Assembly (NCBI GenBank): GCA_012522185.1
Contig: JAAYKY010000056.1
Coordinates: 1 to 64,000 of the forward strand
Direction: 5' to 3'
Source of the DNA: Flavobacteriaceae bacterium
GTDB taxonomy: Bacteria > Bacteroidota > Bacteroidia > Flavobacteriales > Weeksellaceae
DNA length: 64,000 nt
The notes under the pieces are model-generated. The model searched no databases. It worked only from the letters and a program-made list of their open reading frames with translations, and was not told where the DNA came from. The position numbers and the translations under genes are program-made. Below, in pieces: positions 1 through 64,000 of this stretch (position 1 is its first letter; every line of letters starts with the position of its first letter).

Positions 1-443
1 GAACTTTTTGTTTGTGGTATTCTAAATTGTGGTTTCTTTCCACCGTCCGGTTATATTTTCCTTTAAAGCATTGTGTCCTGAGCGGACAACCTTTGCAGTT
101 TTTTGCCGTATAGCAACTGTAGGTTTGTTTATACCCTGACTTTGTTTCGACTTTTCTCTCACCACTTTTCTCCATACGTTGTCCCATGGGGCATACATAA
201 AAATCTTGCTCTTCATTGTAATAAAGAGTATCTCTTTCAAAAGGTTTGGTATTTTTCTTTTATTTTGGGATGATAACTGGGATGCCCTTCCCGACTGTAT
301 GTTTCTAACAGGGGTTTTAAATCTATCTTCTCCACTACATTATTGACGATTCTTACAGGATGATCCGATGGAATTAGCTCTTCTATGGAAGGTGGAAATA
401 ACCAGTTTTGAGATTGATTATATTCTTTAATTCTATAACTCAT
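1..443 (-). pseudogene. IS1182-family transposase remnant, deleted and frameshifted
   Basis: Two pieces of one transposase are visible on the minus strand. Positions 443-237 give the typical amino end (residues like NQSQNWLFPPSIEELIPSDHPVRIV, shortened here, then HPSYHPK). From about 250 down to 1, in a different frame, comes the late region with the cysteine motif CPMGQRME and CKGCPLRTQC, then NRTVERNHNLEYH. In intact IS1182 transposases these parts are separated by roughly 200 or more residues holding the DDE core, so an internal deletion plus a frameshift joins them near 245-250. The C-terminal end lies beyond the left edge. It cannot make a working transposase. Family assignment is from motif memory; terminal inverted repeats were not identified. 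Confidence 0.8.
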
Positions 444-528
444 TGTGCTGATAATTAGATAGTTAAATATAGTGATTTTTGCATTAACATCCTAATTATC
501 AACCTTTTATTTGCTGAAATTGAACAAA

Positions 529-556
529 AAAACCGCCTCGGTTGTGAGACGGTTTT
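529..556 (-). terminator. Intrinsic terminator downstream of the T9SS adhesin gene
   Basis: Arms AAAACCGCCTCG (529-540) and TGAGACGGTTTT (545-556) pair with one wobble and one mismatch around a four-base loop; on the minus strand the stem is followed by a run of seven T. It sits 23 bases past the stop of the gene that ends at 579. Confidence 0.75.
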
Positions 557-578
557 ATAATCTAACAATTATTAATTC

Positions 579-3500
579 TTACAAGAAAATCAGTTTTTTG
601 GAAATAGTTCCTTTCTCTGTTTCAACTTGTAAAATATAAGTTCCGGCAGAGAAACCATGTTCCATTACAGATTTCCCTGAGTCCTTTTCGCCGGAATACA
701 TCAGTCTTCCGTGCAAATCAAAAATCTTAATATTGGCTTTACTTTCCAGCTCCATCCAAAAACGATCTTTTGAAGGATTTGGATAAACTTTAAAGCCAGC
801 CAATTCGGAATCATCTACATTCAATCGAGAAATGATTACTTCGGTTTTTTCGGATGCACCGGTTGTATAAATCGCTTCCACTTCTGCAATGTGTGTTCCT
901 GTAATCAAATCCTCAATCAAGAAAGTCTGTTCCGTCACGTTGTCCGCGATCAAAGCTCCGTCAAAATAAACCTTGTAATACAACGCATGGTTATATTCCT
1001 TTTCATAAGTCAAATCGTCTATTTTCAGAATATAACTATCGTTTCCAACGTAATTGATAGCCACATACTTTGTTCCTTCCGGTGCTTCAAATGAATATTC
1101 CGTCCAATCTGCAGGCACCGAAATGGTTCCTTCAAATGCAGTAAAATCAGCAACTTCTGTTCCGGTGGTCGAATAAAGAACATTGATTCGCTCCGGCATC
1201 GAACCTACCAATGAAGCCGCATAGAAAGAGAAATCTCCTGCTCCGGCCGGAATAATCAGCCAATCGTTATTTGCACCGTCGGGTCCTGCAAATCCAGATA
1301 AAAATCTTCTTCCTGAATACGTATCGATGTCGACCGCAGGCAATGTTGCATGTGGATTAAACACCATAAACGACATCGGATCTCCTGCATTGGGCCATGT
1401 GAAATTATCATAAATATAAGTTTCCAATCCGTCTAAATCTCTTAAAATATAATTTCCAATCGACTGACGTTCAAAATCTTCATATTTTTCAATTTGATCT
1501 GTGAAAGTATCGTGAAGTGTCCAGTTCAATTGTGCCGAACTTCCTTCTACAGAGGCTGTCAAATTGGAGGGCTGAACTTTCAATAAGTTCAAAGGAACCG
1601 AAAGTGTACCGTCTTCCTGAACTTCAACGTTGGTAAGTTCAACGATTTCATAATTATCCAATTCAACTCTCAAATTATAAGTTCCGGTCATCAAATCATC
1701 AAATGTCGCAATCTCAGATGCTGAAACGAAAGCTTCTGCAAAGTTGGTTTCATTCCAAATCGATACATAAGCACCTTGTGCTGTTCCTGAATCCGGATTT
1801 AATTCCACCGCAAAATCAAAGAACATATTGTGCTCAATCTCATTTGAAATTCCTTTCTCTGAAATTAATCCTTCGCCATAAAGCGCTTCCACTCCATATT
1901 TATACATATTCGGTGCGGCATCCGCAAGGGTTGTATCGCTGAAGTTTGTTTCCGTGATGATGTTTGGCGTCAATTCTGTCCAATTATTTTCAGAAGCCGG
2001 ACTTCTAAAAACTTTGTAACCTTCGGGATCTGCTTCAACTGTATAATTGGCAATTCCGTAAATGTTCCAGTTTTTATTGGTAAGACTCATCGCCGTCCAA
2101 ACTCCGTTTTCATATTTCATACTTCCTTTGTAAGCCGGTGCATTCGGTCCATCATCCAAACCAATCGGATAAGCACCATATTGTCCAGCCAAGAATTCAA
2201 CTCCAATCCATAATTCTTGGTTCAAATCGATGTTCAAAGACTGTGTCAGTTCGATTACATACCAATCTTCCGATTCGATTGAAACCGGTTGTGAATGGAT
2301 CAATTCCGATGCATTAGCTCCCCGGAATACTTTGATTACCGCCTCTGCATGATTGGCAAAATAAACTCTTACATGTGTCAATTCGGCTCCTTCGCTCAAT
2401 TGGGTTTGCAAATCTGAAGTTTGGAATCGGATTCCGGCTATAAACGGATCTCCTCCGTTACCCCAAGCGTCTCCGGCTGTGATGAAACTTCCCCAGCCCA
2501 ATGTTTTTTCGTTAAAATGTCCAACCGGAACTCTCCATTCAACTTCTCCTACTCCCTCATTATTTACCGCCAAAACGTTTCCTGGTTTGTTCAATGCCAG
2601 TTCAAGTTCAATCGGATCCAATGTGAAATCATTTTCTTCTGATGTGAAGTTGATGGTTTCCGAAACATAAAGCGGATGCCAAGCTTCCAATTCATAGTCT
2701 TGTCCGGCAAAGGCTTCCAATACAAAATTTCCTGCGTCATCAGTTTGTGTAGTAAATTCTGAGAATCCACTTAAATCTAAATTGATCCCTTCCAATGGAT
2801 TTCCATCGGTATCGGTTACCGTTCCGGAAATTAAAATCGGAAGTGAATTATCCAATTCTGCATCCAAAGTCAAACTTTGATTGGCCGCTAAACTAAATTC
2901 GATTTCAAGCGTATTGTAAGTGTCTTTACTAAATCTTGCCACATAATTTCCTGGCAATAGTGCAGGTATTTCATAGGTTCCATCAGCGATTGTCAAAACG
3001 GTTTCAGTTTGATACGCATTCGCATCATCGGGAATGACCGTTACAGTAACACCCTCTAATTCAGAACCATCCTCAGCTGAAGTAACAGTTCCCGAAACAC
3101 TTCCAAATTCTTTGTTTTTTTCCATCACAATACTCGGAATGCTTGTAATTTCTTCCAAAGTCCAAGCAGCAGGCTGAGTTGTAATTACGCTAAGATCTAC
3201 TGAATATCCGATCGAATAATAAGTTCGCATCCCATCTACCGGTGTATTATAAAATTCACGTGGATTTACAGAAGGAACGTTGGCCAATAAAGGTTTAACA
3301 ATCGTAATGATTACATTCTCATTGCTTGAAGCATCGTAATAAAACGGTTGATCCAATTCTATATTGATTGCATTTCGACCGGCAGTAAATTCGATATCGC
3401 CATCAAATAAAAGCTTTTGATTTCCAAAATATTCCCAAACCGCATTGTTCAAAGTTGTTCCAAATGTTGAACGATCGGTTGTGCTCATGTAAATTTTATA

Positions 3501-4901
3501 ACGTGCTGTACTGGTCACTCCTAAATTCGCAAAATAAGACAGAGAAGTAATGAGCCCGCTTTCGCCAATTTGATCTGGTGTATAAATACTTTGGGAAATA
3601 ATCGAACCTCGGTTCAGTTCAAATGGCTGATCCGAAACGGCATTTCCACTTGTTATTGATTCTTGGTTTTCATTCAAACCTGAATAAGCCGGGACAACTG
3701 CTGGAACTCCCTCGTTGGTAGGACTCGTCAGCGCAATGATTGAGTAAGTATATAAATACAATTCAGGAATATTAACTTCTGTGAAACTTGTTTCCGGATG
3801 CATTTCGGCCAATGTTTCAGTTGTGTTTCCAATAGTTCTGAGAATTTTATAACCTATCACTTCATCTTGTAAAACCCCACCATTTTCTCCATAATCTACT
3901 TCGTCCCAAGAAATCACTGTTTGCAAAGATGCATTTTGTGTGAAATTCACATTTCTTGGCGCACCCGGAATCGTTTCATATCCAAAGAAAGTAATAGGCG
4001 TGTTGTATGCTACTCCGTCTCCAGACGCATTATAAGGAACAAAACGATGTGTATAGGAACCTTCGCCTGGAAGCGTATCAATATAATTCATGCTTTGTCC
4101 AGCCGAAGAAGGAAGATCTGCAATCTGCACCAAGTTCATAGGATGCGTACCGCGATAAACCTTAACTCCAGTCATATTGGAAAGTGAATTTCCTGCAACA
4201 TCGATTGTGGGATTGGTCCAAGTGAAATTAGCTTTGAACTCGGTATCGATTTCGGTTTCTGCAGAGAAATCCGTAATGCTTCCGGGTGCTGTATCGACCA
4301 AATTCGGTTTGAACTCGATGTCATCTACTACAAACATAAAAGCTTGGGATACGCAATTAATCGCCAGATGTTTTGCTCCGGCAGGAATTTCAAATTCGTA
4401 TTTTGTCCAAACTCCAGTAGAGGTAGTAGTAGAAATAAATGTGAAATTATTCGGATCTGAATCTGTGGTAGAATAACCTACTTTAAAAGTATCTAATCCC
4501 GCAAAAGTGGCTGTACTTTTGGCATAAAACGAAAAAGTCCCGCCCGGATGTGTTGCCAATTCATCTGAAATCAACCAGTCATTGCTGGGTCCTGTATAGG
4601 ATGAAATACTCGCAAAGTATTTTCTTCCTGAACGTGTGTCATATCCGTCAAGTGTATTCGGCGGATCGGTTTCCGACGGAGTATAAACTATAAATCCCAG
4701 AGGCCCTCCCTTGCCAGGGAAACTCTGAAACGGACCTGCCGTGTTAAATCCGTCCAAGTCAAGAGATGTCCATCCCGTCAAACCGGTCTGAGCAAAATCG
4801 GCATGCGATTCCACATCATCTTTAAACGGTTGAAGTTGCGCTTGCAGCCATCCTGTAAAGGTCAATAGCAAGAACAACAAAACTAAGTTTTTCTGTTTCA
4901 T
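579..4901 (-). CDS. Large secreted adhesin-like protein with T9SS type A sorting domain
   Basis: 1440 residues. Signal peptide at 1-22 (hydrophobic run ending WLQAQ). Residues about 24-198 form a choice-of-anchor J / cleaved-adhesin jelly-roll domain (SGRKYFASIS, NDWLIS, DDIEF). Two fibronectin type III-like modules follow (about 205-305 and 312-405), then a less clear beta region, two carboxypeptidase-regulatory-like beta sandwiches (about 600-685 and 690-770), more FN3-like sequence, and a second cleaved-adhesin domain in the last 300 residues. The last 75 residues are a type A T9SS C-terminal domain (VYPNPSKDRF, IFDLHGRLM, GTYILQVET, KKLIFL). The family is gingipain-hemagglutinin-like: exported, moved over the outer membrane by the T9SS and anchored or released. 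No catalytic domain is visible, so binding to protein or glycan is an inference. It is transcribed alone and has its own terminator. Confidence 0.88.
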   Translation of the reverse strand: MKQKNLVLLFLLLTFTGWLQAQLQPFKDDVESHADFAQTGLTGWTSLDLDGFNTAGPFQSFPGKGGPLGFIVYTPSETDPPNTLDGYDTRSGRKYFASISSYTGPSNDWLISDELATHPGGTFSFYAKSTATFAGLDTFKVGYSTTDSDPNNFTFISTTTSTGVWTKYEFEIPAGAKHLAINCVSQAFMFVVDDIEFKPNLVDTAPGSITDFSAETEIDTEFKANFTWTNPTIDVAGNSLSNMTGVKVYRGTHPMNLVQIADLPSSAGQSMNYIDTLPGEGSYTHRFVPYNASGDGVAYNTPITFFGYETIPGAPRNVNFTQNASLQTVISWDEVDYGENGGVLQDEVIGYKILRTIGNTTETLAEMHPETSFTEVNIPELYLYTYSIIALTSPTNEGVPAVVPAYSGLNENQESITSGNAVSDQPFELNRGSIISQSIYTPDQIGESGLITSLSYFANLGVTSTARYKIYMSTTDRSTFGTTLNNAVWEYFGNQKLLFDGDIEFTAGRNAINIELDQPFYYDASSNENVIITIVKPLLANVPSVNPREFYNTPVDGMRTYYSIGYSVDLSVITTQPAAWTLEEITSIPSIVMEKNKEFGSVSGTVTSAEDGSELEGVTVTVIPDDANAYQTETVLTIADGTYEIPALLPGNYVARFSKDTYNTLEIEFSLAANQSLTLDAELDNSLPILISGTVTDTDGNPLEGINLDLSGFSEFTTQTDDAGNFVLEAFAGQDYELEAWHPLYVSETINFTSEENDFTLDPIELELALNKPGNVLAVNNEGVGEVEWRVPVGHFNEKTLGWGSFITAGDAWGNGGDPFIAGIRFQTSDLQTQLSEGAELTHVRVYFANHAEAVIKVFRGANASELIHSQPVSIESEDWYVIELTQSLNIDLNQELWIGVEFLAGQYGAYPIGLDDGPNAPAYKGSMKYENGVWTAMSLTNKNWNIYGIANYTVEADPEGYKVFRSPASENNWTELTPNIITETNFSDTTLADAAPNMYKYGVEALYGEGLISEKGISNEIEHNMFFDFAVELNPDSGTAQGAYVSIWNETNFAEAFVSASEIATFDDLMTGTYNLRVELDNYEIVELTNVEVQEDGTLSVPLNLLKVQPSNLTASVEGSSAQLNWTLHDTFTDQIEKYEDFERQSIGNYILRDLDGLETYIYDNFTWPNAGDPMSFMVFNPHATLPAVDIDTYSGRRFLSGFAGPDGANNDWLIIPAGAGDFSFYAASLVGSMPERINVLYSTTGTEVADFTAFEGTISVPADWTEYSFEAPEGTKYVAINYVGNDSYILKIDDLTYEKEYNHALYYKVYFDGALIADNVTEQTFLIEDLITGTHIAEVEAIYTTGASEKTEVIISRLNVDDSELAGFKVYPNPSKDRFWMELESKANIKIFDLHGRLMYSGEKDSGKSVMEHGFSAGTYILQVETEKGTISKKLIFL

Positions 4902-5033
4902 TTTTTTTTGATTTTGTTATGAAGTATTTAATATGAACAAATTAATCAGATTGACTTCATTTTCCCAAATTATACTCCTCCGTTTAGTCCCAAACGTAGA
5001 TATAAAACTCAAAAGCATCTAATTTACAAACGA

Positions 5034-6212
5034 TTAAGACTTCATGAATTTCTTTCTATAAACTGCAGGCGTAAGTTTTTCAATGTCTTTAAAGAAGCGA
5101 TAAAAAACCGACATGGATTTAAAACCGGATTGTGTAGCGATTCCTTCGATTGAATAATGTTGCATACTTTCGTCCGACAACAAAACTTTACATTCTTCAA
5201 TCCGCCATTCGTTGATGTAGTGATAAAAGGTTTTATTTAAATTATTGTTCAAAGCCGCTGAAATCGAATTCCTAGTTTCTGAAATGGCATATGCAAGATC
5301 GTTTAAACTTAGATTCGGGTTTTTATATAATTTTTTCTCTTGCATCACCCATTCGATTTTCTTTATGATAGTTTTCTCTTTGTTCTCTTTACTTTCATCC
5401 AAAACGGATGACTTTCTATGGGAAATAACTTCCTCTTGCTCATTCAAAACAGCGACATTCTGTGACAAGGGCAAAATACTTTCATTGATTTTAAACAGTG
5501 AAGGATATTTGTAAATGATAAGTGTAATATAAAATAAGCTGATGGCAATCACTGCATGATAACCCATATACAAAAGATAAGGATTGATCAAAGTACTTTG
5601 CATCAACGTAGAAATTCCACCGATGACAAAAACAATCGCAAAACTGAGGTTGATTTTTTTAAACCATTCCAATTGCCGGCTTTCAATGTCTGAATATTCT
5701 TCTTTCAAAGACTTTTCACGAAGCTTTAGTAAATGATTGGTTTTGATAAAATAAAAAGGACCTTGAAGCGTAGCCAAATAAGCAGAAATTATTTTTCTCC
5801 ATTTATATAAGTCATGGTTCCGCATTTCCTCAATCGAGAAATCATTGATTGTATATAAATAAAGGGTGAAAATTATATAAATATAAATGGGTAAAAAGTG
5901 GAGATGATCCGATTTTTGAAATTTCGTATAATCCCGAAACATATATTTCGCATAGAGAAAAACAGGTGGAAATAATGTCAAAGCCAGCATGGGCCCGATG
6001 AAAGTAGTTACCGTAACACTAAAAAAAGGCTTTTGGGCAATGAAAGCAAAAAACCAATAACATGAAAACCCCCAAGAAAAAACAAGTAGAGCCAATATAT
6101 TGTTGGAAAAAGGTCTTTGCTTTTCCTTGAGCAATAAATAGATACTAAGCACGGCCTGAGACGCACCAAATAACATCAGAACAGAAAAATAGGACTCTAT
6201 AACCGATAACAT
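5034..6212 (-). CDS. Membrane-anchored AraC-type transcriptional regulator
   Basis: 392 residues. The first 240 residues hold about seven hydrophobic segments (for example around MLFGASQAVLSIYLL and FPIYIYIIFTLYLY-like stretches). After a short charged linker the last 100 residues are an AraC/XylS double helix-turn-helix (LSLNDLAYAISETRNSIS, then IEGIATQSGFKSMSVFYRFFK and TPAVYRKKF). This layout is a known Bacteroidota class in which a membrane sensor is fused to an AraC output; the signal is not known. It lies 132 bases upstream of the secreted adhesin on the same strand, so regulation of that gene is possible but untested. The ATG at 6212 precedes the first membrane segment directly. Confidence 0.85.
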   Translation of the reverse strand: MLSVIESYFSVLMLFGASQAVLSIYLLLKEKQRPFSNNILALLVFSWGFSCYWFFAFIAQKPFFSVTVTTFIGPMLALTLFPPVFLYAKYMFRDYTKFQKSDHLHFLPIYIYIIFTLYLYTINDFSIEEMRNHDLYKWRKIISAYLATLQGPFYFIKTNHLLKLREKSLKEEYSDIESRQLEWFKKINLSFAIVFVIGGISTLMQSTLINPYLLYMGYHAVIAISLFYITLIIYKYPSLFKINESILPLSQNVAVLNEQEEVISHRKSSVLDESKENKEKTIIKKIEWVMQEKKLYKNPNLSLNDLAYAISETRNSISAALNNNLNKTFYHYINEWRIEECKVLLSDESMQHYSIEGIATQSGFKSMSVFYRFFKDIEKLTPAVYRKKFMKS

Positions 6213-6310
6213 AGTAAATACAAACTAATCGTTTTTCGGTTTAGGCTGGTGAGCTTATTTGGGTTAAACTAAAAAATTGACCCCAAATTAAGGTTTAAAG
6301 ATAGGTGATT

Positions 6311-6826
6311 TTAGTCTTCTTGATGCCGATCAAACTCATTTTTGAATTCCCATTTAACCTTCTCAATTTTTTCTTCAACTGATTTGGTTAAATTTTGCTG
6401 GTATTCAATTAATCGATTCGAAATTTCTTCATCAAAACTTCCAATCATTTTTCCGGCAAGTATTCCCGCATTTTTGGCTGCATTCAAAGCAACTGTTGCA
6501 ACCGGAATTCCATTTGGCATCTGCAAAATCGAAAGAATAGAATCCCAGCCATCGATGGAATTGGAAGATTTAATCGGAACACCGATAACAGGAACCGAAG
6601 TCAAGGAAGCTACCATGCCGGGTAAATGAGCTGCACCACCGGCGCCGGCAATGATCACTTTCAGTCCGCGGTCCTTTGCAGATTTTGCATACTGAAACAT
6701 ACGCTCAGGCGTACGATGTGCCGAAACTATTGTTAATTCGTAGTCGATTCCCAATTCGTCCAGAATTTCAGCTGCCTGTTTCATAACCGGCAAATCGCTG
6801 TCGCTTCCCATGATGATTCCTACCAT
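6311..6826 (-). CDS. purE: N5-carboxyaminoimidazole ribonucleotide mutase (PurE, class I)
   Basis: 171 residues, normal for class I PurE. The start carries the signature [12 protein letters not shown], followed by SAHRTPERM (active-site His) and [14 protein letters not shown]. It moves the carboxyl group of N5-CAIR to give CAIR in de novo purine synthesis. The extra tail after [16 protein letters not shown] is charged and slightly longer than in E. coli. It lies 47 bases downstream of purK on the same strand, and the two products act in sequence, so they are probably one operon. Confidence 0.96.
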
Positions 6827-6873
6827 ATTTTTGTTTAAAGTTTAAAGTTCAATATTTAAAGTTGGCTGTTAAC

Positions 6874-8010
6874 TTAGATTTTATTGCCTGCCGATTTTAC
6901 CCGAACAGTTTTATTGACTTTATCAATGTTTGATTTCAATTCATCTAAATCATTTCCGACCAATGTAATATGCCCCATTTTTCGTCCAGGACGGGTTTCT
7001 TCTTTGGCATACCAATGCAAATAAACACCTGGAATTTTCAATACCTCATGGAGGTTTTCAATTTCTGCCAATCCGGATTCGCCTTCAGCGCCAATCAAAT
7101 TTACCATCGCCGAAGTTGAAAATAATTCGGTGCTTCCCAATGGCAAATCTGCCAAAGTTCTAAGCATCTGATCAAATTGCGAACTTTGCGTTGCTTCAAT
7201 GGTTGAATGACCGCTGTTATGAACTCTGCAAGCCGTTTCGTTTACCCAAATGGATTCGTCTTTGTTTAGAAACATTTCAACCGCAAAAACGCCGGGCGAA
7301 TTCAGTTTTTCAACTACTTTTCGTGCGATTTCCTCTGCTTCCTTTGCTTTTTCATCACTTAATTCTGAAGGCATCAATAAATAATCCAACTGATTGTATG
7401 CCTGATTAAAAACCAATTCTACCACCGGATAATTCACAAGATTTCCCCTGCCGTCCGCTACGACAACCACCGCAATTTCTTTGTCTAAATCAGCTGGTGT
7501 TTCATAAATGGAAGGAACTCTTAAAATTTTCTCGGTTTCGTTTCGGGATTCCAGAAATTGAACGCCACGACCATCATATCCACCTGTTTTGGCTTTTTGA
7601 AAAACAGGAAATTCCGTAACCACACAAATCAATTCTTTCCAATCGTCCAATTCAAAATAAGGCGCAGTTGGGATCCCATGATCCACATAAAATGCTTTCT
7701 GTACCGATTTATCCTGAATGATGCCCAAAGTTTCAGGGTCAGGAACGATTCTTTTTCCCTGTGCTTTCAATTCACGAAGCGCTTCCACGTTTACGTGTTC
7801 AATTTCAATTCCGATGGCATCCAAATCTTTCCCAAAATCCATAACCGTCTGATAATCGGCAAAGTCTCCTTGCACAAATTGATGCGCATGTTTGGCGCAG
7901 GGTGCATTGGCCGAAGGATCAAGAACATGAATTTCATAAGGATATTGCAATGCATTTTGTAAAAACATATAGCCCAATTGACCGCCGCCGAGAATTCCAA
8001 TTTTCATCAT
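6874..8010 (-). CDS. purK: N5-carboxyaminoimidazole ribonucleotide synthase (PurK)
   Basis: 378 residues. An ATP-grasp enzyme that uses ATP and bicarbonate to carboxylate AIR to N5-CAIR, the substrate of PurE encoded next to it. Seen: amino-terminal GGGQLGYMF, the ATP-grasp region KAKTGGYDGRGVQ, and the metal-binding part VEMFLNKDESIWVNETACRVHNSGHSTIEA. Length is normal. The start at 8010 places the glycine-rich loop right at the amino end, as in other PurK proteins. The gene is divergent from the ABC exporter at 8112, with a shared spacer of 101 bases. Confidence 0.96.
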   Translation of the reverse strand: MMKIGILGGGQLGYMFLQNALQYPYEIHVLDPSANAPCAKHAHQFVQGDFADYQTVMDFGKDLDAIGIEIEHVNVEALRELKAQGKRIVPDPETLGIIQDKSVQKAFYVDHGIPTAPYFELDDWKELICVVTEFPVFQKAKTGGYDGRGVQFLESRNETEKILRVPSIYETPADLDKEIAVVVVADGRGNLVNYPVVELVFNQAYNQLDYLLMPSELSDEKAKEAEEIARKVVEKLNSPGVFAVEMFLNKDESIWVNETACRVHNSGHSTIEATQSSQFDQMLRTLADLPLGSTELFSTSAMVNLIGAEGESGLAEIENLHEVLKIPGVYLHWYAKEETRPGRKMGHITLVGNDLDELKSNIDKVNKTVRVKSAGNKI

Positions 8011-8111
8011 ATTGCGAAGTTAATTCTAATAGTTTAAAGTTTCAAGATTTACAGGTGTTGAAATTCGAATTTCGAGATTCGATTTATTACCTTTGTTCAA
8101 ATTTGACCTTA

Positions 8112-9944
8112 ATGAGCTTGTTAAAAAGAGCAATTCAATATACCAAACCTTATCGTTCGTCTTTTTTCATTGCCATTGTATGCAATTTTATGTATGCGAT
8201 TTTCAATGTGCTGGCATTGGCTTTTATGATGCCGATTCTGAACATTCTTTTCGATGAAAAATCAGAACCTATTTTAGAAAAACCGGTTTATTCGGGTAAA
8301 ATTCTGGAACTAAAAGATTTCGCTTCGGATTATTCGGCGTTTTTTATGCAACAAATGGCTGATGAAAGTGGTCCGATTAAAATTCTTTTGATATCATGTG
8401 TTTCTTTTATCATTCTCTTTTTCTTCCGAAATATTTTCAGCTATATGTCTGAATTTTTCCTGATTGATTTGCGTTCGGGTGTTTCAAGAGATTTCAGAGT
8501 GGATATTCACAATAAAATCCTGGCACTTCCCGTCTCTTATTTTACCGAAAAGAAAAAAGGGGATATGCTCGTACGGATTTCAAGTGACGTGGGTGAAGTG
8601 GAAGGAAATATTCTGAACGGATTGGTGGAAATCATCCGCAGTCCGATTATGATCATCGTATTTGTAACCGCCTTATTCATAACAAGTTTCCAACTCACAC
8701 TGTTTGCGCTGATTGTTTTCCCGATTATGGGAACTTTGATTTCACTAATCGGAAAAAGTCTGAAACGCGATGCCGGAAAAGCCCAAGTGGAATTGGGAAA
8801 TATTATGTCTTATGTGGACGAAACCCTGAATTCCCTCAAAATCATCAAAATTTTCAATGCCGATGATCAGATTACCAAAAGGTTTGATGCTTCGATCAAT
8901 CGGTATCGGAAATTACTTCAAAAAGTAATGAAAAAACGTGCGTTGGCCTCACCGACGAGTGAATTTCTGGGCGCGATTACCATCGGGATGATTGTGTTTT
9001 TTGGTGGAAAATTAAGCCTCGAAGGAAACGGATTAAAAGGTTCTGAATTCATTTTCTACATCGGGATTTTTTATACTTTATTGGATCCGATTAAACGTTT
9101 TTCGCGTTCGCTCTCCGACATTCAGAAAGGACAGGTTTCGGCTGAACGGATTTTTGATCTGCTGGACACTCGCGTTATGATCAAAGACAATGAAAACGCC
9201 ATTGATTTCCCGGAATTCAAAGAGAAAATCGAATTTCAGAATGTGAGTTTCGGATACGACGATAAAAATGTCATCAAAGATTTCAATCTCACTATCAAAA
9301 AAGGAGAAAATGTAGCGCTGGTCGGCCCTTCCGGAAGTGGAAAATCAACTATTGCCAATCTGGTGACTAGGTTTTATGATGTTCGTGAGGGAAAAATTCT
9401 GATCGACGGAATTGATATCCGCGATATAAAATTAAAAGAATACAGAAAATTATTCGGACTCGTAACCCAGGACAGTATTTTGTTCAATGATTCGGTTTAT
9501 AACAATATTGCTTTGGGTGATGAAAATCCTTCCGTTGAAAAAGTCAGTTCGGCTTCTAAAATTGCCAATGCGGAAGAGTTCGTAGAGAAATTACCCCAGA
9601 AATACGATGAATCAGTAGGAGAAAGCGGCGGTAAACTATCGGGCGGACAAAAACAAAGACTGAGTATTGCAAGGGCAGTTTATAAAAACCCACCGATTAT
9701 GGTTTTGGACGAAGCCACTTCTGCACTTGACACCCAATCCGAAAAATTGGTTCAGGATGCGCTTGACAATATGATGGCCAATCGGACTTCGATTATCATT
9801 GCTCATCGCCTCTCGACCATTGTCAATGCAGATAAAATCATCGTGATGGAAGAAGGAAAAATAAAAGAGTCCGGCACTCATGCCGAACTCCTAGATAGAA
9901 ATGGAATCTACACCAACTTAATCCGATTACAAAACTTGGATTAA
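8112..9944 (+). CDS. MsbA-like ABC exporter (fused permease and ATPase)
   Basis: 610 residues from the ATG at 8112. The open frame extends upstream to 7902, but that part overlaps purK on the other strand and has no family character; MSLLKRAIQYTKPYRSS is the usual start. Residues 1-330 are the six-helix membrane domain; about 370-610 the nucleotide-binding domain with Walker A GPSGSGKST (near 404-412), signature LSGGQ (near 508), Walker B IMVLDEATSALD (near 530) and the H-loop IIAHR. It would work as a homodimer in the inner membrane and export lipid or another amphipathic substrate; the substrate is not shown by the sequence. A TAnnTTTG-type -10 element (8088-8095) lies ahead of the start. 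Confidence 0.92.
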   Translation: MSLLKRAIQYTKPYRSSFFIAIVCNFMYAIFNVLALAFMMPILNILFDEKSEPILEKPVYSGKILELKDFASDYSAFFMQQMADESGPIKILLISCVSFIILFFFRNIFSYMSEFFLIDLRSGVSRDFRVDIHNKILALPVSYFTEKKKGDMLVRISSDVGEVEGNILNGLVEIIRSPIMIIVFVTALFITSFQLTLFALIVFPIMGTLISLIGKSLKRDAGKAQVELGNIMSYVDETLNSLKIIKIFNADDQITKRFDASINRYRKLLQKVMKKRALASPTSEFLGAITIGMIVFFGGKLSLEGNGLKGSEFIFYIGIFYTLLDPIKRFSRSLSDIQKGQVSAERIFDLLDTRVMIKDNENAIDFPEFKEKIEFQNVSFGYDDKNVIKDFNLTIKKGENVALVGPSGSGKSTIANLVTRFYDVREGKILIDGIDIRDIKLKEYRKLFGLVTQDSILFNDSVYNNIALGDENPSVEKVSSASKIANAEEFVEKLPQKYDESVGESGGKLSGGQKQRLSIARAVYKNPPIMVLDEATSALDTQSEKLVQDALDNMMANRTSIIIAHRLSTIVNADKIIVMEEGKIKESGTHAELLDRNGIYTNLIRLQNLD

Positions 9945-10009
9945 TTCGTATATTATAAACGAGAGATTTCATTTAGTATTCTAATTTTGGAATTTTATAA
10001 GACAGTTTT

Positions 10010-10960
10010 GTGGAAATTTTAACGAAGACAATTGAGCCAAAATCTCATTCCGAACGGATTAAAAAACGTGCGCTGGAACTAGGTTTTCTGGATTGTGGAA
10101 TTGCGAAAGCAGATTTTTTGGAAGATGAAGCCCCTCGATTGGAAGCTTATTTAAATGAAAATCGACACGGCAAAATGGCTTACATGGAAAATCATTTCGA
10201 TATGCGACTTGATCCGCGATTATTGGTCGAAGGCGCAAAATCAGTTATTTCTCTGACTTATAATTATTTTCCTAATAAATTTCAACAAAATGATTCCTAT
10301 AAAATTGCCAAATACGCCTACGGAACTGATTATCATTTCGTAGTCAAAGATAAGTTGAGAGAACTTTTAAATTTCATTCAGGAAGAAATCGGTGAAGTAA
10401 GCGGACGAGCCTTTGTGGACTCTGCTCCGATTTTGGAGCACGCTTGGGCGCAGAAAGCCGGAATCGGTTGGGTGGGAAAAAATTCACTCACACTTTCCAA
10501 ACAAAAAGGTTCTTTTTTCTTTTTGTCGGAATTAATTTTGGATTTGGAATTGGATTGTGACGAGGCATTCAAAACCGATCATTGTGGAAGCTGCTCCAAA
10601 TGTGTAGAAGCTTGTCCCACCGATGCGATTTTACCGGATCGGAAAATCGACGGAAGTAAATGCATTTCTTATTTCACAATCGAACTCAAAGATGCGATTC
10701 CCTCCGAAATGAAAGGCAAATTTGAAGACTGGATTTTTGGTTGCGACATTTGTCAGGATGTTTGTCCTTGGAACCGTTTTTCAATTCCGCATACGGAAGA
10801 AAAATTTCGACCAAAAGAAGAACTTTTAAACTTCTCGAAGTCCGATTGGGAAGAAATTACCGAAGAAGTTTTCCGGAAAGTTTTTCAAAAATCTCCTGTA
10901 AAAAGAACTAAGTTTGAGGGATTAAAGCGTAATATTGATTTTGTTTCGCAAAATTCATGA
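10010..10960 (+). CDS. queG: Epoxyqueuosine reductase QueG
   Basis: 316 residues. Catalyses the last step of queuosine tRNA modification, epoxyqueuosine to queuosine, with a cobalamin cofactor and two [4Fe-4S] clusters. Seen: the DUF1730 amino part ([27 protein letters not shown]), the aspartate region [24 protein letters not shown], and two cluster motifs, [12 protein letters not shown] and [13 protein letters not shown]. The first codon is GTG at 10010; no better ATG lies before the conserved region. A TAATTTTG element at 9982-9989 fits a promoter. Only three bases separate its stop from the next gene. Confidence 0.93.
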
Positions 10961-10963
10961 ATT

Positions 10964-11476
10964 ATGAAGAAAATATCTACTTTATTTTTCCTGCTATTGG
11001 TCACTGTTTCAATGGCTCAAATTTCTACCACGAGAATGAACGACTTAAATGTAAGAGCCAAACTTTCTGAAATAGAAACTATTTTGGGTGAAAAACTTGA
11101 GCTTAGTAAAAAAGAGAACGATTGGCTTTATACAACCACGGTAAATCACAAAGGAGCGGAACTCCATTTGAGTTTTATGGATTACCATGATGAATTAGAA
11201 GGAACTGTTTTCCAACTTTTTCTCATCAGCACGAACTCGAATTCACTGAAAACCTTGTCAAACCTAGGAGTGGGAAGCAGTTTGGAAGATTTGTGGAAAG
11301 CATATAAACATTATAATATTTCCATTTGGAACGAATGGGATGAAAATCTTCAGAAATTCACACCCGAGGAAAGGGTTTTTCAGATTTCTGACTACGATGC
11401 CGAAACTGCTTTATTCTTCCACATTAAGAACAACAGGGTTTACAAAATTTCCGTTTCCTTTTTTGAAGGTTGTTAA
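10964..11476 (+). CDS. Small exported protein of unknown function
   Basis: 170 residues with a clear signal peptide (MKKISTLFFLLLVTVSMAQ). The mature part of about 150 residues has no recognised motif; it is mixed alpha/beta with several aromatic residues and ends in a lone cysteine, with no lipobox. It begins three bases after queG and is probably co-transcribed with it. Its stop overlaps by four bases the stop of the convergent AraC gene, and no terminator is visible between them. I do not recognise the family and assign no function. Confidence 0.75.
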   Translation: MKKISTLFFLLLVTVSMAQISTTRMNDLNVRAKLSEIETILGEKLELSKKENDWLYTTTVNHKGAELHLSFMDYHDELEGTVFQLFLISTNSNSLKTLSNLGVGSSLEDLWKAYKHYNISIWNEWDENLQKFTPEERVFQISDYDAETALFFHIKNNRVYKISVSFFEGC

Positions 11477-12360
11477 ACCTGCTTCGCAAACTGTTTAGGT
11501 GTAATTCCATATTTCTTTTTAAAAGCAGAAATGAAATGCGAAGGATTTTCGTAACCGATTTCAAAAGCAATTTCTTTGACCTGAAGTTCGCCTTTTTCGA
11601 GCTTTTCCCGCGCGATTTCAAGTTTTTTATCGAGTACAAAACCATAAACGGTCGTACCGTAAACTTGTTTGAAACCTTCTTTCAATTTGTATTCCGTCAG
11701 ACCCGAAATTTCTGAAAGCTCTTTCAGAACCGGTGGGTTATCAAGTCTATCGAGTAAAATGTCTTTGGCTTCTTTGAGCTTTCGTGCATCTTTTTCGTTA
11801 TCTAGAAAAGGACAATTTTCTTTTTGATTCGCTTCGGATTCGGAAAAATAAAGCGTAAATAGTTCATACACTTTTCCCAATACGTAAAGATTTTCAAAAT
11901 GACTGGAAAGATTATGATTTTCAATCTGATTCAAAACCATCCGTACTGTGGTTGAAAAAGCTTGTTGGTTGTAATATTTGCTTGGAGATTTACTGCTGTT
12001 CAGAAATTCCGCACGAATGTTATGGCTGGAAAAAAGATGATGTAATTTTTCAACCGAAACGAAAACCATACAGACTTTTGAGTCTGCATTCAAACTGAGA
12101 TTTAGCGGCAATTCCAGCGTAGGATTGTAAATAAGGAAGCTCAACCCATCGGAAAGCCCTATTTTGTATCCTCCATTATTGAACTGAAAAGTCATTCCTC
12201 CTTTGGTGCAGAAGTAAAACTGAATGAATCTTTTATCGATTTTTCGTAGCAAAGTATCGGTAAACGCCGTATAATTATCCACATAAGCTACATAGACATC
12301 TTCGTCCGGCCAGTATTCATTCACCTTACTTTTATAGGTATTTTCAAGTTTATTATCCAT
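11473..12360 (-). CDS. AraC family regulator divergent from the heme operon
   Basis: 295 residues, soluble. Residues 1-170 form a cupin-like sensor part (FYFCTKGGMTFQFNNGGYKIGLSDG, LELPLNL); the last 100 residues hold two helix-turn-helix motifs (LKELSEISGLTEYKLKEGFKQVYG and VKEIAFEIGYENPSHFISAFKKKYGITPKQFA), a PchR/AraC-type arrangement. It starts 187 bases from hemA on the opposite strand. A TAGTTTTG -10 element lies at 12386-12393 on the minus strand. Control of hemACDE, or response to iron or heme, is an inference from position only. Confidence 0.88.
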   Translation of the reverse strand: MDNKLENTYKSKVNEYWPDEDVYVAYVDNYTAFTDTLLRKIDKRFIQFYFCTKGGMTFQFNNGGYKIGLSDGLSFLIYNPTLELPLNLSLNADSKVCMVFVSVEKLHHLFSSHNIRAEFLNSSKSPSKYYNQQAFSTTVRMVLNQIENHNLSSHFENLYVLGKVYELFTLYFSESEANQKENCPFLDNEKDARKLKEAKDILLDRLDNPPVLKELSEISGLTEYKLKEGFKQVYGTTVYGFVLDKKLEIAREKLEKGELQVKEIAFEIGYENPSHFISAFKKKYGITPKQFAKQV

Positions 12361-12385
12361 TTAAAAATCTATATTTAAGCCCTTA

Positions 12386-12393
12386 CAAAACTA
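12386..12393 (-). promoter_or_regulatory. -10 element of the AraC gene
   Basis: The minus strand reads TAGTTTTG, matching the Bacteroidota TAnnTTTG. At -33 only a poor match (CATG) is found. It would give a leader of about 20 bases before the ATG at 12360. Confidence 0.4.
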
Positions 12394-12466
12394 CTAAAGT
12401 CTTTCGGAAATTCATGTTTAACTGCAAAGTTAAGTATTTTGTTTAGAATTAATCTAAAAAGGTAGT

Positions 12467-12497
12467 TTTCGACTTTTAGAGGTATTTTTTATTTTTG
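12467..12497 (+). promoter_or_regulatory. Candidate hemA promoter
   Basis: TTTC (12467-12470), 19 bases, then TATTTTTG (12490-12497) fits TTTG-N19-TAnnTTTG with one mismatch. The predicted leader to the hemA ATG at 12548 is about 45 bases. Confidence 0.5.
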
Positions 12498-12547
12498 AGC
12501 GTTACTTTCTCAAGGAGGATGCTAGTAATTTTGTGAACTGATTGATT

Positions 12548-13801
12548 ATGGGCAAAAGCTTTTTAAATAAGGATTTTTATGTAGTGGGTGTGAGTTATGA
12601 AAAAGCAGACGCTGAAACCCGCGGTAAATTTACTTTTTTTCCGGACACCGTGAAAGCTTTCTCTGATAAAGCAATAGCCTCCGGTATAGATAATTTTTTT
12701 GTTGTTTCTACTTGTAACCGTTCTGAATTCTATGGTTTTGCGGACAGTGAATTGAAGATGATGCAGATTTATTGTGACTTCACCAATGGTTCCCTCGATG
12801 AAATGCGCGAAGTCGTTTCGATTTACAAAAACGAGGAGGCCATTCAGCATTTATTTGAAGTATCCGCCGGATTAAAAAGTCAAATTCTCGGAGATTTTGA
12901 AATCATCAGCCAAATCAAAACTTGGTTCAGAAGGTTTAAAAAGCATGGTGCGAGTGGAGCTTTTCTAGAACGTTTGATTAACACCGCCATTCAGATTAGT
13001 AAAAAAGTAAAAAATCAAACGGCACTCAGCAATGGCGCCGCTTCGGTTTCTTTTGCGGCGGTACATTATATTTTGGCTACGCAATCTGAAATTTCCAAAA
13101 AAAACATCCTTTTGTTCGGAATCGGAAAAATTGGTCGAAATACTTGCACCAATCTTGTGAAGCACACACAGAATGACCACATCACACTCATCAACCGCAC
13201 CAAAGAAAAGGCGGAGCTGATGACCGAAAAATACGATGTTCGGGTACGGGATTATTCGGAATTAAAAGAAGTATTAAAATCTATTGACATTTTAATCGTT
13301 GCGACTGGAGCAGAACAACCGACCGTCACCGAAGATATGATTCCGTTTGACAAAGAAATGACAATCATCGATTTGTCTGTCCCTGAAAACGTCGCACACA
13401 CTCTCGGCGCTAGAGAAAACATTCAGTTAATCAATGTCGATGGTCTTTCTAAAATGGTGGACGATACATTGGACTCTCGAAAAGATGAAGTTCCCTTGGC
13501 AATGGAAATCATTGCAGAATGCAAATCTGAATTCAAAGAATGGTTAAAAACCCGAGAATACGTTCCGGTGATTCAATCTTTTAAAGAACGACTTGAATTT
13601 TTACAAGAATTCGAAATAAAAAACTTGAAAAAGAAAAATCCGCAGATCAACGGAAAAGAAACTTTGGTAGCAGAAAAATTGGTTCAGAATCTGACCAATC
13701 AATTTGCGTCCTATTTGTTAGATAACCGTGAAAATGCGGATGAAACCATTGCAATGATGGAAGAAATTTTCAGACTAAAAACAGATTCTTTTAACTCATA
13801 A
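12548..13801 (+). CDS. hemA: Glutamyl-tRNA reductase (HemA)
   Basis: 417 residues from the ATG at 12548; a TTG two codons upstream is in frame but less likely. It reduces glutamyl-tRNA(Glu) to glutamate-1-semialdehyde, the first committed step of C5 tetrapyrrole synthesis. Seen: the catalytic region VVSTCNRSEFYG with the nucleophilic Cys near residue 55, LKSQILGDFEI, the NADPH-binding loop FGIGKIGRNTC, and the carboxy-terminal helical dimerisation part. It is the first gene of hemA-hemC-hemD-hemE and divergent from an AraC regulator. Confidence 0.95.
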   Translation: MGKSFLNKDFYVVGVSYEKADAETRGKFTFFPDTVKAFSDKAIASGIDNFFVVSTCNRSEFYGFADSELKMMQIYCDFTNGSLDEMREVVSIYKNEEAIQHLFEVSAGLKSQILGDFEIISQIKTWFRRFKKHGASGAFLERLINTAIQISKKVKNQTALSNGAASVSFAAVHYILATQSEISKKNILLFGIGKIGRNTCTNLVKHTQNDHITLINRTKEKAELMTEKYDVRVRDYSELKEVLKSIDILIVATGAEQPTVTEDMIPFDKEMTIIDLSVPENVAHTLGARENIQLINVDGLSKMVDDTLDSRKDEVPLAMEIIAECKSEFKEWLKTREYVPVIQSFKERLEFLQEFEIKNLKKKNPQINGKETLVAEKLVQNLTNQFASYLLDNRENADETIAMMEEIFRLKTDSFNS

Positions 13802-13872
13802 AGTCGAAAGAACACAGAAAGTTTACAATAAAATAGAGCACTTTTTTCTTAGGTGTTCGTTCGAATAGATAA

Positions 13873-14796
13873 ATGGAAAATCAAAGAATCAGAATTGGCA
13901 CCAGAAAAAGTCCGCTCGCTATGTGGCAAGCAGAATGGGTGCAAAGAAAATTAAATCAAATAAATATTCCTACCGAAATCATTCCCATTTCTTCAGAAGG
14001 TGATTTAAATCTCAAACAACCCATTTATCAGCTTGGAATTACGGGGGTTTTCACGCGCTCGCTTGACATTGCACTTTTAAATAATCAGATTGATATTGCT
14101 GTTCATAGCTTGAAAGATGTGCCAACTTTGCTTCCCGAAGGGATTGAACTCAAGGGATTTATGAAACGCGGAAATCACAAGGATATTTTGGTTTATAAAT
14201 CCGATGAGATTTTTCAAAAAAACAAACGAACCATCGCAACGGGTAGTTTACGAAGAACTTCATTTTGGCTGAATAAATTCCCTCAGGATTCCTTGGTTGA
14301 TTTACGGGGAAACGTTCAGCTTAGAATTCAGAAATTGATGGATTCCGATTGGGACGGTGCGATTTTCGCTTATGCTGGACTGGATAGAAGTGAGATTTTA
14401 AATGAACTAAGTGAAAAGAATTTGAAATTCACAACTCTGGATTGGATGACATCTGCTCCTTCTCAGGGGATTGTGGGAATTACCTGCCGACCTGAATTTG
14501 AGATGCCCCCGATTTCGGATGAAAATTCAAAAATAGCTGCCACCATCGAACGGCAGTTTCTAAACGTTCTGGAAGGTGGCTGTACAGCGCCCATCGGTGC
14601 TTTTTCAAATGTTTCAGATGAAATGATTGAGTTCAAAGGTTCCATTTTGTCATTGGATGGAAAAAAAATGATTTCAATCGAAGAAGTTTTCTCGATTTCG
14701 GAATACGAGAACAAAGGAAAGGCCTTGGCAGAAAAATGTATGAGCAAGGGCGCAGCTGAGTTAATTAAAGAAATTAAAAACCAGATTCAAAAGTGA
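13873..14796 (+). CDS. hemC: Hydroxymethylbilane synthase (HemC)
   Basis: 307 residues. It joins four porphobilinogen units into hydroxymethylbilane. Seen: RIGTRKSPLAMWQAEWV at the start, the catalytic stretch IDIAVHSLKDVPTLLPEGIEL, TGSLRRTSFWL, LRGNVQLRIQKL, and the cofactor-attachment loop LEGGCTAPIGAFS, whose Cys near residue 237 binds dipyrromethane. Length and motif order are normal. It lies 71 bases after hemA and overlaps hemD by four bases, so translation is probably coupled. Confidence 0.96.
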   Translation: MENQRIRIGTRKSPLAMWQAEWVQRKLNQINIPTEIIPISSEGDLNLKQPIYQLGITGVFTRSLDIALLNNQIDIAVHSLKDVPTLLPEGIELKGFMKRGNHKDILVYKSDEIFQKNKRTIATGSLRRTSFWLNKFPQDSLVDLRGNVQLRIQKLMDSDWDGAIFAYAGLDRSEILNELSEKNLKFTTLDWMTSAPSQGIVGITCRPEFEMPPISDENSKIAATIERQFLNVLEGGCTAPIGAFSNVSDEMIEFKGSILSLDGKKMISIEEVFSISEYENKGKALAEKCMSKGAAELIKEIKNQIQK

Positions 14797-15464
14797 AAAA
14801 AATACTTTTCACAAAAGAATTAGACCCTAAGCAGTTGAGAGAAATTTTGGCTGAAGGTCTGGACTTTGGCATTTATCCGGCATTGAAAATAGAGATTTAC
14901 CCAAAGGAAAGATTTCAGTCTAAAATCAACTATGAAACATATAAATTCTTGATTTCAAGCCAGAATTCAGTAAAAGCAATTTCAGAATTAGAACTAGAAG
15001 GAGATTTTTATGTAGTGGGAGAAAAAACTGCTAAAAAACTAAAAGCTTCTGGTTTTGAAGTAGTTCATTTTGAAAATTATGCAATGGATTTAGCGGATTA
15101 TATTTTAAAGAACTCCAAATCAGAAAATTGGAATTTCTTTTGTGGAAACAACCGCCGTGAAACATTGTTTGAAAAATTGACTCCCAAAGGGCATGTTCTA
15201 AATGAGATCATTTGCTATGATTCCATTCCAAATCCAAACCAAATCGACATAAACTCCTACGATGGGTTTGCATTTTTTAGTCCTTTGGCCGTGAAAACAT
15301 TTTTTTCAGAAAATACAATCCCTGAAAACTCTATTATTTTTAGCATTGGAAAAACGACGAACGAAGAGATTAAAAAACACACAAAAAATAGGATTATAAC
15401 AGCTGAAATTCCTTTATTGGAAAAGGTTGTAGAGAAAATAAACGAACATTATATCAGATCGTAA
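14793..15464 (+). CDS. hemD: Uroporphyrinogen-III synthase (HemD)
   Basis: 223 residues starting with GTG, which overlaps the TGA of hemC (GTGA). It closes and flips ring D of hydroxymethylbilane to give uroporphyrinogen III. HemD proteins diverge strongly; the assignment rests on size, the two-lobe pattern with FLISSQNSVKAI, YVVGEKTAKKLKASGFEV, FFCGNNRRETL and FFSPLAVKTFF, and on its place between hemC and hemE. No other enzyme fits this slot. Confidence 0.9.
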   Translation: MKKILFTKELDPKQLREILAEGLDFGIYPALKIEIYPKERFQSKINYETYKFLISSQNSVKAISELELEGDFYVVGEKTAKKLKASGFEVVHFENYAMDLADYILKNSKSENWNFFCGNNRRETLFEKLTPKGHVLNEIICYDSIPNPNQIDINSYDGFAFFSPLAVKTFFSENTIPENSIIFSIGKTTNEEIKKHTKNRIITAEIPLLEKVVEKINEHYIRS

Positions 15465-15509
15465 AACAGTCAATACTGACTTACAATATACATTATACAA
15501 TTAGAAAAT

Positions 15510-16538
15510 ATGACACCTAAAAATGATTTATTGCTGCGGGCTCTGAAAGGAGAAGAAGTTCAAAGACCCCCTGTTTGGATGATGCGTCAAGCAGGTCGAT
15601 ATCTGCCTGAATTTATGGCTTTACGCGATAAATATGATTTTTTCACAAGATGCCGGACGCCTGAGTTAGCATCGGAAATTACCGTTCAGCCAATTCGTAG
15701 ATTTCCATTGGATGCCGCCATATTGTTTTCTGACATTTTGGTGCTTCCACAAGCAATGGGAATTGACTTCGAAATGAAACAGAATGTAGGTCCTTGGTTA
15801 GAAAACCCGATCCGAACTCCTGAGGAAGTTAAAAACATCCCAGTTCCCGATGTAGAGGAAACCTTAAATTATGTTTTTGAAGCCATTAAACTCACGAAAA
15901 AGGAATTAAACAATGAAATCCCTCTGTTTGGATTTGCTGGATCACCCTGGACAATTCTATGCTACTGCGTGGAAGGAAGAGGCTCTAAAGCTTTTGACAT
16001 TGCAAAAAGCTTTTGTTTTCAACATCCGGCTGCTGCTCATGAGCTTTTGCAAAAAATAACCGATACAACCATTGCATATTTACTTAAAAAAGTAGAATAC
16101 GGCTGCAATGTGATTCAGGTTTTCGACAGTTGGGGCGGTATGCTTTCACCTAAAGATTATGATGAATTTTCTTGGCCGTACATAGAGCAAATTGTGAATG
16201 CGGTCTCAGAAAAAGCACCTGTAGTAGTATTTGCTAAAGGTTGCTGGTATGCACTAGGAAAGATGGCTGATTCAAAAGCTTCGGCATTGGGAGTTGACTG
16301 GACCGTAACGCCTGAAACAGCACGGGCACTTACACAAAATAAAATAACGCTTCAAGGGAATTTTGATCCTTCCAGATTGTTTTCTAGTCCTGAAACCATT
16401 CAGAAAATGGTCAAAGAAATGATTGATGGATTTGGACCAAGCAAGTACATCGCGAATTTAGGACATGGGATTTTACCTACTGTTCCGGTTGAGAATGCTC
16501 AAGCTTTTATAGAAGCAGTGGTGAATTACAAAAAATAA
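15510..16538 (+). CDS. hemE: Uroporphyrinogen decarboxylase (HemE)
   Basis: 342 residues. It removes four carboxyl groups from uroporphyrinogen III to give coproporphyrinogen III. Seen: the amino signature [34 protein letters not shown] with the catalytic Asp, [24 protein letters not shown] and [14 protein letters not shown]. It lies 45 bases after hemD and closes the cluster. No strong hairpin is visible before the convergent gene that ends at 16561. Confidence 0.97.
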
Positions 16539-16560
16539 ACTTGAGCTAAGTTGCTTTTGA

Positions 16561-16941
16561 TTATATTTCCAAATGTTCATTTGAAACTTTGAGTATTTTC
16601 AAAAGCATCTTGCCTCCGGGCATATCCCATTCGACTTCATCATTTTCTGAAAAACCAATTAATGCGGTTCCCAAAGGCGCGAATATAGAGACTTTCTGTG
16701 CTTTTAAATTGGATTCTTCAGGCAAAACCAATTGAATTTTCATTTTAGTTTTCGTTTTCACGACTTCGAATTCCACTTCAGAGCCCACACGTATAATTTT
16801 CTTGTTCAGTTCTTCTTCTTTGATTACGATAGCGCGATCCAGCTCCTCTGAAAGTTGTTTGCTTTCGTTGGGATTTCTTTTGATTAAATCACGTAATTCT
16901 TGGTATTCTGATAATAATATGATGGGTTTTAAATTTTTCAT
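16561..16941 (-). CDS. GreA/GreB-fold factor, Rnk-like
   Basis: 126 residues. The carboxy half (IIRVGSEVEFEVVKTKTKMKIQLVLPEESNLKAQKVSIFAPLGTALIG, shortened) carries the FKBP-like domain of GreA, GreB and Rnk. The amino half is a short helix-rich stretch rather than the long coiled coil of GreA, so it resembles Rnk-type regulators that bind RNA polymerase without cleavage activity. A TAATTTAG element lies four bases upstream of the ATG on the minus strand, which suggests a very short leader. Its exact target in Bacteroidota is not known to me. Confidence 0.8.
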   Translation of the reverse strand: MKNLKPIILLSEYQELRDLIKRNPNESKQLSEELDRAIVIKEEELNKKIIRVGSEVEFEVVKTKTKMKIQLVLPEESNLKAQKVSIFAPLGTALIGFSENDEVEWDMPGGKMLLKILKVSNEHLEI

Positions 16942-17118
16942 ATTGGCTAAATTATTGGGTTGTTCAAAACAGATTCAAAAAGAATCTAATAAACCAATGG
17001 CTTCACTGCTAAAGATTAGGTTCGATATAGAATTGTTATTTCTGAGTTATATAAATCTTAAAGCCATATAAAAATAGGTCTAAACTGACCTTTTCAAATT
17101 CAGGAAATTAATAAAAAA

Positions 17119-17463
17119 TTATTGCTTAATCAGAGTGGCTACTTTGGTAGTATTATCATCGAAAATCACGCGAACCATGTACTTTCCTTTCTTCAGGCTG
17201 CGGACATTTAGATCGATTGTTTTCCCAGGTGTATTGTAGGACTGTGTAAAGACTTCGCTACCAATGATACTGTAAATAGAAACGGATTTCACTTCGGCCA
17301 TACTGTCCTCTATATTGATTTTAACATCAGCTACAGCAGGGTTGGGCGAAATGGTTAATTTTTTCTCGTCCAAAGTATTGGAAATAGAGATTCCGTCCTT
17401 GGATTGTGCATACACATTCAAGGCGGCAAAACTCAAAAACAATAAAAGTAGAATTCGTTTCAT
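17119..17463 (-). CDS. Mini T9SS protein: signal peptide plus sorting domain only
   Basis: 114 residues. Signal peptide 1-19 (LLLLFLSFAALNVYAQ), about 15 residues of linker, then from residue 36 a type A T9SS C-terminal domain (LTISPNPAVADVKINI, VSIYSIIGSEVFTQ, GKYMVRVIFDDNTTKVATLIKQ). Almost nothing else is left as cargo, whereas sorting domains normally end proteins of several hundred residues. The reading frame is intact and the gene has its own consensus promoter, so it does not look like debris. Possible roles are a small surface peptide or a decoy or regulator of the T9SS; this is not shown by the sequence. Confidence 0.85.
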   Translation of the reverse strand: MKRILLLLFLSFAALNVYAQSKDGISISNTLDEKKLTISPNPAVADVKINIEDSMAEVKSVSIYSIIGSEVFTQSYNTPGKTIDLNVRSLKKGKYMVRVIFDDNTTKVATLIKQ

Positions 17464-17474
17464 CTCTATCTGTA

Positions 17475-17506
17475 CAAAATTAGATTATTATTTTCTAATT
17501 TCCAAT
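17475..17506 (-). promoter_or_regulatory. Promoter of the mini T9SS gene
   Basis: The minus strand reads ATTG, 20 bases, TAATTTTG, matching TTTG-N19/20-TAnnTTTG with one mismatch. The -10 element ends 11 bases before the ATG, so the leader would be only a few bases. Confidence 0.6.
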
Positions 17507-17535
17507 AACTGCACCAAATTAATTCGTACAAATAA

Positions 17536-17564
17536 AAAATGCAGCACAAAACGTACTGCATTTT
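17536..17564 (-). terminator. Intrinsic terminator after tsf
   Basis: Arms AAAATGCAG (17536-17544) and CTGCATTTT (17556-17564), followed on the minus strand by a T-rich tail. It lies just past the tsf stop and ends the rplM-rpsI-rpsB-tsf block. Confidence 0.7.
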
Positions 17565-17583
17565 ATAATTATTTAAATATTTC

Positions 17584-18405
17584 TTACAGACTGTAACGGA
17601 TATATCCTTTTACTTCCAATTCAGGATGTATGGATTTAACGTGGTCTGCAACAGAAATTTTAGAATCTTTGATAAATGGTTGGTGAACCAAAGTATTGTC
17701 TTTGAAGAATTTCTGAAGTTTTCCTTTTGCGATATTTTCGATCATATTTTCAGGTTTTCCTTCCTGTTTTAATTGATCTTTTGCAATTTCCATTTCTTTT
17801 TCGATGATCTCAGCTGCAACTTCGTTTTCGTTCAAAGCTACTGGATCCATAGCTGCGACTTGCATCGCTACTTCTCTTGCTACTTCTTCAACTCCATCAG
17901 CCTTAGCAGACAAAGCCACAACTGCACCAATTTTGTTTCCTGCGTGGATGTATGCATTCACAAAAGTACCTGACAATGTTTGGAACGTACCGATTTCAAT
18001 TTTCTCACCGATTACTCCGGTTTGTTCGGTCATTTTCTCTGCTACTGTCATTCCGTCGATTTCACCGTTTAGGAAATCTTCCTTGCTTTCATAATTCAAT
18101 GCCATATCTGCTAATTTCTGTGCCAAGGCTACAAAATCATCATTTTTGGCAACGAAATCTGTTTCGCAATTAAGAGAAACGATTACCCCTTTTGTAAAAT
18201 CAGCATTTACTTTTGCGATTACTGCTCCTTCTGAACTTTCTCTGTCCGCACGGTTGGCAGCTACTTTTTGACCTTTCTTACGAAGGATTTCAATGGCTTT
18301 ATCGAAATCTCCACCTGCTTCTTCCAAAGCTTTTTTGGAGTCCATCATTCCGGCTCCGGTTGCGTTTCGAAGTTTACTTACTTCTGCAGCAGTTGCTTTA
18401 TACAT
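17584..18405 (-). CDS. tsf: Translation elongation factor Ts
   Basis: 273 residues. The guanine-nucleotide exchange factor of EF-Tu. Seen: amino UBA-like domain (AAEVSKLRNATGAGMMDSKKALEEAGG), the EF-Tu contact region VNCETDFVAKNDDF (here SLNCETDFVAKNDDF), and the dimerisation part IHAGNKIGAVVAL. It is followed by a terminator. It is 110 bases from rpsB, with two stem-loops in that spacer, consistent with a processed or attenuated polycistron. Confidence 0.97.
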   Translation of the reverse strand: MYKATAAEVSKLRNATGAGMMDSKKALEEAGGDFDKAIEILRKKGQKVAANRADRESSEGAVIAKVNADFTKGVIVSLNCETDFVAKNDDFVALAQKLADMALNYESKEDFLNGEIDGMTVAEKMTEQTGVIGEKIEIGTFQTLSGTFVNAYIHAGNKIGAVVALSAKADGVEEVAREVAMQVAAMDPVALNENEVAAEIIEKEMEIAKDQLKQEGKPENMIENIAKGKLQKFFKDNTLVHQPFIKDSKISVADHVKSIHPELEVKGYIRYSL

Positions 18406-18448
18406 CGTTTAATTTATTAATGGTTAATATTGAATTCTAAAATAAAAA

Positions 18449-18476
18449 GTAGTTCTTCCTTAAACGAAAGAACTAC
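18449..18476. other. Stem-loop in the rpsB-tsf spacer
   Basis: Perfect 9-bp arms GTAGTTCTT (18449-18457) and AAGAACTAC (18468-18476) with a 10-base loop. No T-run follows on the coding strand, so it is a weak terminator at best; a processing or attenuation site is possible. Confidence 0.55.
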
Positions 18477-18493
18477 ATTAAATTATAATTAAT

Positions 18494-18513
18494 TCTGGTA
18501 TTGAATTACCAGA
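18494..18513. other. Short stem-loop at the rpsB stop
   Basis: Arms TCTGGTA (18494-18500) and TACCAGA (18507-18513) with a 6-base loop, two bases past the rpsB stop codon on the minus strand. It is the second of two hairpins in this spacer. Confidence 0.5.
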
Positions 18514-18515
18514 GA

Positions 18516-19283
18516 TTATTCTGCTTTATTTGTGTCTTCCGCTTGAACTTCTGCTGTTTCAGCTTTTGGTTCTTCTTTGCTTTTATCTTTTTCAGCTTTT
18601 CTTGCAGACAAACCTTCTTTGATAGCATCGGTAACATGCTGTAAGATGATATCAACTGATTTTGAAGCGTCATCGTTCGCAGGAATTGGGAAATCTGCTT
18701 CACGTGGATCGGTATTTGTATCGACCATTGCAAAAATCGGAATACCTAATTTTTGTGCTTCTGCTACTGCAATATGTTCTCTTACAGTATCTACAATGAA
18801 TACAGCAGATGGGATACGCGTCATATCTGAAATAGAACCCAAGTCTTTTTCAAGTTTTGCTCTCTGACGGTCAACTTGTAGTCTTTCTTTTTTGGAAAGT
18901 GTCTCAAAGGTTCCGTCTTTTTTCATACGATCGATTGAGTTCATCTTCTTCACCGCTTTACGGATCGTTACGAAGTTCGTAAGCATACCTCCCATCCATC
19001 GTTCAGTGATGTAAGGCATCCCTACAGATTCTGCATGTTTTGCTACTACTTCTTTTGCTTGTTTTTTGGTTGCTACGAATAGGATTTTACGTCCTGAAGA
19101 AGCGATTTTCCCCAAAGCATTGGAAGCCTCTTCTAATTTCACAGCTGTTTTGTGAAGGTCGATGATGTGGATTCCGTTTTTCTCCATAAAGATATAAGGA
19201 GCCATGTTCGGATTCCATTTTCTTGTCAGGTGACCGAAGTGTACTCCGGCTTCCAACAATTCTTTTACATTTGCTTTTGCCAT
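18516..19283 (-). CDS. rpsB: 30S ribosomal protein S2
   Basis: 255 residues. Seen: the S2 start VKELLEAGVHFGHLTRKWNPNM, IHIIDLHKT, MLTNFVTIRKAVKKM, and the second signature PSAVFIVDTVREHIAVAEAQKLGIP. The tail after ARKAEKDKSKEEPKAE is an acidic and lysine-rich low-complexity extension, common in this group. Transcribed with tsf downstream and probably with rplM-rpsI upstream; a 120-base spacer separates it from rpsI. Confidence 0.98.
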   Translation of the reverse strand: MAKANVKELLEAGVHFGHLTRKWNPNMAPYIFMEKNGIHIIDLHKTAVKLEEASNALGKIASSGRKILFVATKKQAKEVVAKHAESVGMPYITERWMGGMLTNFVTIRKAVKKMNSIDRMKKDGTFETLSKKERLQVDRQRAKLEKDLGSISDMTRIPSAVFIVDTVREHIAVAEAQKLGIPIFAMVDTNTDPREADFPIPANDDASKSVDIILQHVTDAIKEGLSARKAEKDKSKEEPKAETAEVQAEDTNKAE

Positions 19284-19403
19284 TTTCTTTGTTTTTTAGT
19301 TTACGTTCCGCTTATTCAGCAAGCAATGTTTGAGTGGTTGAGACGATCGCGCCAAAAACATTTAGATGCTAAACCAACCGGAAAATGGATTGAATAATAG
19401 ATA

Positions 19404-19790
19404 TTAACGTTTTGAGAACTGGAATTTCTTACGGGCTTTCTTCTGACCGTATTTCTTTCTTTCAACCATACGTGGATCACGCGTTAAAAGACCTTCCGGT
19501 TTCAATTGGGTTCTAAAGTCAGCGTCAATATCGCAAAGTGCTCTTGAGATCCCTAAACGGATAGCTTCTGCTTGCCCGGTGTTACCTCCACCGAAAACCT
19601 TTACGTCAACGTTGTACTTTCCTTTTGTACCTGTAATAGCCAATGGTTGCTCTACTTTGTACTGTAAAACACCCGTAGTGAAATAGTCTTTCAACTCACG
19701 GCCATTGATGTAGATTTCGCCGTTTCCTTCTTGCAAATAAACTCTTGCAACAGAAGTTTTTCTTCGGCCAATTTTGTGAACGATTGCCAT
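19404..19790 (-). CDS. rpsI: 30S ribosomal protein S9
   Basis: 128 residues. It contains [16 protein letters not shown], the central signature [19 protein letters not shown], and the basic tail [17 protein letters not shown] that reaches the P-site tRNA. It starts three bases after the rplM stop, the classic L13-S9 pair. Confidence 0.98.
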
Positions 19791-19793
19791 AAT

Positions 19794-20249
19794 TTATAAA
19801 TATGCTTTAATGTCTATTGATTTCGGTTTTTGCCCCTGATGAGGATGCTCATCTCCTGAATAAACGTAAACGTTAGACAAGATTTGGCTCCCCAATTTAT
19901 TTTTTGGAAGCATCCCTTTTACTGCTTTCTCAATCAAACGAATTGGATCTTTGTCAAACAACTGCTGAGCTGTCAAACTTCTCTGCCCACCTGGGTGACC
20001 CGTGTGACGGATGTATAACTTCTCGTCCCATTTCTTTCCGGTCAACTGAATTTTATCAGCATTTAATACCACTACATAATCTCCACAATCAGCATGAGGA
20101 GTAAAACTTGTTTTATGCTTTCCTCTTGCCAATTTAGCAACGCCTGATGCCAATCTACCTAAACTTAGACCAGCAGCATCTACTTGAATCCACTCCTTTT
20201 GTGCGGTTTCCTTGTTAGCTGATATTGTTTTATAACTCAACGTATCCAC
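19794..20249 (-). CDS. rplM: 50S ribosomal protein L13
   Basis: 151 residues from the GTG at 20249 (VDTLSYKTISANKETAQKEW). The frame is open up to 20372, but a consensus promoter at 20299-20330 lies inside that extension and L13 of this length is normal for the group, so the GTG is the best start. Seen: WIQVDAAGLSLGRLAS, GDYVVVLNADKIQLTG, and the carboxy signature AVKGMLPKNKLG. First gene of the ribosomal block. Confidence 0.96.
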   Translation of the reverse strand: MDTLSYKTISANKETAQKEWIQVDAAGLSLGRLASGVAKLARGKHKTSFTPHADCGDYVVVLNADKIQLTGKKWDEKLYIRHTGHPGGQRSLTAQQLFDKDPIRLIEKAVKGMLPKNKLGSQILSNVYVYSGDEHPHQGQKPKSIDIKAYL

Positions 20250-20298
20250 TGTATTGATTTTTAATAATTTATATATTCTGAATGAAAAATTCGGGTTG

Positions 20299-20330
20299 CA
20301 AATGTAGGAATAGATTTTCATTTTTACAAA
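20299..20330 (-). promoter_or_regulatory. Consensus promoter of rplM-rpsI-rpsB-tsf
   Basis: The minus strand reads TTTG (20330-20327), 20 bases, TACATTTG (20306-20299): a full match to both Bacteroidota boxes with a spacer of 20 instead of 19. It gives a leader of about 43 bases to the rplM GTG, room for a small autoregulatory structure that I could not define. Confidence 0.75.
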
Positions 20331-20526
20331 TGAGTTTTGTAATTTATTGAAAACCTTTTCATAAGACTTCATGAAATTTTCACAAATGAAACTGCAAACA
20401 CAGTCAGAATTTAATTTCGGGCAAAACTAATCCTTTCTACTTAGAAAACAATAAGCTTTCTCATTTATTCCTCCTTTCATTTCAGAGAATTCTCTACGAG
20501 CCAATTTCTTTTTCAATCATATTTAC

Positions 20527-20534
20527 TATTTTTG
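20527..20534 (+). promoter_or_regulatory. -10 element of the E1 gene
   Basis: TATTTTTG matches TAnnTTTG; a TTTC at 20505-20508 with 18-base spacing could serve as -33. The leader to the ATG at 20564 would be about 25 bases and is made of repeated TATA-like steps. Confidence 0.5.
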
Positions 20535-20563
20535 CCCTCAACTATATATTATATATTATAGAT

Positions 20564-22978
20564 ATGCAAACACTATCAGAAAACAAGCTTTCATTTCAAG
20601 AATTCAAATTCCAGATACTTAACGATTATAAAACCGCTATAATTTCACGCGAAACAAGTCTTTTAGGAAGACGGGAAGTTCTCACCGGAAAAGCTAAATT
20701 CGGAATTTTTGGCGATGGAAAAGAATTGCCCCAAATCGCCATGGCGCATGTATTTAAAAACGGAGACTTCCGTTCCGGGTACTATCGCGACCAAACTTTT
20801 ATGTTTGCAATCGGGCAATTAAAAATTGAAGAATTTTTTGCGCAATTATATGCCAACACCAATTTGGAAAAAGAACCAGCCTCAGGTGGACGTCAGATGA
20901 CTTCGCATTTTGCTACTCGTTCCTTGAATGAAGACGGTTCTTGGAAAAAATTAACCGAACAGAAAAATTCTAGTTCCGACATCTCGCCAACTTCCGGGCA
21001 GATGCCTCGATTGCTGGGACTTGCGCAAGCTTCAAAATTTTATAGAAACCACCCAGATGCAGATCTGGAAAATAATTTCTCCTTTTCAGGAAACGAAATC
21101 GCTTTCGGAACCATTGGAGACGCCAGTACTTCGGAAGGACCGTTTTGGGAAACCATCAATGCGGCCGGTGTTTTACAAGTTCCCATGATCATTTCCATCT
21201 GGGACGACGGTTATGGGATTTCCGTTCCCGCCAAATACCAACGCACCAAATCCAATTTGAGTGAACTTCTTTCCGGATTTCAGCGTGACGAAGAACGCGG
21301 ATATGAAATCATAACCGTTAAAGCATGGGATTACCCAGGGTTAATTGATGCGTATCAACGTGCCGAAAAACTGGCAAGAGAAGAACATATCCCTTGCATC
21401 GTTCACGTCAGAGAATGTACGCAGCCACAGGGGCACTCTACTTCGGGTTCTCACGAACGTTACAAATCGGAAGAAAGACTGAACTGGGAAAAGGAATTTG
21501 ACGGAATTACAAAATTCAAAGAATGGATTTTGAATTTTGATGCCGGTGAGGAAAAAATCGCAACGACTGAAGAACTAGAAACCCTAGAAACCGAAGCCAA
21601 AAAAGAAGTAAAATCCGCTCAGAAACAAGCTTGGGAAGATTATTTAAATCCGCTTCTGGAATTGAAAAATACGGCTTTGGGCTTATTAGAAAATTTAGCA
21701 AATCAAAGTCCCAACAAATCTTTTATCGAAACCGAAATCAATTCATTAAAAGCCAAACAAACTCCTTTCAAAAAAGATATTTATTCGGTGATTAGAAAAG
21801 CTTTCCGACTGACGCGAGGTGAAAATAACTCAGCTAAAACCGAACTGAAAAATTGGTACGATGGTCGAATGAAAATCGAGGAAGATGTTTATTCGTCACA
21901 TTTACACAGTCAATCGCAATGGAGCGCTTCGAATGTTCAGAAAATCGATCCTGAATTTTCCGATCAACTGGAGGACGGACGTGTAGTATTGAGAGATAAT
22001 TTTGATAAAATATTTGAGAAATATTCAAACGTCTTGGTTTTTGGTGAGGACGCCGGAAACATCGGTGACGTAAATCAAGGCCTGGAAGGACTTCAGGCAA
22101 AATACGGCGAAAGCAAAGTGGCCGACACCGGAATTCGTGAAGCTACGATTTTGGGACAAGGCATCGGGATGGCGATGCGAGGACTTCGTCCGATTGCGGA
22201 AATTCAATACCTTGATTATGTTCTCTATGCTTTACAACTGATGTCTGATGACTTGTCAACGGTTCTATACCGTACAAAAGGTGGACAAAAAGCGCCGGTC
22301 ATAATTCGTACGCGTGGTCACCGTTTGGAAGGAATTTGGCACGCTGGATCACCGATGGGTGGTATTTTAAATTTGGTACGTGGAATGTACGTTTTGGTTC
22401 CTCGTGATTTGACCAAAGCAGCCGGATTCTACAACACATTGTTACAATGTGACGAACCGGCGATCGTAGTAGAAAGCTTGAACGGATACCGATTGAAAGA
22501 AAAAATGCCAACAAATTTAGGAGAATTTACTACGCCAATCGGTGAAGTAGAAATCACCAAAGAAGGTTCCGATGTGACTTTGGTGACTTATGGTTCTACT
22601 TGGCGCATTGTAACTGAAGCTGCCAAAGAATTGGCACAATTGGGGATTGATGCAGAAGTAATTGATATTCAGTCTTTGTTACCTTTTGACATCAAACAAG
22701 ATATCGTAAAAAGTTTGCAAAAAACCAATCGTTTGGTGGTAATTGACGAAGATGTTCCGGGAAGCGCTTCGGCTTTCATTTTGCAACAAATTCTGGAAGA
22801 ACAAAACGGCTATTTCCATTTGGATAGTAAGCCCTTGACTATTACAGCCAAACCACATCGTCCGGCTTATGCAACGGATGGGGATTATTTTTCTAAACCA
22901 TCTGTAGATGATGTTGTAGAGAAGGTTTACGATTTGATGCGGGAAGCAAAACCGAATGATTTTCCGGAGTTGTTTTAG
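20564..22978 (+). CDS. Fused 2-oxo acid dehydrogenase E1, alpha and beta
   Basis: 804 residues. The amino part (to about 430) is an E1-alpha with the thiamine diphosphate motif starting GDASTSEGPFWETINAAG; the motif end reads WDDGYGIS where most E1-alpha have NNxYGIS. From about residue 465 comes the E1-beta (VLRDNFDKIFEKY, VFGEDAGNIGDVNQGLEGLQ, DTGIREATILGQGIGMAMRGLRPIAEIQY, and VIDEDVPGSASAFILQQI). The fused protein would be the E1 of a branched-chain or related 2-oxo acid dehydrogenase; E2 and E3 are not nearby. Such fusions are typical for this phylum. The precise substrate is not decided by the sequence. Confidence 0.9.
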   Translation: MQTLSENKLSFQEFKFQILNDYKTAIISRETSLLGRREVLTGKAKFGIFGDGKELPQIAMAHVFKNGDFRSGYYRDQTFMFAIGQLKIEEFFAQLYANTNLEKEPASGGRQMTSHFATRSLNEDGSWKKLTEQKNSSSDISPTSGQMPRLLGLAQASKFYRNHPDADLENNFSFSGNEIAFGTIGDASTSEGPFWETINAAGVLQVPMIISIWDDGYGISVPAKYQRTKSNLSELLSGFQRDEERGYEIITVKAWDYPGLIDAYQRAEKLAREEHIPCIVHVRECTQPQGHSTSGSHERYKSEERLNWEKEFDGITKFKEWILNFDAGEEKIATTEELETLETEAKKEVKSAQKQAWEDYLNPLLELKNTALGLLENLANQSPNKSFIETEINSLKAKQTPFKKDIYSVIRKAFRLTRGENNSAKTELKNWYDGRMKIEEDVYSSHLHSQSQWSASNVQKIDPEFSDQLEDGRVVLRDNFDKIFEKYSNVLVFGEDAGNIGDVNQGLEGLQAKYGESKVADTGIREATILGQGIGMAMRGLRPIAEIQYLDYVLYALQLMSDDLSTVLYRTKGGQKAPVIIRTRGHRLEGIWHAGSPMGGILNLVRGMYVLVPRDLTKAAGFYNTLLQCDEPAIVVESLNGYRLKEKMPTNLGEFTTPIGEVEITKEGSDVTLVTYGSTWRIVTEAAKELAQLGIDAEVIDIQSLLPFDIKQDIVKSLQKTNRLVVIDEDVPGSASAFILQQILEEQNGYFHLDSKPLTITAKPHRPAYATDGDYFSKPSVDDVVEKVYDLMREAKPNDFPELF

Positions 22979-23003
22979 TTGATAATATTTTTAAAAAATA
23001 GTG

Positions 23004-23030
23004 AAATCCGTCCTTCGAGGCGGATTTTTA
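23004..23030 (+). terminator. Intrinsic terminator after the E1 gene
   Basis: Arms AAATCCGTC (23004-23012) and GGCGGATTT (23019-23027) with loop CTTCGA and then a short T-run. It lies 25 bases past the stop. Confidence 0.75.
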
Positions 23031-23049
23031 TTTGGATGAACTGAAAAGA

Positions 23050-23235
23050 TTTGCGTGAGGGATGGAGGCTTTGTTTGACTTCGTCGAACCACTTCGTTAG
23101 GTTTGAGCTCTTTCTTTTTGTTGCCTGAGGCTCTCGAAGGTAACAAAAGAAAAGCGAGTGCCGAGAGCCCGACCACGTTGCGGTAGAATTGTAAATTTAT
23201 TCAGCTTTTGAATCGCAACGGGGACACGCCCAAAT
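23050..23235. repeat. Structured intergenic repeat-like element
   Basis: A 186-base block of untypical composition fills the spacer between the E1 terminator and the CDF stop. It starts GCGTGAGGGATGGAGG and ends GGGGACACGCCC. Inside are a long hairpin (TTTCTTTTTGTTGCCT at 23111-23126 with AGGTAACAAAAGAAAA at 23138-23153) and an outer pair GTTGCG (23177-23182) / CGCAAC (23214-23219), with GAGAGCCCGACC between. It resembles dispersed intergenic elements that I recall from flavobacterial genomes with the same GTGAGGGATGGAG, AGCCCGACC and CACGCCC blocks. Only one copy is in this window, so repeat status is from memory. Confidence 0.6.
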
Positions 23236-23237
23236 CA

Positions 23238-24116
23238 TCAATACACCTCTACCCGATCCGGTTCGGTATGAACCAAAACATCAGCGACTTGTGGGATTTT
23301 TCTTTGGATTTCATCTTTTAAATCGTGGGCAATTTTGTGTCCTTCGATGACCGAAACCGTTCCGTCCACAATCATATGGAGATCTACATAATAATCCATT
23401 CCCATTTTGCGAACGTGGCATTTTTCGGTATCAATTACACCCGGAACCGTGATTGCTATTTCACGAATTTTACGGATCAAATCATCATAAATCTGTTCGT
23501 CAGAAATTTCGCTCAAAACCGGTTTGAAGATTTTATAGGCGTTGAAAATGATAATTCCCGAAGCCAGAAGCGCCGCCACATCGTCCGCTGCTTCATATCC
23601 TTCGCCCAGAAAAATGGCAAAGGCAATTCCGATAAACGCCATCACCGAAGTAATCGCATCGCTGCGATGGTGCCAGGCATCGGCTTTCAGCGAGGAACTA
23701 TTGGTCTGTCTGCTTTTTTTGATGACATACTGAAAGGAAAGTTCTTTGAACAAAATAATTCCGCCCAAAACATAAAGCGTGAAAACTTTGGGTCCTTCGT
23801 GCGGCGTTTTGATATTCTGAATGCTTTCGTAAGCGATTACTGTAGCGGAAACCACCAAAAAACCAATCACTGCAAAAGTGGACAAAGTTTCAAAACGGCC
23901 GTGACCATAAGGATGATTTTCATCGGGCGGTCTTGTGGAGTATTTGAGTCCGGTCCAAACCAAAACCGACGAAAACACATCGGCAGTGGACTCAATCGCA
24001 TCCGCAATCAGAGCATAGGAATTCCCGAAAACTCCGGCAAGGAATTTTATGATGGCAAAAAGGACATTGCCAACGATGCTGAAAACGGAAGTCCGAAGGG
24101 CTGTTTTGGATCTCAT
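23238..24116 (-). CDS. Cation diffusion facilitator (CDF) metal transporter
   Basis: 292 residues. Residues 1-200 hold the six membrane helices with the metal site motifs ADAIESTADVFSS and KADAWHHRSDAITSVMAFIG, and the family signature HPYGHGRFETLS between helices. The last 80 residues are the cytoplasmic metallochaperone-like domain (VPGVIDTEKCHVRKMGMDYYVDLHMIVDG and HTEPDR). It would export Zn, Fe, Mn or a similar divalent ion by proton antiport; the metal cannot be fixed. It is bordered on both sides by structured repeats. Confidence 0.92.
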   Translation of the reverse strand: MRSKTALRTSVFSIVGNVLFAIIKFLAGVFGNSYALIADAIESTADVFSSVLVWTGLKYSTRPPDENHPYGHGRFETLSTFAVIGFLVVSATVIAYESIQNIKTPHEGPKVFTLYVLGGIILFKELSFQYVIKKSRQTNSSSLKADAWHHRSDAITSVMAFIGIAFAIFLGEGYEAADDVAALLASGIIIFNAYKIFKPVLSEISDEQIYDDLIRKIREIAITVPGVIDTEKCHVRKMGMDYYVDLHMIVDGTVSVIEGHKIAHDLKDEIQRKIPQVADVLVHTEPDRVEVY

Positions 24117-24124
24117 TATAAAAA

Positions 24125-24155
24125 AACCTGTCAGGTTTCGGAAACCTGACAGGTT
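24125..24155. repeat. Nested perfect palindrome between pruA and the CDF gene
   Basis: Arms AACCTGTCAGGTTTC and GAAACCTGACAGGTT are perfect inverted copies around a single G (24140). Each arm is itself palindromic (AACCTG-T-CAGGTT and AACCTG-A-CAGGTT), so two small cruciforms nest in a large one. It lies eight bases upstream of the CDF start and 15 past the pruA stop, and could act as terminator of pruA. I recall near-identical hairpins scattered in Bacteroidota genomes, but only one copy is here. Confidence 0.8.
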
Positions 24156-24169
24156 AGTATTTCGTTAAT

Positions 24170-25801
24170 TTAGTCTTTCGCTAAAAACGGATATCGGTAA
24201 TCTTTTGCCGGAACAAAAGTTTCTTTTACCGTACGAACGGAAACCCAGCGCAATAAGTTCATTGCAGAACCGGCTTTATCATTGGTTCCTGAACCTCTCG
24301 CACCTCCGAACGGCTGTTGTCCTACAACGGCTCCTGTTGGTTTATCATTGATATAGAAATTCCCGGCGGCATTTTCCAATGCTTTGATAGCGTAGTTCAT
24401 AGCATAACGATCTTTGGAAAAAACGGCTCCGGTTAAGGCATAGTCGGAAGTTGAATCTACCAATTCCAATGTTTTTTCCCAGTTTTTGTCTTCAAAAACA
24501 TAAACCGTCAAAATCGGGCCGAAGATTTCTTCCACCATACTTTCATAATGGGGATCTGAAGCCAAAATCACCGTTGGTTCTACAAAATATCCGACTTTTT
24601 TGTCGCATTTTCCTCCGAAAATTATTTCTGCATTTTTAGATTTTTTTGCACGATCAATGTAGCCTTTGCATTTGTCGAAAGAGTTTTCATCGATTACAGC
24701 CGTTACAAAATTGGAGAAATCTTCAGGCGATCCCATCGTGATGGTTTCCAATGCCTTTTTCATTTCTTTTTCCACTTTCGGCCATAAAGATTTTGAAATA
24801 TAAGCTCTTGAAGCCGCCGAGCATTTTTGTCCTTGGTATTCAAAAGCACCTCGAACCAATGCTGTCGCAACTTCCTGCGCATCGGCCGATTTGTGTGCTA
24901 CGACGAAGTCTTTTCCTCCGGTTTCGCCCACAATTCGCGGATAAGTTTTATGAATTTGAATGTTGTCACCGATTTGTTTCCACAAGGATTTGAAAACTCC
25001 GGTTGAACCCGTGAAATGCAATCCTGCAAAATCAGGGTGTTCGATTACGGTTTTGGCAGTTTCAGCTCCACCGGTCAACACCATATTGATAACGCCGTCC
25101 GGCAAGCCTGCTTCTCTGAAGACTTCCATGATCACTTGAGCGGAATAAACCTGTTTATCAGAAGGTTTCCAAACCACCACATTTCCCATCAAAGCCATCG
25201 AAGCCGGAAGGTTTCCGGAAATAGCTGTAAAGTTAAACGGTGTGATGGCAAAAGTAAATCCTTCTAACGGACGATATTCCACACGGTTCCAAACGCCTTC
25301 CGAAGAAATCGGTTGGTCGGAATAGATTTGCGTCATGAACTCTACGTTGAAGCGTAAAAAGTCAATCAACTCACAAGCCGAGTCGATTTCTGCCTGAAAA
25401 GCATTTTTGGATTGACCGATCATCGTCGCGGCATTGATTCTTGCGCGATAAGGCCCTGCCAACAAATCAGCTGCTTTCAGGAAAATGGCTGCACGGTTTT
25501 CCCAGGACATATCGGCCCAGTTCTTTCTCGCTTTCAAAGCAGCATCAATCGCATCTTTCACATCTTTTTGGGTTCCTTTGTGGAAATAACCTACGATGTG
25601 CTGATGATCATGAGGCGGCGTAATCGGTCTTTTATCTCCCGATTTTACGACTTTGCTTCCTATATATTGAGGAACTTCGATTTGCTGTTTGTACATCTTT
25701 TTATACGTAGCAAGCAATTCTTCGCGTTCCGGTGTTCCCGGCGCATAAGACAAAACTTCTTCATTGGCTACAAAGGGTACCTGATAAATTCCTTTTGGCA
25801 T
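24170..25801 (-). CDS. pruA: L-glutamate gamma-semialdehyde dehydrogenase (P5C dehydrogenase)
   Basis: 543 residues from the ATG at 25801; the frame runs 17 codons further upstream, but the -10 element at 25842-25849 falls inside that part and the conserved protein begins MPKGIYQVPF. It oxidises glutamate semialdehyde (from proline) to glutamate with NAD. Seen: FAITPFNFTAISGNLPASMALMGN, FTGSTGVF, the general-base Glu in VGETGGKDFV, the catalytic Cys in YQGQKCSAASRAYIS, and EEIFGPILTVYVF. It is the monofunctional long form. No proline dehydrogenase lies next to it. Confidence 0.95.
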   Translation of the reverse strand: MPKGIYQVPFVANEEVLSYAPGTPEREELLATYKKMYKQQIEVPQYIGSKVVKSGDKRPITPPHDHQHIVGYFHKGTQKDVKDAIDAALKARKNWADMSWENRAAIFLKAADLLAGPYRARINAATMIGQSKNAFQAEIDSACELIDFLRFNVEFMTQIYSDQPISSEGVWNRVEYRPLEGFTFAITPFNFTAISGNLPASMALMGNVVVWKPSDKQVYSAQVIMEVFREAGLPDGVINMVLTGGAETAKTVIEHPDFAGLHFTGSTGVFKSLWKQIGDNIQIHKTYPRIVGETGGKDFVVAHKSADAQEVATALVRGAFEYQGQKCSAASRAYISKSLWPKVEKEMKKALETITMGSPEDFSNFVTAVIDENSFDKCKGYIDRAKKSKNAEIIFGGKCDKKVGYFVEPTVILASDPHYESMVEEIFGPILTVYVFEDKNWEKTLELVDSTSDYALTGAVFSKDRYAMNYAIKALENAAGNFYINDKPTGAVVGQQPFGGARGSGTNDKAGSAMNLLRWVSVRTVKETFVPAKDYRYPFLAKD

Positions 25802-25841
25802 AACTTGTTTATTTTGTTGTTTTTGAACTAATTTTGAAATG

Positions 25842-25849
25842 CAAAGGTA
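25842..25849 (-). promoter_or_regulatory. -10 element of pruA
   Basis: The minus strand reads TACCTTTG, a full match to TAnnTTTG. No good TTTG is found at -33. The leader to the ATG at 25801 would be about 35 bases. Confidence 0.5.
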
Positions 25850-26017
25850 CAAAGGAAAATGTTTAATGTTTTATTATTTATGAAAACTTAAAGCCCAACT
25901 GTTTGTATGCTAAAATCCTTCTTTATTCTCTTTGGAATATTAGCATTAAGTTAACCTTGCATTGGTTTAAACTCCTCAAATTTGCAGGGTACAAGTTTTG
26001 TCCTCATGTGTGTTAGT

Positions 26018-26054
26018 AAAGGAGCTGAATTAATTGCATTCAACTCCTTTTTTT
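26018..26054 (+). terminator. Intrinsic terminator without an obvious upstream gene
   Basis: Arms AAAGGAGCTGAAT (26018-26030) and ATTCAACTCCTTT (26038-26050) with one internal C/A mismatch, followed by seven T in total. On this strand nothing longer than a 15-codon frame (25907-25954) lies between pruA and this hairpin. Confidence 0.7.
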
Positions 26055-26063
26055 GTATTTTTG
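26033..26063 (+). promoter_or_regulatory. Promoter of the M49-like lipoprotein gene
   Basis: ATTG (26033-26036), 19 bases, TATTTTTG (26056-26063): consensus spacing with one mismatch in the -33 box. The -33 box lies in the loop of the preceding terminator. The leader to the ATG at 26086 is about 18 bases. Confidence 0.6.
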
Positions 26064-26085
26064 AGATTCAATTAATCCAAAAATA

Positions 26086-27717
26086 ATGAAAAAACTCTTC
26101 CTTACAGGTATTGTCTTAACCAGTATTTTATTTACACAATGTAAAAAAACTGACAGTGAAACCGTTAATTCCGATTCAACAGAATCTGCTGAATCTTTGA
26201 AATCATATGCAACTGTGCGTTTAGAAACGGATCTTTCTCACTTAGGTGAAAACGAGAAAGAAATGCTAAAGATTTTCATCGAAGTTTCTGACATCATGGA
26301 TGATTTATTCTGGTACGAAGCCTATGGAGATAAGGAAGAATTATTATCAAAAATTCCGGGTTCCTTACGGGATTACGTAGAAATTAATTATGGCCCTTGG
26401 GATCGTTTAAACAACATGAAATCTTTTGTAAATGGTTTCGACGATAAGCCGCTTGGCGCGAATTTTTATCCAATGGACATGACTGCGGAAGAATTTGAGA
26501 AAGCCAATCTACATGATGGCAAAAGTCTTTATACCTTCGTTCGTCGAAATGAAGAAGGAAATCTTTACACCATTCCTTATCATGTTCAGTTTAAGGAAAA
26601 GATCAGCAAAGCAGCTGAATTGCTTCGTCAAGCAGCCGGGCTTGCAGAAGACCCGGGCTTGAAAAAATATTTAGAACTAAGAGCTACTGCACTTGAAACG
26701 GATGAATATTTCGAAAGTGACATTGCTTGGATGGATATGAAAACCAATCAATTGGATTTTATTGTAGGACCGATTGAAACCTACGAAGATCGGTTGTTTG
26801 GCTATAAAGCGGCGCACGAGGCCTATATTTTGGTGAAGGACATGGAATGGTCACAACGATTGGAGAAATTTGCTCAATTCCTTCCTGAATTGCAAAGAAA
26901 TCTACCAGTCGATGCCAAATACAAATCAGAAGTTCCGGGAACTGATTCTGATTTGAATGCTTACGATGTGGTTTATTATGCAGGAGATTGTAATGCAGGA
27001 GGAAAAACCATTGCCATCAATTTACCAAATGACGAAAGAGTTCAGTTAGAAAAAGGAACAAGAAGACTTCAACTTAAAAATGCAATGCGTGCAAAATTTG
27101 ATAAAATCCTAGTTCCGATTTCCGATATTTTGATTGATGAATCTCAAAGAAAACACATAAAATTTGATGCCTTTTTTGCCAATGTGATGTTTCACGAAGT
27201 GGCTCATGGTCTTGGGATAAAAAATACAATTAATGGAAAAGGAACTGTTCGCGAAGCTTTGCGAGAACAGCAATCGCATCTGGAAGAAGGCAAAGCCGAC
27301 ATTCTGGGATTGTACATGGTCAATCAACTTTTAGCCAAAGGCGAACTTGAAGGCCATAAAGAGGATTATATGGTAACTTTTCTGGCGGGGATTTTCCGAT
27401 CGGTTCGATTTGGAGCGAGTGCTCATGGTTCGGCCAATATGATTTGTTTCAATTATTTTCAGGAAAATGGAGCTTTTAACCGAACAGCAGAAGGAACTTA
27501 TGTGGTAGATTTCGAGAAAATGGAAACCGCTATGAACGGACTTTCTGAATTAATCTTGAAGCTTCAAGGCGATGGTGACTACGAAGGTGTTAAAAAATTG
27601 ACAGAAGAAAAGGGTCATATTTCTCCTGAACTACAAAAAGACCTGGATCGACTGAAGACAGCTGGAATTCCTGACGATATAGTTTTTGAACAAGGTGTAG
27701 ATGTTTTAGGTTTATAA
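26086..27717 (+). CDS. Lipoprotein metallopeptidase, M49 (dipeptidyl peptidase III)-like
   Basis: 543 residues. Signal peptide with lipobox ending FTQC (Cys 19), then a Ser/Glu-rich linker. The zinc site is H370-E-V-A-H374 followed by EEGKAD with E401 as likely third ligand, and upstream GGKTIAINLPND resembles the M49 substrate strand. Classical dipeptidyl peptidase III has the six-residue HEXXGH and EECRAD; here the first motif is five residues. The protein would sit in the periplasm or on the outer membrane and cut dipeptides from short peptides; activity on real substrates is inferred. It is transcribed alone. Confidence 0.82.
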   Translation: MKKLFLTGIVLTSILFTQCKKTDSETVNSDSTESAESLKSYATVRLETDLSHLGENEKEMLKIFIEVSDIMDDLFWYEAYGDKEELLSKIPGSLRDYVEINYGPWDRLNNMKSFVNGFDDKPLGANFYPMDMTAEEFEKANLHDGKSLYTFVRRNEEGNLYTIPYHVQFKEKISKAAELLRQAAGLAEDPGLKKYLELRATALETDEYFESDIAWMDMKTNQLDFIVGPIETYEDRLFGYKAAHEAYILVKDMEWSQRLEKFAQFLPELQRNLPVDAKYKSEVPGTDSDLNAYDVVYYAGDCNAGGKTIAINLPNDERVQLEKGTRRLQLKNAMRAKFDKILVPISDILIDESQRKHIKFDAFFANVMFHEVAHGLGIKNTINGKGTVREALREQQSHLEEGKADILGLYMVNQLLAKGELEGHKEDYMVTFLAGIFRSVRFGASAHGSANMICFNYFQENGAFNRTAEGTYVVDFEKMETAMNGLSELILKLQGDGDYEGVKKLTEEKGHISPELQKDLDRLKTAGIPDDIVFEQGVDVLGL

Positions 27718-27729
27718 ACATTATTTATT

Positions 27730-27737
27730 TATTTTTG
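27730..27737 (+). promoter_or_regulatory. -10 element of the tRNA-Arg gene
   Basis: TATTTTTG matches TAnnTTTG and ends 11 bases before the first base of the tRNA; TTAG lies at the -33 position with a 20-base spacer. Confidence 0.5.
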
Positions 27738-27748
27738 CCCACCGAAAT

Positions 27749-27822
27749 GGCTGCGTAGTTCAACTGGATAGAATATCAGATTTCGGCTCTGAGGGTTGGG
27801 GGTTCGAATCCCTCCGCGGTCA
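27749..27822 (+). tRNA. tRNA-Arg (anticodon TCG)
   Basis: 74 bases without encoded CCA. The acceptor arm GGCTGCG pairs with CGCGGTC (two wobbles), the anticodon stem TCAGA/TCTGA encloses the loop TTTCGGC with anticodon TCG at positions 34-36, the variable loop is GGGTT, and the T arm is GGGGG-TTCGAAT-CCCTC. It reads CGA and possibly other CGN arginine codons. A strong terminator follows directly. Confidence 0.95.
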
Positions 27823-27828
27823 CACTTA

Positions 27829-27870
27829 AAATCCGTAAATGTTTATCATTAAAACATTTGCGGATTTTTT
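27829..27870 (+). terminator. Intrinsic terminator of the tRNA-Arg gene
   Basis: AAATCCGTAAATGTTT and AAACATTTGCGGATTT pair over about 15 positions with one wobble and a loop of about eight bases, followed by six T. Confidence 0.85.
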
Positions 27871-28073
27871 GTTTTCAGTTTTTGCTTATTTATTGAATGT
27901 TTTCTCAAAATCAACTCAAATGAGTTCAGAATAATCTCTTCAAAACAATCTCAGTAACTGAGGTTATTATTTTCTTGTTTGGTTCTTTTAAAAGATTGAA
28001 ACTATTCTGATTTTTTCTAATTTCCTCCACTCTAAATTCGTAAATTTAGGAATTCAATTAAAAGCCTTCGGTT

Positions 28074-29234
28074 ATGAGAAATCCAATTGTTCAAGAGTTA
28101 AATAAAATTCATGACGACATGAAATCATGGATGGGACATATGCATGAAAACCCGGAACTTTCCATGAAAGAGTCGGAGACATCAAAATATATCGCAGAGA
28201 AAATGAAATCCTTTGGATTTGAAGTGGCGGAAGGAATTGGAAAATACGGAGTAGTGGCTTCGTTGAAAAATGGCGATGGAACTAAATCCATTGGGCTCCG
28301 TGCTGACTTTGACGCGCTTCCCATTCAGGAGTCTAATAATTTACCTTATAAAAGTAAGAAAGAAGGAATTGCCCATCTTTGTGGGCACGACGGACATACA
28401 ACTATGTTACTTGGTGCCGCGAAATACCTATCCGAAACCAAAAATTTCAACGGAACAGTGCGCATGACTTTTCAGCCTGGAGAAGAAACCATGGAAGGAG
28501 GCCCGGCCATGATTCAGGACGGATTGTTTGAAAAATTCCCAGTGGATGCGGTTTACGGAATGCACAATATGCCAAGTCTTGAAAAAGGAAAATTTTATTT
28601 CAGAGAAGGCGAAACCATGGCAGCAGTGGATAATTGGGAAATCGAATTGATAGGAAAAGGAAGCCATGGTTCCATGCCTGAGCTTTCCATCGACCCGGTG
28701 GTTTGTGGCTCTTCATTGGTAATGGCTTTGCAAACGATTGTTTCCCGAAATGTCTCGCCTTGGCAAAATTCCGTTATTACGGTTGGAGCCTTTTTATCAG
28801 GAAATGCAGGAAACGTAATACCTGCCAATGCAATTTTGCGTATCAACATCCGCAATATGGACCCCGAACTGCGAACAAAAGTCTTGAATCGAATTCGCGA
28901 AGTTGTAAAATTTCAGGCAGAATCCTATGGATGCGAATATGAAATTCGAGAAGGAATTCCGGGAGCAGTTTTGGTTAACACGCCTGAAAACACGCAATGG
29001 GCAGCAGAAGTAGCTGAAACTATTTTCGGAGAAGAAAACGTGGTTTACGACATGAATCCATACATGGGAAGTGAGGATTTCGCCTTTATGCTACAAGAAA
29101 AAAAGGGAAATTATTGTATGCTCGGAAATGGAAACACGGAAATGGTGCATCATCCCGAATATGTTTTTGATCAGGACATTTTGCCTTTGGGGGCCGCCTA
29201 TTGGGTCGGATTGGTGGAGAATTATTTGAAGTAA
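28074..29234 (+). CDS. M20-family amidohydrolase
   Basis: 386 residues. A dinuclear-metal amidohydrolase of the hippurate hydrolase / N-acyl amino acid amidohydrolase group. Seen: GLRADFDALPIQE, the metal-binding LCGHDGHTTMLLGAAKYL, FQPGEETMEGGPAMI with catalytic and metal Glu, YGMHNMP, and a lid domain between about 185 and 300. No signal peptide, so cytoplasmic. The natural substrate (N-acetyl amino acid, hippurate or similar) cannot be told. The next gene starts six bases downstream. Confidence 0.92.
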   Translation: MRNPIVQELNKIHDDMKSWMGHMHENPELSMKESETSKYIAEKMKSFGFEVAEGIGKYGVVASLKNGDGTKSIGLRADFDALPIQESNNLPYKSKKEGIAHLCGHDGHTTMLLGAAKYLSETKNFNGTVRMTFQPGEETMEGGPAMIQDGLFEKFPVDAVYGMHNMPSLEKGKFYFREGETMAAVDNWEIELIGKGSHGSMPELSIDPVVCGSSLVMALQTIVSRNVSPWQNSVITVGAFLSGNAGNVIPANAILRINIRNMDPELRTKVLNRIREVVKFQAESYGCEYEIREGIPGAVLVNTPENTQWAAEVAETIFGEENVVYDMNPYMGSEDFAFMLQEKKGNYCMLGNGNTEMVHHPEYVFDQDILPLGAAYWVGLVENYLK

Positions 29235-29240
29235 AAGCAA

Positions 29241-30038
29241 ATGAAGCATTTCATTTTTTTCTTTTTTATTTTCGGTACAACTTCGGTTTCCTCACAGGAA
29301 TTAATTCTAAAAGATTCACTCAAAATTGAAATCCAAGACAGCATCACCGATTTTGGAGCCGATGATTTCCATAATATTTATTTCATCCGAAATTTCTCGG
29401 AACTCATTAAAATCGATGCGAAAACTCAAAAAGTAAAAACTTTTTCCAATCATTCTGTTTTGGAAAACTTGAATACACAAAACATATTGCAAATCACCTT
29501 GAAATCCGGATTTTTTAATTTGCTGGTTTTGGACAATCAGTTAAACAAAGTTCAGGATCCAATTGAATTTCCTATCGAAACCAATTTCTCTCCCACCTTG
29601 ATTGCTTTGGTTGATAATAATTATTTATGGGGCTATGATCCGGTTTTACAGCGATTGGTTCTTTGGAATTATAGTGATAAAAAAGCCATCCGACAGTCGG
29701 TAATTCTAAGCGAGAAAACGGGTGATGAGTTCTATTCAGATTTGATTTATCAAGACAATAAAATTTTCCTTGCGGGGTATCATAAAATCCTAGGTTTTGA
29801 TGAGTATGCAAATTTAGAAGCGGTAATTCCTTTTTTTGAATTTGATCAGATTTCCATTCGAAAAGGAAATATTTTTTATTCGCATGAAAACAAATTATTT
29901 CATTTTGATTTAAGAACACAAGAAAAAAAGGAAGTCCCACTTGGTTTTGGTTTTGATTATTTTTCCATAAATAACCGCTATCTGTTTGCGTTAAAAGATA
30001 AGGTTGTTTATATTTACGATTTCCAAAACTTTTTGTAA
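29241..30038 (+). CDS. Exported propeller-like protein of unknown function
   Basis: 265 residues. Signal peptide MKHFIFFFFIFGTTSVSSQ. The rest is almost all short beta strands in a repeated pattern (LIKIDAKTQKVKTF, WGYDPVLQRLVLWN, KIFLAGYHKILGFDEYANL, LFHFDLRTQEKKEVP, VVYIYDFQNF), which suggests a beta-propeller. No catalytic motif was seen. The gene is packed between the amidohydrolase (6 bases) and the deoxynucleoside kinase (start 1 base after its stop codon), so it is probably in one operon with them. Function unknown. Confidence 0.75.
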   Translation: MKHFIFFFFIFGTTSVSSQELILKDSLKIEIQDSITDFGADDFHNIYFIRNFSELIKIDAKTQKVKTFSNHSVLENLNTQNILQITLKSGFFNLLVLDNQLNKVQDPIEFPIETNFSPTLIALVDNNYLWGYDPVLQRLVLWNYSDKKAIRQSVILSEKTGDEFYSDLIYQDNKIFLAGYHKILGFDEYANLEAVIPFFEFDQISIRKGNIFYSHENKLFHFDLRTQEKKEVPLGFGFDYFSINNRYLFALKDKVVYIYDFQNFL

Positions 30039-30039
30039 A

Positions 30040-30654
30040 ATGCACATTGCTATCGCCGGAAATATAGGAGCCGGAAAAACAACTTTAACCCAATTATTAG
30101 CCAAACATTTCCGTTGGAAGCCTCAGTTTGAAAGCGTTGATATGAATCCTTATCTAGACGATTTCTATAATGATATGGAAAAATGGGCATTTAATCTTCA
30201 GATTTATTTTCTGGGAAGTCGCTTTGGACAAATCAAAGAAATTCGCGAAAGTGGTGAAAACATCATTCAGGACAGAACCATTCACGAAGATGCGCACATT
30301 TTTGCGAGCAACCTCCACGATATGGGGCTGCTGATGACGCGGGATTATCAGAATTACCTGACGGTTTTCAATTTGATGAATTCTTTTGTACAGGCACCGG
30401 ATTTGTTGATTTACTTGCGTGCATCTATTCCCACTTTGGTTCGGCAAATTCAGCTTCGTGGAAGAGAATACGAAAGTTCCATCAGCATAGAATATTTGAG
30501 CAGATTGAATGATAAATACGAAGAATGGGTAAAAACTTATGACGAAGGAAAACTTTTAATCATCGATGTGGATAATCTGGATTTCGTAAACAATCCGGAA
30601 GATTTAAGTTATATCTATGATAAAGTGGATGCAGAGATCAATGGTTTATTTTGA
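30040..30654 (+). CDS. Deoxynucleoside kinase
   Basis: 204 residues from the ATG at 30040 (MHIAIAGNIGAGKTT); the open frame reaches 30004, but that part overlaps the upstream gene. It phosphorylates deoxyribonucleosides in nucleotide salvage. Seen: the P-loop GNIGAGKTT, the base- and sugar-binding helix DFYNDMEKWAFNLQIYFL, the DRTIHEDAHIFA motif corresponding to DRS/ERS, and a basic lid LRGREYESSISIEYL. It belongs to the dCK/dGK/dAK family; which base it prefers is not clear. Confidence 0.93.
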   Translation: MHIAIAGNIGAGKTTLTQLLAKHFRWKPQFESVDMNPYLDDFYNDMEKWAFNLQIYFLGSRFGQIKEIRESGENIIQDRTIHEDAHIFASNLHDMGLLMTRDYQNYLTVFNLMNSFVQAPDLLIYLRASIPTLVRQIQLRGREYESSISIEYLSRLNDKYEEWVKTYDEGKLLIIDVDNLDFVNNPEDLSYIYDKVDAEINGLF

Positions 30655-30670
30655 TAAAATAGATTCAAAC

Positions 30671-30702
30671 AAAAAAGACGGAAATCAAATCCGTCTTTTT
30701 TT
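30671..30702. terminator. Bidirectional terminator between dNK and the small OMP gene
   Basis: Arms AAAAGACGGA and TCCGTCTTTT (30673-30682 and 30690-30699) with A-run and T-run on either side. The hairpin serves the kinase gene on the plus strand and the gene ending at 30721 on the minus strand. Confidence 0.8.
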
Positions 30703-30720
30703 ATTTCTCAATAATTTCAG

Positions 30721-31239
30721 TTAAAATTTATAAGCTCCTCCGACTCCGATAGTTGTAATAGTCGAAAAGTTTCCATAGTCTGTAACAGGTGCATCAATGG
30801 ACAAACCTGTACTTTTAATAAAAACAAATGCTTGAAAATATTCATTTTGCCATCCGCCTTTTGGTTGAAAATAAAATCCTCCGTTGTAGTCCTTACTTAA
30901 ACTTAAAGCATAGCCTAAATCTACAGCTCCAAAGAATTGTTCCATAAAATCATACTGTGCACTTACTGCAATTGGCAATAATGTAGCTCCTGTATATTTT
31001 GTATTACCACCAGGCTTACTTTTTCCAGAAAAAACATCGATTCCGGCGATACCTCCAACGTGAAGGTTTTCCATCACTGGATACAAATAAGAAACTTCTG
31101 CTCCGAAATTAACTCCTAAATAATCCGTCGCATCGCCCACTGGAACTCCAATATGCGCTCCTGCTTTCAAACCTTCCTGTGCATTTAGACTCGCTAAACT
31201 CATCACTGCCAAAGCAGCACTTAAAATTAATTTTCTCAT
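30721..31239 (-). CDS. Small outer membrane beta-barrel protein
   Basis: 172 residues. Signal peptide ending SLNAQ, then alternating hydrophobic strands (GLKAGAHIGVPVGDATDYLGVNFGAEVSYLY, shortened) and a final strand ending in Phe (GVGGAYKF), the usual mark for barrel insertion. About eight strands fit the size. It starts nine bases after the stop of the DUF2723 gene and is probably co-transcribed with it. Role unknown; porin-like or structural. Confidence 0.8.
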   Translation of the reverse strand: MRKLILSAALAVMSLASLNAQEGLKAGAHIGVPVGDATDYLGVNFGAEVSYLYPVMENLHVGGIAGIDVFSGKSKPGGNTKYTGATLLPIAVSAQYDFMEQFFGAVDLGYALSLSKDYNGGFYFQPKGGWQNEYFQAFVFIKSTGLSIDAPVTDYGNFSTITTIGVGGAYKF

Positions 31240-31248
31240 ATATTCTGT

Positions 31249-34200
31249 TTAATTTTCGTTAGTTAATATTTGATATAATTCTCGGGACTCATTCTCTGCA
31301 TAAACCGTGTCAATCATATCGGCAATGCCCAATAATTCACTGATGAATCGGAATTGTCCGTCGATATTGTTTTGTTCTCTTATGTCCATATTTCCATCCC
31401 GATTAAATTCTTGGTAGGACTGAATCAATTTTTCACGTACTGGATTGTATTCTTGTCGGAAGAACTCCAATGCCGCTGCCGTATCTGCTCTTTGCATCAA
31501 TTCTGTCACTCGCCCATAAACCATCAGTGAATAATCGCTTCGGGTATCTGCCAAATCTCTTGCCACCGTATATCTCAAATTATCGGGCAAGGATTCATAG
31601 AAATCAATTTTCTCCATCAAACGAGCTTTGGCCGTATCGATTAATTTCTGCGCCTTTTCTGTATCTCCGATTGCATGATACGCTTGCGCAATTCTTTCTG
31701 TACTCAATCCATAATCGTATCTCGGCTGATCTGGAATCATTTCCATTACTTTGTCCAAAACTTCTCTCGCCTTATTAACTTCTCCTTTTTCGGTCAAATC
31801 ATTGGCCAATCGAACGGCAATGTTTCGATAAGTATTGGTATAATTTCGATCCGTGTTTGAGAAAGAGGCATTATCAAGGTGGTAATTCGCCCATTTAAAT
31901 GTTTGGAAATTCTCGTACATCTGATGGGTATTGCTTCTCCCTAATTTCCCACCTTCACCAAATCGCGTATAAATCGGGATTAATTTATAGGAGAAACCAT
32001 TGTTTTCTAAATAATCGCTCAGCCAAAATATATTAACAGGGTCCGAAATTCCTCCCCCACTGAAATAAATACTTCGATCCCAATCGTACTCTGCAAACAT
32101 GGAAATCATCAGTAGTTCTGATTTATACAATTGTCTTTTCCCAATTGTAATCGTGATATGATCTACCATTTTATCGGCATCTTCTGCCGAAACAATTCCG
32201 TATTTCAATGCATTTTCTTTGTTTACCGGAATGATGATTTTGTCCACTGGCAAATAATTCACTGCCCCTACCGGATATCCGAAATAATCAGCCAAAGCCA
32301 TTTTTGCAGGGTGTTTATTATCCATTAAGAAATCAAAAGCTTCTTTCGCAGTCATGCTGTCCTTTGTCAGGAATTCTTCCAAAGGTTGGATTGAATTGTA
32401 CAATTGCTGAATTCCGGCTGGGTCGTATGCTGGATCGGTAAAGTATTGTGAAATTTCATTGGATGGCAAACTCATAATCTCCGAAACGCTCATCTCGACA
32501 TCAGGTTTGATGATGCTGTGCAATTCTCCAAAAATCGATTTGATATTGCCTGCAACTACCATGATGTTGTCGTTGGAATTGAGCTGATAATCTGTGTATT
32601 TCAATTTAGATGGCAGAGCTGGCGCATTATAAGTTCGACGGAGGGATTGCTCAATATTCCAAGGCGAACCTAAAAGTGTGTAATTCACAATCTTGACATC
32701 ATCCCGAAATAATTCCGTTTCCTGAAGTCCCCAGAGCGGATAAGTATCATTGTCGCCATATACAAAAAGGATGGAATTTGGACCGAGATTATTCAAATAA
32801 TTATATGCCAACGCATAAGCACCTTCTCGTTTGGATCGGTCATGATCGTCCCAGTTTTGAAAGCCCATCAAAATAGGAACGCCCAGACAGAGTACCGAAA
32901 TTACCAATGCCACCGATGGTTTCAATTCGCGTTTTTTGAACTTTTTGATCAATAAATAAATTCCTTGCACGCCCAATCCCACCCAAATGGAAAAAGCATA
33001 AAAAGAACTCACCAAGGCATAATCACGTTCCCTTGGCTCAAAAGGTTTCACACTCGTATAGAAAATAATTCCCACACTTGTTAGCAAGAAAAGCGAAAGA
33101 ATCGCCCACCAATGCGTAATATTCCGATTGAGTTGAACGAAAAACCCAATCAATCCGAGGATTAGTGGAAGCATGAAATAGACGTTTCTACCTTTGTTTT
33201 CTTTATAAACTGCTGGAAGTTTGGACTGGTCCCCCAATCGAGCATTGTCAAGAAAAGGAATTCCCGTAATCCAATTTCCTTTGGTCACTTCCCTATTTCC
33301 TTCCCAATCGTTTTGTTTACCGGAAAAGTTCCACATGAAATAACGGAAAAACATATAATCGAGCTGATAATCCATGAAGAAATTCAACTGCTGTCCCAAA
33401 GTAGGCGGCTGAATATCGAGCAGTTCAGCATTTGATTTCAAATCAGCAATTCGCAAGGTGCCGTCGTGTTTTTTCTGAAGCAACTCATTGAATCTCGCTT
33501 CAGCAATTTGTCGCTTCTGTGCCCTTATTTCTGGATGATCTTGCATATCGTTAAAGAACATCGGATTGATCGAAAACTCCGGATAACCGTACATGGCGGC
33601 ATAGTTCTCCATGACATCCGGGAGGTTGTTAAACATTTTAGGAAAAAACTGAACGTGTTTTTTATTGTAAACATAATCTCTTCGGTCAGAAACCTTTATA
33701 TATTTCCCGGTTCGGTTATCTTTTACATAATTTTCGCCTTTGACTCTTGTTTCATAATTTCCATTGGCGGTCAAAGCTATTCCATCATCTGCAATATGTG
33801 CGGTATAAGCCGGCCCGTAGAAAGTCGGCCAGTCGCCATACTGCTCACGGTTGAAATAATCCAACATCCCCAAAGCGGTATCAGGATCGTTCAGATTCAT
33901 ATGAGGATTGGCATTGGCACGAATCGGAATTACCAACCAACACGAAAACCCAATCAACATAAAGGCTATGGATAAAACCAGGGTATTGGCAATTTTCCAT
34001 TTGTATTTTTCGGTGTATTTAAAGGCTAAATAGAATACCAATGCAAGAATAATCCCGGCTACTACCGTTCCTGAATTGAAAGGGAGTCCAAAATTATTGA
34101 CAACATAGATTTCGGTTTTCCCGAAAAAACTCATGATCGAACCAAAAAGGACTTTAAAGACAAATCCAAGGAAAATCGCTGCTAAAACATTTGCAATGAG

Positions 34201-34887
34201 AAATGATTTTAAATTGAATTTATAATTCTTGGCATAGTACATAAAACATACAGCAGGCAACACCAAAATTGCCATCAAGTGAACTCCTGTAGCCAATCCA
34301 ATGAACAATGAAATCAGTAAAAACCATCGGTTTCCACGTTTCTTATCGGCTTCCTCTTCCCATTTGCATCCCATCCAAACCAAAGCGGCTGTGAATAGGG
34401 ATGCCATCGCATACACCTCACCTTCGGCAGCTGAAAACCAAAACGAATCACTAAACATGAAAACAGCCGAACCGACCAATCCACTTCCCAATGTGATAAT
34501 CGCTTGGGATTTTGACAATGCGATTTCATAGGGATTTTCAATAAGTTCGTTGGGCTTAGTGACAAAAAACATTCTTCGCACAAAATGAGTAATCGTCCAG
34601 AACAAGAACATGATGGTCAATGCGCTGCTGATGGCAGACATAGAGTTTATAACAATTGCATATTGACTACCGTCACCCATCGCCAAGCCTGCCCATACTG
34701 CTCCAATCAATTGAAACAATGCAGCCCCTGGAGCATGTGTCACACCAAGCTTTGCGGAAGAAACGATGTATTCACCACAATCCCAAAAACTCAGTTTCCG
34801 TTCCATTGTCAATAAATAAACAAGGGAAGCAATTCCAAGCATTGCAAAGCCGAGGAGATTGTTCCATTTTTTGAAAGGAATCTTCAT
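31249..34887 (-). CDS. DUF2723 (GT117) membrane glycosyltransferase-like protein
   Basis: 1212 residues. The first 450 or so hold many membrane helices; near the amino end the DUF2723 signature SFWDCGEYIVSSAKLGVTHAPGAALFQ (shortened) carries the acidic residues expected in the first loop of GT-C enzymes. More helices follow around 560-680, then a soluble region, and residues about 1010-1190 look like TPR helices (VNKAREVLDKVMEMIP, GDTEKAQKLIDTAKARL). The family is thought to transfer sugar from a lipid carrier, similar to protein O-mannosyltransferases, and is typical for Bacteroidota. Acceptor and sugar are unknown. Downstream in the same transcript is a small outer membrane protein. Confidence 0.88.
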   Translation of the reverse strand: MKIPFKKWNNLLGFAMLGIASLVYLLTMERKLSFWDCGEYIVSSAKLGVTHAPGAALFQLIGAVWAGLAMGDGSQYAIVINSMSAISSALTIMFLFWTITHFVRRMFFVTKPNELIENPYEIALSKSQAIITLGSGLVGSAVFMFSDSFWFSAAEGEVYAMASLFTAALVWMGCKWEEEADKKRGNRWFLLISLFIGLATGVHLMAILVLPAVCFMYYAKNYKFNLKSFLIANVLAAIFLGFVFKVLFGSIMSFFGKTEIYVVNNFGLPFNSGTVVAGIILALVFYLAFKYTEKYKWKIANTLVLSIAFMLIGFSCWLVIPIRANANPHMNLNDPDTALGMLDYFNREQYGDWPTFYGPAYTAHIADDGIALTANGNYETRVKGENYVKDNRTGKYIKVSDRRDYVYNKKHVQFFPKMFNNLPDVMENYAAMYGYPEFSINPMFFNDMQDHPEIRAQKRQIAEARFNELLQKKHDGTLRIADLKSNAELLDIQPPTLGQQLNFFMDYQLDYMFFRYFMWNFSGKQNDWEGNREVTKGNWITGIPFLDNARLGDQSKLPAVYKENKGRNVYFMLPLILGLIGFFVQLNRNITHWWAILSLFLLTSVGIIFYTSVKPFEPRERDYALVSSFYAFSIWVGLGVQGIYLLIKKFKKRELKPSVALVISVLCLGVPILMGFQNWDDHDRSKREGAYALAYNYLNNLGPNSILFVYGDNDTYPLWGLQETELFRDDVKIVNYTLLGSPWNIEQSLRRTYNAPALPSKLKYTDYQLNSNDNIMVVAGNIKSIFGELHSIIKPDVEMSVSEIMSLPSNEISQYFTDPAYDPAGIQQLYNSIQPLEEFLTKDSMTAKEAFDFLMDNKHPAKMALADYFGYPVGAVNYLPVDKIIIPVNKENALKYGIVSAEDADKMVDHITITIGKRQLYKSELLMISMFAEYDWDRSIYFSGGGISDPVNIFWLSDYLENNGFSYKLIPIYTRFGEGGKLGRSNTHQMYENFQTFKWANYHLDNASFSNTDRNYTNTYRNIAVRLANDLTEKGEVNKAREVLDKVMEMIPDQPRYDYGLSTERIAQAYHAIGDTEKAQKLIDTAKARLMEKIDFYESLPDNLRYTVARDLADTRSDYSLMVYGRVTELMQRADTAAALEFFRQEYNPVREKLIQSYQEFNRDGNMDIREQNNIDGQFRFISELLGIADMIDTVYAENESRELYQILTNEN

Positions 34888-35031
34888 CTGTATAAATTTA
34901 TCTTGCGAAAATAAGAACTATTTTATTCTTTAAACCGTTATTGAAACGTAAAAGTGTAGAGAATAATATAGAAAGCCTGAGATAATTCTCAATTAAATTT
35001 AAATTAATCATGATTTCCCACAAAAATTATT

Positions 35032-35039
35032 TAAATTTG
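35032..35039 (+). promoter_or_regulatory. -10 element of guaB
   Basis: TAAATTTG matches TAnnTTTG; no good -33 box is seen. It would give a leader of about 10 bases before the ATG at 35054. Confidence 0.4.
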
Positions 35040-35053
35040 CTTGGCAAAAAGCA

Positions 35054-36514
35054 ATGCCTTTATCAGATAAAATCATTCAGGATGCAATCACTTTCGACGA
35101 CGTCCTTTTAGTCCCTTCTTATTCAGAAATACTCCCCAATCAGGTATCCTTAAAAACCCGACTTACCGATAAAATTCAGTTAAACATTCCCCTGGTTTCA
35201 GCAGCTATGGACACGGTTTCTGAATCCAAATTAGCCGTTGCGCTGGCTCGGGAAGGAGGTCTTTCCTTTATTCATAAAAATATGCCAATCGATGAGCAGG
35301 CTTATGAGATTGATGCGGTAAAACGTTCGGAAAACGGAATGATTACAGATCCGGTTACTTTGAGTCGCCATCATAAATTAAGTGATGCGGCGGAACTCAT
35401 GGGGCATTATCGAATTTCTGGACTTCCCGTAATTGAAGACGACCGAACTCTTGTCGGAATCATCACCAACCGGGATATACGTTATCAAACCAATATGGAT
35501 CAACTGGTTGAAGAGGTGATGACCAAACAAAATCTGATTACTTCTGACATCAACACGGATTTACACAAAGCAAAAGACATCCTTTTGGAAAACCGAGTGG
35601 AAAAACTTCCAATTGTTGATGACTCATTTAAATTAATCGGTTTGATTACCATAAAGGACATTGACAATTTATCGGAATTCCCAAATGCTTGCAAAGACAG
35701 TCAGGGTCGTTTGCGAGTGGGCGCAGGTGTAGGGATCGGAGCCGAAACTATGGAGCGCGTTCAGGCTTTGGTCGATAAAGGAGTTGACATCATCGCGCTG
35801 GACTCCGCACATGGTCATTCGAAAGGTGTGATTGACAAAGTAAGAGAAGTCCGAAATGCATTTCCTGATCTGGATATAGTAGGTGGAAATATTGTCACTG
35901 GACTCGCAGCCAAAGATTTAATCGATGCAGGTGCCAACGTTTTAAAAGTTGGCGTTGGACCGGGATCTATTTGCACTACACGAGTTGTAGCCGGTGTAGG
36001 CGTACCGCAATTGTCTGCAATCTATGATGTGTATGAATATGCTCACACAAAAAATGTTTCCATAATTGCAGATGGTGGAATTAAACTTTCTGGTGACATC
36101 GTAAAAGCAATTACTTCTGGGGCTAATTCGGTCATGATTGGGAGTTTATTTGCCGGAACCGAGGAAGCTCCGGGCGAAGAAGTGATTTATCAGGGAAGAA
36201 AATTCAAAACCTATCAAGGAATGGGCTCACTTTCGGCAATGCGAAGAGGGAGTAAAGATCGGTATTTCCAATCGGACGCAAATAAATTAGTCCCCGAAGG
36301 AATCGAAGGAAGAGTACCTTACAAAGGAAAACTCTCTGATGTGGTTTACCAACTATGTGGTGGGCTTCGAGCTGGAATGGGTTATTGCGGGACTCCTGAC
36401 ATTGACTCCTTGATTAAGAACGGCAAAATGGTGAAAATTTCCAATGCAGGATTGGCTGAAAGTCATCCGCATGACGTAGTTATCACCAAAGAAGCTCCGA
36501 ATTATTCTATATAA
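35054..36514 (+). CDS. guaB: Inosine-5'-monophosphate dehydrogenase
   Basis: 486 residues. It oxidises IMP to XMP with NAD, the first step toward GMP. Seen: [17 protein letters not shown], two CBS domains around residues 90-210 ([14 protein letters not shown] and [14 protein letters not shown]), the substrate loop with catalytic Cys [18 protein letters not shown], and the flap region [20 protein letters not shown]. The carboxy end NPDIDSL-type region reads [11 protein letters not shown]. Length and order are normal. It stands alone with a terminator. Confidence 0.97.
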
Positions 36515-36531
36515 TACAATTCATTTCAAAT

Positions 36532-36576
36532 AAAAAGGTGGCTTAGATTCCGAAACATCGGGACAGCCACCTTTTT
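36532..36576. terminator. Bidirectional terminator between guaB and the FadL-like gene
   Basis: AAAAAGGTGGCT (36532-36543) pairs perfectly with AGCCACCTTTTT (36565-36576), with an inner stem TTCCGA/TCGGGA in the loop. A-run and T-run on both sides allow use from both strands. Confidence 0.85.
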
Positions 36577-36598
36577 ATTCATTTATACAATTAGGATT

Positions 36599-38017
36599 TT
36601 AGAATTGCCAACCGGCGGTCAGCAAAAACATTCCTATATTATTTTTCACTTCGGCTACATAATTATGATCCGCATTTAAGGGAAGCGTTGCCAAATAAAC
36701 ATCGCCATTATCATAATCTATGTATTCCCCATTCCCAAATACGTAATCAAATTTTTGGTTTTGTAACTGATAGGCCGCGTCCAGGTAGAAACCTCCGAAA
36801 TCGTATCCGGCACCTAAACTAAATCGATTGATATCGCCTCGAAAAGCCTTATCAAAATTAAGGTTTGCTACGTTTCCAGAGCCTGTGTCAGCCAATAATG
36901 TGATTTCATCAAATGGACTTTGCACATAATTATATCCTGCGCGAAAACGGAAATTATCCGCTCTAAATTCTCCTCCCAATCGAAATTCACTCGAGGATTT
37001 CAGATGATCATCCAAGAAGCTATTGGTCGAAGCAAAGCTTCCTGAAGGCATCATTTTAGTGGAGCCGTTCATGTGAAGGGTATAGTCCGCATTGAGCGCT
37101 AATGACTTACCCACTACCACTCCAGCACTTGCCACGAGACGACTGTTTGCGTTTCGATGGTATTCGGAATAATAAAAGTCATAGTGATAATTTTCTCCGA
37201 ATAATAAATCCGCATAGTAGTTTTCTTCAATATTTCTATACCAAACCGGGCTGTGGTACGCCAAACCTAATCGTAACTGATCTGTCAGTTTCCCAATTAC
37301 ACCAGCGCTCACAGAAATTCCAGTTCCGGCTGCACTATAAGGCGTTCCATTTAGGTCATAACGATAGGTGGTTGTCCCGGCAGATCCCGTAGTTTCTTCA
37401 TCAAACACGACATAATTATCGTATCGAACATCGTGGAAATTAACCCCCAATCCCAGATAAAGGTGGTCGTTGTAACTAGCACCAAAATCAAGTGACATTT
37501 TAGTTTTGTATCCGATTACTTCGTCTTGATAACCGTTCATTAAGTAAGTTGTATATTCTTCCGGATCCTCATTGGTCAAATAAGTTGCCTGAATATTTTC
37601 ATTCCTTCCTAAGCGCATCCAATTATCAAGAGACTCTTGGGAGTATTTAATTCCGATTGCAAATCGGTTCCACCCACTTGATGGATTATTGAAAACAAAT
37701 GTTCCGCCTATATTTTGAAACATCAAGGAATTATCATCGGTTTTGACGGTATTTCCAAACGTACTCTCATTTTTATAGGAATTGAATCCGAGTGTAACAT
37801 TCACATCAGAAGCAATGGCTACGGCTAATCCTGCCGGGTTTTGTTCTACGGATGAAATATCGCCCCCCAAGGCTCCCATGGATCCTCCCATCCCGATATA
37901 ACGGGCACTTCCTGCATTGATTTCATTTGAATAAGCTGGAATTGAATTTAAGTCCTGAACGGTTTGGGCATTTGCCAATCCCGTCAGGATTAGTAATCCT
38001 GCAAATATATTTTTCAT
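36599..38017 (-). CDS. FadL/OmpP1-type outer membrane transport protein
   Basis: 472 residues. Signal peptide ending GLANAQ, followed by the OmpP1/FadL amino region GSARYIGMGGSMGALGGDISSVEQNPAGLAV, which forms the plug hatch, then about 14 barrel strands, ending with the aromatic GWQF. Members transport long-chain fatty acids or other hydrophobic compounds; in this phylum they are often labelled hemin receptor, without proof. It begins 19 bases after the low-complexity lipoprotein gene upstream and is probably in one transcript with it. Confidence 0.87.
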   Translation of the reverse strand: MKNIFAGLLILTGLANAQTVQDLNSIPAYSNEINAGSARYIGMGGSMGALGGDISSVEQNPAGLAVAIASDVNVTLGFNSYKNESTFGNTVKTDDNSLMFQNIGGTFVFNNPSSGWNRFAIGIKYSQESLDNWMRLGRNENIQATYLTNEDPEEYTTYLMNGYQDEVIGYKTKMSLDFGASYNDHLYLGLGVNFHDVRYDNYVVFDEETTGSAGTTTYRYDLNGTPYSAAGTGISVSAGVIGKLTDQLRLGLAYHSPVWYRNIEENYYADLLFGENYHYDFYYSEYHRNANSRLVASAGVVVGKSLALNADYTLHMNGSTKMMPSGSFASTNSFLDDHLKSSSEFRLGGEFRADNFRFRAGYNYVQSPFDEITLLADTGSGNVANLNFDKAFRGDINRFSLGAGYDFGGFYLDAAYQLQNQKFDYVFGNGEYIDYDNGDVYLATLPLNADHNYVAEVKNNIGMFLLTAGWQF

Positions 38018-38036
38018 TCTCTTTTAACGATTTAAA

Positions 38037-39245
38037 TTATCTTCTTGAACCTCCTCTCGTCCCGCTACTGCTTCCAGATCTCATTCCACTACTACTTGAC
38101 CCGCTCCTCATATTTGAACCCGAAGATCTCATACTTGGACTTGATGGTGTCGTTGTTCGCATATTTGAATTCTGCCTCATATTGCTATTAGAGCGGATAT
38201 TAGAGTTAGAGTTTTGACGGATATTTGAATTTTGTCGAATATTATTGTTCGAACGAATGTTATCATTGGTTCGAATGGGTGTATTCGGACGAACATTTGC
38301 TGGAGCTGTTTGACGTACTGGACGAACATTTGCGTCTTGAGTGACTCTTGTATTACTATCTCGTACTTGTGGTGATCTCAGATTTGCATCCGTGGTCGTA
38401 TTTCTCACACCGGTTTCTCTCACTTGACGTACTGGAGCTTCAGCTCTCAGGTTACTATTTGTTCTGACATTGCTATTTCTTACGGTAGCATTTCCAGTTC
38501 GGGTTTGTCTCACTGATGAATTTTCCATCAGGCGATTGCTACTATTATTTCGGAAAGGAGAATTATTTCGATACGGGGTTCCATAAGCCAATCCAGAGCC
38601 AGGTCTTACCCCTGCTCCAACTGCTGTCCCTCTGTGGTAATACCCTGGGTAACCATAGTGGCCATAATAACCTCCATAATAACCATAATATCCTCCATAG
38701 TAACCGCCCCAATAAGGACTATAATAGCCTCCCCAATAAGGACCATAATATCCCCATCCGGAGTACCATGGACTGTACCAGCCTCCCCAGCCCCATCTTG
38801 GATAGCCCCAGCCCCAAGACCATGAAGAATACCCAAATCCCCACCATGGATTGTGCCAGCCATAATTGTTTACTGTAATGTCTAAACCATCATATCTTCC
38901 CCAATCAGTAGTATTTCCTGATCCTACGTAAACATTATTACTTCCAGTGTAGATATTTACATCATTAGTTGTGGATTGAGCCGTTTGCTCATCGTAATAA
39001 AAATCCTCAGCTCCATTCCCTTCGGCATCGAAATAAGGACTTCCGACTTGAATATCATAAGGATTTGCTTCGGTTTGTCCTTGCACTATCTGCCCATCTC
39101 TCGAAGGACTGTAATAAATCCCATCCGTTTCACCGCTTTTGGCAGCAGTAGATTGGGAAGAAGAGCAAGAGGCCATTCCAAATACAATAGCCAAAACCCC
39201 AAAATATTTGAAGATTTTTTGTGAATATGTATAAACTTTACTCAT
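38037..39245 (-). CDS. Lipoprotein with Trp/Gly/Tyr block and Arg/Asn/Ser tail
   Basis: 402 residues. Signal peptide with lipobox FGMASC (Cys 27). Residues 40-125 are acidic and Asn-rich. Residues 128-203 are almost only W, G, Y, P and S (WGWGYPRWGWGGWYSPWYSG and repeated GGYYSPYWGGYY). From about 225 to the end the chain is Arg/Asn/Ser-rich with recurring units such as VRNSNVRTNSN, NIRQNS and MRSGSSS; calculated charge is strongly positive. No known domain is seen. It is unlikely to be globular over its last 270 residues and may be sticky or phase-separating; this is inference. Conserved neighbours proS and FadL-like flank it. Confidence 0.8.
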   Translation of the reverse strand: MSKVYTYSQKIFKYFGVLAIVFGMASCSSSQSTAAKSGETDGIYYSPSRDGQIVQGQTEANPYDIQVGSPYFDAEGNGAEDFYYDEQTAQSTTNDVNIYTGSNNVYVGSGNTTDWGRYDGLDITVNNYGWHNPWWGFGYSSWSWGWGYPRWGWGGWYSPWYSGWGYYGPYWGGYYSPYWGGYYGGYYGYYGGYYGHYGYPGYYHRGTAVGAGVRPGSGLAYGTPYRNNSPFRNNSSNRLMENSSVRQTRTGNATVRNSNVRTNSNLRAEAPVRQVRETGVRNTTTDANLRSPQVRDSNTRVTQDANVRPVRQTAPANVRPNTPIRTNDNIRSNNNIRQNSNIRQNSNSNIRSNSNMRQNSNMRTTTPSSPSMRSSGSNMRSGSSSSGMRSGSSSGTRGGSRR

Positions 39246-39386
39246 TTTATCTTTTTTACCAGTTAGTATTCTTTAAATTTGCTTCCTAAAATAGAAATTC
39301 TCCCTAAAATTAAGAATTATTTATAAAACGGCAATTTCTATGCCAATTAAACATATGTTAAACCCGCTAATTGTTAAATTTTAAAG

Positions 39387-40865
39387 ATGGCAAAACTTAC
39401 TTCAAGAAGTGAAGATTATTCCAAGTGGTACAATGAGTTAGTGACACAAACCGGCATGGCCGAAAACTCAAAGGTGAGAGGATGCATGGTAATCAAACCC
39501 TATGGTTATGCCATTTGGGAAAAAATGCAAGCCGAATTGGACAGGATGTTCAAAGAAACCGGTCACCAGAACGCGTATTTCCCCATTTTTGTGCCGAAAA
39601 GTTTATTTGAAGCGGAAGAAAAAAACGCAGAAGGTTTTGCCAAAGAATGCGCTGTTGTTACTCATTATCGATTAAAAAATGATCCGAAGAATGAAGGAAA
39701 GCTAATGGTAGATCCAGAAGCAAAACTCGAAGAAGAGTTGATTGTTCGCCCTACTTCGGAAGCTATCATCTGGAGCACTTATAAAAACTGGATTCAGTCT
39801 TATCGTGATTTACCGATACTCATTAACCAATGGGCCAACGTCGTACGATGGGAAATGCGCACCCGATTGTTTCTTCGTACCGCTGAATTTTTATGGCAAG
39901 AAGGGCACACGGCTCACGCCACCAAAGAAGAAGCTTGGGAAGAAACACGAAAAATGTTGGATGTTTATGCAGAATTCGCAGAAAACTTCATGGGAATCCC
40001 AGTAGTCAAAGGCTATAAAACACCAAGTGAGCGTTTTGCTGGAGCCGAAGAAACCTTGTGCATTGAGGCGATGATGCAGGATGGGAAAGCGCTTCAAGCC
40101 GGAACCTCGCATTTCCTTGGACAGAATTTCGCCAAAGCTTTTGATGTGAAATTTGCCACCAAAGAAGGTTCACTCGAGCACGTTTGGGCAACTTCATGGG
40201 GTGTCTCCACCCGACTAATCGGCGCTTTAATCATGACGCATTCCGATGACAATGGTTTGGTTTTACCACCAAAACTAGCACCTATTCAAGTGGTGATTGT
40301 TCCAATTTATCGGAATGACGAACAAAGAGAAGCCATTTCTGAAGTTTCTTTGAATTTGGTGTCAGAGCTAAAAAACAAAGGCGTTTCGGTGAAATACGAT
40401 GACGACGATACGGTAAAACCTGGATGGAAATTTAATGAATATGAATTGAAAGGAGTTCCCATCCGTATTGCAATCGGACCGAGAGACCTCGAAAACGGTC
40501 AGGTAGAACTTGCCCGTCGCGACACCTTAGAGAAATCTCTTGAGAAACTCGATGGGATTTCAGAAACGATTGTACAAAAACTGGATGAAATCCAAGAAAA
40601 TATTTTCCAAAAAGCAAGAGAGTTCCGCGACGAACACATCACAGAGGTTTCTTCTTATGAGGAATTTAAAGAAGTTCTGGAGTCAAAGGGAGGCTTCATC
40701 TCAGCTTATTGGGACGGAACGGAGGAAACGGAAGAAAAAATTAAAAATGAAACCAAAGCTACAATCCGTTGTATTCCTTTCGCCGAAGCGGATTTAGAAG
40801 GAAAAAAGGATGTTTTTTCAGGACAAGAAGCGAAGTTCAAAGTTCTTTACGCCAAAGCATATTAA
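39387..40865 (+). CDS. proS: Prolyl-tRNA synthetase (type 3, archaeal/eukaryotic-like)
   Basis: 492 residues. A class II synthetase charging tRNA-Pro. Seen: motif 1 region [18 protein letters not shown], motif 2 [21 protein letters not shown], motif 3 region [18 protein letters not shown] and [18 protein letters not shown], then an anticodon-binding domain and a carboxy-terminal extension. The editing insertion found in long bacterial ProRS is absent, which marks the short type also common in Bacteroidota. It stands alone; the spacer upstream is 141 bases. Confidence 0.96.
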
Positions 40866-40940
40866 CTTTAACGAATTTTTACAAAACTTATAAGTCAGTT
40901 GGTTCAATTATTGATAATGAATTCAACTCAAAAATTTCGT

Positions 40941-41288
40941 ATGAAAAACATATTCACCTTCGTACTTCTGATTTCCCTTAGCGGAGTTTTATTTGGGCAA
41001 AACAACCCATCGGATAAACGAAACAATTTCGAAGAATGGAGTAAGGAATTAAACCTTACCGAAAGTCAAGAAAAAGAAATCCGATTGATCCAGGAGAAAT
41101 TCCAATTGGAGTCTGAGACTCTGAGACAATCGGGAGATTTAGAAAAAGCAAAATCTTTGCAAGAAAGACAGCAAATAGAAATCGATGCTGTTTTAACGTC
41201 TGAACAAATTAACAAAGCAAAATTAATCAAAGAAAGAAAAATAAGGGAAAATAAAAAAAAGGCTGCCTCCCAATCAGCAGTTAGATAA
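40941..41288 (+). CDS. Small exported Spy/CpxP-like helical protein
   Basis: 115 residues from the ATG at 40941, which starts the signal peptide MKNIFTFVLLISLSGVLFGQ; upstream in-frame starts would add a non-signal extension. The mature part is charged helix with LTESQEKEIRLIQEKF and LTSEQINKAKLIKERK, spaced like the LTxxQ motifs of Spy/CpxP periplasmic chaperones, though only the general pattern is kept. It ends in a lysine-rich tail. Function is inferred from pattern only. Confidence 0.7.
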   Translation: MKNIFTFVLLISLSGVLFGQNNPSDKRNNFEEWSKELNLTESQEKEIRLIQEKFQLESETLRQSGDLEKAKSLQERQQIEIDAVLTSEQINKAKLIKERKIRENKKKAASQSAVR

Positions 41289-41308
41289 TTTTCCAAGAAC
41301 CAATCAAT

Positions 41309-41336
41309 GCCTTCTAACTGTTGAAGGCTTTTTTAT
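41309..41336 (+). terminator. Intrinsic terminator after the Spy-like gene
   Basis: GCCTTC (41309-41314) and GAAGGC (41323-41328) with an 8-base loop and six T. It separates this gene from the barrel gene that starts 13 bases later. Confidence 0.75.
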
Positions 41337-41348
41337 TGTAAATTTTAT

Positions 41349-43793
41349 ATGATGTCATTCAAAAAAATCCTTATCCCATTTGTACTATTATTTAGTATTA
41401 TTTCGTATTCTCAAAATTACACTTTGACCGGTAAAGTAACCGACTCTCAAGATCGCCCCTTAGAATACGCAACCATTTCGATTCAAGATCCTGCCACTTA
41501 CACAGAGCTCTCGGGAGGAATTACTGATGCAAACGGTAACTTTGCTGTAGAGGTCGAGGGCGGAAACCACATTTTATACATTGAATCTTTTATGGGTAGT
41601 ACTTATGAAAAATTAATTGACGTAACCCAAAATCAGAATTTAGGGACATTTAAATTGGAAGAAAATGCTGCAGTAGCCTTGGAAGGAGTAACAATCACTG
41701 GAAACAATCAAACCTATCGGATGGAGCTGGATAAAAAAGTATATAATTTATCCCAAGACATCATGGCGAAAGGAAGTTCTCTTTCTGATGCTTTGCAAAA
41801 TGTGCCTTCGGTTCAAGTCGATGGCGAAGGAAATGTAAGTTTGCGTGGAAATGAAAATGTTCGAATTCTAATCGATGGGAAACCCTCCTCTCTGGTGGGA
41901 ATTTCTGATCCGGCGACTGCTTTGCAAAGCTTACCAGCAGATGTTGTTGAGCGAATTGAAATTGTAACCAATCCATCGGCAAGGTACGAAGCAGAAGGAA
42001 CTGCTGGAATCATCAATATCATCCTAAAGAAAGGTAAACTACAAGGATTCAATGGCTCGATCAATGTGAATGGAGGAATTCCAACCTCTTATGGAGCTGC
42101 CGCAAATCTGAATTATAGAACTGGAAAATGGAATCTGTTTACCAATTTAAGCTACCGATATGCAGAAAGAGAAAGAGAAGGTAATTCCTATACGACAAGA
42201 TTTAATTCCGAAGGAATTCCACGTTATGAAGACATGGATCGGGAAGCAACACGTATCAATGACGGATACAATATCATGTTAGGAACTGAATATTATTTAG
42301 ACCCGAGAAACACCTTTACACTTTCTGGAAATTACCGATTTGGAAAGAATGAAAACCTTTCGGACATTTTCTACAATGATTATGACTCGAATTTAAATTT
42401 GACCAATAGTTCTTTGAGAACCGAAAGAGAAAAAGAAGACGATTTCAGTATCGAAGGAAATTTCAATTATAAACATGAATTTCTAGATCCAGGTCATGAA
42501 CTTTCAATTGATGCGCGCGTTACTTATTCCGAAGAACAAGAAGACGGAGATTTGCGTGAAATAGGAGATTTAGTGAATTCAACCGAAAGGTCTTTCAGTT
42601 CAGAGTTCCAAAATCGTGTGATTATTTCGGCTGATTATGTCTATCCTTTTGGAGAAAAAGGAAGATTAGAATTGGGTGCTCGTGGAGAAATGGAATCCAC
42701 GCTGACTGATTTCAAAGTGGATAGTTTAGGCAATAGCGGATGGCTTTCAAAGCCGGAATTTTCAAACCGCACGGATTATCGTCAGAACGTCTATGCAGCT
42801 TATGCACAATACGGACAAGGCTTTGGAAACTTCTCATTTTTCGCTGGACTTCGTATGGAGAATTCAGACATTACTGTTAAATCCATTTTGAATGAAAGCG
42901 TGACGCGTAAAAACTATGTGGATTTCTTCCCGAGTTTGTTTTTAAATTATGAGTTCTTGAACGAAGACCAATTGCAAGTAAGCTATAGCCGTAGAATCAG
43001 AAGACCAAGAGGATGGGACTTGATTCCTTTTACTTCTTATTCAAACAACCGAAATATGTTTATGGGTAATCCGGATTTAAATCCACAATACACTGATTCC
43101 TATGAGTTGTCTTATGTGGCCAAAATCGGGAAATTCATGGTTACGCCTAATATTTATTACTCCAATACTACGGATAATATTCAGAGATACCAATCCATCA
43201 ATGAGCTTGGTGTTTTGATCACAAGACCTATCAACGTAGGAACTGAAGAGCGATACGGTGGAGATTTGACTTTCACTTATCGACCTTGGAGATGGTGGAA
43301 TATCATGGGTAATGTGAATCTTTTTGGCTACCGCACAAAAGGCGAGTACACCGATTCCTATATCAACCCAACAACGGGTGCTGAAATCACTACCACCACC
43401 AACTTTGATGGGGACGGATTCAGCTGGTTCGGAAGATTGAACAATAGCTTCACTTTACCGGCAAATTTCTCAGCTCAGATTTCAGGTTTCTATCGAGGAG
43501 GAATGAAATCTGCACAAAGCGAGAGAAAGCCGATGTACGGTGTAGATTTGTCCATCAGCAAAGATCTGTTCAATGACAATGCGACCATCACTGCCAGCGT
43601 ACGAGATTTATTTAACACACGTGGTTTCGAAATGGAATCTTGGGGCGATGACTTTTATTTGGAAAGCTACAACCGTTGGGGCGTAAGATCTATAAATGTA
43701 ACTTTCACGTATCGGTTCAATCAATCCAAACGAGAACAAAGAAGAGAGCAACGTGAGCAAGAATTTGAAATGGAAGCCGGTGCCGAAATGTAA
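41349..43793 (+). CDS. TonB-dependent-receptor-like outer membrane protein
   Basis: 814 residues. Signal peptide ending IISYSQ, a carboxypeptidase-regulatory-like domain (about 24-110, YTLTGKVTDSQDRPLEYATISI), a plug domain (about 130-225, with LSDALQNVPSVQVDGEGNVSLRGNENVRILIDGKPS, shortened), and a 22-strand barrel of the outer-membrane beta-barrel family 3 kind. After the last strand VTFTYRFNQ comes a 20-residue charged tail (KREQRREQREQEFEMEAGAEM). No SusD partner is adjacent, so glycan import is not suggested; the ligand is unknown. Confidence 0.88.
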   Translation: MMSFKKILIPFVLLFSIISYSQNYTLTGKVTDSQDRPLEYATISIQDPATYTELSGGITDANGNFAVEVEGGNHILYIESFMGSTYEKLIDVTQNQNLGTFKLEENAAVALEGVTITGNNQTYRMELDKKVYNLSQDIMAKGSSLSDALQNVPSVQVDGEGNVSLRGNENVRILIDGKPSSLVGISDPATALQSLPADVVERIEIVTNPSARYEAEGTAGIINIILKKGKLQGFNGSINVNGGIPTSYGAAANLNYRTGKWNLFTNLSYRYAEREREGNSYTTRFNSEGIPRYEDMDREATRINDGYNIMLGTEYYLDPRNTFTLSGNYRFGKNENLSDIFYNDYDSNLNLTNSSLRTEREKEDDFSIEGNFNYKHEFLDPGHELSIDARVTYSEEQEDGDLREIGDLVNSTERSFSSEFQNRVIISADYVYPFGEKGRLELGARGEMESTLTDFKVDSLGNSGWLSKPEFSNRTDYRQNVYAAYAQYGQGFGNFSFFAGLRMENSDITVKSILNESVTRKNYVDFFPSLFLNYEFLNEDQLQVSYSRRIRRPRGWDLIPFTSYSNNRNMFMGNPDLNPQYTDSYELSYVAKIGKFMVTPNIYYSNTTDNIQRYQSINELGVLITRPINVGTEERYGGDLTFTYRPWRWWNIMGNVNLFGYRTKGEYTDSYINPTTGAEITTTTNFDGDGFSWFGRLNNSFTLPANFSAQISGFYRGGMKSAQSERKPMYGVDLSISKDLFNDNATITASVRDLFNTRGFEMESWGDDFYLESYNRWGVRSINVTFTYRFNQSKREQRREQREQEFEMEAGAEM

Positions 43794-43810
43794 TTCAAAT
43801 GATTTTCTAT

Positions 43811-43840
43811 AAAAAAGAGTGCTGATATGCTCTCTTTTTT
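43811..43840 (+). terminator. Terminator after the TonB-receptor-like gene
   Basis: AAAAAAGAGTGC and GCTCTCTTTTTT pair around TGATAT with one mismatch, ending in six T. Confidence 0.75.
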
Positions 43841-44118
43841 ATTTAAATCTCTAAGAATCAAAGATTAAATGGGCGAATTGCGGAATTAATTTCTAACCTC
43901 TACCAGATTTAGTTTATTTGAAAAAAACTGCAATCAGACTAAGAATCTCTGAAAAATATTCTTTTGTCTCTTTAAAAAATTTATTCTTCTTTTTCATTCA
44001 AACAATAGTATGAAAAATATATGAGTCTAAGCCTTTTTTGTAGCTGAAATTACGACCAGTTCTGAAATAAACTGACAACCCCCTGAATTATTTAAAGAAG
44101 AGAGAACGCAATGATGTA

Positions 44119-44149
44119 TAAAAAAAGGAGTGCCTGAATGCACTCCTTT
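44119..44149 (-). terminator. Terminator after sppA
   Basis: AAAGGAGTGC (44124-44133) and GCACTCCTTT (44140-44149) pair perfectly around a 6-base loop; on the minus strand the stem runs into seven T. Confidence 0.85.
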
Positions 44150-44176
44150 ATTCTTATTATACTTGGATTAAAACAA

Positions 44177-45952
44177 TCATTTAATTGTTAAATCAAATGG
44201 CATTCGAAGCTGTACTCCACCGAATTCTCGCATGGTTTTCAATTGTTGATAAATTTGAAAATATTTCTCACCCAACTCTTGCTGGATCATCGTTTCGGCT
44301 TTGGTCACCTGATAAGCTTGAAGAAACTCCTCAAAACCTCCTTTTCGGAACGGATAACTCATAACGGAGTAATTTTCAAGCTCTGCTTTCTCTGCAGCTG
44401 CCTGTATAGCGTCTTCCAAAGTACCGAGCTGATCTACCAAACCAAGTTTCAAAGCTTGAGTTCCTGACCATACTCTTCCTCCACCGATCGAGTCCACTTC
44501 TTCAAAACTCATATTACGGGCGTTCATCACATGATTTACAAATACACCATAAACATTTTCGGTCATTTCGGTCATGGTTTCAATTCCGGTTGATGACATC
44601 GGTTTGAAAACGGTCGTCAGGAAATCGGAGTTTTCGTTGGTATTCACATAATCTGTGGTTATCCCGATGTTATTGACCAGTTTTTGTGCTGATGGGATCA
44701 TTCCCAAAACACCGATTGATCCTGTAATCGTATTGGGGCTGGAAAAAATAGCATCGGCTTCCATCGCAATGTAATATCCACCCGAGGCAGCTACATCACC
44801 AAAAGAGACAACAACCGGTTTTATCTTTCGCAATTCTCGTAGTTCATATAAAATCTCTTCTGAGGAGTCCGCGCTTCCTCCCGGTGAATTCACTCTCAAA
44901 ACCACGGCTTTTATTTTATCATCGTCTTGCAATTCCCGAATTGCCTTTTTATAAACTTCGGATTGAATCCCCGAATAGCCCTCACCCGGCATAATGGCAC
45001 CCGAAGCATATAAAACAGCAATACGATCTTTACCTTTTTCAGGTTTCAATGTGGCTGCATATTTAGCTAAACCTATGGTGTGTTTATCCAAAACATCTCT
45101 CAATGTTTCTTTTTTGTCTTCTTCCAATTCCAGTCGATTCGCCAAAGCTCTTTCATAATCACCTTCCTGAGCGAGTTTATCGACCAATTTAAATTCAACC
45201 GCTTTTTCCGGGTTAAAACTGTGAAGACTATCTACGCTGGCATTGAATTCTTCCAATGAGATTTTTCGTGATTTAGCGATTTCTTCTGAGAGATTTCCCC
45301 AGATATCGTTCAATAACAAACTTAATTGCTCACGATTTTCTTCCGACAAATCATCACGCATATATGGTTCAACGGCCGATTTATATTCGCCATGACGGAT
45401 TACCTGAAAGTCAATCCCATACTTGTCTCCGAGGTTTTTGAAGAACATCACTTCCGCACTCATTCCTTGAACGATAACCATTCCCATTGGATTTTGAAAA
45501 ATCGAATCAGCAACTGAATTCAACACATAGGCTCCTTGAGTGGAATTATGTGAATACGCATAAATAAATTTTCCACTTTCTTTAAAATCCACTAAAGCAT
45601 TTCGAATGTCGGTCAATTGAGAAGCACCTCCAATAAAAGAGGAAACTTTCAAACTTATTCCTTTGATTTTATCGTCCTCTTTCGCTGCATTGATTGTTCG
45701 GATAATATCCCGGAAATAAACTTCCGTTCCAGGAGCCGGGCCGAAAAGGCTCAACTCATTGTCCATGGAACTTTCTTTGATAGGTGAATCAAAAGTTAAC
45801 TCCAGAACCGAACCATTTTTGGGACCCGTTGATTGAAATAATTCCCCTGCCATCGACATCAAAATCAGTAAGCCAAACACAGAGAAAATCAAAATAAAAG
45901 TCAGGAAATTCCCAACAATTACTACAAATACATTTCCAAAGAATTTTTTCAT
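44177..45952 (-). CDS. sppA: Signal peptide peptidase SppA, long (67K) type
   Basis: 591 residues. One amino-terminal membrane helix (FLTFILIFSVFGLLILM), then two tandem ClpP-like domains as in E. coli SppA. The catalytic Lys is in the first domain (RHGEYKSAVEPYMRDDLSEENR) and the Ser in the second (VAASGGYYIAMEADAI); VNSPGGSADSSE precedes it. It digests leftover signal peptides in the membrane as a tetramer. It diverges from folK; a near-perfect dyad covers the folK start. Confidence 0.94.
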   Translation of the reverse strand: MKKFFGNVFVVIVGNFLTFILIFSVFGLLILMSMAGELFQSTGPKNGSVLELTFDSPIKESSMDNELSLFGPAPGTEVYFRDIIRTINAAKEDDKIKGISLKVSSFIGGASQLTDIRNALVDFKESGKFIYAYSHNSTQGAYVLNSVADSIFQNPMGMVIVQGMSAEVMFFKNLGDKYGIDFQVIRHGEYKSAVEPYMRDDLSEENREQLSLLLNDIWGNLSEEIAKSRKISLEEFNASVDSLHSFNPEKAVEFKLVDKLAQEGDYERALANRLELEEDKKETLRDVLDKHTIGLAKYAATLKPEKGKDRIAVLYASGAIMPGEGYSGIQSEVYKKAIRELQDDDKIKAVVLRVNSPGGSADSSEEILYELRELRKIKPVVVSFGDVAASGGYYIAMEADAIFSSPNTITGSIGVLGMIPSAQKLVNNIGITTDYVNTNENSDFLTTVFKPMSSTGIETMTEMTENVYGVFVNHVMNARNMSFEEVDSIGGGRVWSGTQALKLGLVDQLGTLEDAIQAAAEKAELENYSVMSYPFRKGGFEEFLQAYQVTKAETMIQQELGEKYFQIYQQLKTMREFGGVQLRMPFDLTIK

Positions 45953-45972
45953 TTCTGAATTTTAATTAATAA

Positions 45973-45992
45973 TTTGCGTCATATGTCGCAAA
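45973..45992. promoter_or_regulatory. Dyad over the folK start codon
   Basis: TTTGCG-T-CATATG-T-CGCAAA is symmetric at 18 of 20 positions and includes the folK ATG (45983). It lies 21 bases upstream of sppA on the other strand. It may be an operator for both genes or chance in AT-rich DNA. Confidence 0.35.
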
Positions 45993-46384
45993 ATAAGATC
46001 AGTTTGTTACTCGGTTCCAATATTTTTGACCGAAAAAAGAATTTAGAAACAGCTTCTGAATTGATTATTAGCAAAATAGGTAAAATTGAAAGAAGTTCAA
46101 AAATCATAGAAACAGTACCGGAAGGATTTCAATCGGATCACAATTTCCTCAACCAAGTCATTGAGATTCGTTCTGAGTTTTCTCCCATGAAAGTTTTAAA
46201 ACTTGCAAAGGAAATTGAAAAAGCAATGGGTCGGATTTATATAGAAACCTCTCAAGCTTATCAAGATAGGATTATTGACATTGACCTTTTGACATTTAAC
46301 TCAATTAATTTTGAAAGCAAAGAGCTTTCGTTGCCTCATCATCAAGTAAATTCAAGAAAATTCGTAAAAAAACTCATGAATTAG
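45983..46384 (+). CDS. folK: HPPK, 6-hydroxymethyl-7,8-dihydropterin pyrophosphokinase
   Basis: 133 residues from the ATG at 45983 (MSQNKISLLLGSN); an in-frame TTG three codons upstream is less likely. It transfers pyrophosphate from ATP to hydroxymethyl-dihydropterin in folate synthesis. Seen: LLLGSNIFDRKKNLE, VPEGFQSDHNFLNQVIEI, and the metal-binding signature YQDRIIDIDLLTFN. It is on the short side for HPPK (usual 155-160), with a reduced amino end and loop, but keeps the motif Asp residues. Confidence 0.9.
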   Translation: MSQNKISLLLGSNIFDRKKNLETASELIISKIGKIERSSKIIETVPEGFQSDHNFLNQVIEIRSEFSPMKVLKLAKEIEKAMGRIYIETSQAYQDRIIDIDLLTFNSINFESKELSLPHHQVNSRKFVKKLMN

Positions 46385-46405
46385 TTAATAAACAGATTAT
46401 TTTAC

Positions 46406-46413
46406 TAAATTTG
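46406..46413 (+). promoter_or_regulatory. -10 element of the ompA-family gene
   Basis: TAAATTTG matches TAnnTTTG; TTAG at 46381-46384 is a weak -33 with a 21-base spacer. The leader would be about 45 bases. Confidence 0.45.
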
Positions 46414-46462
46414 CCTCATTAACTAAAATTATTTGAGTATTTAACCTACCCAAAAATAATCT

Positions 46463-47917
46463 ATGAGAAAAATTTATTTACTCGCTTTGTCATTGATTTG
46501 TTTCCCGTTATTGTTTGCGCAGGAAACAAGTAGCACTTTAAATGAAACCCCAGAAAAAAAGAAATTCACTAACGCTGATAAGGAATTCAACGATTGGTAT
46601 ATTTCAGTTTTTGCTGGTGGAAACGCTCTACAAAACACGGATTTAGTTTCTTGGGGCGATGGAAGATTTATTCCTGGATATGATTTTCAACTTCAGGTCA
46701 CCAAAGAAGTAACTCACGCATTTGGTATTGCTCTTATGGGGCAATATGGTAAAACTCGTCAGTACGGAGAGGGAAATCAATTGAATTATATAAATGCATG
46801 GGACGGGAGAACCGAGTACTATGGTTTAAGCCTTATAGGAGATTTGAACCTAAGCATGCTATTTAGAAGAATTGATAACGAATCACCATTCAGATGGGCT
46901 TGGCATGCGTATGCCGGTGCTGGTATAATCGCCTATAAGGCGGAAAGAAAAGCACGACATATTTATGGCGAGCATCAACCTGTAAATGATTGGAGTTTGG
47001 TTAATGATATTAAATTCAACGACCGTTCTATTTTTGCACAAGTTGGAACCGGACTTCGCTACAAACTTAGCCCAAGCTTTGATTTGGAGATGAGAGCTAT
47101 GTATGTGATGACGGGTGACGAATCGTTTGATGCTTCAGGAGATCCGATCCCTGGCGAATGGACATTGGCAGACATAGAAGAAGGTCGCGATGACAATATG
47201 ATTACATTGTCTTTGGGGCTTCATTATAAAATTGGAAAACATAAAGAATCTTTGCAATGGCATGATCCTTTGAATTCCATCACTTCCGTTTCTGCTGCAG
47301 CGAATATTCCTTGTGCAGACGATGATAATGATGGAGTTTGTAACCTTTACGACAAGTGCCCTGATACACCGGAAGGAATCAAAGTAGATGGCGCGGGTTG
47401 TCCTTTGGATACAGACAATGATGGTGTGCCGGATTCAATCGACGAATGTCCTACAATCCCAGGTCCTCCAACTAACAATGGTTGCCCTCTACCAATCGTA
47501 GAAGTAAGTATCGGTTCAATCGCAAGTAGTATTTCCGATATCCTACAAGGAATTGAGTTTGACTACGATAAAGATGTAATTCGCGCAGTATCTTATCCTA
47601 AACTAGATGCAGCATTTGATATACTTCAAGCACACCCTTCCTACAAATTCTATGTAGAAGGACATACGGATGCAGCTGGAAGCGTTGCTTACAATCAAGA
47701 CTTATCTGAAAGAAGAGCAGCTTCTGTAGTGAGATATCTTGTAAACAAAGGAATTCCGGCAAGTCAGTTAGTACCTGTTGGTAAAGGTGAGTCAGATTTG
47801 AAGCACCCTGAATGTGATCCTGTATCGAACTGTCCTGCATGGAAAAACCTTGAGAACCGTCGCGTTGTTTTCAAACCTTATGGTGAAGCAATCGATGGCT
47901 TAGAATACAGACAATAA
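46463..47917 (+). CDS. OmpA-family porin with thrombospondin type 3-like repeats
   Basis: 484 residues. Signal peptide ending LLFAQ, an eight-strand-like barrel (about 45-260), then calcium-binding acidic repeats (DDDNDGVCNLYDKCPDTPEG and DTDNDGVPDSIDECPTIPG), and an OmpA peptidoglycan-binding domain (about 350-475: FDYDKDVIRAVSYPKLDAA, VEGHTDAAGSVAYNQDLSERRAASV, ENRRVVF). It links the outer membrane to the cell wall; this is often one of the most abundant outer membrane proteins in the group. Four cysteines near the repeats may form disulfides. Confidence 0.93.
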   Translation: MRKIYLLALSLICFPLLFAQETSSTLNETPEKKKFTNADKEFNDWYISVFAGGNALQNTDLVSWGDGRFIPGYDFQLQVTKEVTHAFGIALMGQYGKTRQYGEGNQLNYINAWDGRTEYYGLSLIGDLNLSMLFRRIDNESPFRWAWHAYAGAGIIAYKAERKARHIYGEHQPVNDWSLVNDIKFNDRSIFAQVGTGLRYKLSPSFDLEMRAMYVMTGDESFDASGDPIPGEWTLADIEEGRDDNMITLSLGLHYKIGKHKESLQWHDPLNSITSVSAAANIPCADDDNDGVCNLYDKCPDTPEGIKVDGAGCPLDTDNDGVPDSIDECPTIPGPPTNNGCPLPIVEVSIGSIASSISDILQGIEFDYDKDVIRAVSYPKLDAAFDILQAHPSYKFYVEGHTDAAGSVAYNQDLSERRAASVVRYLVNKGIPASQLVPVGKGESDLKHPECDPVSNCPAWKNLENRRVVFKPYGEAIDGLEYRQ

Positions 47918-47940
47918 GCAATTATTAATTTAATAATATA

Positions 47941-47966
47941 AAGGGGTGCAATGCATCCCTTTTTTT
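47941..47966 (+). terminator. Terminator after the OmpA-family gene
   Basis: AAGGGGTGCA and TGCATCCCTT pair (one wobble) with a very small loop and then seven T. Confidence 0.8.
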
Positions 47967-48109
47967 GTACTTAAAACTTCACACTCATATCAAAGTATTA
48001 TTTAACTCACAAACTTTATTATTGTCCAAACATCTAATTTGATGTTCATTAAATCATTTTTAAATTAACATTGGCCATGCAAAATCCTGAAAAATTGATA
48101 CAGGATTAA

Positions 48110-48268
48110 TCGATATTTATTTTGTTCCTTTCAAAAAGACTCGATGGTTCGATTGGTGTTTATTATGTCAATGACATTCCACTCGGCAAGGTCAATCAAG
48201 CTGTCAAAAACAATGCTATTTATCAGACATCTAAGCCTATTTTTCAAGGAAAGTCTTCCCTAATTTAG
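48110..48268 (+). pseudogene. Coding relic, possibly of an IS982-type transposase
   Basis: An open stretch of about 52 codons without a proper start reads LFLSKRLDGSIGVYYVNDIP, then LGKVNQAVKNNAIYQTSK and IFQGKSS before a stop. The GVYYVNDIPL ... GKSS spacing resembles the motif around the first catalytic Asp in IS982 transposases (IYYVDSTPL ... RGKSS), but the similarity is weak and the flanks are not coding. Treat the name as a guess. Confidence 0.25.
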
Positions 48269-48382
48269 GTCGGGAGAATTTGGAAAACATTGGTCTTATT
48301 TATACCTTTAGTCATCTTCAAATCTGTAGGATTTACCTTTAATTTTTATTTTTTCGACTTGTTTAAGACCTTTCGTATCATG

Positions 48383-48514
48383 ATGGTATAAACATCATAT
48401 AAGTATGACATAGGCATGACATAAGGATGGCACAACCATGGTATGAGCATGGCATAAACTGGGATGTATGTGGGATAGCTAATGGGGTAGCTTTGGGATA
48501 TCTATGGAGTATGA
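48383..48514. repeat. Degenerate 11-bp tandem array, about 12 units
   Basis: Twelve consecutive 11-base units keep phase over 132 bases: for example ATGGTATAAAC, ATGACATAGGC, ATGACATAAGG, ATGGCACAACC, ATGGTATGAGC, ATGGCATAAAC, then a TGGGATAGCTA-like subfamily. The consensus is near ATGGNATARNC. There is no dyad inside the unit, and the array lies about 65 bases beyond the mscL terminator. Confidence 0.8.
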
Positions 48515-48578
48515 GGTAAGGAATTAGGGAATTTCTTGTTTATCGCTATTTCAGGACGGGACATATTTAAAACAAAGA

Positions 48579-48607
48579 AAGCCGTCTCGTTTGAAGCGAG
48601 ACGGCTT
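48579..48607 (-). terminator. Terminator after mscL
   Basis: AAGCCGTCTCG (48579-48589) and CGAGACGGCTT (48597-48607) pair perfectly over 11 positions with a 7-base loop; on the minus strand a T-rich tail follows. Confidence 0.8.
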
Positions 48608-48631
48608 ATAATTTATTTGTAATTCTTCGTT

Positions 48632-49036
48632 TTATTTATTCTTTAGCAAATCTCTGATTTCTGTAAGAAGGACTTCTTCGTTGGATGGACCAGCTGCTTC
48701 CTCCACTGCTTCTTCTTTTCGTTTCAGTGAATTAACCCCCTTGATAACCATAAAGATACACAATGCAATTATGAAAAACTGAATAATCACATTGATGAAA
48801 TTACCATATTGAATAGCAACCTCGGCTGCACCTGTTGCCTCATTCGCCTCAGCTAGAGTGATTTTCATATTACTAAAGTCCATACCTCCAGTAATGTATC
48901 CAAGCGGTGGCATAATCAAATCGTCAACCAATGAGGTGACAATTTTCCCAAAAGCCCCACCAATTACAACACCGACAGCCAGATCAATTACGCTTCCGCG
49001 CATTGCAAACTCTTTGAATTCTTTAACCATTCCCAT
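48632..49036 (-). CDS. mscL: Large-conductance mechanosensitive channel MscL
   Basis: 134 residues. A pentameric inner membrane channel that opens on membrane tension. Seen: amino helix [43 protein letters not shown], (shortened family core), a second membrane helix [20 protein letters not shown], and the charged cytoplasmic bundle ending [12 protein letters not shown]. The loop between the helices is of normal length. It is 40 bases after the DUF192 gene and may be read through from yidD-lgt. Confidence 0.96.
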
Positions 49037-49076
49037 ATTTTATAATTTTAGATTGATTTAAAATTAAGGAAAATTT

Positions 49077-49598
49077 TTAATTTGTCCTATTCCAATTGAT
49101 TTTTGTAACTCCTTCTTCAATTCCCCAGCTCTCTGCTAAACCACCATTGATTTCCACCACAAATTTGGAATCAGCTGCTGCAGCAGCAACCGTTCCTCCT
49201 GGACTCATCGCAGATTCTGCACCGGGTTGAGCATTTCGCGCAATGTTTATCAAAACGGAATCCTTATCGAAATACATAATATCCAAAGGAATACGGGTGT
49301 TTTTCATGTAAAAAGTATGTGGTCTGACCTCATGATCTTCGAAGATAAACAGCATTCCATGGTTTTCATCCATTTGCGAACGATCCATCAAGCCTCTCGC
49401 TCTTTTATTGGGTGTATCGGCTATTTCTATATCAATGGTTTTTAAAACTTCCCCATCAGCATTTAGAAATTCCAATACCCCGTTTTTTGTAAATTCAATT
49501 TCAACTGAAGTGATTTCTCCAGTAGGTCCTGAAGTTTCTTTATTCCCACAAGAAACCAGCAAAGAAATCAATGCAATTGCAAAAAAAACTTTTTTCAT
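49077..49598 (-). CDS. DUF192 lipoprotein
   Basis: 173 residues. Lipobox LLVSC near residue 17, then a DUF192 domain (IDIEIADTPNKRARGLMDRSQMDENHGMLFIF, shortened; FYMKNTRIPLDIMYFDKDSVL; SPGGTVAAAAADSKFVVEINGG). DUF192 proteins are small beta-rich periplasmic or cell surface proteins without a settled function. It begins 11 bases after the lgt stop, so the same operon makes the enzyme that lipidates it. Confidence 0.88.
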   Translation of the reverse strand: MKKVFFAIALISLLVSCGNKETSGPTGEITSVEIEFTKNGVLEFLNADGEVLKTIDIEIADTPNKRARGLMDRSQMDENHGMLFIFEDHEVRPHTFYMKNTRIPLDIMYFDKDSVLINIARNAQPGAESAMSPGGTVAAAAADSKFVVEINGGLAESWGIEEGVTKINWNRTN

Positions 49599-49609
49599 TC
49601 TATAATTCT

Positions 49610-50512
49610 TTAATCTTTATAAATTCTGTTTTTGGATGTCATCATTACAATAACACCTACAATGATAAATGGAATACTCAGAATCTGTCCATTATTTAAT
49701 CCGATATTCAAAGCCTGAGCTACAAATTCATCACCTTGATCTTCTTTGAAGAATTCTACAAAAAACCGAACACACCATAAAAGGACGAAGAACAATCCGA
49801 AAATATAACCTTGATGGTACTTTTTATCTGTTTTTCTATAAATATGCCAAATGATGAAGAAAATAATTACATAACAAATGGCTTCGTATAATTGAGCGGG
49901 ATGTCTTGCGATTAGATTATCACCATACCCCGCACTTTGCTGAACAAATTTCACTGCCCAAGGCAGATCCGAAGGTTTCCCTACGATTTCCGAATTGATG
50001 AAATTCCCCACTCGAATTGCTGCGCCTCCCAAAGGAACCGTGATTGCCACCCGATCCAATAGCCAAAAAAGATTTCGTTTAAGATATTTTCGGTTAAATA
50101 AGTAAGATGCAAGTAGAAAGCCTAAAGTTGCTCCATGACTTGCCAATCCTCTAAATCCTGAAAATTCATAGCCTTGCAAAAGTCCGAAAAACGAAGAAGC
50201 ATTCGGATTTCTCTGAACCGGTAGGAAAACCTCAATCAACGCCTGACCAATTGGCATGCCCTGATACGTATCGAAATTATAAAATAATTCGCCCAAACGA
50301 GCGCCAATTATCACTCCTAAAAATGCATAAAGAAATAAAGGGTCTAGAATTTTGAGATCAACTCTGTCCGTTTCTAACATCTTTTTCATCAAATACCACC
50401 CCATGACAAAGGCCAGTATCCACATCAAACTATAATAATGGATTTTAATAAATCCGAAGTCAAATAATACTGGGTCGATGTTCCAAGTAATCGCCAAAAA
50501 TAAATTATTCAT
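49610..50512 (-). CDS. lgt: Prolipoprotein diacylglyceryl transferase
   Basis: 300 residues with seven membrane helices. It transfers diacylglycerol from phosphatidylglycerol to the lipobox Cys. Seen: the amino helix region [26 protein letters not shown], the signature [28 protein letters not shown] (shortened), and [12 protein letters not shown] with the conserved His and Arg nearby. Its ATG overlaps the yidD stop by four bases, so translation is coupled. Confidence 0.95.
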
Positions 50513-50754
50513 AGTTTTTCTTTTTTAGGCACGGGGTCATACCCGCTTCCACCCCATGGATGGCATCTGAAAATTCTTTTCGTTCCCAAATATAATCCTT
50601 TTATCAATCCGTGCGTGCGCAATGCCTCCAACATATAATGCGAACAAGTCGGAGAAAAACGACAATTACTACCCATCCAAGGAGAAATGGCCAATTGGTA
50701 AAACCTTACCAAACCAATAAAAGGCAAAATGATAATTTTTTGGAACGAATTCAT
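50509..50754 (-). CDS. yidD: Membrane protein insertion efficiency factor YidD
   Basis: 81 residues. Amphipathic amino helix, then the family core [22 protein letters not shown] with the conserved Cys residues and [14 protein letters not shown]. YidD helps YidC insert inner membrane proteins. In many genomes it sits in rnpA-yidD-yidC; here it leads lgt instead. A full-consensus promoter at 50761-50792 ends six bases before its ATG. Confidence 0.94.
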
Positions 50755-50760
50755 TTCTTA

Positions 50761-50792
50761 CAAATGTAGAAAATCTATGTTTTCCACTCAAA
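50761..50792 (-). promoter_or_regulatory. Consensus promoter of yidD-lgt, leaderless
   Basis: The minus strand reads TTTG (50792-50789), 20 bases, TACATTTG (50768-50761), then TAAGAA and the ATG. Both boxes match fully. Since transcription should begin four to seven bases past the -10 element, the message would have practically no leader. Confidence 0.7.
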
Positions 50793-50817
50793 TTTATTAC
50801 TCTCGTTTGGAGAGGTT

Positions 50818-51351
50818 TTAGGAGACTTTCAATTTCTCAAACATTTCCCACAAAATAATTCCCGCACAAACACTCACGTTGAGCGAATGTTTGGTTCCAC
50901 CTTGCGGTATTTCGATGCTCCTATCACTTTGATTGATCACTTCTTGTTGAACGCCTTCGACTTCATTCCCAAAAATAACTGCAAATTTATCATTTGAATT
51001 AAGTTCGATTTCCGAAAGGTTTTTACTTCCTTCGGTTTGTTCGATCGAGAGAATCTGATAATTATGCTTTTTTAAATCCTGGATCAATTCCGAAATATCC
51101 TTCACATATTCCCAATCCACACTTTCGGTTGCGCCCAAAGCCGTTTTTCGAATTTCTTTGTGTGGTGGCGTGGCCGTAATCCCGCAGAGATAAATTTTTT
51201 CAATCAAAAAAGCATCGGCCGTTCTGAAAACCGAACCGATGTTGTACATACTCCGGATGTTATCCAGAATCACAACCACCGGGATTTTCTCAATTTCTTT
51301 AAATTCCTCCACCGAAATCCGACCTAGTTCCTCCAGTTTTAATTTTCTCAT
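50818..51351 (-). CDS. SpoU/TrmH family RNA 2'-O-methyltransferase
   Basis: 177 residues, the single-domain SPOUT form. Seen: motif 1 VVILDNIRSMYNIGSVFRTADAF (shortened), motif 2 FAVIFGNEVEGVQQEVI and motif 3 IEIPQGGTKHSLNVSVCAGIILWE. It uses S-adenosylmethionine to methylate a ribose in tRNA or rRNA; the exact site is unknown, TrmH- or TrmL-like targets being candidates. A TAATTTTG element (51356-51363) lies four bases before its ATG. Confidence 0.92.
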   Translation of the reverse strand: MRKLKLEELGRISVEEFKEIEKIPVVVILDNIRSMYNIGSVFRTADAFLIEKIYLCGITATPPHKEIRKTALGATESVDWEYVKDISELIQDLKKHNYQILSIEQTEGSKNLSEIELNSNDKFAVIFGNEVEGVQQEVINQSDRSIEIPQGGTKHSLNVSVCAGIILWEMFEKLKVS

Positions 51352-51355
51352 GGCA

Positions 51356-51363
51356 CAAAATTA
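51356..51363 (-). promoter_or_regulatory. -10 element directly at the methyltransferase start
   Basis: The minus strand reads TAATTTTG, four bases, then ATG; a TTTA with 21-base spacing is the best -33. A leaderless message is predicted. Confidence 0.45.
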
Positions 51364-51412
51364 ACCTTTAGTTTCTATAATCTATAAATTTTGTAATAAA
51401 CTAACTAAAGAA

Positions 51413-51553
51413 TTGGAAAAAGAGGTTATTGATTCCAAGTTATCCAAATTATTGGAAACTTATAAAACAGAAGAACTCGACTTATCCACTATAAATCAAG
51501 AAGTAGAAATTGTAAGACAAGAAATTTATGACAAACAAAAAGCTAATCTTTGA
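51413..51553 (+). pseudogene. Remnant of the antitoxin paired with a PIN toxin
   Basis: A frame without ATG reads ELEKEVIDSKLSKLLETYK, then TEELDLSTINQEVEIVRQEI and a stop, overlapping the PIN frame by 26 bases as in live toxin-antitoxin operons. The helical, charged end is of the kind seen in small antitoxins next to COG1569-type PIN proteins. The amino-terminal DNA-binding part is missing: the methyltransferase gene begins only about 60 bases upstream on the other strand. TTG at 51413 is the only possible start. Confidence 0.5.
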
Positions 51554-51962
51554 CACCAAAGTTTGGATTAGCTTTTTGATTGGTAAAAGGCTTTCAAATC
51601 TTAAACAACATATTGTAAATGCCTTGATAAAAATTGTTATTACAAATCAACTATTGGAGGAAATAAAAATAGATATCGTTCCAACTCATTTTTTAAGTAG
51701 AGATTCTAAAGCCAGTTTTTTGTTGGATCTAATTGAGTTCTCTCGAGCAGATTACCTTGTAACTGGCGATCAAGATTTATTAGAGTTAAATCCATTTCAA
51801 ACTGCCCAAAACTTAACTCCTTCAGAATTCGAAGCTTTACTTAACTTTTCAACATCCTCCGCCAAAACAGACAATTTCCCTAACTTAGCAATCTTAAATC
51901 AAAAAGAAATTGGCAAAGAAAGAAACACCCTTGATGAAGCAATACAACAGCATCAAAGCTAA
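51528..51962 (+). pseudogene. Decayed PIN-domain toxin running into mutS
   Basis: 144 codons. The amino part MTNKKLIFDTKVWISFLIGK and the later RDSKASFLLDLIEFSRADYLVTGDQDLLELNPF (shortened) and LTPSEFEALL belong to the COG1569 PIN family. Between EEIKID and IVPTHFLSRD about 40 residues that hold the middle helices in intact relatives are missing. DTN has become DTK and RDxKDN has become RDSKAS, so one metal-binding Asp is lost. After EALL the frame runs on through 40 unrelated residues and overlaps mutS by 53 bases. It is most likely inactive. Confidence 0.7.
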
Positions 51963-54486
51963 ATATCCTGATGCGCTGCTACTGTTCCGGGTGGGTGATT
52001 TTTATGAAACCTTTGGCGATGATGCCATTCGTTGTTCTAAAATTCTGGACATCGTTTTGACTAAACGAGCCAATGGCGCTGCCTCTCATATAGAACTTGC
52101 CGGATTTCCTCATCATGCTTTGGATACCTATTTACCCAAATTGGTTCGGGCCGGACTTCGTGTGGCGATATGTGATCAATTGGAAGATCCAAAAATGACG
52201 AAAACCATTGTAAAACGTGGTGTAACAGAATTGGTGACGCCAGGTGTGGCACTCAATGACGAAGTGCTTTCGGCCAAATCCAATAATTTCCTGATGGCAG
52301 TTCACGAAAAAGACAATCGATTTGGAATTGCCCTTTTGGATATTTCAACGGGGGAATTTTTGGTTTCCGAAGGAAATAAAGAACATTTTCACAAACTGGT
52401 TCAGAGTTTCCGCCCCAGTGAAGTAATTTATCAGAAAAGAAAAAAAATTGAATTACCCGACATAAAGAGTTCCTTTCAAATCGAAGATTGGGCCTTTCAG
52501 TTGGATTATGCATTTGACAAATTAACCCGGCATTTCAAAGTCAAATCTTTAAAAGGCTTTGGAATCGAAAACCTCGAACTTGCCACCATTGCCGCCGGTG
52601 CTGTTTTTTCATATCTCGATGAAACACACCATTTTGACATCGAACACATTACACAAATCCAAAGACTTGACGAACACAGTTTTGTCTGGATGGATCCCTT
52701 CACCATTCGAAATCTGGAATTGATTTATTCGCCACATGAAAACGCTGTGACTTTACTTTCAGTAATGGATCAAACCAAATCGGCAATGGGCGCTAGATTG
52801 CTGAAACGATGGATTGTTATGGTTTTGAAAGATGTAGACTCAATCAAATCCCGACATGAAATTGTCGATTTCTTTGCAAAAAATGATGAAAAACGAATTT
52901 TTCTGCGAGAAAACATTGAGAAATTAAGCGATTTGGAACGGATGGCCGGAAAAATTTCGACCGGAAAAATCACACCGAAACAATTGCTTTCTGTAGCAGA
53001 AAGTTTAAATATCGTTACTCAAATCCGTGAAAAATTAGCCAAAGATAAGTCCATTCAATTTTTAATAAAGGAATTAAATGATTGGACAGAGGTCTATACA
53101 AGTTTGTTAGAAACCCTATCCGAAGACCCCCCCCACCAATTAGTAAAAGGAAACGTAATTGCAAGCGGCATTTCAGAAGAACTCGATCATTTGAGAAATC
53201 TTCAGACCAAAGGAAAAGATTATCTGGAAGAATTGCGCTTGAGAGAAACCGATCGAACCGGAATTCCGAGTATTAAAGTTTCATTTAACAATGTCTTTGG
53301 CTATTACATAGAAGTCCGAAACACACACAAAGACAAAGTTCCTGAGGATTGGATTCGCAAACAGACATTGGTAAATGCGGAAAGATATATAACGGAAGAG
53401 TTAAAAGAGTACGAAAATCAGATTTTAGGAGCAGAAGAACGAATTTTAGTTTTGGAAACGGAATTATTTCAGTCTTTGTTGAGTCAATTATTTAAGCACC
53501 TGAATGAACTTCAGAAAACGGCAAGAATCATCGCAGAATTGGATGTTTTATCGAACTTTTCTGAGCTAGCCATTCAAAACCATTATGTCCGTCCCAATAT
53601 GACCGAAAGCCTGGATTTATTTATCGAAGATGGGCGGCATCCGGTCATTGAAAAGCAATTGAAACCAGGCGAAAGCTATATTGCCAACAGTGTTTCGCTT
53701 GTTCCGAAGGAGCAACAAATCATCATGATTACCGGTCCCAATATGTCGGGGAAATCGGCTTTGCTTCGTCAAACGGCTTTGATCGTTCTGATGGCTCAAA
53801 TCGGGAGTTTTGTTCCGGCCAAATCTGCTGAAATCGGGATTGTCGATAAAATCTTTACACGCGTTGGAGCATCGGACAATATTTCTTCGGGTGAGTCAAC
53901 CTTTATGGTGGAAATGAACGAAACGGCAAGCATTCTAAATAATTTATCTGAACGAAGTCTGATTCTTTTGGACGAAATCGGGCGTGGAACTAGTACTTAC
54001 GATGGGATTTCCATTGCTTGGGCTATTTCGGAATATCTTCACGAAGGGAAAATTCATCCGAAAACATTATTTGCCACACACTATCATGAACTCAATGAAA
54101 TGACCAAATCATTTCCAAGAATCAAAAATTACAATGTGAGCGTCAAAGAAGCCAAGGACAGCATACATTTCATGCGTAAATTAGTGCCGGGCGGAAGCGA
54201 ACACAGTTTTGGAATTCATGTGGCTAAAATGGCTGGAATGCCACAATGGGTATTGAAACGAGCCAATGAAGTTCTAAAGACTTTGGAAAAATCTCAGGTC
54301 AATGAAAAGATTTCGGATAAGACCAAAAAAATAACCGAAGAAAATATGCAACTCAGTTTCTTTCAGTTGGACGATCCGATTCTCGAATCCATCCGCGAGG
54401 AATTATTGGGGATTGATATCAATACGCTCACACCCGTTGAAGCTTTGATGAAATTAAACGAAATCAAACGCCAACTCGGTGATTAG
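51910..54486 (+). CDS. mutS: DNA mismatch repair protein MutS
   Basis: 858 residues. The start is TTG at 51910: it gives AKKETPLMKQYNSIKAKYPD, the usual beginning in the group, while the first ATG (51934) would cut this off. Seen: mismatch-binding LLFRVGDFYETFGDDA with the Phe-x-Glu pair, the connector and lever domains, Walker A TGPNMSGKSALLRQ (near 608-620), the ISSGESTFMVEM signature and Walker B ILLDEIGRGTSTYDG, and a short dimerisation tail. It recognises mispairs and works with MutL (not here). Confidence 0.96.
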   Translation: MAKKETPLMKQYNSIKAKYPDALLLFRVGDFYETFGDDAIRCSKILDIVLTKRANGAASHIELAGFPHHALDTYLPKLVRAGLRVAICDQLEDPKMTKTIVKRGVTELVTPGVALNDEVLSAKSNNFLMAVHEKDNRFGIALLDISTGEFLVSEGNKEHFHKLVQSFRPSEVIYQKRKKIELPDIKSSFQIEDWAFQLDYAFDKLTRHFKVKSLKGFGIENLELATIAAGAVFSYLDETHHFDIEHITQIQRLDEHSFVWMDPFTIRNLELIYSPHENAVTLLSVMDQTKSAMGARLLKRWIVMVLKDVDSIKSRHEIVDFFAKNDEKRIFLRENIEKLSDLERMAGKISTGKITPKQLLSVAESLNIVTQIREKLAKDKSIQFLIKELNDWTEVYTSLLETLSEDPPHQLVKGNVIASGISEELDHLRNLQTKGKDYLEELRLRETDRTGIPSIKVSFNNVFGYYIEVRNTHKDKVPEDWIRKQTLVNAERYITEELKEYENQILGAEERILVLETELFQSLLSQLFKHLNELQKTARIIAELDVLSNFSELAIQNHYVRPNMTESLDLFIEDGRHPVIEKQLKPGESYIANSVSLVPKEQQIIMITGPNMSGKSALLRQTALIVLMAQIGSFVPAKSAEIGIVDKIFTRVGASDNISSGESTFMVEMNETASILNNLSERSLILLDEIGRGTSTYDGISIAWAISEYLHEGKIHPKTLFATHYHELNEMTKSFPRIKNYNVSVKEAKDSIHFMRKLVPGGSEHSFGIHVAKMAGMPQWVLKRANEVLKTLEKSQVNEKISDKTKKITEENMQLSFFQLDDPILESIREELLGIDINTLTPVEALMKLNEIKRQLGD

Positions 54487-54502
54487 TTTGGAACAATAGT
54501 TG

Positions 54503-54510
54503 TAATTTTG
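54503..54510 (+). promoter_or_regulatory. -10 element of the M48 peptidase gene
   Basis: TAATTTTG matches TAnnTTTG, 23 bases before the ATG. The -33 box is poor (no TTTG at 19-20 spacing). Confidence 0.4.
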
Positions 54511-54533
54511 AATCAATTTAAAACCTAATTAAA

Positions 54534-55337
54534 ATGAAAAAAATTTTGGCATTGCCACTTATCGCACTATTATTTTGGTCTTGTTCGACCAATCCGCTCA
54601 CGGGCAGACAGTCTCTGGCTCTTGTTTCTAATGCCCAATTATTTCCCCAAGCCTTTGCCCAATACAATCAAGTCTTAGGAGAAAGTGAGGTGGATAAAAC
54701 TTCAGCTGATGCCAAAATGATCAACAATGTCGGTCAGCGGATTAAATACGCAGCTGAAAAGTTCTATTCTGAAATTGGTCAAGGAAGCGCATTACAAGGT
54801 TACGAATGGGAGTTCACACTGATTAAAAATGATGCTGTGAACGCTTGGTGTATGCCTGGTGGAAAGGTTGCTTTTTATTCTGGAATCCTACCGGTTTGTA
54901 AAGATGAAACCGGAGTAGCGGTAGTCATGGGACATGAAGTGGCGCATGCATTGGCCGGTCATAGTGCTGAACAAGTTTCAAATGCCATGGTTGCCCAAGG
55001 AGTTATGTTGGGCGGAAACGTAGCCATTTCCAATGACGAATGGCGCAATGTATTTAATCAATTGTATCCTGTAGGCGCTCAATTGGGTATGTTGAGCTAC
55101 GGGAGAAACATGGAATTGGATGCCGATGAAGCTGGACTTTATCTAATGGCGATGGCCGGTTATAATCCACAAGAAGCAATTCCATTTTGGCAAAGAATGC
55201 AACAAGCATCTGGTGGCCAAGCTCCACCCGAATTTCTGAGCACACACCCAAGTCCGGGAAACCGAATTTCACAAATCAATTCCATCATGCCAAAAGCTAT
55301 GGAATATTATAACGCAAGCCCTTACAAAGGAAGGTAA
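54534..55337 (+). CDS. M48-family metallopeptidase lipoprotein
   Basis: 267 residues. Lipobox LLFWSC (Cys 17) followed by STNPLTGRQSLALVSNAQL, a hallmark of LoiP/BepA-like M48C peptidases. The zinc site is HEVAHALAGHSAEQ, with the third ligand in the later MELDADEAGLYLMAMAGY. It also shows AWCMPGGKVAFYSGIL and the STHPSPGNRI end. It would act in the periplasm, probably in outer membrane protein quality control. The last conserved part lacks the TPR region found in BepA. Confidence 0.92.
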   Translation: MKKILALPLIALLFWSCSTNPLTGRQSLALVSNAQLFPQAFAQYNQVLGESEVDKTSADAKMINNVGQRIKYAAEKFYSEIGQGSALQGYEWEFTLIKNDAVNAWCMPGGKVAFYSGILPVCKDETGVAVVMGHEVAHALAGHSAEQVSNAMVAQGVMLGGNVAISNDEWRNVFNQLYPVGAQLGMLSYGRNMELDADEAGLYLMAMAGYNPQEAIPFWQRMQQASGGQAPPEFLSTHPSPGNRISQINSIMPKAMEYYNASPYKGR

Positions 55338-55385
55338 ATTCAACGAAATATGGGAAGTCTGTCAGAAGAAATTTGACGGACTTTT

Positions 55386-55856
55386 TTATTGCTCCAAAAT
55401 TGATTTTAAATCAGCCGGCGAATAATTTACTGATTTGAGCGTTTTATCATCTCCTTTCCGAAATACAAGAAAAAGCCCATCTACTTCTTTGTAATAGCTT
55501 TGAGTCCCGTCCTTTTCTAAATAATATTTCATGGTTTCAGCGGCTTCTTCTACTGTTTTACAAGCTTTTGACATATTGGATCTTTGTACCTCTTCAAATA
55601 ATTCTGCAAATTTATCCTTTAGTCCAAATTCGAGGATCGCTCCCGAAAGTACGTATTGGATATCGCAAAGTGCATCGGCAATTTCAACCATGTCTTTCTC
55701 TTGAATCGCCTCTTCCAACTCTTTTAATTCTTCAGCAATCAGTGAAACGCGCAATTTGCAACGGGCTTCGGAAGGAATTTGAGGGGAATTCAAAATCGGG
55801 TGTTGAAAGGTTTTATGAAATTCGGCTACGGAGGTTAAACTTTTGGGATCTCTCAT
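55386..55856 (-). CDS. MazG-like nucleoside triphosphate pyrophosphohydrolase
   Basis: 156 residues from the ATG at 55856; a longer form from TTG at 55901 is unlikely because a TATTTTTG promoter element lies at 55899-55906. The all-alpha core has the NTP-PPase metal motif LIAEELKELEEAIQEKD ... EIADALCDIQYVLSG (ExxE and ExxD). It removes pyrophosphate from nucleoside triphosphates, possibly damaged ones; the substrate is unknown. It ends 49 bases from the M48 gene in convergent orientation. Confidence 0.85.
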   Translation of the reverse strand: MRDPKSLTSVAEFHKTFQHPILNSPQIPSEARCKLRVSLIAEELKELEEAIQEKDMVEIADALCDIQYVLSGAILEFGLKDKFAELFEEVQRSNMSKACKTVEEAAETMKYYLEKDGTQSYYKEVDGLFLVFRKGDDKTLKSVNYSPADLKSILEQ

Positions 55857-55898
55857 TTTAAATGTATTAATTATTTCTGTCAATGTTTTTTTGATTTG

Positions 55899-55906
55899 CA
55901 AAAATA
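55899..55906 (-). promoter_or_regulatory. -10 element of the pyrophosphohydrolase gene
   Basis: The minus strand reads TATTTTTG, a full TAnnTTTG match, 42 bases before the ATG at 55856. It supports the shorter start. Confidence 0.5.
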
Positions 55907-55956
55907 TAGGATTTACGAGCTAGTTTTGGACAAACTGCAGAAAGTTTTTGAATAAA

Positions 55957-55984
55957 AAAAGGATTCAAATCTGAATCCTCTTTT
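55957..55984 (-). terminator. Terminator after sucC
   Basis: GGATTCA and TGAATCC pair around AATC, with further A/T pairing; on the minus strand a run of seven T follows. Confidence 0.8.
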
Positions 55985-56035
55985 CTATGCTTTTAATTGT
56001 AAATTCTAAAATATACAATTATACTTTTCAAAAAA

Positions 56036-57229
56036 TTAAGCTAGCACTTCTTTTACTCGGTCTGCCGCTTCCTGCAATGTGATTGCAGATCGCACTTTCA
56101 ATCCTGAATCGTCGATCATTTGTTTTGCGATTTCGGCATTTGTTCCTTGCAAACGAACGATAATCGGCACCTGTATGGCGTCTCCCATATTTTTATAAGC
56201 GTCCAGAATTCCTTGGGCTACACGGTCACAACGAACAATTCCTCCGAATATATTTACCAAAATAGCTTTTACGTTTTCATCCATCAAAATGATGCGGAAT
56301 GCTTTTTCTACACGTTCTGCATCTGCTGTTCCTCCAACGTCCAAGAAGTTGGCAGGATTTCCACCAGATAATTTGATGATGTCCATGGTTGCCATTGCCA
56401 GTCCGGCTCCGTTAACCATACAACCTACGTTTCCGTCTAGTTTTACGAAGTTTAAACCAGCTGCGTCTGCTTCTACTTCGGTTGGGTCTTCTTCTCTTGT
56501 GTCACGCATAGCTGCCAAATCCGGGTGGCGGAACAATGAGTTTCCATCCAAAGTAACTTTTGCATCCACTGCCATGATTTGGTTGTCAGATGTTTTTAGA
56601 ACCGGATTGATTTCAAACATCGAAGCATCGCTTCCTACAAACGATTTGTACAAAGCGTCAATGAATTTCACAAAATCCTTAAACGCAGCTCCGCTCAAAC
56701 CTAAATTAAAAGCGATTTTACGCGCTTGAAAACCTTGCAATCCTACTGCAGGATCGATTTCTTCGGTAAAGATTTTTTCAGGTGTACTTTCAGCTACTTC
56801 TTCGATATCCATACCACCCTCGGTCGAATACATGATCATATTCTTACCTGTCGCACGGTTCAAAAGAACTGAAACATAAAATTCTTCAGTTTCGGACTCG
56901 CCTGGATAGTAAACATCTTCAGCAATCAGTACCTGATGAACTGTTTTTCCTTCTGCAGAAGTCTGAGGCGTCACCAATTGCATTCCTATGATTTCAGATG
57001 CTTTTTGTTTTACCTCGTCCAAGTTTTTCGCCAATTTAACTCCACCGCCTTTTCCGCGACCTCCGGCGTGCACTTGTGCTTTTACCACATGCCAACCGGT
57101 TCCGGTTTCTTCGGTTAATTTTTTGGCTGCCTCAACTGCTTCTTCAGCGGTTGTGGCTATCATTCCTCTTTGGACTTTAACGCCGTATTTACTTAAGATT
57201 TCTTTTCCCTGATATTCGTGAAGATTCAT
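56036..57229 (-). CDS. sucC: Succinyl-CoA synthetase (ADP-forming) beta subunit
   Basis: 397 residues. An ATP-grasp subunit: MNLHEYQGKEILSKYGVKV, VKAQVHAGGRGKGGGVKLA, FEINPVLKT, the nucleotide and CoA contact region GLAMATMDIIKLSGGNPANFLDVGG (shortened) and NIFGGIVRCDRVAQGI. With the alpha subunit (not here) it turns succinyl-CoA into succinate with ATP formation in the TCA cycle. The missing sucD neighbour is common in this phylum. A TACTTTTG element is at 57250-57257. Confidence 0.97.
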   Translation of the reverse strand: MNLHEYQGKEILSKYGVKVQRGMIATTAEEAVEAAKKLTEETGTGWHVVKAQVHAGGRGKGGGVKLAKNLDEVKQKASEIIGMQLVTPQTSAEGKTVHQVLIAEDVYYPGESETEEFYVSVLLNRATGKNMIMYSTEGGMDIEEVAESTPEKIFTEEIDPAVGLQGFQARKIAFNLGLSGAAFKDFVKFIDALYKSFVGSDASMFEINPVLKTSDNQIMAVDAKVTLDGNSLFRHPDLAAMRDTREEDPTEVEADAAGLNFVKLDGNVGCMVNGAGLAMATMDIIKLSGGNPANFLDVGGTADAERVEKAFRIILMDENVKAILVNIFGGIVRCDRVAQGILDAYKNMGDAIQVPIIVRLQGTNAEIAKQMIDDSGLKVRSAITLQEAADRVKEVLA

Positions 57230-57249
57230 TTTAATAAAATTTGGTGTAG

Positions 57250-57257
57250 CAAAAGTA
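57250..57257 (-). promoter_or_regulatory. -10 element of sucC
   Basis: The minus strand reads TACTTTTG, a full TAnnTTTG match, 20 bases before the ATG. No clear -33 box. Confidence 0.45.
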
Positions 57258-57340
57258 AGAATTCTATTGGATTATAACTATTTAATCCGATTGATTTTGG
57301 TCAGTTGGTTTTCTTGGGATTTATATTGTGAATTATAGGT

Positions 57341-57931
57341 CTATATCATCATGGCATCATTGTGAGGCATACCGATCTGTCTAAAGAATCTCTCCTTCAA
57401 TTTACGGTCATTTATTTGAATGAAAATCATTTTATCAGTTTCTGACAGCTTAAGTTCAAAGAGATGAACTTCTGCATTTTTATTTTGCCAGAAAGCCTCT
57501 CTTTCAATTCCTTTTTTATTTTGGGATGGACGCTCAGAATGTTCTCCCAATATATTTTTTAAATGTGTATAAATCTTTTCATAAATTCCTTCTTCTGATT
57601 TGATTTCAGAATTTAGGAAAATGCTGATATGAAACAATCGGTCATTCATATAGCTTAAATCAACCGTTGCCTTCTTTAATTCCAAATAGGGTAAGAAGGA
57701 ATGGTTTCTGAATCTATAAACTTCACTTCTTTTTGGTATTTTTGATTTCAAATGCAGAGGATTCTCCTTGATTTTTCCTTGTTGCAATCCTGTGGTGTCC
57801 AAATCCTGAAAAGAGCTTCGGAGCGTAAAGCCAAGTATCGCATCTTCTTTTTTAAATTCTTGAAATGTTTGAGATTTAATAACGAAAGGAGCGAAAGTCC
57901 CTACTAAAAATAAGATAAGATTTTTTTTCAT
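57341..57931 (-). CDS. Exported protein of unknown function
   Basis: 196 residues. Signal peptide (LILFLVGTFAPFVIKSQ). The mature part is lysine-rich with a few beta strands (VYRFRNHSFLPYLELKKATVDLSYMND, shortened) and no lipobox or recognised motif. It lies between ftsZ (198 bases) and sucC (111 bases) and is probably transcribed alone; upstream is the ftsZ terminator. It is about the same size as the exported protein at 10964, but the sequences are not alike. Function unknown. Confidence 0.7.
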   Translation of the reverse strand: MKKNLILFLVGTFAPFVIKSQTFQEFKKEDAILGFTLRSSFQDLDTTGLQQGKIKENPLHLKSKIPKRSEVYRFRNHSFLPYLELKKATVDLSYMNDRLFHISIFLNSEIKSEEGIYEKIYTHLKNILGEHSERPSQNKKGIEREAFWQNKNAEVHLFELKLSETDKMIFIQINDRKLKERFFRQIGMPHNDAMMI

Positions 57932-58082
57932 TTTTAATTGAGTTTAAATAGTCAGTACAATGTAATTTTAAATCATTTATTTGAATTTTTGAAATTGATG
58001 TTTAAAATTAATTTAATTTTTTAGTTCCGCTTGAAACGAGCGTAATGAGGATTCCAATTCATCAAAACAAATTAAAAAAAAA

Positions 58083-58106
58083 TTGCCCTTTTTTGAAAAA
58101 GGGCAA
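58083..58106 (-). terminator. Terminator after ftsZ
   Basis: TTGCCCTTTTT (58083-58093) and AAAAAGGGCAA (58096-58106) pair perfectly with a 2-base loop; on the minus strand a long T-run follows. It ends the division cluster. Confidence 0.85.
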
Positions 58107-58129
58107 TCCAATCTAAACTATAAGGTTGA

Positions 58130-59860
58130 TTAATCAACATTATCATGTAGAAAATTATTGGGCCTTATTTTCGTTTCGTTATTGCTGTCTTTGCTGATTA
58201 CATAATCCGACGGTGAATTATCTTCTCTTTCATTGAGTTCCAGCCCTTTTCTCTTATATGCCGGGATGCTTTCTACTTCGTCCATTGATTTGTTTTGAAG
58301 TGTATTTTTGAATTTATAGTTGAACTGCTTCAATCTTGCTCTTCTTTCTTCAATGGCCTGTGACAAAGACTCAGAGATAGGTGAATCAAATGGATTTTCG
58401 GGTTCGATTTCTTTCTTCACTTCCGGTTTGACTGCTTTTACAGCGGGCTGAACTGAAACGGATTCGTCTTCTTTTTCGTCTTCTTCGGAATCATCGTCAA
58501 GTGAAAACATCATGGTCTGTGGGAAATCTTCCTCTTCTTCTACTTCAGGTGAAATTCCCATCGCTTCTTCTTCCGCTACGACTTCTATTTCTTCATTCGT
58601 TTCCTCTTCCTCGAACAAAGGTTGTTGGATTTGTTTAAGTTCAGGTTCCCATTCGTCTTCTTCTTTTTCCTGTTTTTTGCTGACAGGTTTTTCTTCCGGA
58701 TCTTCTAGGATGAATTTCACCTCCTCGTTGGATTCTTCCTCTTCTTCACTTCCCTCCATTTCCAGCATTGGATTTTTTTTCACATGAACTAAAAAAGGCG
58801 TTTCGGTGGAAAGTTTTTGTACTACGGGTTGATCTTCGTCCAATGTATGAATTACTTTTTCTTCTTCTTTGCCCGTAAAAATCTGATCCTCCGCCGGAAA
58901 TCCTGTAGCCACAACTGTGACGCTGATTTTGTCACCTAATTCCAAATCTTCTCCTACTCCCATAATGATGTTTGCATTATGTCCAGCTTCGTTTTGGATA
59001 TGTTCGTTGATGATTCCGATTTCGTCCATAGTCACCTCGTTATCCCCTGACACAATAAGCAACAATACATTTTGAGCTCCTGTAATTTTATTATTGTTCA
59101 ACAATGGAGAGTCCAGGGCAGCGTTTATAGCTTCTCTTGCTTTGTTTTCCCCACTTGCTTTTCCGGTTCCCATGATAGCTGTTCCCGAATCGGCAAGTAC
59201 GGTTCGTGCATCTCGTAAGTCGATATTGGTTGCATAATGTTTGGAAATGACTTCAGCGATACCTTTGGCTGCGGTTGTCAAAACTTCGTCAGCTTTGGCG
59301 AAACTTGCTTTATAGCCGAGGTTGCCGTACAATTCACGTAATTTATCGTTGTTAATCACAATCAATGAATCGACGTTTTTCTGCAGTTTTTCAATTCCTT
59401 TTTCGGCTTGTTCCAGTCGCATTTTTCCTTCAAAATAAAAAGGAGCGGTCACGATACCCACTGTCAGGATTCCCAGTTCTTTGGAGATTCCGGCAATGAC
59501 AGGCGCGGCTCCGGTTCCGGTACCACCGCCCATTCCTGCTGTAATAAACACCATTTTGGTATTGGAGTCAAGAAATTTTTTGATGTCTTCCATACTTTCC
59601 AAAGCAGCTTGCTCACCTACTTCGGGGTTTGCACCGGCGCCTAATCCTTCCGTTGTGGATTGCCCCAATTGAATACGATTTGGAACCGGGCTATTGTTCA
59701 GTGCCTGCGCATCTGTATTGCATACAACAAAATCTACTCCTTCTATTCCCTGCTGAAACATGTGATTGACCGCATTGGATCCGCCGCCTCCTACACCAAT
59801 AACTTTGATGGAAGACGAGCGATGCTTTGGCAAGTCAAACATAAAATCTACGCTACTCAT
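58130..59860 (-). CDS. ftsZ: Cell division protein FtsZ
   Basis: 576 residues. The tubulin-like GTPase core covers about residues 10-325 (VIGVGGGGSNAVNHM, the signature GGGTGTGAAPVIAGI, NNDKLRELYG, and LVIVSGDNEVTMDEIG-type T7 region reading VSGDNEVTMDE). It is followed by an unusually long, very acidic linker of about 160 residues rich in Glu (EGSEEEEESNEEV, EEDEWEPE, NEEIEVVAEEE), then a basic stretch and the group-specific carboxy peptide FLHDNVD. It builds the division ring and is tethered by FtsA encoded upstream with a 25-base gap. Confidence 0.97.
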   Translation of the reverse strand: MSSVDFMFDLPKHRSSSIKVIGVGGGGSNAVNHMFQQGIEGVDFVVCNTDAQALNNSPVPNRIQLGQSTTEGLGAGANPEVGEQAALESMEDIKKFLDSNTKMVFITAGMGGGTGTGAAPVIAGISKELGILTVGIVTAPFYFEGKMRLEQAEKGIEKLQKNVDSLIVINNDKLRELYGNLGYKASFAKADEVLTTAAKGIAEVISKHYATNIDLRDARTVLADSGTAIMGTGKASGENKAREAINAALDSPLLNNNKITGAQNVLLLIVSGDNEVTMDEIGIINEHIQNEAGHNANIIMGVGEDLELGDKISVTVVATGFPAEDQIFTGKEEEKVIHTLDEDQPVVQKLSTETPFLVHVKKNPMLEMEGSEEEEESNEEVKFILEDPEEKPVSKKQEKEEDEWEPELKQIQQPLFEEEETNEEIEVVAEEEAMGISPEVEEEEDFPQTMMFSLDDDSEEDEKEDESVSVQPAVKAVKPEVKKEIEPENPFDSPISESLSQAIEERRARLKQFNYKFKNTLQNKSMDEVESIPAYKRKGLELNEREDNSPSDYVISKDSNNETKIRPNNFLHDNVD

Positions 59861-59885
59861 ATCGTTATATTTTTAATTCAATTAA

Positions 59886-61259
59886 TTATTCAGTTTCATT
59901 TATCATTTGGATAAATCGATCCGTCCACTTCGAAAATATCGACGGCCCTTTGGACTGTCTTGTTTTTTTCACTTTCTTTTTGGGTAATTCTACGGGAGCT
60001 TCTTCTTCCAATAAATTTTCTTCCCGACTTTCCACTGTGGCTTCTTTCTCTTGATTTTCTATCCTCTCATCTTCCGCTTCTTCTTCCATTTCCTCCATTT
60101 TCTCAAGTCCTTTCATGAGCAACCCAACCGAAGTTGCATATTCCGGCCCTGAAAGTTCATCCACTAAATCTCCTACGATATGTTCGTTGGAATATCCGAT
60201 TCGAACATCCATCGCAGTCAGATACTCGGTTAGTTGTCTGATGTGCTTTAATTTAGACCCACCTCCTGTCATCACGATTCCGGCGATTAGTTTTTTCTTT
60301 TCGTCCTCACAACCGTAATGTTTTAACTCCAAATTGATTTGTTGAATGATTTCCTCTACTCTTGCATGGATGATTTGCGAAAGTCTTTTGAGTGAGATTT
60401 CTTTTGGATCGCGACCTCTCAAACCTGGGATTGAAACAATTTCACTTTCTTTATTCTCGCCGGGCCATGCCGAACCAAATTTTTCTTTCAGTAATTCGGC
60501 GTGTCTTTCAATAATCGAGCAACCTACTTTGATGTCTTCCGTAATGACGTTTCCACCAAATGGAATCACAGACGTATGGCGAATCATATTGTCTTTGAAA
60601 ATCGCAATATCCGTCGTTCCGCCACCGATATCCACAAGTGCCACACCCGCTTCTTTTTCTTCTTTGCTCAAAGTTGCATCGGAAGAAGCAAGGGGTTCGA
60701 GTGTAATTCCCGCTAAGTTCAACCCAGCAGTTCTCACGCATCGGGCAATGTTTTTAATCGAAGTGACTTGCCCGACCACTACGTGGAAATTCGCTTCCAA
60801 TCGGCTTCCGTACATCCCGATCGGCTCGGTGATATCGCCATCGCTGTCCACTTTGAATTCCTGTGGCAACACATGAATAATCTCTTCACCGGGAAGCATC
60901 ACCAATTTGTACACCTGATTAACCAACTTTTTGAGGTCGTTTTCATCGATGACGGTCTCATAATCAGGTCGCGTAATATAGTCACTGTGCTGAAGCGAGC
61001 GGATGTGTTGCCCCGCAATCCCTACGGTAACATCTGTAATTTTATGGCCAGAAGATGCTTCGGCTTCAGCAACGGCTTCTTTTATTGAATTGACCGTTTG
61101 TGTAATGTTATTGACTACGCCACGGTGCACTCCCAAACTTTTGGCTTGACCTACGCCTAAAATTTCAATTTTTCCGTGTTCATTTTTCCGACCGACCATC
61201 GCTACGATTTTCGTGGTCCCTATATCCAAGCCTACAGCTATTCCGTTATTTTTCATCAT
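59886..61259 (-). CDS. ftsA: Cell division protein FtsA
   Basis: 457 residues from the ATG at 61259 (MMKNNGIAVGLDIGTTKIVA); a TTG seven codons upstream is in frame but weaker. An actin-fold ATPase: GLDIGTTK phosphate loop 1, the SHS2 domain (about 85-165), VDIGGGTTDIAIF phosphate loop 2, and VMTGGGSKLKHI. After the core there is an acidic linker and an amphipathic end (GPSIFSKWTDRFIQMINE) that anchors the Z-ring to the membrane. The start overlaps ftsQ by 14 bases. Confidence 0.95.
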   Translation of the reverse strand: MMKNNGIAVGLDIGTTKIVAMVGRKNEHGKIEILGVGQAKSLGVHRGVVNNITQTVNSIKEAVAEAEASSGHKITDVTVGIAGQHIRSLQHSDYITRPDYETVIDENDLKKLVNQVYKLVMLPGEEIIHVLPQEFKVDSDGDITEPIGMYGSRLEANFHVVVGQVTSIKNIARCVRTAGLNLAGITLEPLASSDATLSKEEKEAGVALVDIGGGTTDIAIFKDNMIRHTSVIPFGGNVITEDIKVGCSIIERHAELLKEKFGSAWPGENKESEIVSIPGLRGRDPKEISLKRLSQIIHARVEEIIQQINLELKHYGCEDEKKKLIAGIVMTGGGSKLKHIRQLTEYLTAMDVRIGYSNEHIVGDLVDELSGPEYATSVGLLMKGLEKMEEMEEEAEDERIENQEKEATVESREENLLEEEAPVELPKKKVKKTRQSKGPSIFSKWTDRFIQMINETE

Positions 61260-61986
61260 TAATTCTTTTGGTTGCAACAATTTGGTTATTAAATCTCAGG
61301 TTAATTCTTTCATAATAATTCAACCCCACTTTTCCGAGGTATTCATCATAAAATAATTTCAGTTTTTCGAATTTCGATTCGATATTTTTTAATTCACCAA
61401 ATTCAATGACGTAATCTCCTTTGTTAACTAACAAAATAAACGAATTTGGCTCTTCTTTTTTAACAGCTATGATGTGTTTTTTCAACAACTTATCAGCCGA
61501 TATAAATTCGGCAAGATTCTTCAATCCTTCAAAGTCCGATTCCTCAATTTCTCCTCCTACCATCAGAACTTGGGCCGCATACAAATGAGACAAGGGGATT
61601 TTATTTAATTCTTCGGACAGATAAAACTCATCTTCCCCAGTGTTAACACGGGCTACGGGCGTTTCCTGATGGATTTGAATTTGCATCACACCGTCCACAT
61701 CAGAGAATACCTGTGATTTGCTGACAAATGAATTTCGGTCTAAAATTTCTTCTACTTTGGCCACATCAATATTGCCAAGAGGAATGGAGCTTAAGCGAAG
61801 TTGAGGACCATCGAGAACTTTTCTCACAAGGCTATCGTTCACGAAATACTTACCGGATTCGTGATCTACCTTGATTTTGATTTCCGTCAAGGGTTTACAA
61901 GCGTGTCTGTTGGCTGAAAAACTCACCAAAAAAGCAAGAACCAAAATCCCAAGTCCCGTTTTCAGCAACCTCCACTTAGTCTTCAT
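61246..61986 (-). CDS. ftsQ: Cell division protein FtsQ
   Basis: 246 residues. One amino membrane helix (LGILVLAFLVSFSA), then a POTRA-like part (ITEIKIKVDHESGKYFVNDSLVRKVL shortened) and a beta domain. The match to E. coli FtsQ is low, so the call relies on topology and on its place between murC and ftsA. It links FtsB/FtsL to the early divisome. It overlaps murC by 11 bases and ftsA by 14. Confidence 0.88.
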   Translation of the reverse strand: MKTKWRLLKTGLGILVLAFLVSFSANRHACKPLTEIKIKVDHESGKYFVNDSLVRKVLDGPQLRLSSIPLGNIDVAKVEEILDRNSFVSKSQVFSDVDGVMQIQIHQETPVARVNTGEDEFYLSEELNKIPLSHLYAAQVLMVGGEIEESDFEGLKNLAEFISADKLLKKHIIAVKKEEPNSFILLVNKGDYVIEFGELKNIESKFEKLKLFYDEYLGKVGLNYYERINLRFNNQIVATKRINDEK

Positions 61987-63316
61987 TTAACCATGATTTT
62001 AGAGGTTTAACCAATCTATCAATATTTCCCGCGCCTACCGTCACCAAAACATCGAAATCCTTCATCTGAATACGGCTCATGGCATTCTCCAAAGAAGAAA
62101 CTTCTTTGTTTTCCAGATTTATCCTATCGAGCAAAGTCTTGGAGGTCACGCCTTCAATAGGCAGTTCACGCGCCGGATAAATATCCAGCAAAATCAATTC
62201 ATCGAATCGACTCAGGCTCTCCGCAAAACCATCCATAAAATCCCGTGTCCGCGAAAAAAGATGCGGTTGAAAAACACCCAAAATCTTTTTATCGGGAAAG
62301 ATTTCACGAACTGAGCTTGTCAATGCATTTAATTCGGTTGGATGGTGTGCATAATCATCGATGTAAATTTTATCTTTAAAATCCCATCTGTTAAATCTTC
62401 TTTTGACTCCTTTGAAGTTCTCTAAGGCATATTTGATTTTGTGCGCAGGAATTTTAAGATGCAAAGCAACGGCAATCGCTGCTACGGCATTTTCAACATT
62501 GTGTTTTCCCGGTAATTTTAAAATAAAGTTTTCAATTAAATCCTCTGGAGTTTTCAAATCAAAATGATAAATTCCATTTTCAATTCGGATGTTAACTGCA
62601 TCAAAATCGGCTTCGGATTCTACTCCATAAGTAATCCCGTCAGGGATCGGCAATCCTTTCTTTACAAAAATTCTCTCGGAAATCTTTCGACCAAATGCGA
62701 TGAAAGCTTCTTCAAATTCTTCTTTGCTTCCATAAATATCCAAATGGTCTGCATCCATCGAAGTGATGATTCCGATTTTTGGTGAAAGTTTCAGAAAAGA
62801 CCGATCAAATTCATCGGCTTCAGAAACTGTGATTTTGTATCCATTGTTTAAAAAATTGGAATTGTATTCTTCCAAAACCCCACCCAGAAAGGCAGAGCTT
62901 TCCATTTCGCTATGGTGAAGAATATGCCCCAAAATGGACGATGTTGTGGTTTTACCATGGGTTCCTGCCACAGCGATTCCGTAGGTTGCATCGGTAATTT
63001 CACCTAAAACTTCGGAGCGTTTCATAATATCAAACCCGTTTTGCAGGAAATATTGGTATTCTCTGAGTTCTTTTGGCACGGCTGGTGTGTAAACAACCAA
63101 TGTATTATCGGGCGTGAGATAAGGCGCAATTTTGTCCAGATGATCTTCAAAATGCAGATCAATCCCTTCTCTTTCCAACTCCCTTGTCAGATCTGTCGGT
63201 GTTTTATCATATCCAATTACTATTTTCTCGAGTGATTTAAAATAGCGAGCAAGGGCGCTCATCCCGATACCTCCAGCTCCTATGAAATAGTAATATTTTC
63301 TTCCTAAGACATTCAT
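61976..63316 (-). CDS. murC: UDP-N-acetylmuramate--L-alanine ligase (MurC)
   Basis: 446 residues. It adds L-Ala to UDP-MurNAc with ATP. Seen: the amino UDP-binding loop FIGAGGIGMSALARYF, the P-loop AGTHGKTTTSSILGH, EADEFDRSFLKLSP, the H-N pair GKHNVENAVAAIAVA, and DDYAHHPTEL, typical of MurC. Length is normal. The start overlaps the murG stop (ATGA). Confidence 0.97.
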   Translation of the reverse strand: MNVLGRKYYYFIGAGGIGMSALARYFKSLEKIVIGYDKTPTDLTRELEREGIDLHFEDHLDKIAPYLTPDNTLVVYTPAVPKELREYQYFLQNGFDIMKRSEVLGEITDATYGIAVAGTHGKTTTSSILGHILHHSEMESSAFLGGVLEEYNSNFLNNGYKITVSEADEFDRSFLKLSPKIGIITSMDADHLDIYGSKEEFEEAFIAFGRKISERIFVKKGLPIPDGITYGVESEADFDAVNIRIENGIYHFDLKTPEDLIENFILKLPGKHNVENAVAAIAVALHLKIPAHKIKYALENFKGVKRRFNRWDFKDKIYIDDYAHHPTELNALTSSVREIFPDKKILGVFQPHLFSRTRDFMDGFAESLSRFDELILLDIYPARELPIEGVTSKTLLDRINLENKEVSSLENAMSRIQMKDFDVLVTVGAGNIDRLVKPLKSWLNED

Positions 63317-64000
63317 TTGATTTTGCTTAATAAAATGTCAACAATTTCTTTTGTAGCATTGGGTTTCCCCATTCTTATCAGGTTTTCTGACAGTAAAGAC
63401 TGTCGATTGGTATCCTGAATTAAATCCAGCGCCGTATTGACCAGCTCTGTTGAGGCCTGTGAATCCGTGAGCATACAAGCGGCATTTTTATCTACCAAAG
63501 CTTTGGCGTTTTTGGTCTGATGGTCCTCTGCTGCGAAAGGAAAAGGCACTAAAATCAAAGGTTTCCCCACGAGGGATAACTCTGAAATGGCCATGGCTCC
63601 GGCACGTGAGACAATCAGATCGGCTGCAGAAAATGCCGTTTTCATGTCGTAAATGAATTCCGTTATATGAATTCCCTTCAAATCTCCGTCCAATTCGGTT
63701 TTGATTTTATCGAAATCCAATTTACCTGTTTGCCAGATTAGCTGAACTCCGACATCTTGTAATTTTTTCAGATCCGATTTCCAAGCATAGTTCAAAGTTC
63801 GTGAACCTTGGCTTCCACCGATGGAAAGAATTGTTTTTTTCTCTGGATCCAAACCATAGGAATGAATCGCTTGTTCCCGATTACTTAAATTTTTAAATAT
63901 TTCGGAACGAATTGGATTTCCAGTATAATGGACTTTTTCGGTCGGGAATTGAGAAATCCCTTCATAAGCCACACAAATGGCTTCCGCACGGTTTTTCAAT
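63313..64000 (-). CDS. murG: MurG, carboxy-terminal part (cut by the window edge)
   Basis: 229 codons are present; the amino-terminal acceptor domain lies beyond 64000. It transfers GlcNAc to lipid I to form lipid II on the inner face of the membrane. Seen: TGNPIRSEIF, the donor-binding loop SIGGSQGSRTLN, FIYDMKTAFSAADLIVSRAGAMAISELSLVGKP (shortened) and the signature LVPFPFAAEDHQTKNAKAL. It is followed directly by murC. Confidence 0.96.
   Translation of the reverse strand, partial: LKNRAEAICVAYEGISQFPTEKVHYTGNPIRSEIFKNLSNREQAIHSYGLDPEKKTILSIGGSQGSRTLNYAWKSDLKKLQDVGVQLIWQTGKLDFDKIKTELDGDLKGIHITEFIYDMKTAFSAADLIVSRAGAMAISELSLVGKPLILVPFPFAAEDHQTKNAKALVDKNAACMLTDSQASTELVNTALDLIQDTNRQSLLSENLIRMGKPNATKEIVDILLSKIK

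Follow-up and report, generated by a model that had tools for sequence, protein, structure and literature searches.

What would a protein built largely of aromatic residues, glycine and arginine do outside the cytoplasm? The question is raised by a lipoprotein gene in a stretch of 64,000 nucleotides from a Flavobacteriaceae bacterium (contig JAAYKY010000056.1, positions 1 to 64,000, G+C 38.7%; hereafter the window). A preliminary description of this stretch had singled out the protein because aromatic and arginine-rich blocks within one disordered chain are the pattern known from phase-separating proteins, here on a lipoprotein exported from the cytoplasm. Here, we investigated its composition, its genomic partner and its relatives across the Bacteroidota. 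Our analyses suggest that, more than a single oddity, the lipoprotein is probably one of the two partners in an ancient and uncharacterised module, because the same layout is encoded upstream of a FadL-type barrel in many branches of this phylum.

Architecture and composition of the lipoprotein

The gene (38037..39245 including the stop codon, minus strand, as are all parts of it listed below) is an open frame that starts with ATG and encodes 402 aa. Residues 1–27 (39165..39245) constitute a predicted type II signal peptide with the lipobox MASC, ending in the lipid-carrying Cys27, which is invariant in all 17 rows of our alignment A2; by these features, the protein is a predicted substrate of signal peptidase II. 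The mature chain, which contains 34 Tyr, 14 Trp, 35 Arg and a single Lys, falls into three charge blocks. The first is an acidic N-terminal segment (residues 28–127, 38865..39164; net −12 and pI 4.1 by charge count) with two conserved short motifs: ETDGIYYSP (residues 39–47, 39105..39131), which holds the head motif D[DGN][VILM]Y used in our motif counts, and DWGRYDG (residues 114–120, 38886..38906), which lies just N-terminal of the aromatic block and in which G116 is invariant and D114, W115 and G120 are at least 90% conserved across the 17 rows of A2. It is followed by the aromatic block (residues 128–203, 38637..38864; net +1) and by an Arg tail with [VILM]R units (residues 204–402, 38040..38636; net +25, pI 12), which ends in RR.

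The composition first reported for the aromatic block was confirmed, W, G, Y, P and S accounting for 93% of residues 128–203 (Y 30%, G 30%, W 17%). For residues 225–402, the enrichment in R, N, S and T was also found (62%), although to say that the segment consists of these residues is a little strong; it contains 30 Arg, no Lys and 7 Asp/Glu. The repeated NxR units noticed in this tail are indeed in excess (13 versus 5.4 expected from shuffles of the tail, p 0.0002), but [VILM]R is the sharper unit, as it holds 22 of the 30 tail Arg compared with 4.2 expected, a number reached in none of 5000 shuffles. Such blocks are unique to the lipoprotein among the 57 window ORFs of at least 100 aa, the next-best values being 0.45 W/G/Y/P/S over 76 residues (0.93 in the lipoprotein) and 0.37 R/N/S/T over 150 residues (0.62 in the lipoprotein). 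Similarly, K/(K+R) is 0.10 in the lipoprotein precursor, compared with a median of 0.65 for the 33 window ORFs of at least 250 aa, the lipoprotein included.

AlphaFold2, run on a two-row alignment, returned no fold and a mean pLDDT of 30 throughout, and on this model the lipoprotein is very likely to be disordered. The model also supports the earlier reading of the chain as sticker-type, since the aromatic and Arg stickers would lie within an apparently disordered polypeptide, as expected of a sticker–spacer protein. Searches of Pfam and NCBIfam returned no low-complexity or other named family for the lipoprotein, on which ground its identity with a known low-complexity family was rejected, and a Pfam scan of 17 members of the lipoprotein family gave no convincing family either.

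The FadL-type barrel and the distribution of the pair

The probable partner of the lipoprotein is encoded 19 bp downstream by the gene for a 472-aa outer-membrane barrel of the FadL superfamily (36599..38017, minus strand). A terminator scan found no terminator-like site between the two genes, which, together with the short gap, makes one lipoprotein–barrel transcript likely. Thus, of the previous claim that the lipoprotein lies in one transcript with a FadL-type porin, the link to a FadL-type barrel stands, and the co-transcription is likely, the two genes being closely spaced on the same strand. A promoter scan gave 17 sigma-70-like sites, compared with 8.3 in shuffles. In the window, the pair is flanked by the unrelated genes guaB (named from sequence alone) and proS (39387..40865, plus strand), the latter being a divergent neighbour that lies outside the module and serves as a positional landmark. 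Downstream of proS follow a gene whose small product matches LTXXQ weakly (40899–41288; E 0.013, below the cut-off) and a gene for an OMP_b-brl_3-type TonB-dependent receptor (41349–43793), and genes for both kinds of protein are also present at the Moheibacter lacus locus (L021).

We assign the barrel to the FadL superfamily on the basis of its profile relationship to solved channels. When compared with the PDB, our barrel profile A1 found TbuX (E 3.3e-7) and the Pseudomonas FadL homologue 3dwo (E 3.5e-4), and nothing else, BamG included, at E up to 10. PF03349 scored 23 bits on the window barrel in a search of its own genome (cut-off 29.7), matched three of the nine rows of A1 and passed the cut-off on the Flavobacterium johnsoniae counterpart (50.4 bits); hmmscan, at E values of 1 or below, assigned the window barrel to no family. 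An AlphaFold2 model of the barrel, built on a shallow alignment of three rows, is of low confidence (pLDDT 45.8, pTM 0.51). When this model was compared with solved structures in view of the 14-stranded barrel of the superfamily, FadL-family chains headed both the Foldseek list, where TM scores were low (0.37 for the first), and the VIA list, with a Z of 16.2 for FadL, 15.3 for BamG and also 15.3 for an unrelated barrel.

Across 28 diverse barrel rows, the NPA motif of the N-terminal hatch has an invariant N60 and P61 (28/28) and an A62 that is at least 90% conserved, and the same invariance (28/28) is seen for Q18, which coincides with the predicted start of the mature chain or lies close to it. 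According to a simple cleavage-site pattern, the predicted mature N-terminus before NPA comprises 42 residues in the window barrel and 38–46 in 25 of the 28 rows, the remaining three being one mis-set start and two rows without a length. The N-terminus of E. coli FadL is shorter (N33, from PDB titles), and about 42 and 45 residues precede NPA in BamG (counted by hand). Nevertheless, identity of the window barrel with BamG was rejected, because neither the window barrel itself nor A1 finds BamG and because the BamG of this genome is a separate gene (L095, 1282–2577; phmmer E 3.7e-48 to 9n2d). This gene adjoins a 193-residue ORF (L095, 689–1270), which may, we presume, be LptC. Assignment to PorV/T9SS was likewise dismissed, the window barrel scoring no more than 17–18 bits with NCBIfam PorVQ2 (cut-off 325), a cut-off that a separate gene of the same genome passes with 438.9 bits. 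At one other locus (L052), the barrel match contains an internal TAG.

A search with the lipoprotein sequence found relatives (E ≤0.001) in 21 of the 59 sampled genomes, its own included. We compiled 22 lipoprotein loci (20 from the genome search, with the window's own among them, and two added; one gene is present twice), and these contain the barrel in 20 cases and proS in 19, the two loci without a barrel being L008, which ends at a contig edge, and L015. Profile A1, in turn, matched in 174 of 296 genomes sampled across the Bacteroidota, from which we took 70 barrel loci, 30 as best matches and 40 picked for family diversity. Under a composition rule that asks for an aromatic window followed by an Arg-bearing tail, exactly one ORF qualified in 65 of these 70 loci, the window (L023) among them, always upstream of the barrel and on the same strand; because the loci were picked as best matches and for diversity, this is not a random-sample rate. 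The exceptions are two near misses (L053, L062) and three loci with no such ORF (L084, L087, L092). Over 101 loci, the rule was met by 87 of 806 ORFs, one per locus, and no ORF met it within ~1.5 kb on each side of the five other FadL-superfamily genes of the window genome (L093, L095, L097, L098, L099). At most loci, then, the gene for one particular FadL-family barrel is preceded by one for a predicted chain that combines acidic head, aromatic block and Arg tail, and, to judge from gene content and order, there is little doubt that the two are a functional pair.

In the outlying classes, six loci have one extra ORF of at least 100 aa between lipoprotein and barrel (L065 3631–4179, L068 5385–6146, L070 5868–6497, L077 4885–5493, L080 4991–5341 and L086 4542–5102). 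Those of L068, L070 and L077 are themselves lipoprotein-like; above-cut-off matches were found neither to Pfam for L065, L068, L070 and L086 nor to NCBIfam for L065, L077, L080 and L086. Further neighbours were scanned at 12 flanking and 13 upstream loci, chosen by length and position from the 29 loci L064–L092. Five of the 12 flanking genes encode a penicillin-amidase-type acylase (PF01804) beside the barrel and on its strand (L066 5671–8091, L067 1257–3461, L064 5887–8115, L073 1463–3697, L083 1930–4320), which makes a fatty-acid or acyl-amide link possible; the other seven are TPR, sortilin-like, GHL10, HD (an HD-domain protein beside L078), TonB receptor and, twice, RsgA genes. Upstream of the lipoprotein, five of the 13 scanned genes have weak similarity to YjbH (PF06082), one of them above the Pfam cut-off. 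The acylase and YjbH neighbours hint at envelope lipid or polysaccharide, and neither is general.

In 122 of the 296 genomes, A1 found no match, and the proS loci of 20 of these genomes contained neither a barrel match nor a convincing pair, so that the module seems to be missing, or too diverged to be found, in part of the phylum. A loose aromatic rule retrieved only two ORFs at these 20 loci, one at L118 that runs antisense to proS and a 123-aa ORF at L123, and both were rejected as hidden lipoproteins, since neither resembles the family. Eight listed genomes of family f31 (G068, G072, G077, G080, G083, G087, G091, G095) have no barrel match and no convincing pair beside proS, suggesting loss of the module or its strong divergence there.

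The pair also has a counterpart in a model species. One of our genomes (G481) is that of F. johnsoniae, as its BamG is a 100% match to the F. johnsoniae BamG chain in the PDB. It contains a single match to the barrel profile, at 5.968 Mb, which is also the only one of four PF03349 matches to pass the cut-off. Immediately before it is encoded a lipoprotein of 345 residues that has the three blocks of the window protein and a terminal RR. We infer that this pair is Fjoh_4940/Fjoh_4941. In a study of TamL depletion, the FadL homologue Fjoh_4941 rose 5.6-fold and the neighbouring lipoprotein Fjoh_4940 2.6-fold, and a functional link between them was suggested by the authors (PMC12045153). This response is not specific, an increase being reported for 31 of 47 outer-membrane lipoproteins, and Fjoh_4941 was lower (0.4-fold) in vesicles of the TamL-depleted cells (PMC12045153). 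A literature search on five neighbouring Fjoh tags returned no paper besides this one, and none was found for the annotation name 'vitellogenin II' in combination with Flavobacterium.

Conservation of composition and of sequence

The nearest named relative that we found belongs to M. lacus (Flavobacteriales; 59% in the best segment), and 16 relatives are 29–67% identical to the window lipoprotein, the fixed points being the lipid-carrying Cys, both head motifs and Arg close to the C-terminus. In the M. lacus gene (L021, 5001–6242), the aromatic block contains tandem GWGGGWYGYNPYWGNPYY-type units and the tail a run of RSNSNM units, which suggests a rapid change of repeat number in this genus. 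Of the members of the order, 48/48 carry the head motif D[DGN][VILM]Y, as do 11/12 from the rest of the class (59/60 for the class as a whole), compared with 1 of 656 control ORFs; it is found in none of the 26 members of other classes. Kinship inside the class can therefore be argued from motif, layout and position, and outside it from position, layout and a CYT lipobox, which 23 of the 26 members share.

For the family as a whole, we kept 86 sequences, the window included, leaving out L084 (unrelated, a carboxylase by its look) and L087 (no aromatic block); L092 offered no candidate lipoprotein. Duplicate entries are L001, L023 and L100, all equal to the window, L094, which is the window barrel locus in shortened form, and L002, which is the L021 gene. 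The aromatic block is present in all 86 (median W/Y/G/F/P/S/H 72%), and the tail is net-positive in 85, the exception being the truncated reading L038 (464–1458), where the lipoprotein is split into two overlapping frames by a frameshift or a sequence error. Together, the tails contain 2240 Arg and 174 Lys, with at least three Arg per Lys in 77 of the 86, the most Lys-rich being those of L065, L080, L071 and L086. Their length ranges from 93 to 346 residues (L038 left out), and R is the C-terminal residue in 35 of the 48 members of the order. The expectation that orthologues would share composition more than sequence was thus borne out, and neither the sequences read nor the composition counts revealed an orthologue in which a folded domain replaces the blocks, a finding that would have spoken against the proposed pattern.

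Selection appears to act on all three parts of the protein, with unequal force. Between the window gene and L021, dN is 0.15 for the head (residues 1–127), which is thus the best conserved part in this comparison, 0.28 for the block and 0.45 for the tail, while dS is about 2 or lies beyond saturation; between L003 and L004, the corresponding dN values are 0.17, 0.10 and 0.41. The tail has a dN/dS of about 0.2, with dS near saturation. That dN is well below dS in each part and in both species pairs argues for purifying selection, loosest in the tail.

Side of the membrane and possible function

Which partners are open to such a chain depends on the side of the membrane that it faces. A lipobox pattern occurs in 82 of the 86 kept sequences, with the caveats that for L059 and L076 the wrong Cys was probably chosen and that L014 is cut by a contig end. 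Lipidation is not universal, as the lipobox is missing from L022, L056 and L057 and the signal of L059 resembles type I too. In the Bacteroidota, acids directly after the Cys mark surface lipoproteins (PMC12578637), the export signal being a stretch of acids at positions +2 to +6 (PMC5080379); this rule was set in Capnocytophaga, Bacteroides and Flavobacterium, and the window genus and the outlying classes lie outside that range. The six residues after Cys27 of the window lipoprotein are SSSQST, so it carries no acid there and lacks the predicted signal of a surface-exposed lipoprotein. Among the 82 lipobox-bearing members, 75 have no acid in these six positions, seven have one and none has two. 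As a weak baseline from the same loci, these two acids were found in 2 of 17 other lipobox ORFs, versus 0 of 66 members; three of the 17 are relatives that miss the composition rule (L038, L053, L062). In view of the export signal missing from all 82, the lipoprotein probably faces the periplasm.

On that side, the natural partners of the tail would be peptidoglycan, lipid A and the phosphates of phospholipids. We tentatively propose that the two genes form an envelope-homeostasis module, in which the lipoprotein would be docked on the barrel and grip an anionic envelope polymer, a reading in which our confidence stays short of even. Barrel and lipoprotein would form one unit, with the conserved head motifs (ETDG[VI]YY, DWGxYxG) docking on the barrel and the aromatic block self-associating and/or lying against barrel and membrane. 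The long Arg tail would grip the polymer, be it peptidoglycan, lipid A or phospholipid head groups, and the complex might then act as a flexible multivalent patch, tether or local condensate beneath the outer membrane. Such a module would help to keep the outer membrane intact, and cells would produce more of it whenever the assembly of this membrane is disturbed. The roles given here to tail and block in particular should be regarded as possible, with somewhat more doubt than trust.

The leading rival explanation assigns the pair to the handling of lipids or hydrophobic compounds, the barrel moving fatty acids or phospholipid and the lipoprotein acting as a periplasmic accessory that presents cargo, for which the MlaA–OmpC pair would be a functional counterpart. 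It would fit the FadL superfamily of the barrel, the PF01804 acylase beside it in five of the 12 scanned outlying-class loci and the rise of both Fjoh_4940 and Fjoh_4941 on TamL depletion (PMC12045153). However, a chain of such low complexity offers no evident pocket for a lipid, the role needs no Arg tail and the window neighbours guaB and proS are unrelated to it, and we regard this explanation as rather unlikely. A sticky layer exposed at the surface, with affinity for polysaccharide or for surfaces, as put forward in the preliminary description, would agree with the W/Y/G and Arg composition and with the weak YjbH (PF06082, exopolysaccharide) similarity upstream of the lipoprotein at five of 13 outlying loci, one over the cut-off. 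It is disfavoured, and in our estimate improbable, because the export signal is absent from every lipobox-bearing member. The nucleic-acid binding suggested at the same time, which would make the protein a binder of extracellular or incoming DNA, draws no support beyond the basic charge of the Arg-rich tail (pI 12); there is no DNA-uptake gene among the scanned neighbours and the paired gene is a FadL-type barrel, so we consider this role very improbable.

The pair might also work as an RcsF-like envelope-stress sensor or lumen-threading subunit, with the basic disordered segment in or beside the barrel reporting LPS or barrel-assembly damage. RcsF itself threads through a barrel, contains a folded domain and acts in the Rcs pathway. 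A disordered basic lipoprotein encoded with one barrel would suit such a sensor, as would the increased abundance on TamL depletion in F. johnsoniae (PMC12045153) and the precedent that RcsF works with outer-membrane proteins (PMC9907809). Still, we think this unlikely, because no signalling gene occurs among the scanned neighbours except the HD-domain protein beside L078, because FadL-type barrels have an N-terminal tail of their own through the pore (PMC12611786) and because the length of the lipoprotein tail varies from 93 to 346 residues. Finally, the variation in repeat length and tail sequence might be taken to mean that the chain is drifting, functionless low-complexity sequence that persists because it is linked to proS and the barrel. 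This we hold to be the least probable explanation, since dN is well below dS throughout, Lys is excluded from the tails, the head motif is kept, most members of the order (35/48) end in R and the pair persists at loci without proS in the stretch examined.

Returning to the docked, polymer-gripping pair that we prefer, a barrel with a dedicated lipoprotein is of a known kind. BamG–BamH and BamG2–BamH2 each combine a FadL-family barrel with a lipoprotein partner (PMC12611786, PMC12578637), and BamG shares with the window barrel a mature N-terminus longer than that of E. coli FadL, its extended tail passing through the lateral opening (PMC12611786). However, BamH is described in these sources as folded and surface-exposed, whereas the window lipoprotein is of low complexity and carries no export signal. 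With FadL, TodX and TbuX, the window barrel shares the superfamily and the NPA motif, together with a barrel fold predicted at low confidence, but it differs in being encoded with an Arg-tailed protein and in having a longer N-terminus with an invariant Gln (Q18). In contrast to RcsF, no folded domain and no Rcs pathway were seen for the window lipoprotein, although both are outer-membrane lipoproteins that work, or would work, with barrels (PMC9907809). CsgF offers a precedent for Phe-dependent phase separation of an outer-membrane protein, at the site of curli secretion, but is described as a surface-localised curli factor (PMC10133297), and no curli gene is among the scanned neighbours. The closest precedent is Fjoh_4940/Fjoh_4941, by inference the same pair, noticed earlier in that one species; the composition of the lipoprotein and the wider conservation of the pair are absent from the accessible part of that account (PMC12045153). 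Beyond these two locus tags, Pfam, NCBIfam and the literature gave no named family and no description of the lipoprotein, and a low-complexity, nearly Lys-free, probably periplasm-facing partner that is conserved by composition is a variant for which our literature search found no description.

Barrel–lipoprotein pairs such as BamG–BamH and SusC–SusD are central to the outer membrane of the Bacteroidota, and the window-type pair is found in Flavobacteriales as well as in classes beyond their own. In its boldest form, which we consider rather unlikely, our proposal would be that of a conserved periplasmic 'sticker' layer beneath the outer membrane, each copy of the dedicated barrel carrying a lipid-anchored, disordered lipoprotein whose aromatic block and almost Lys-free Arg tail would condense at the periplasmic face and couple the membrane to an anionic polymer. 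If true, this layer would be a periplasmic condensate or tether kept phylum-wide by composition and not by sequence, and it may stand in for the outer-membrane tethering or lipid-asymmetry systems of Proteobacteria. Moreover, the presence of Arg with hardly any Lys beside a W/Y/G block in an exported protein offers a clean natural case of conserved composition, and F. johnsoniae makes this Arg-composition trait directly testable.
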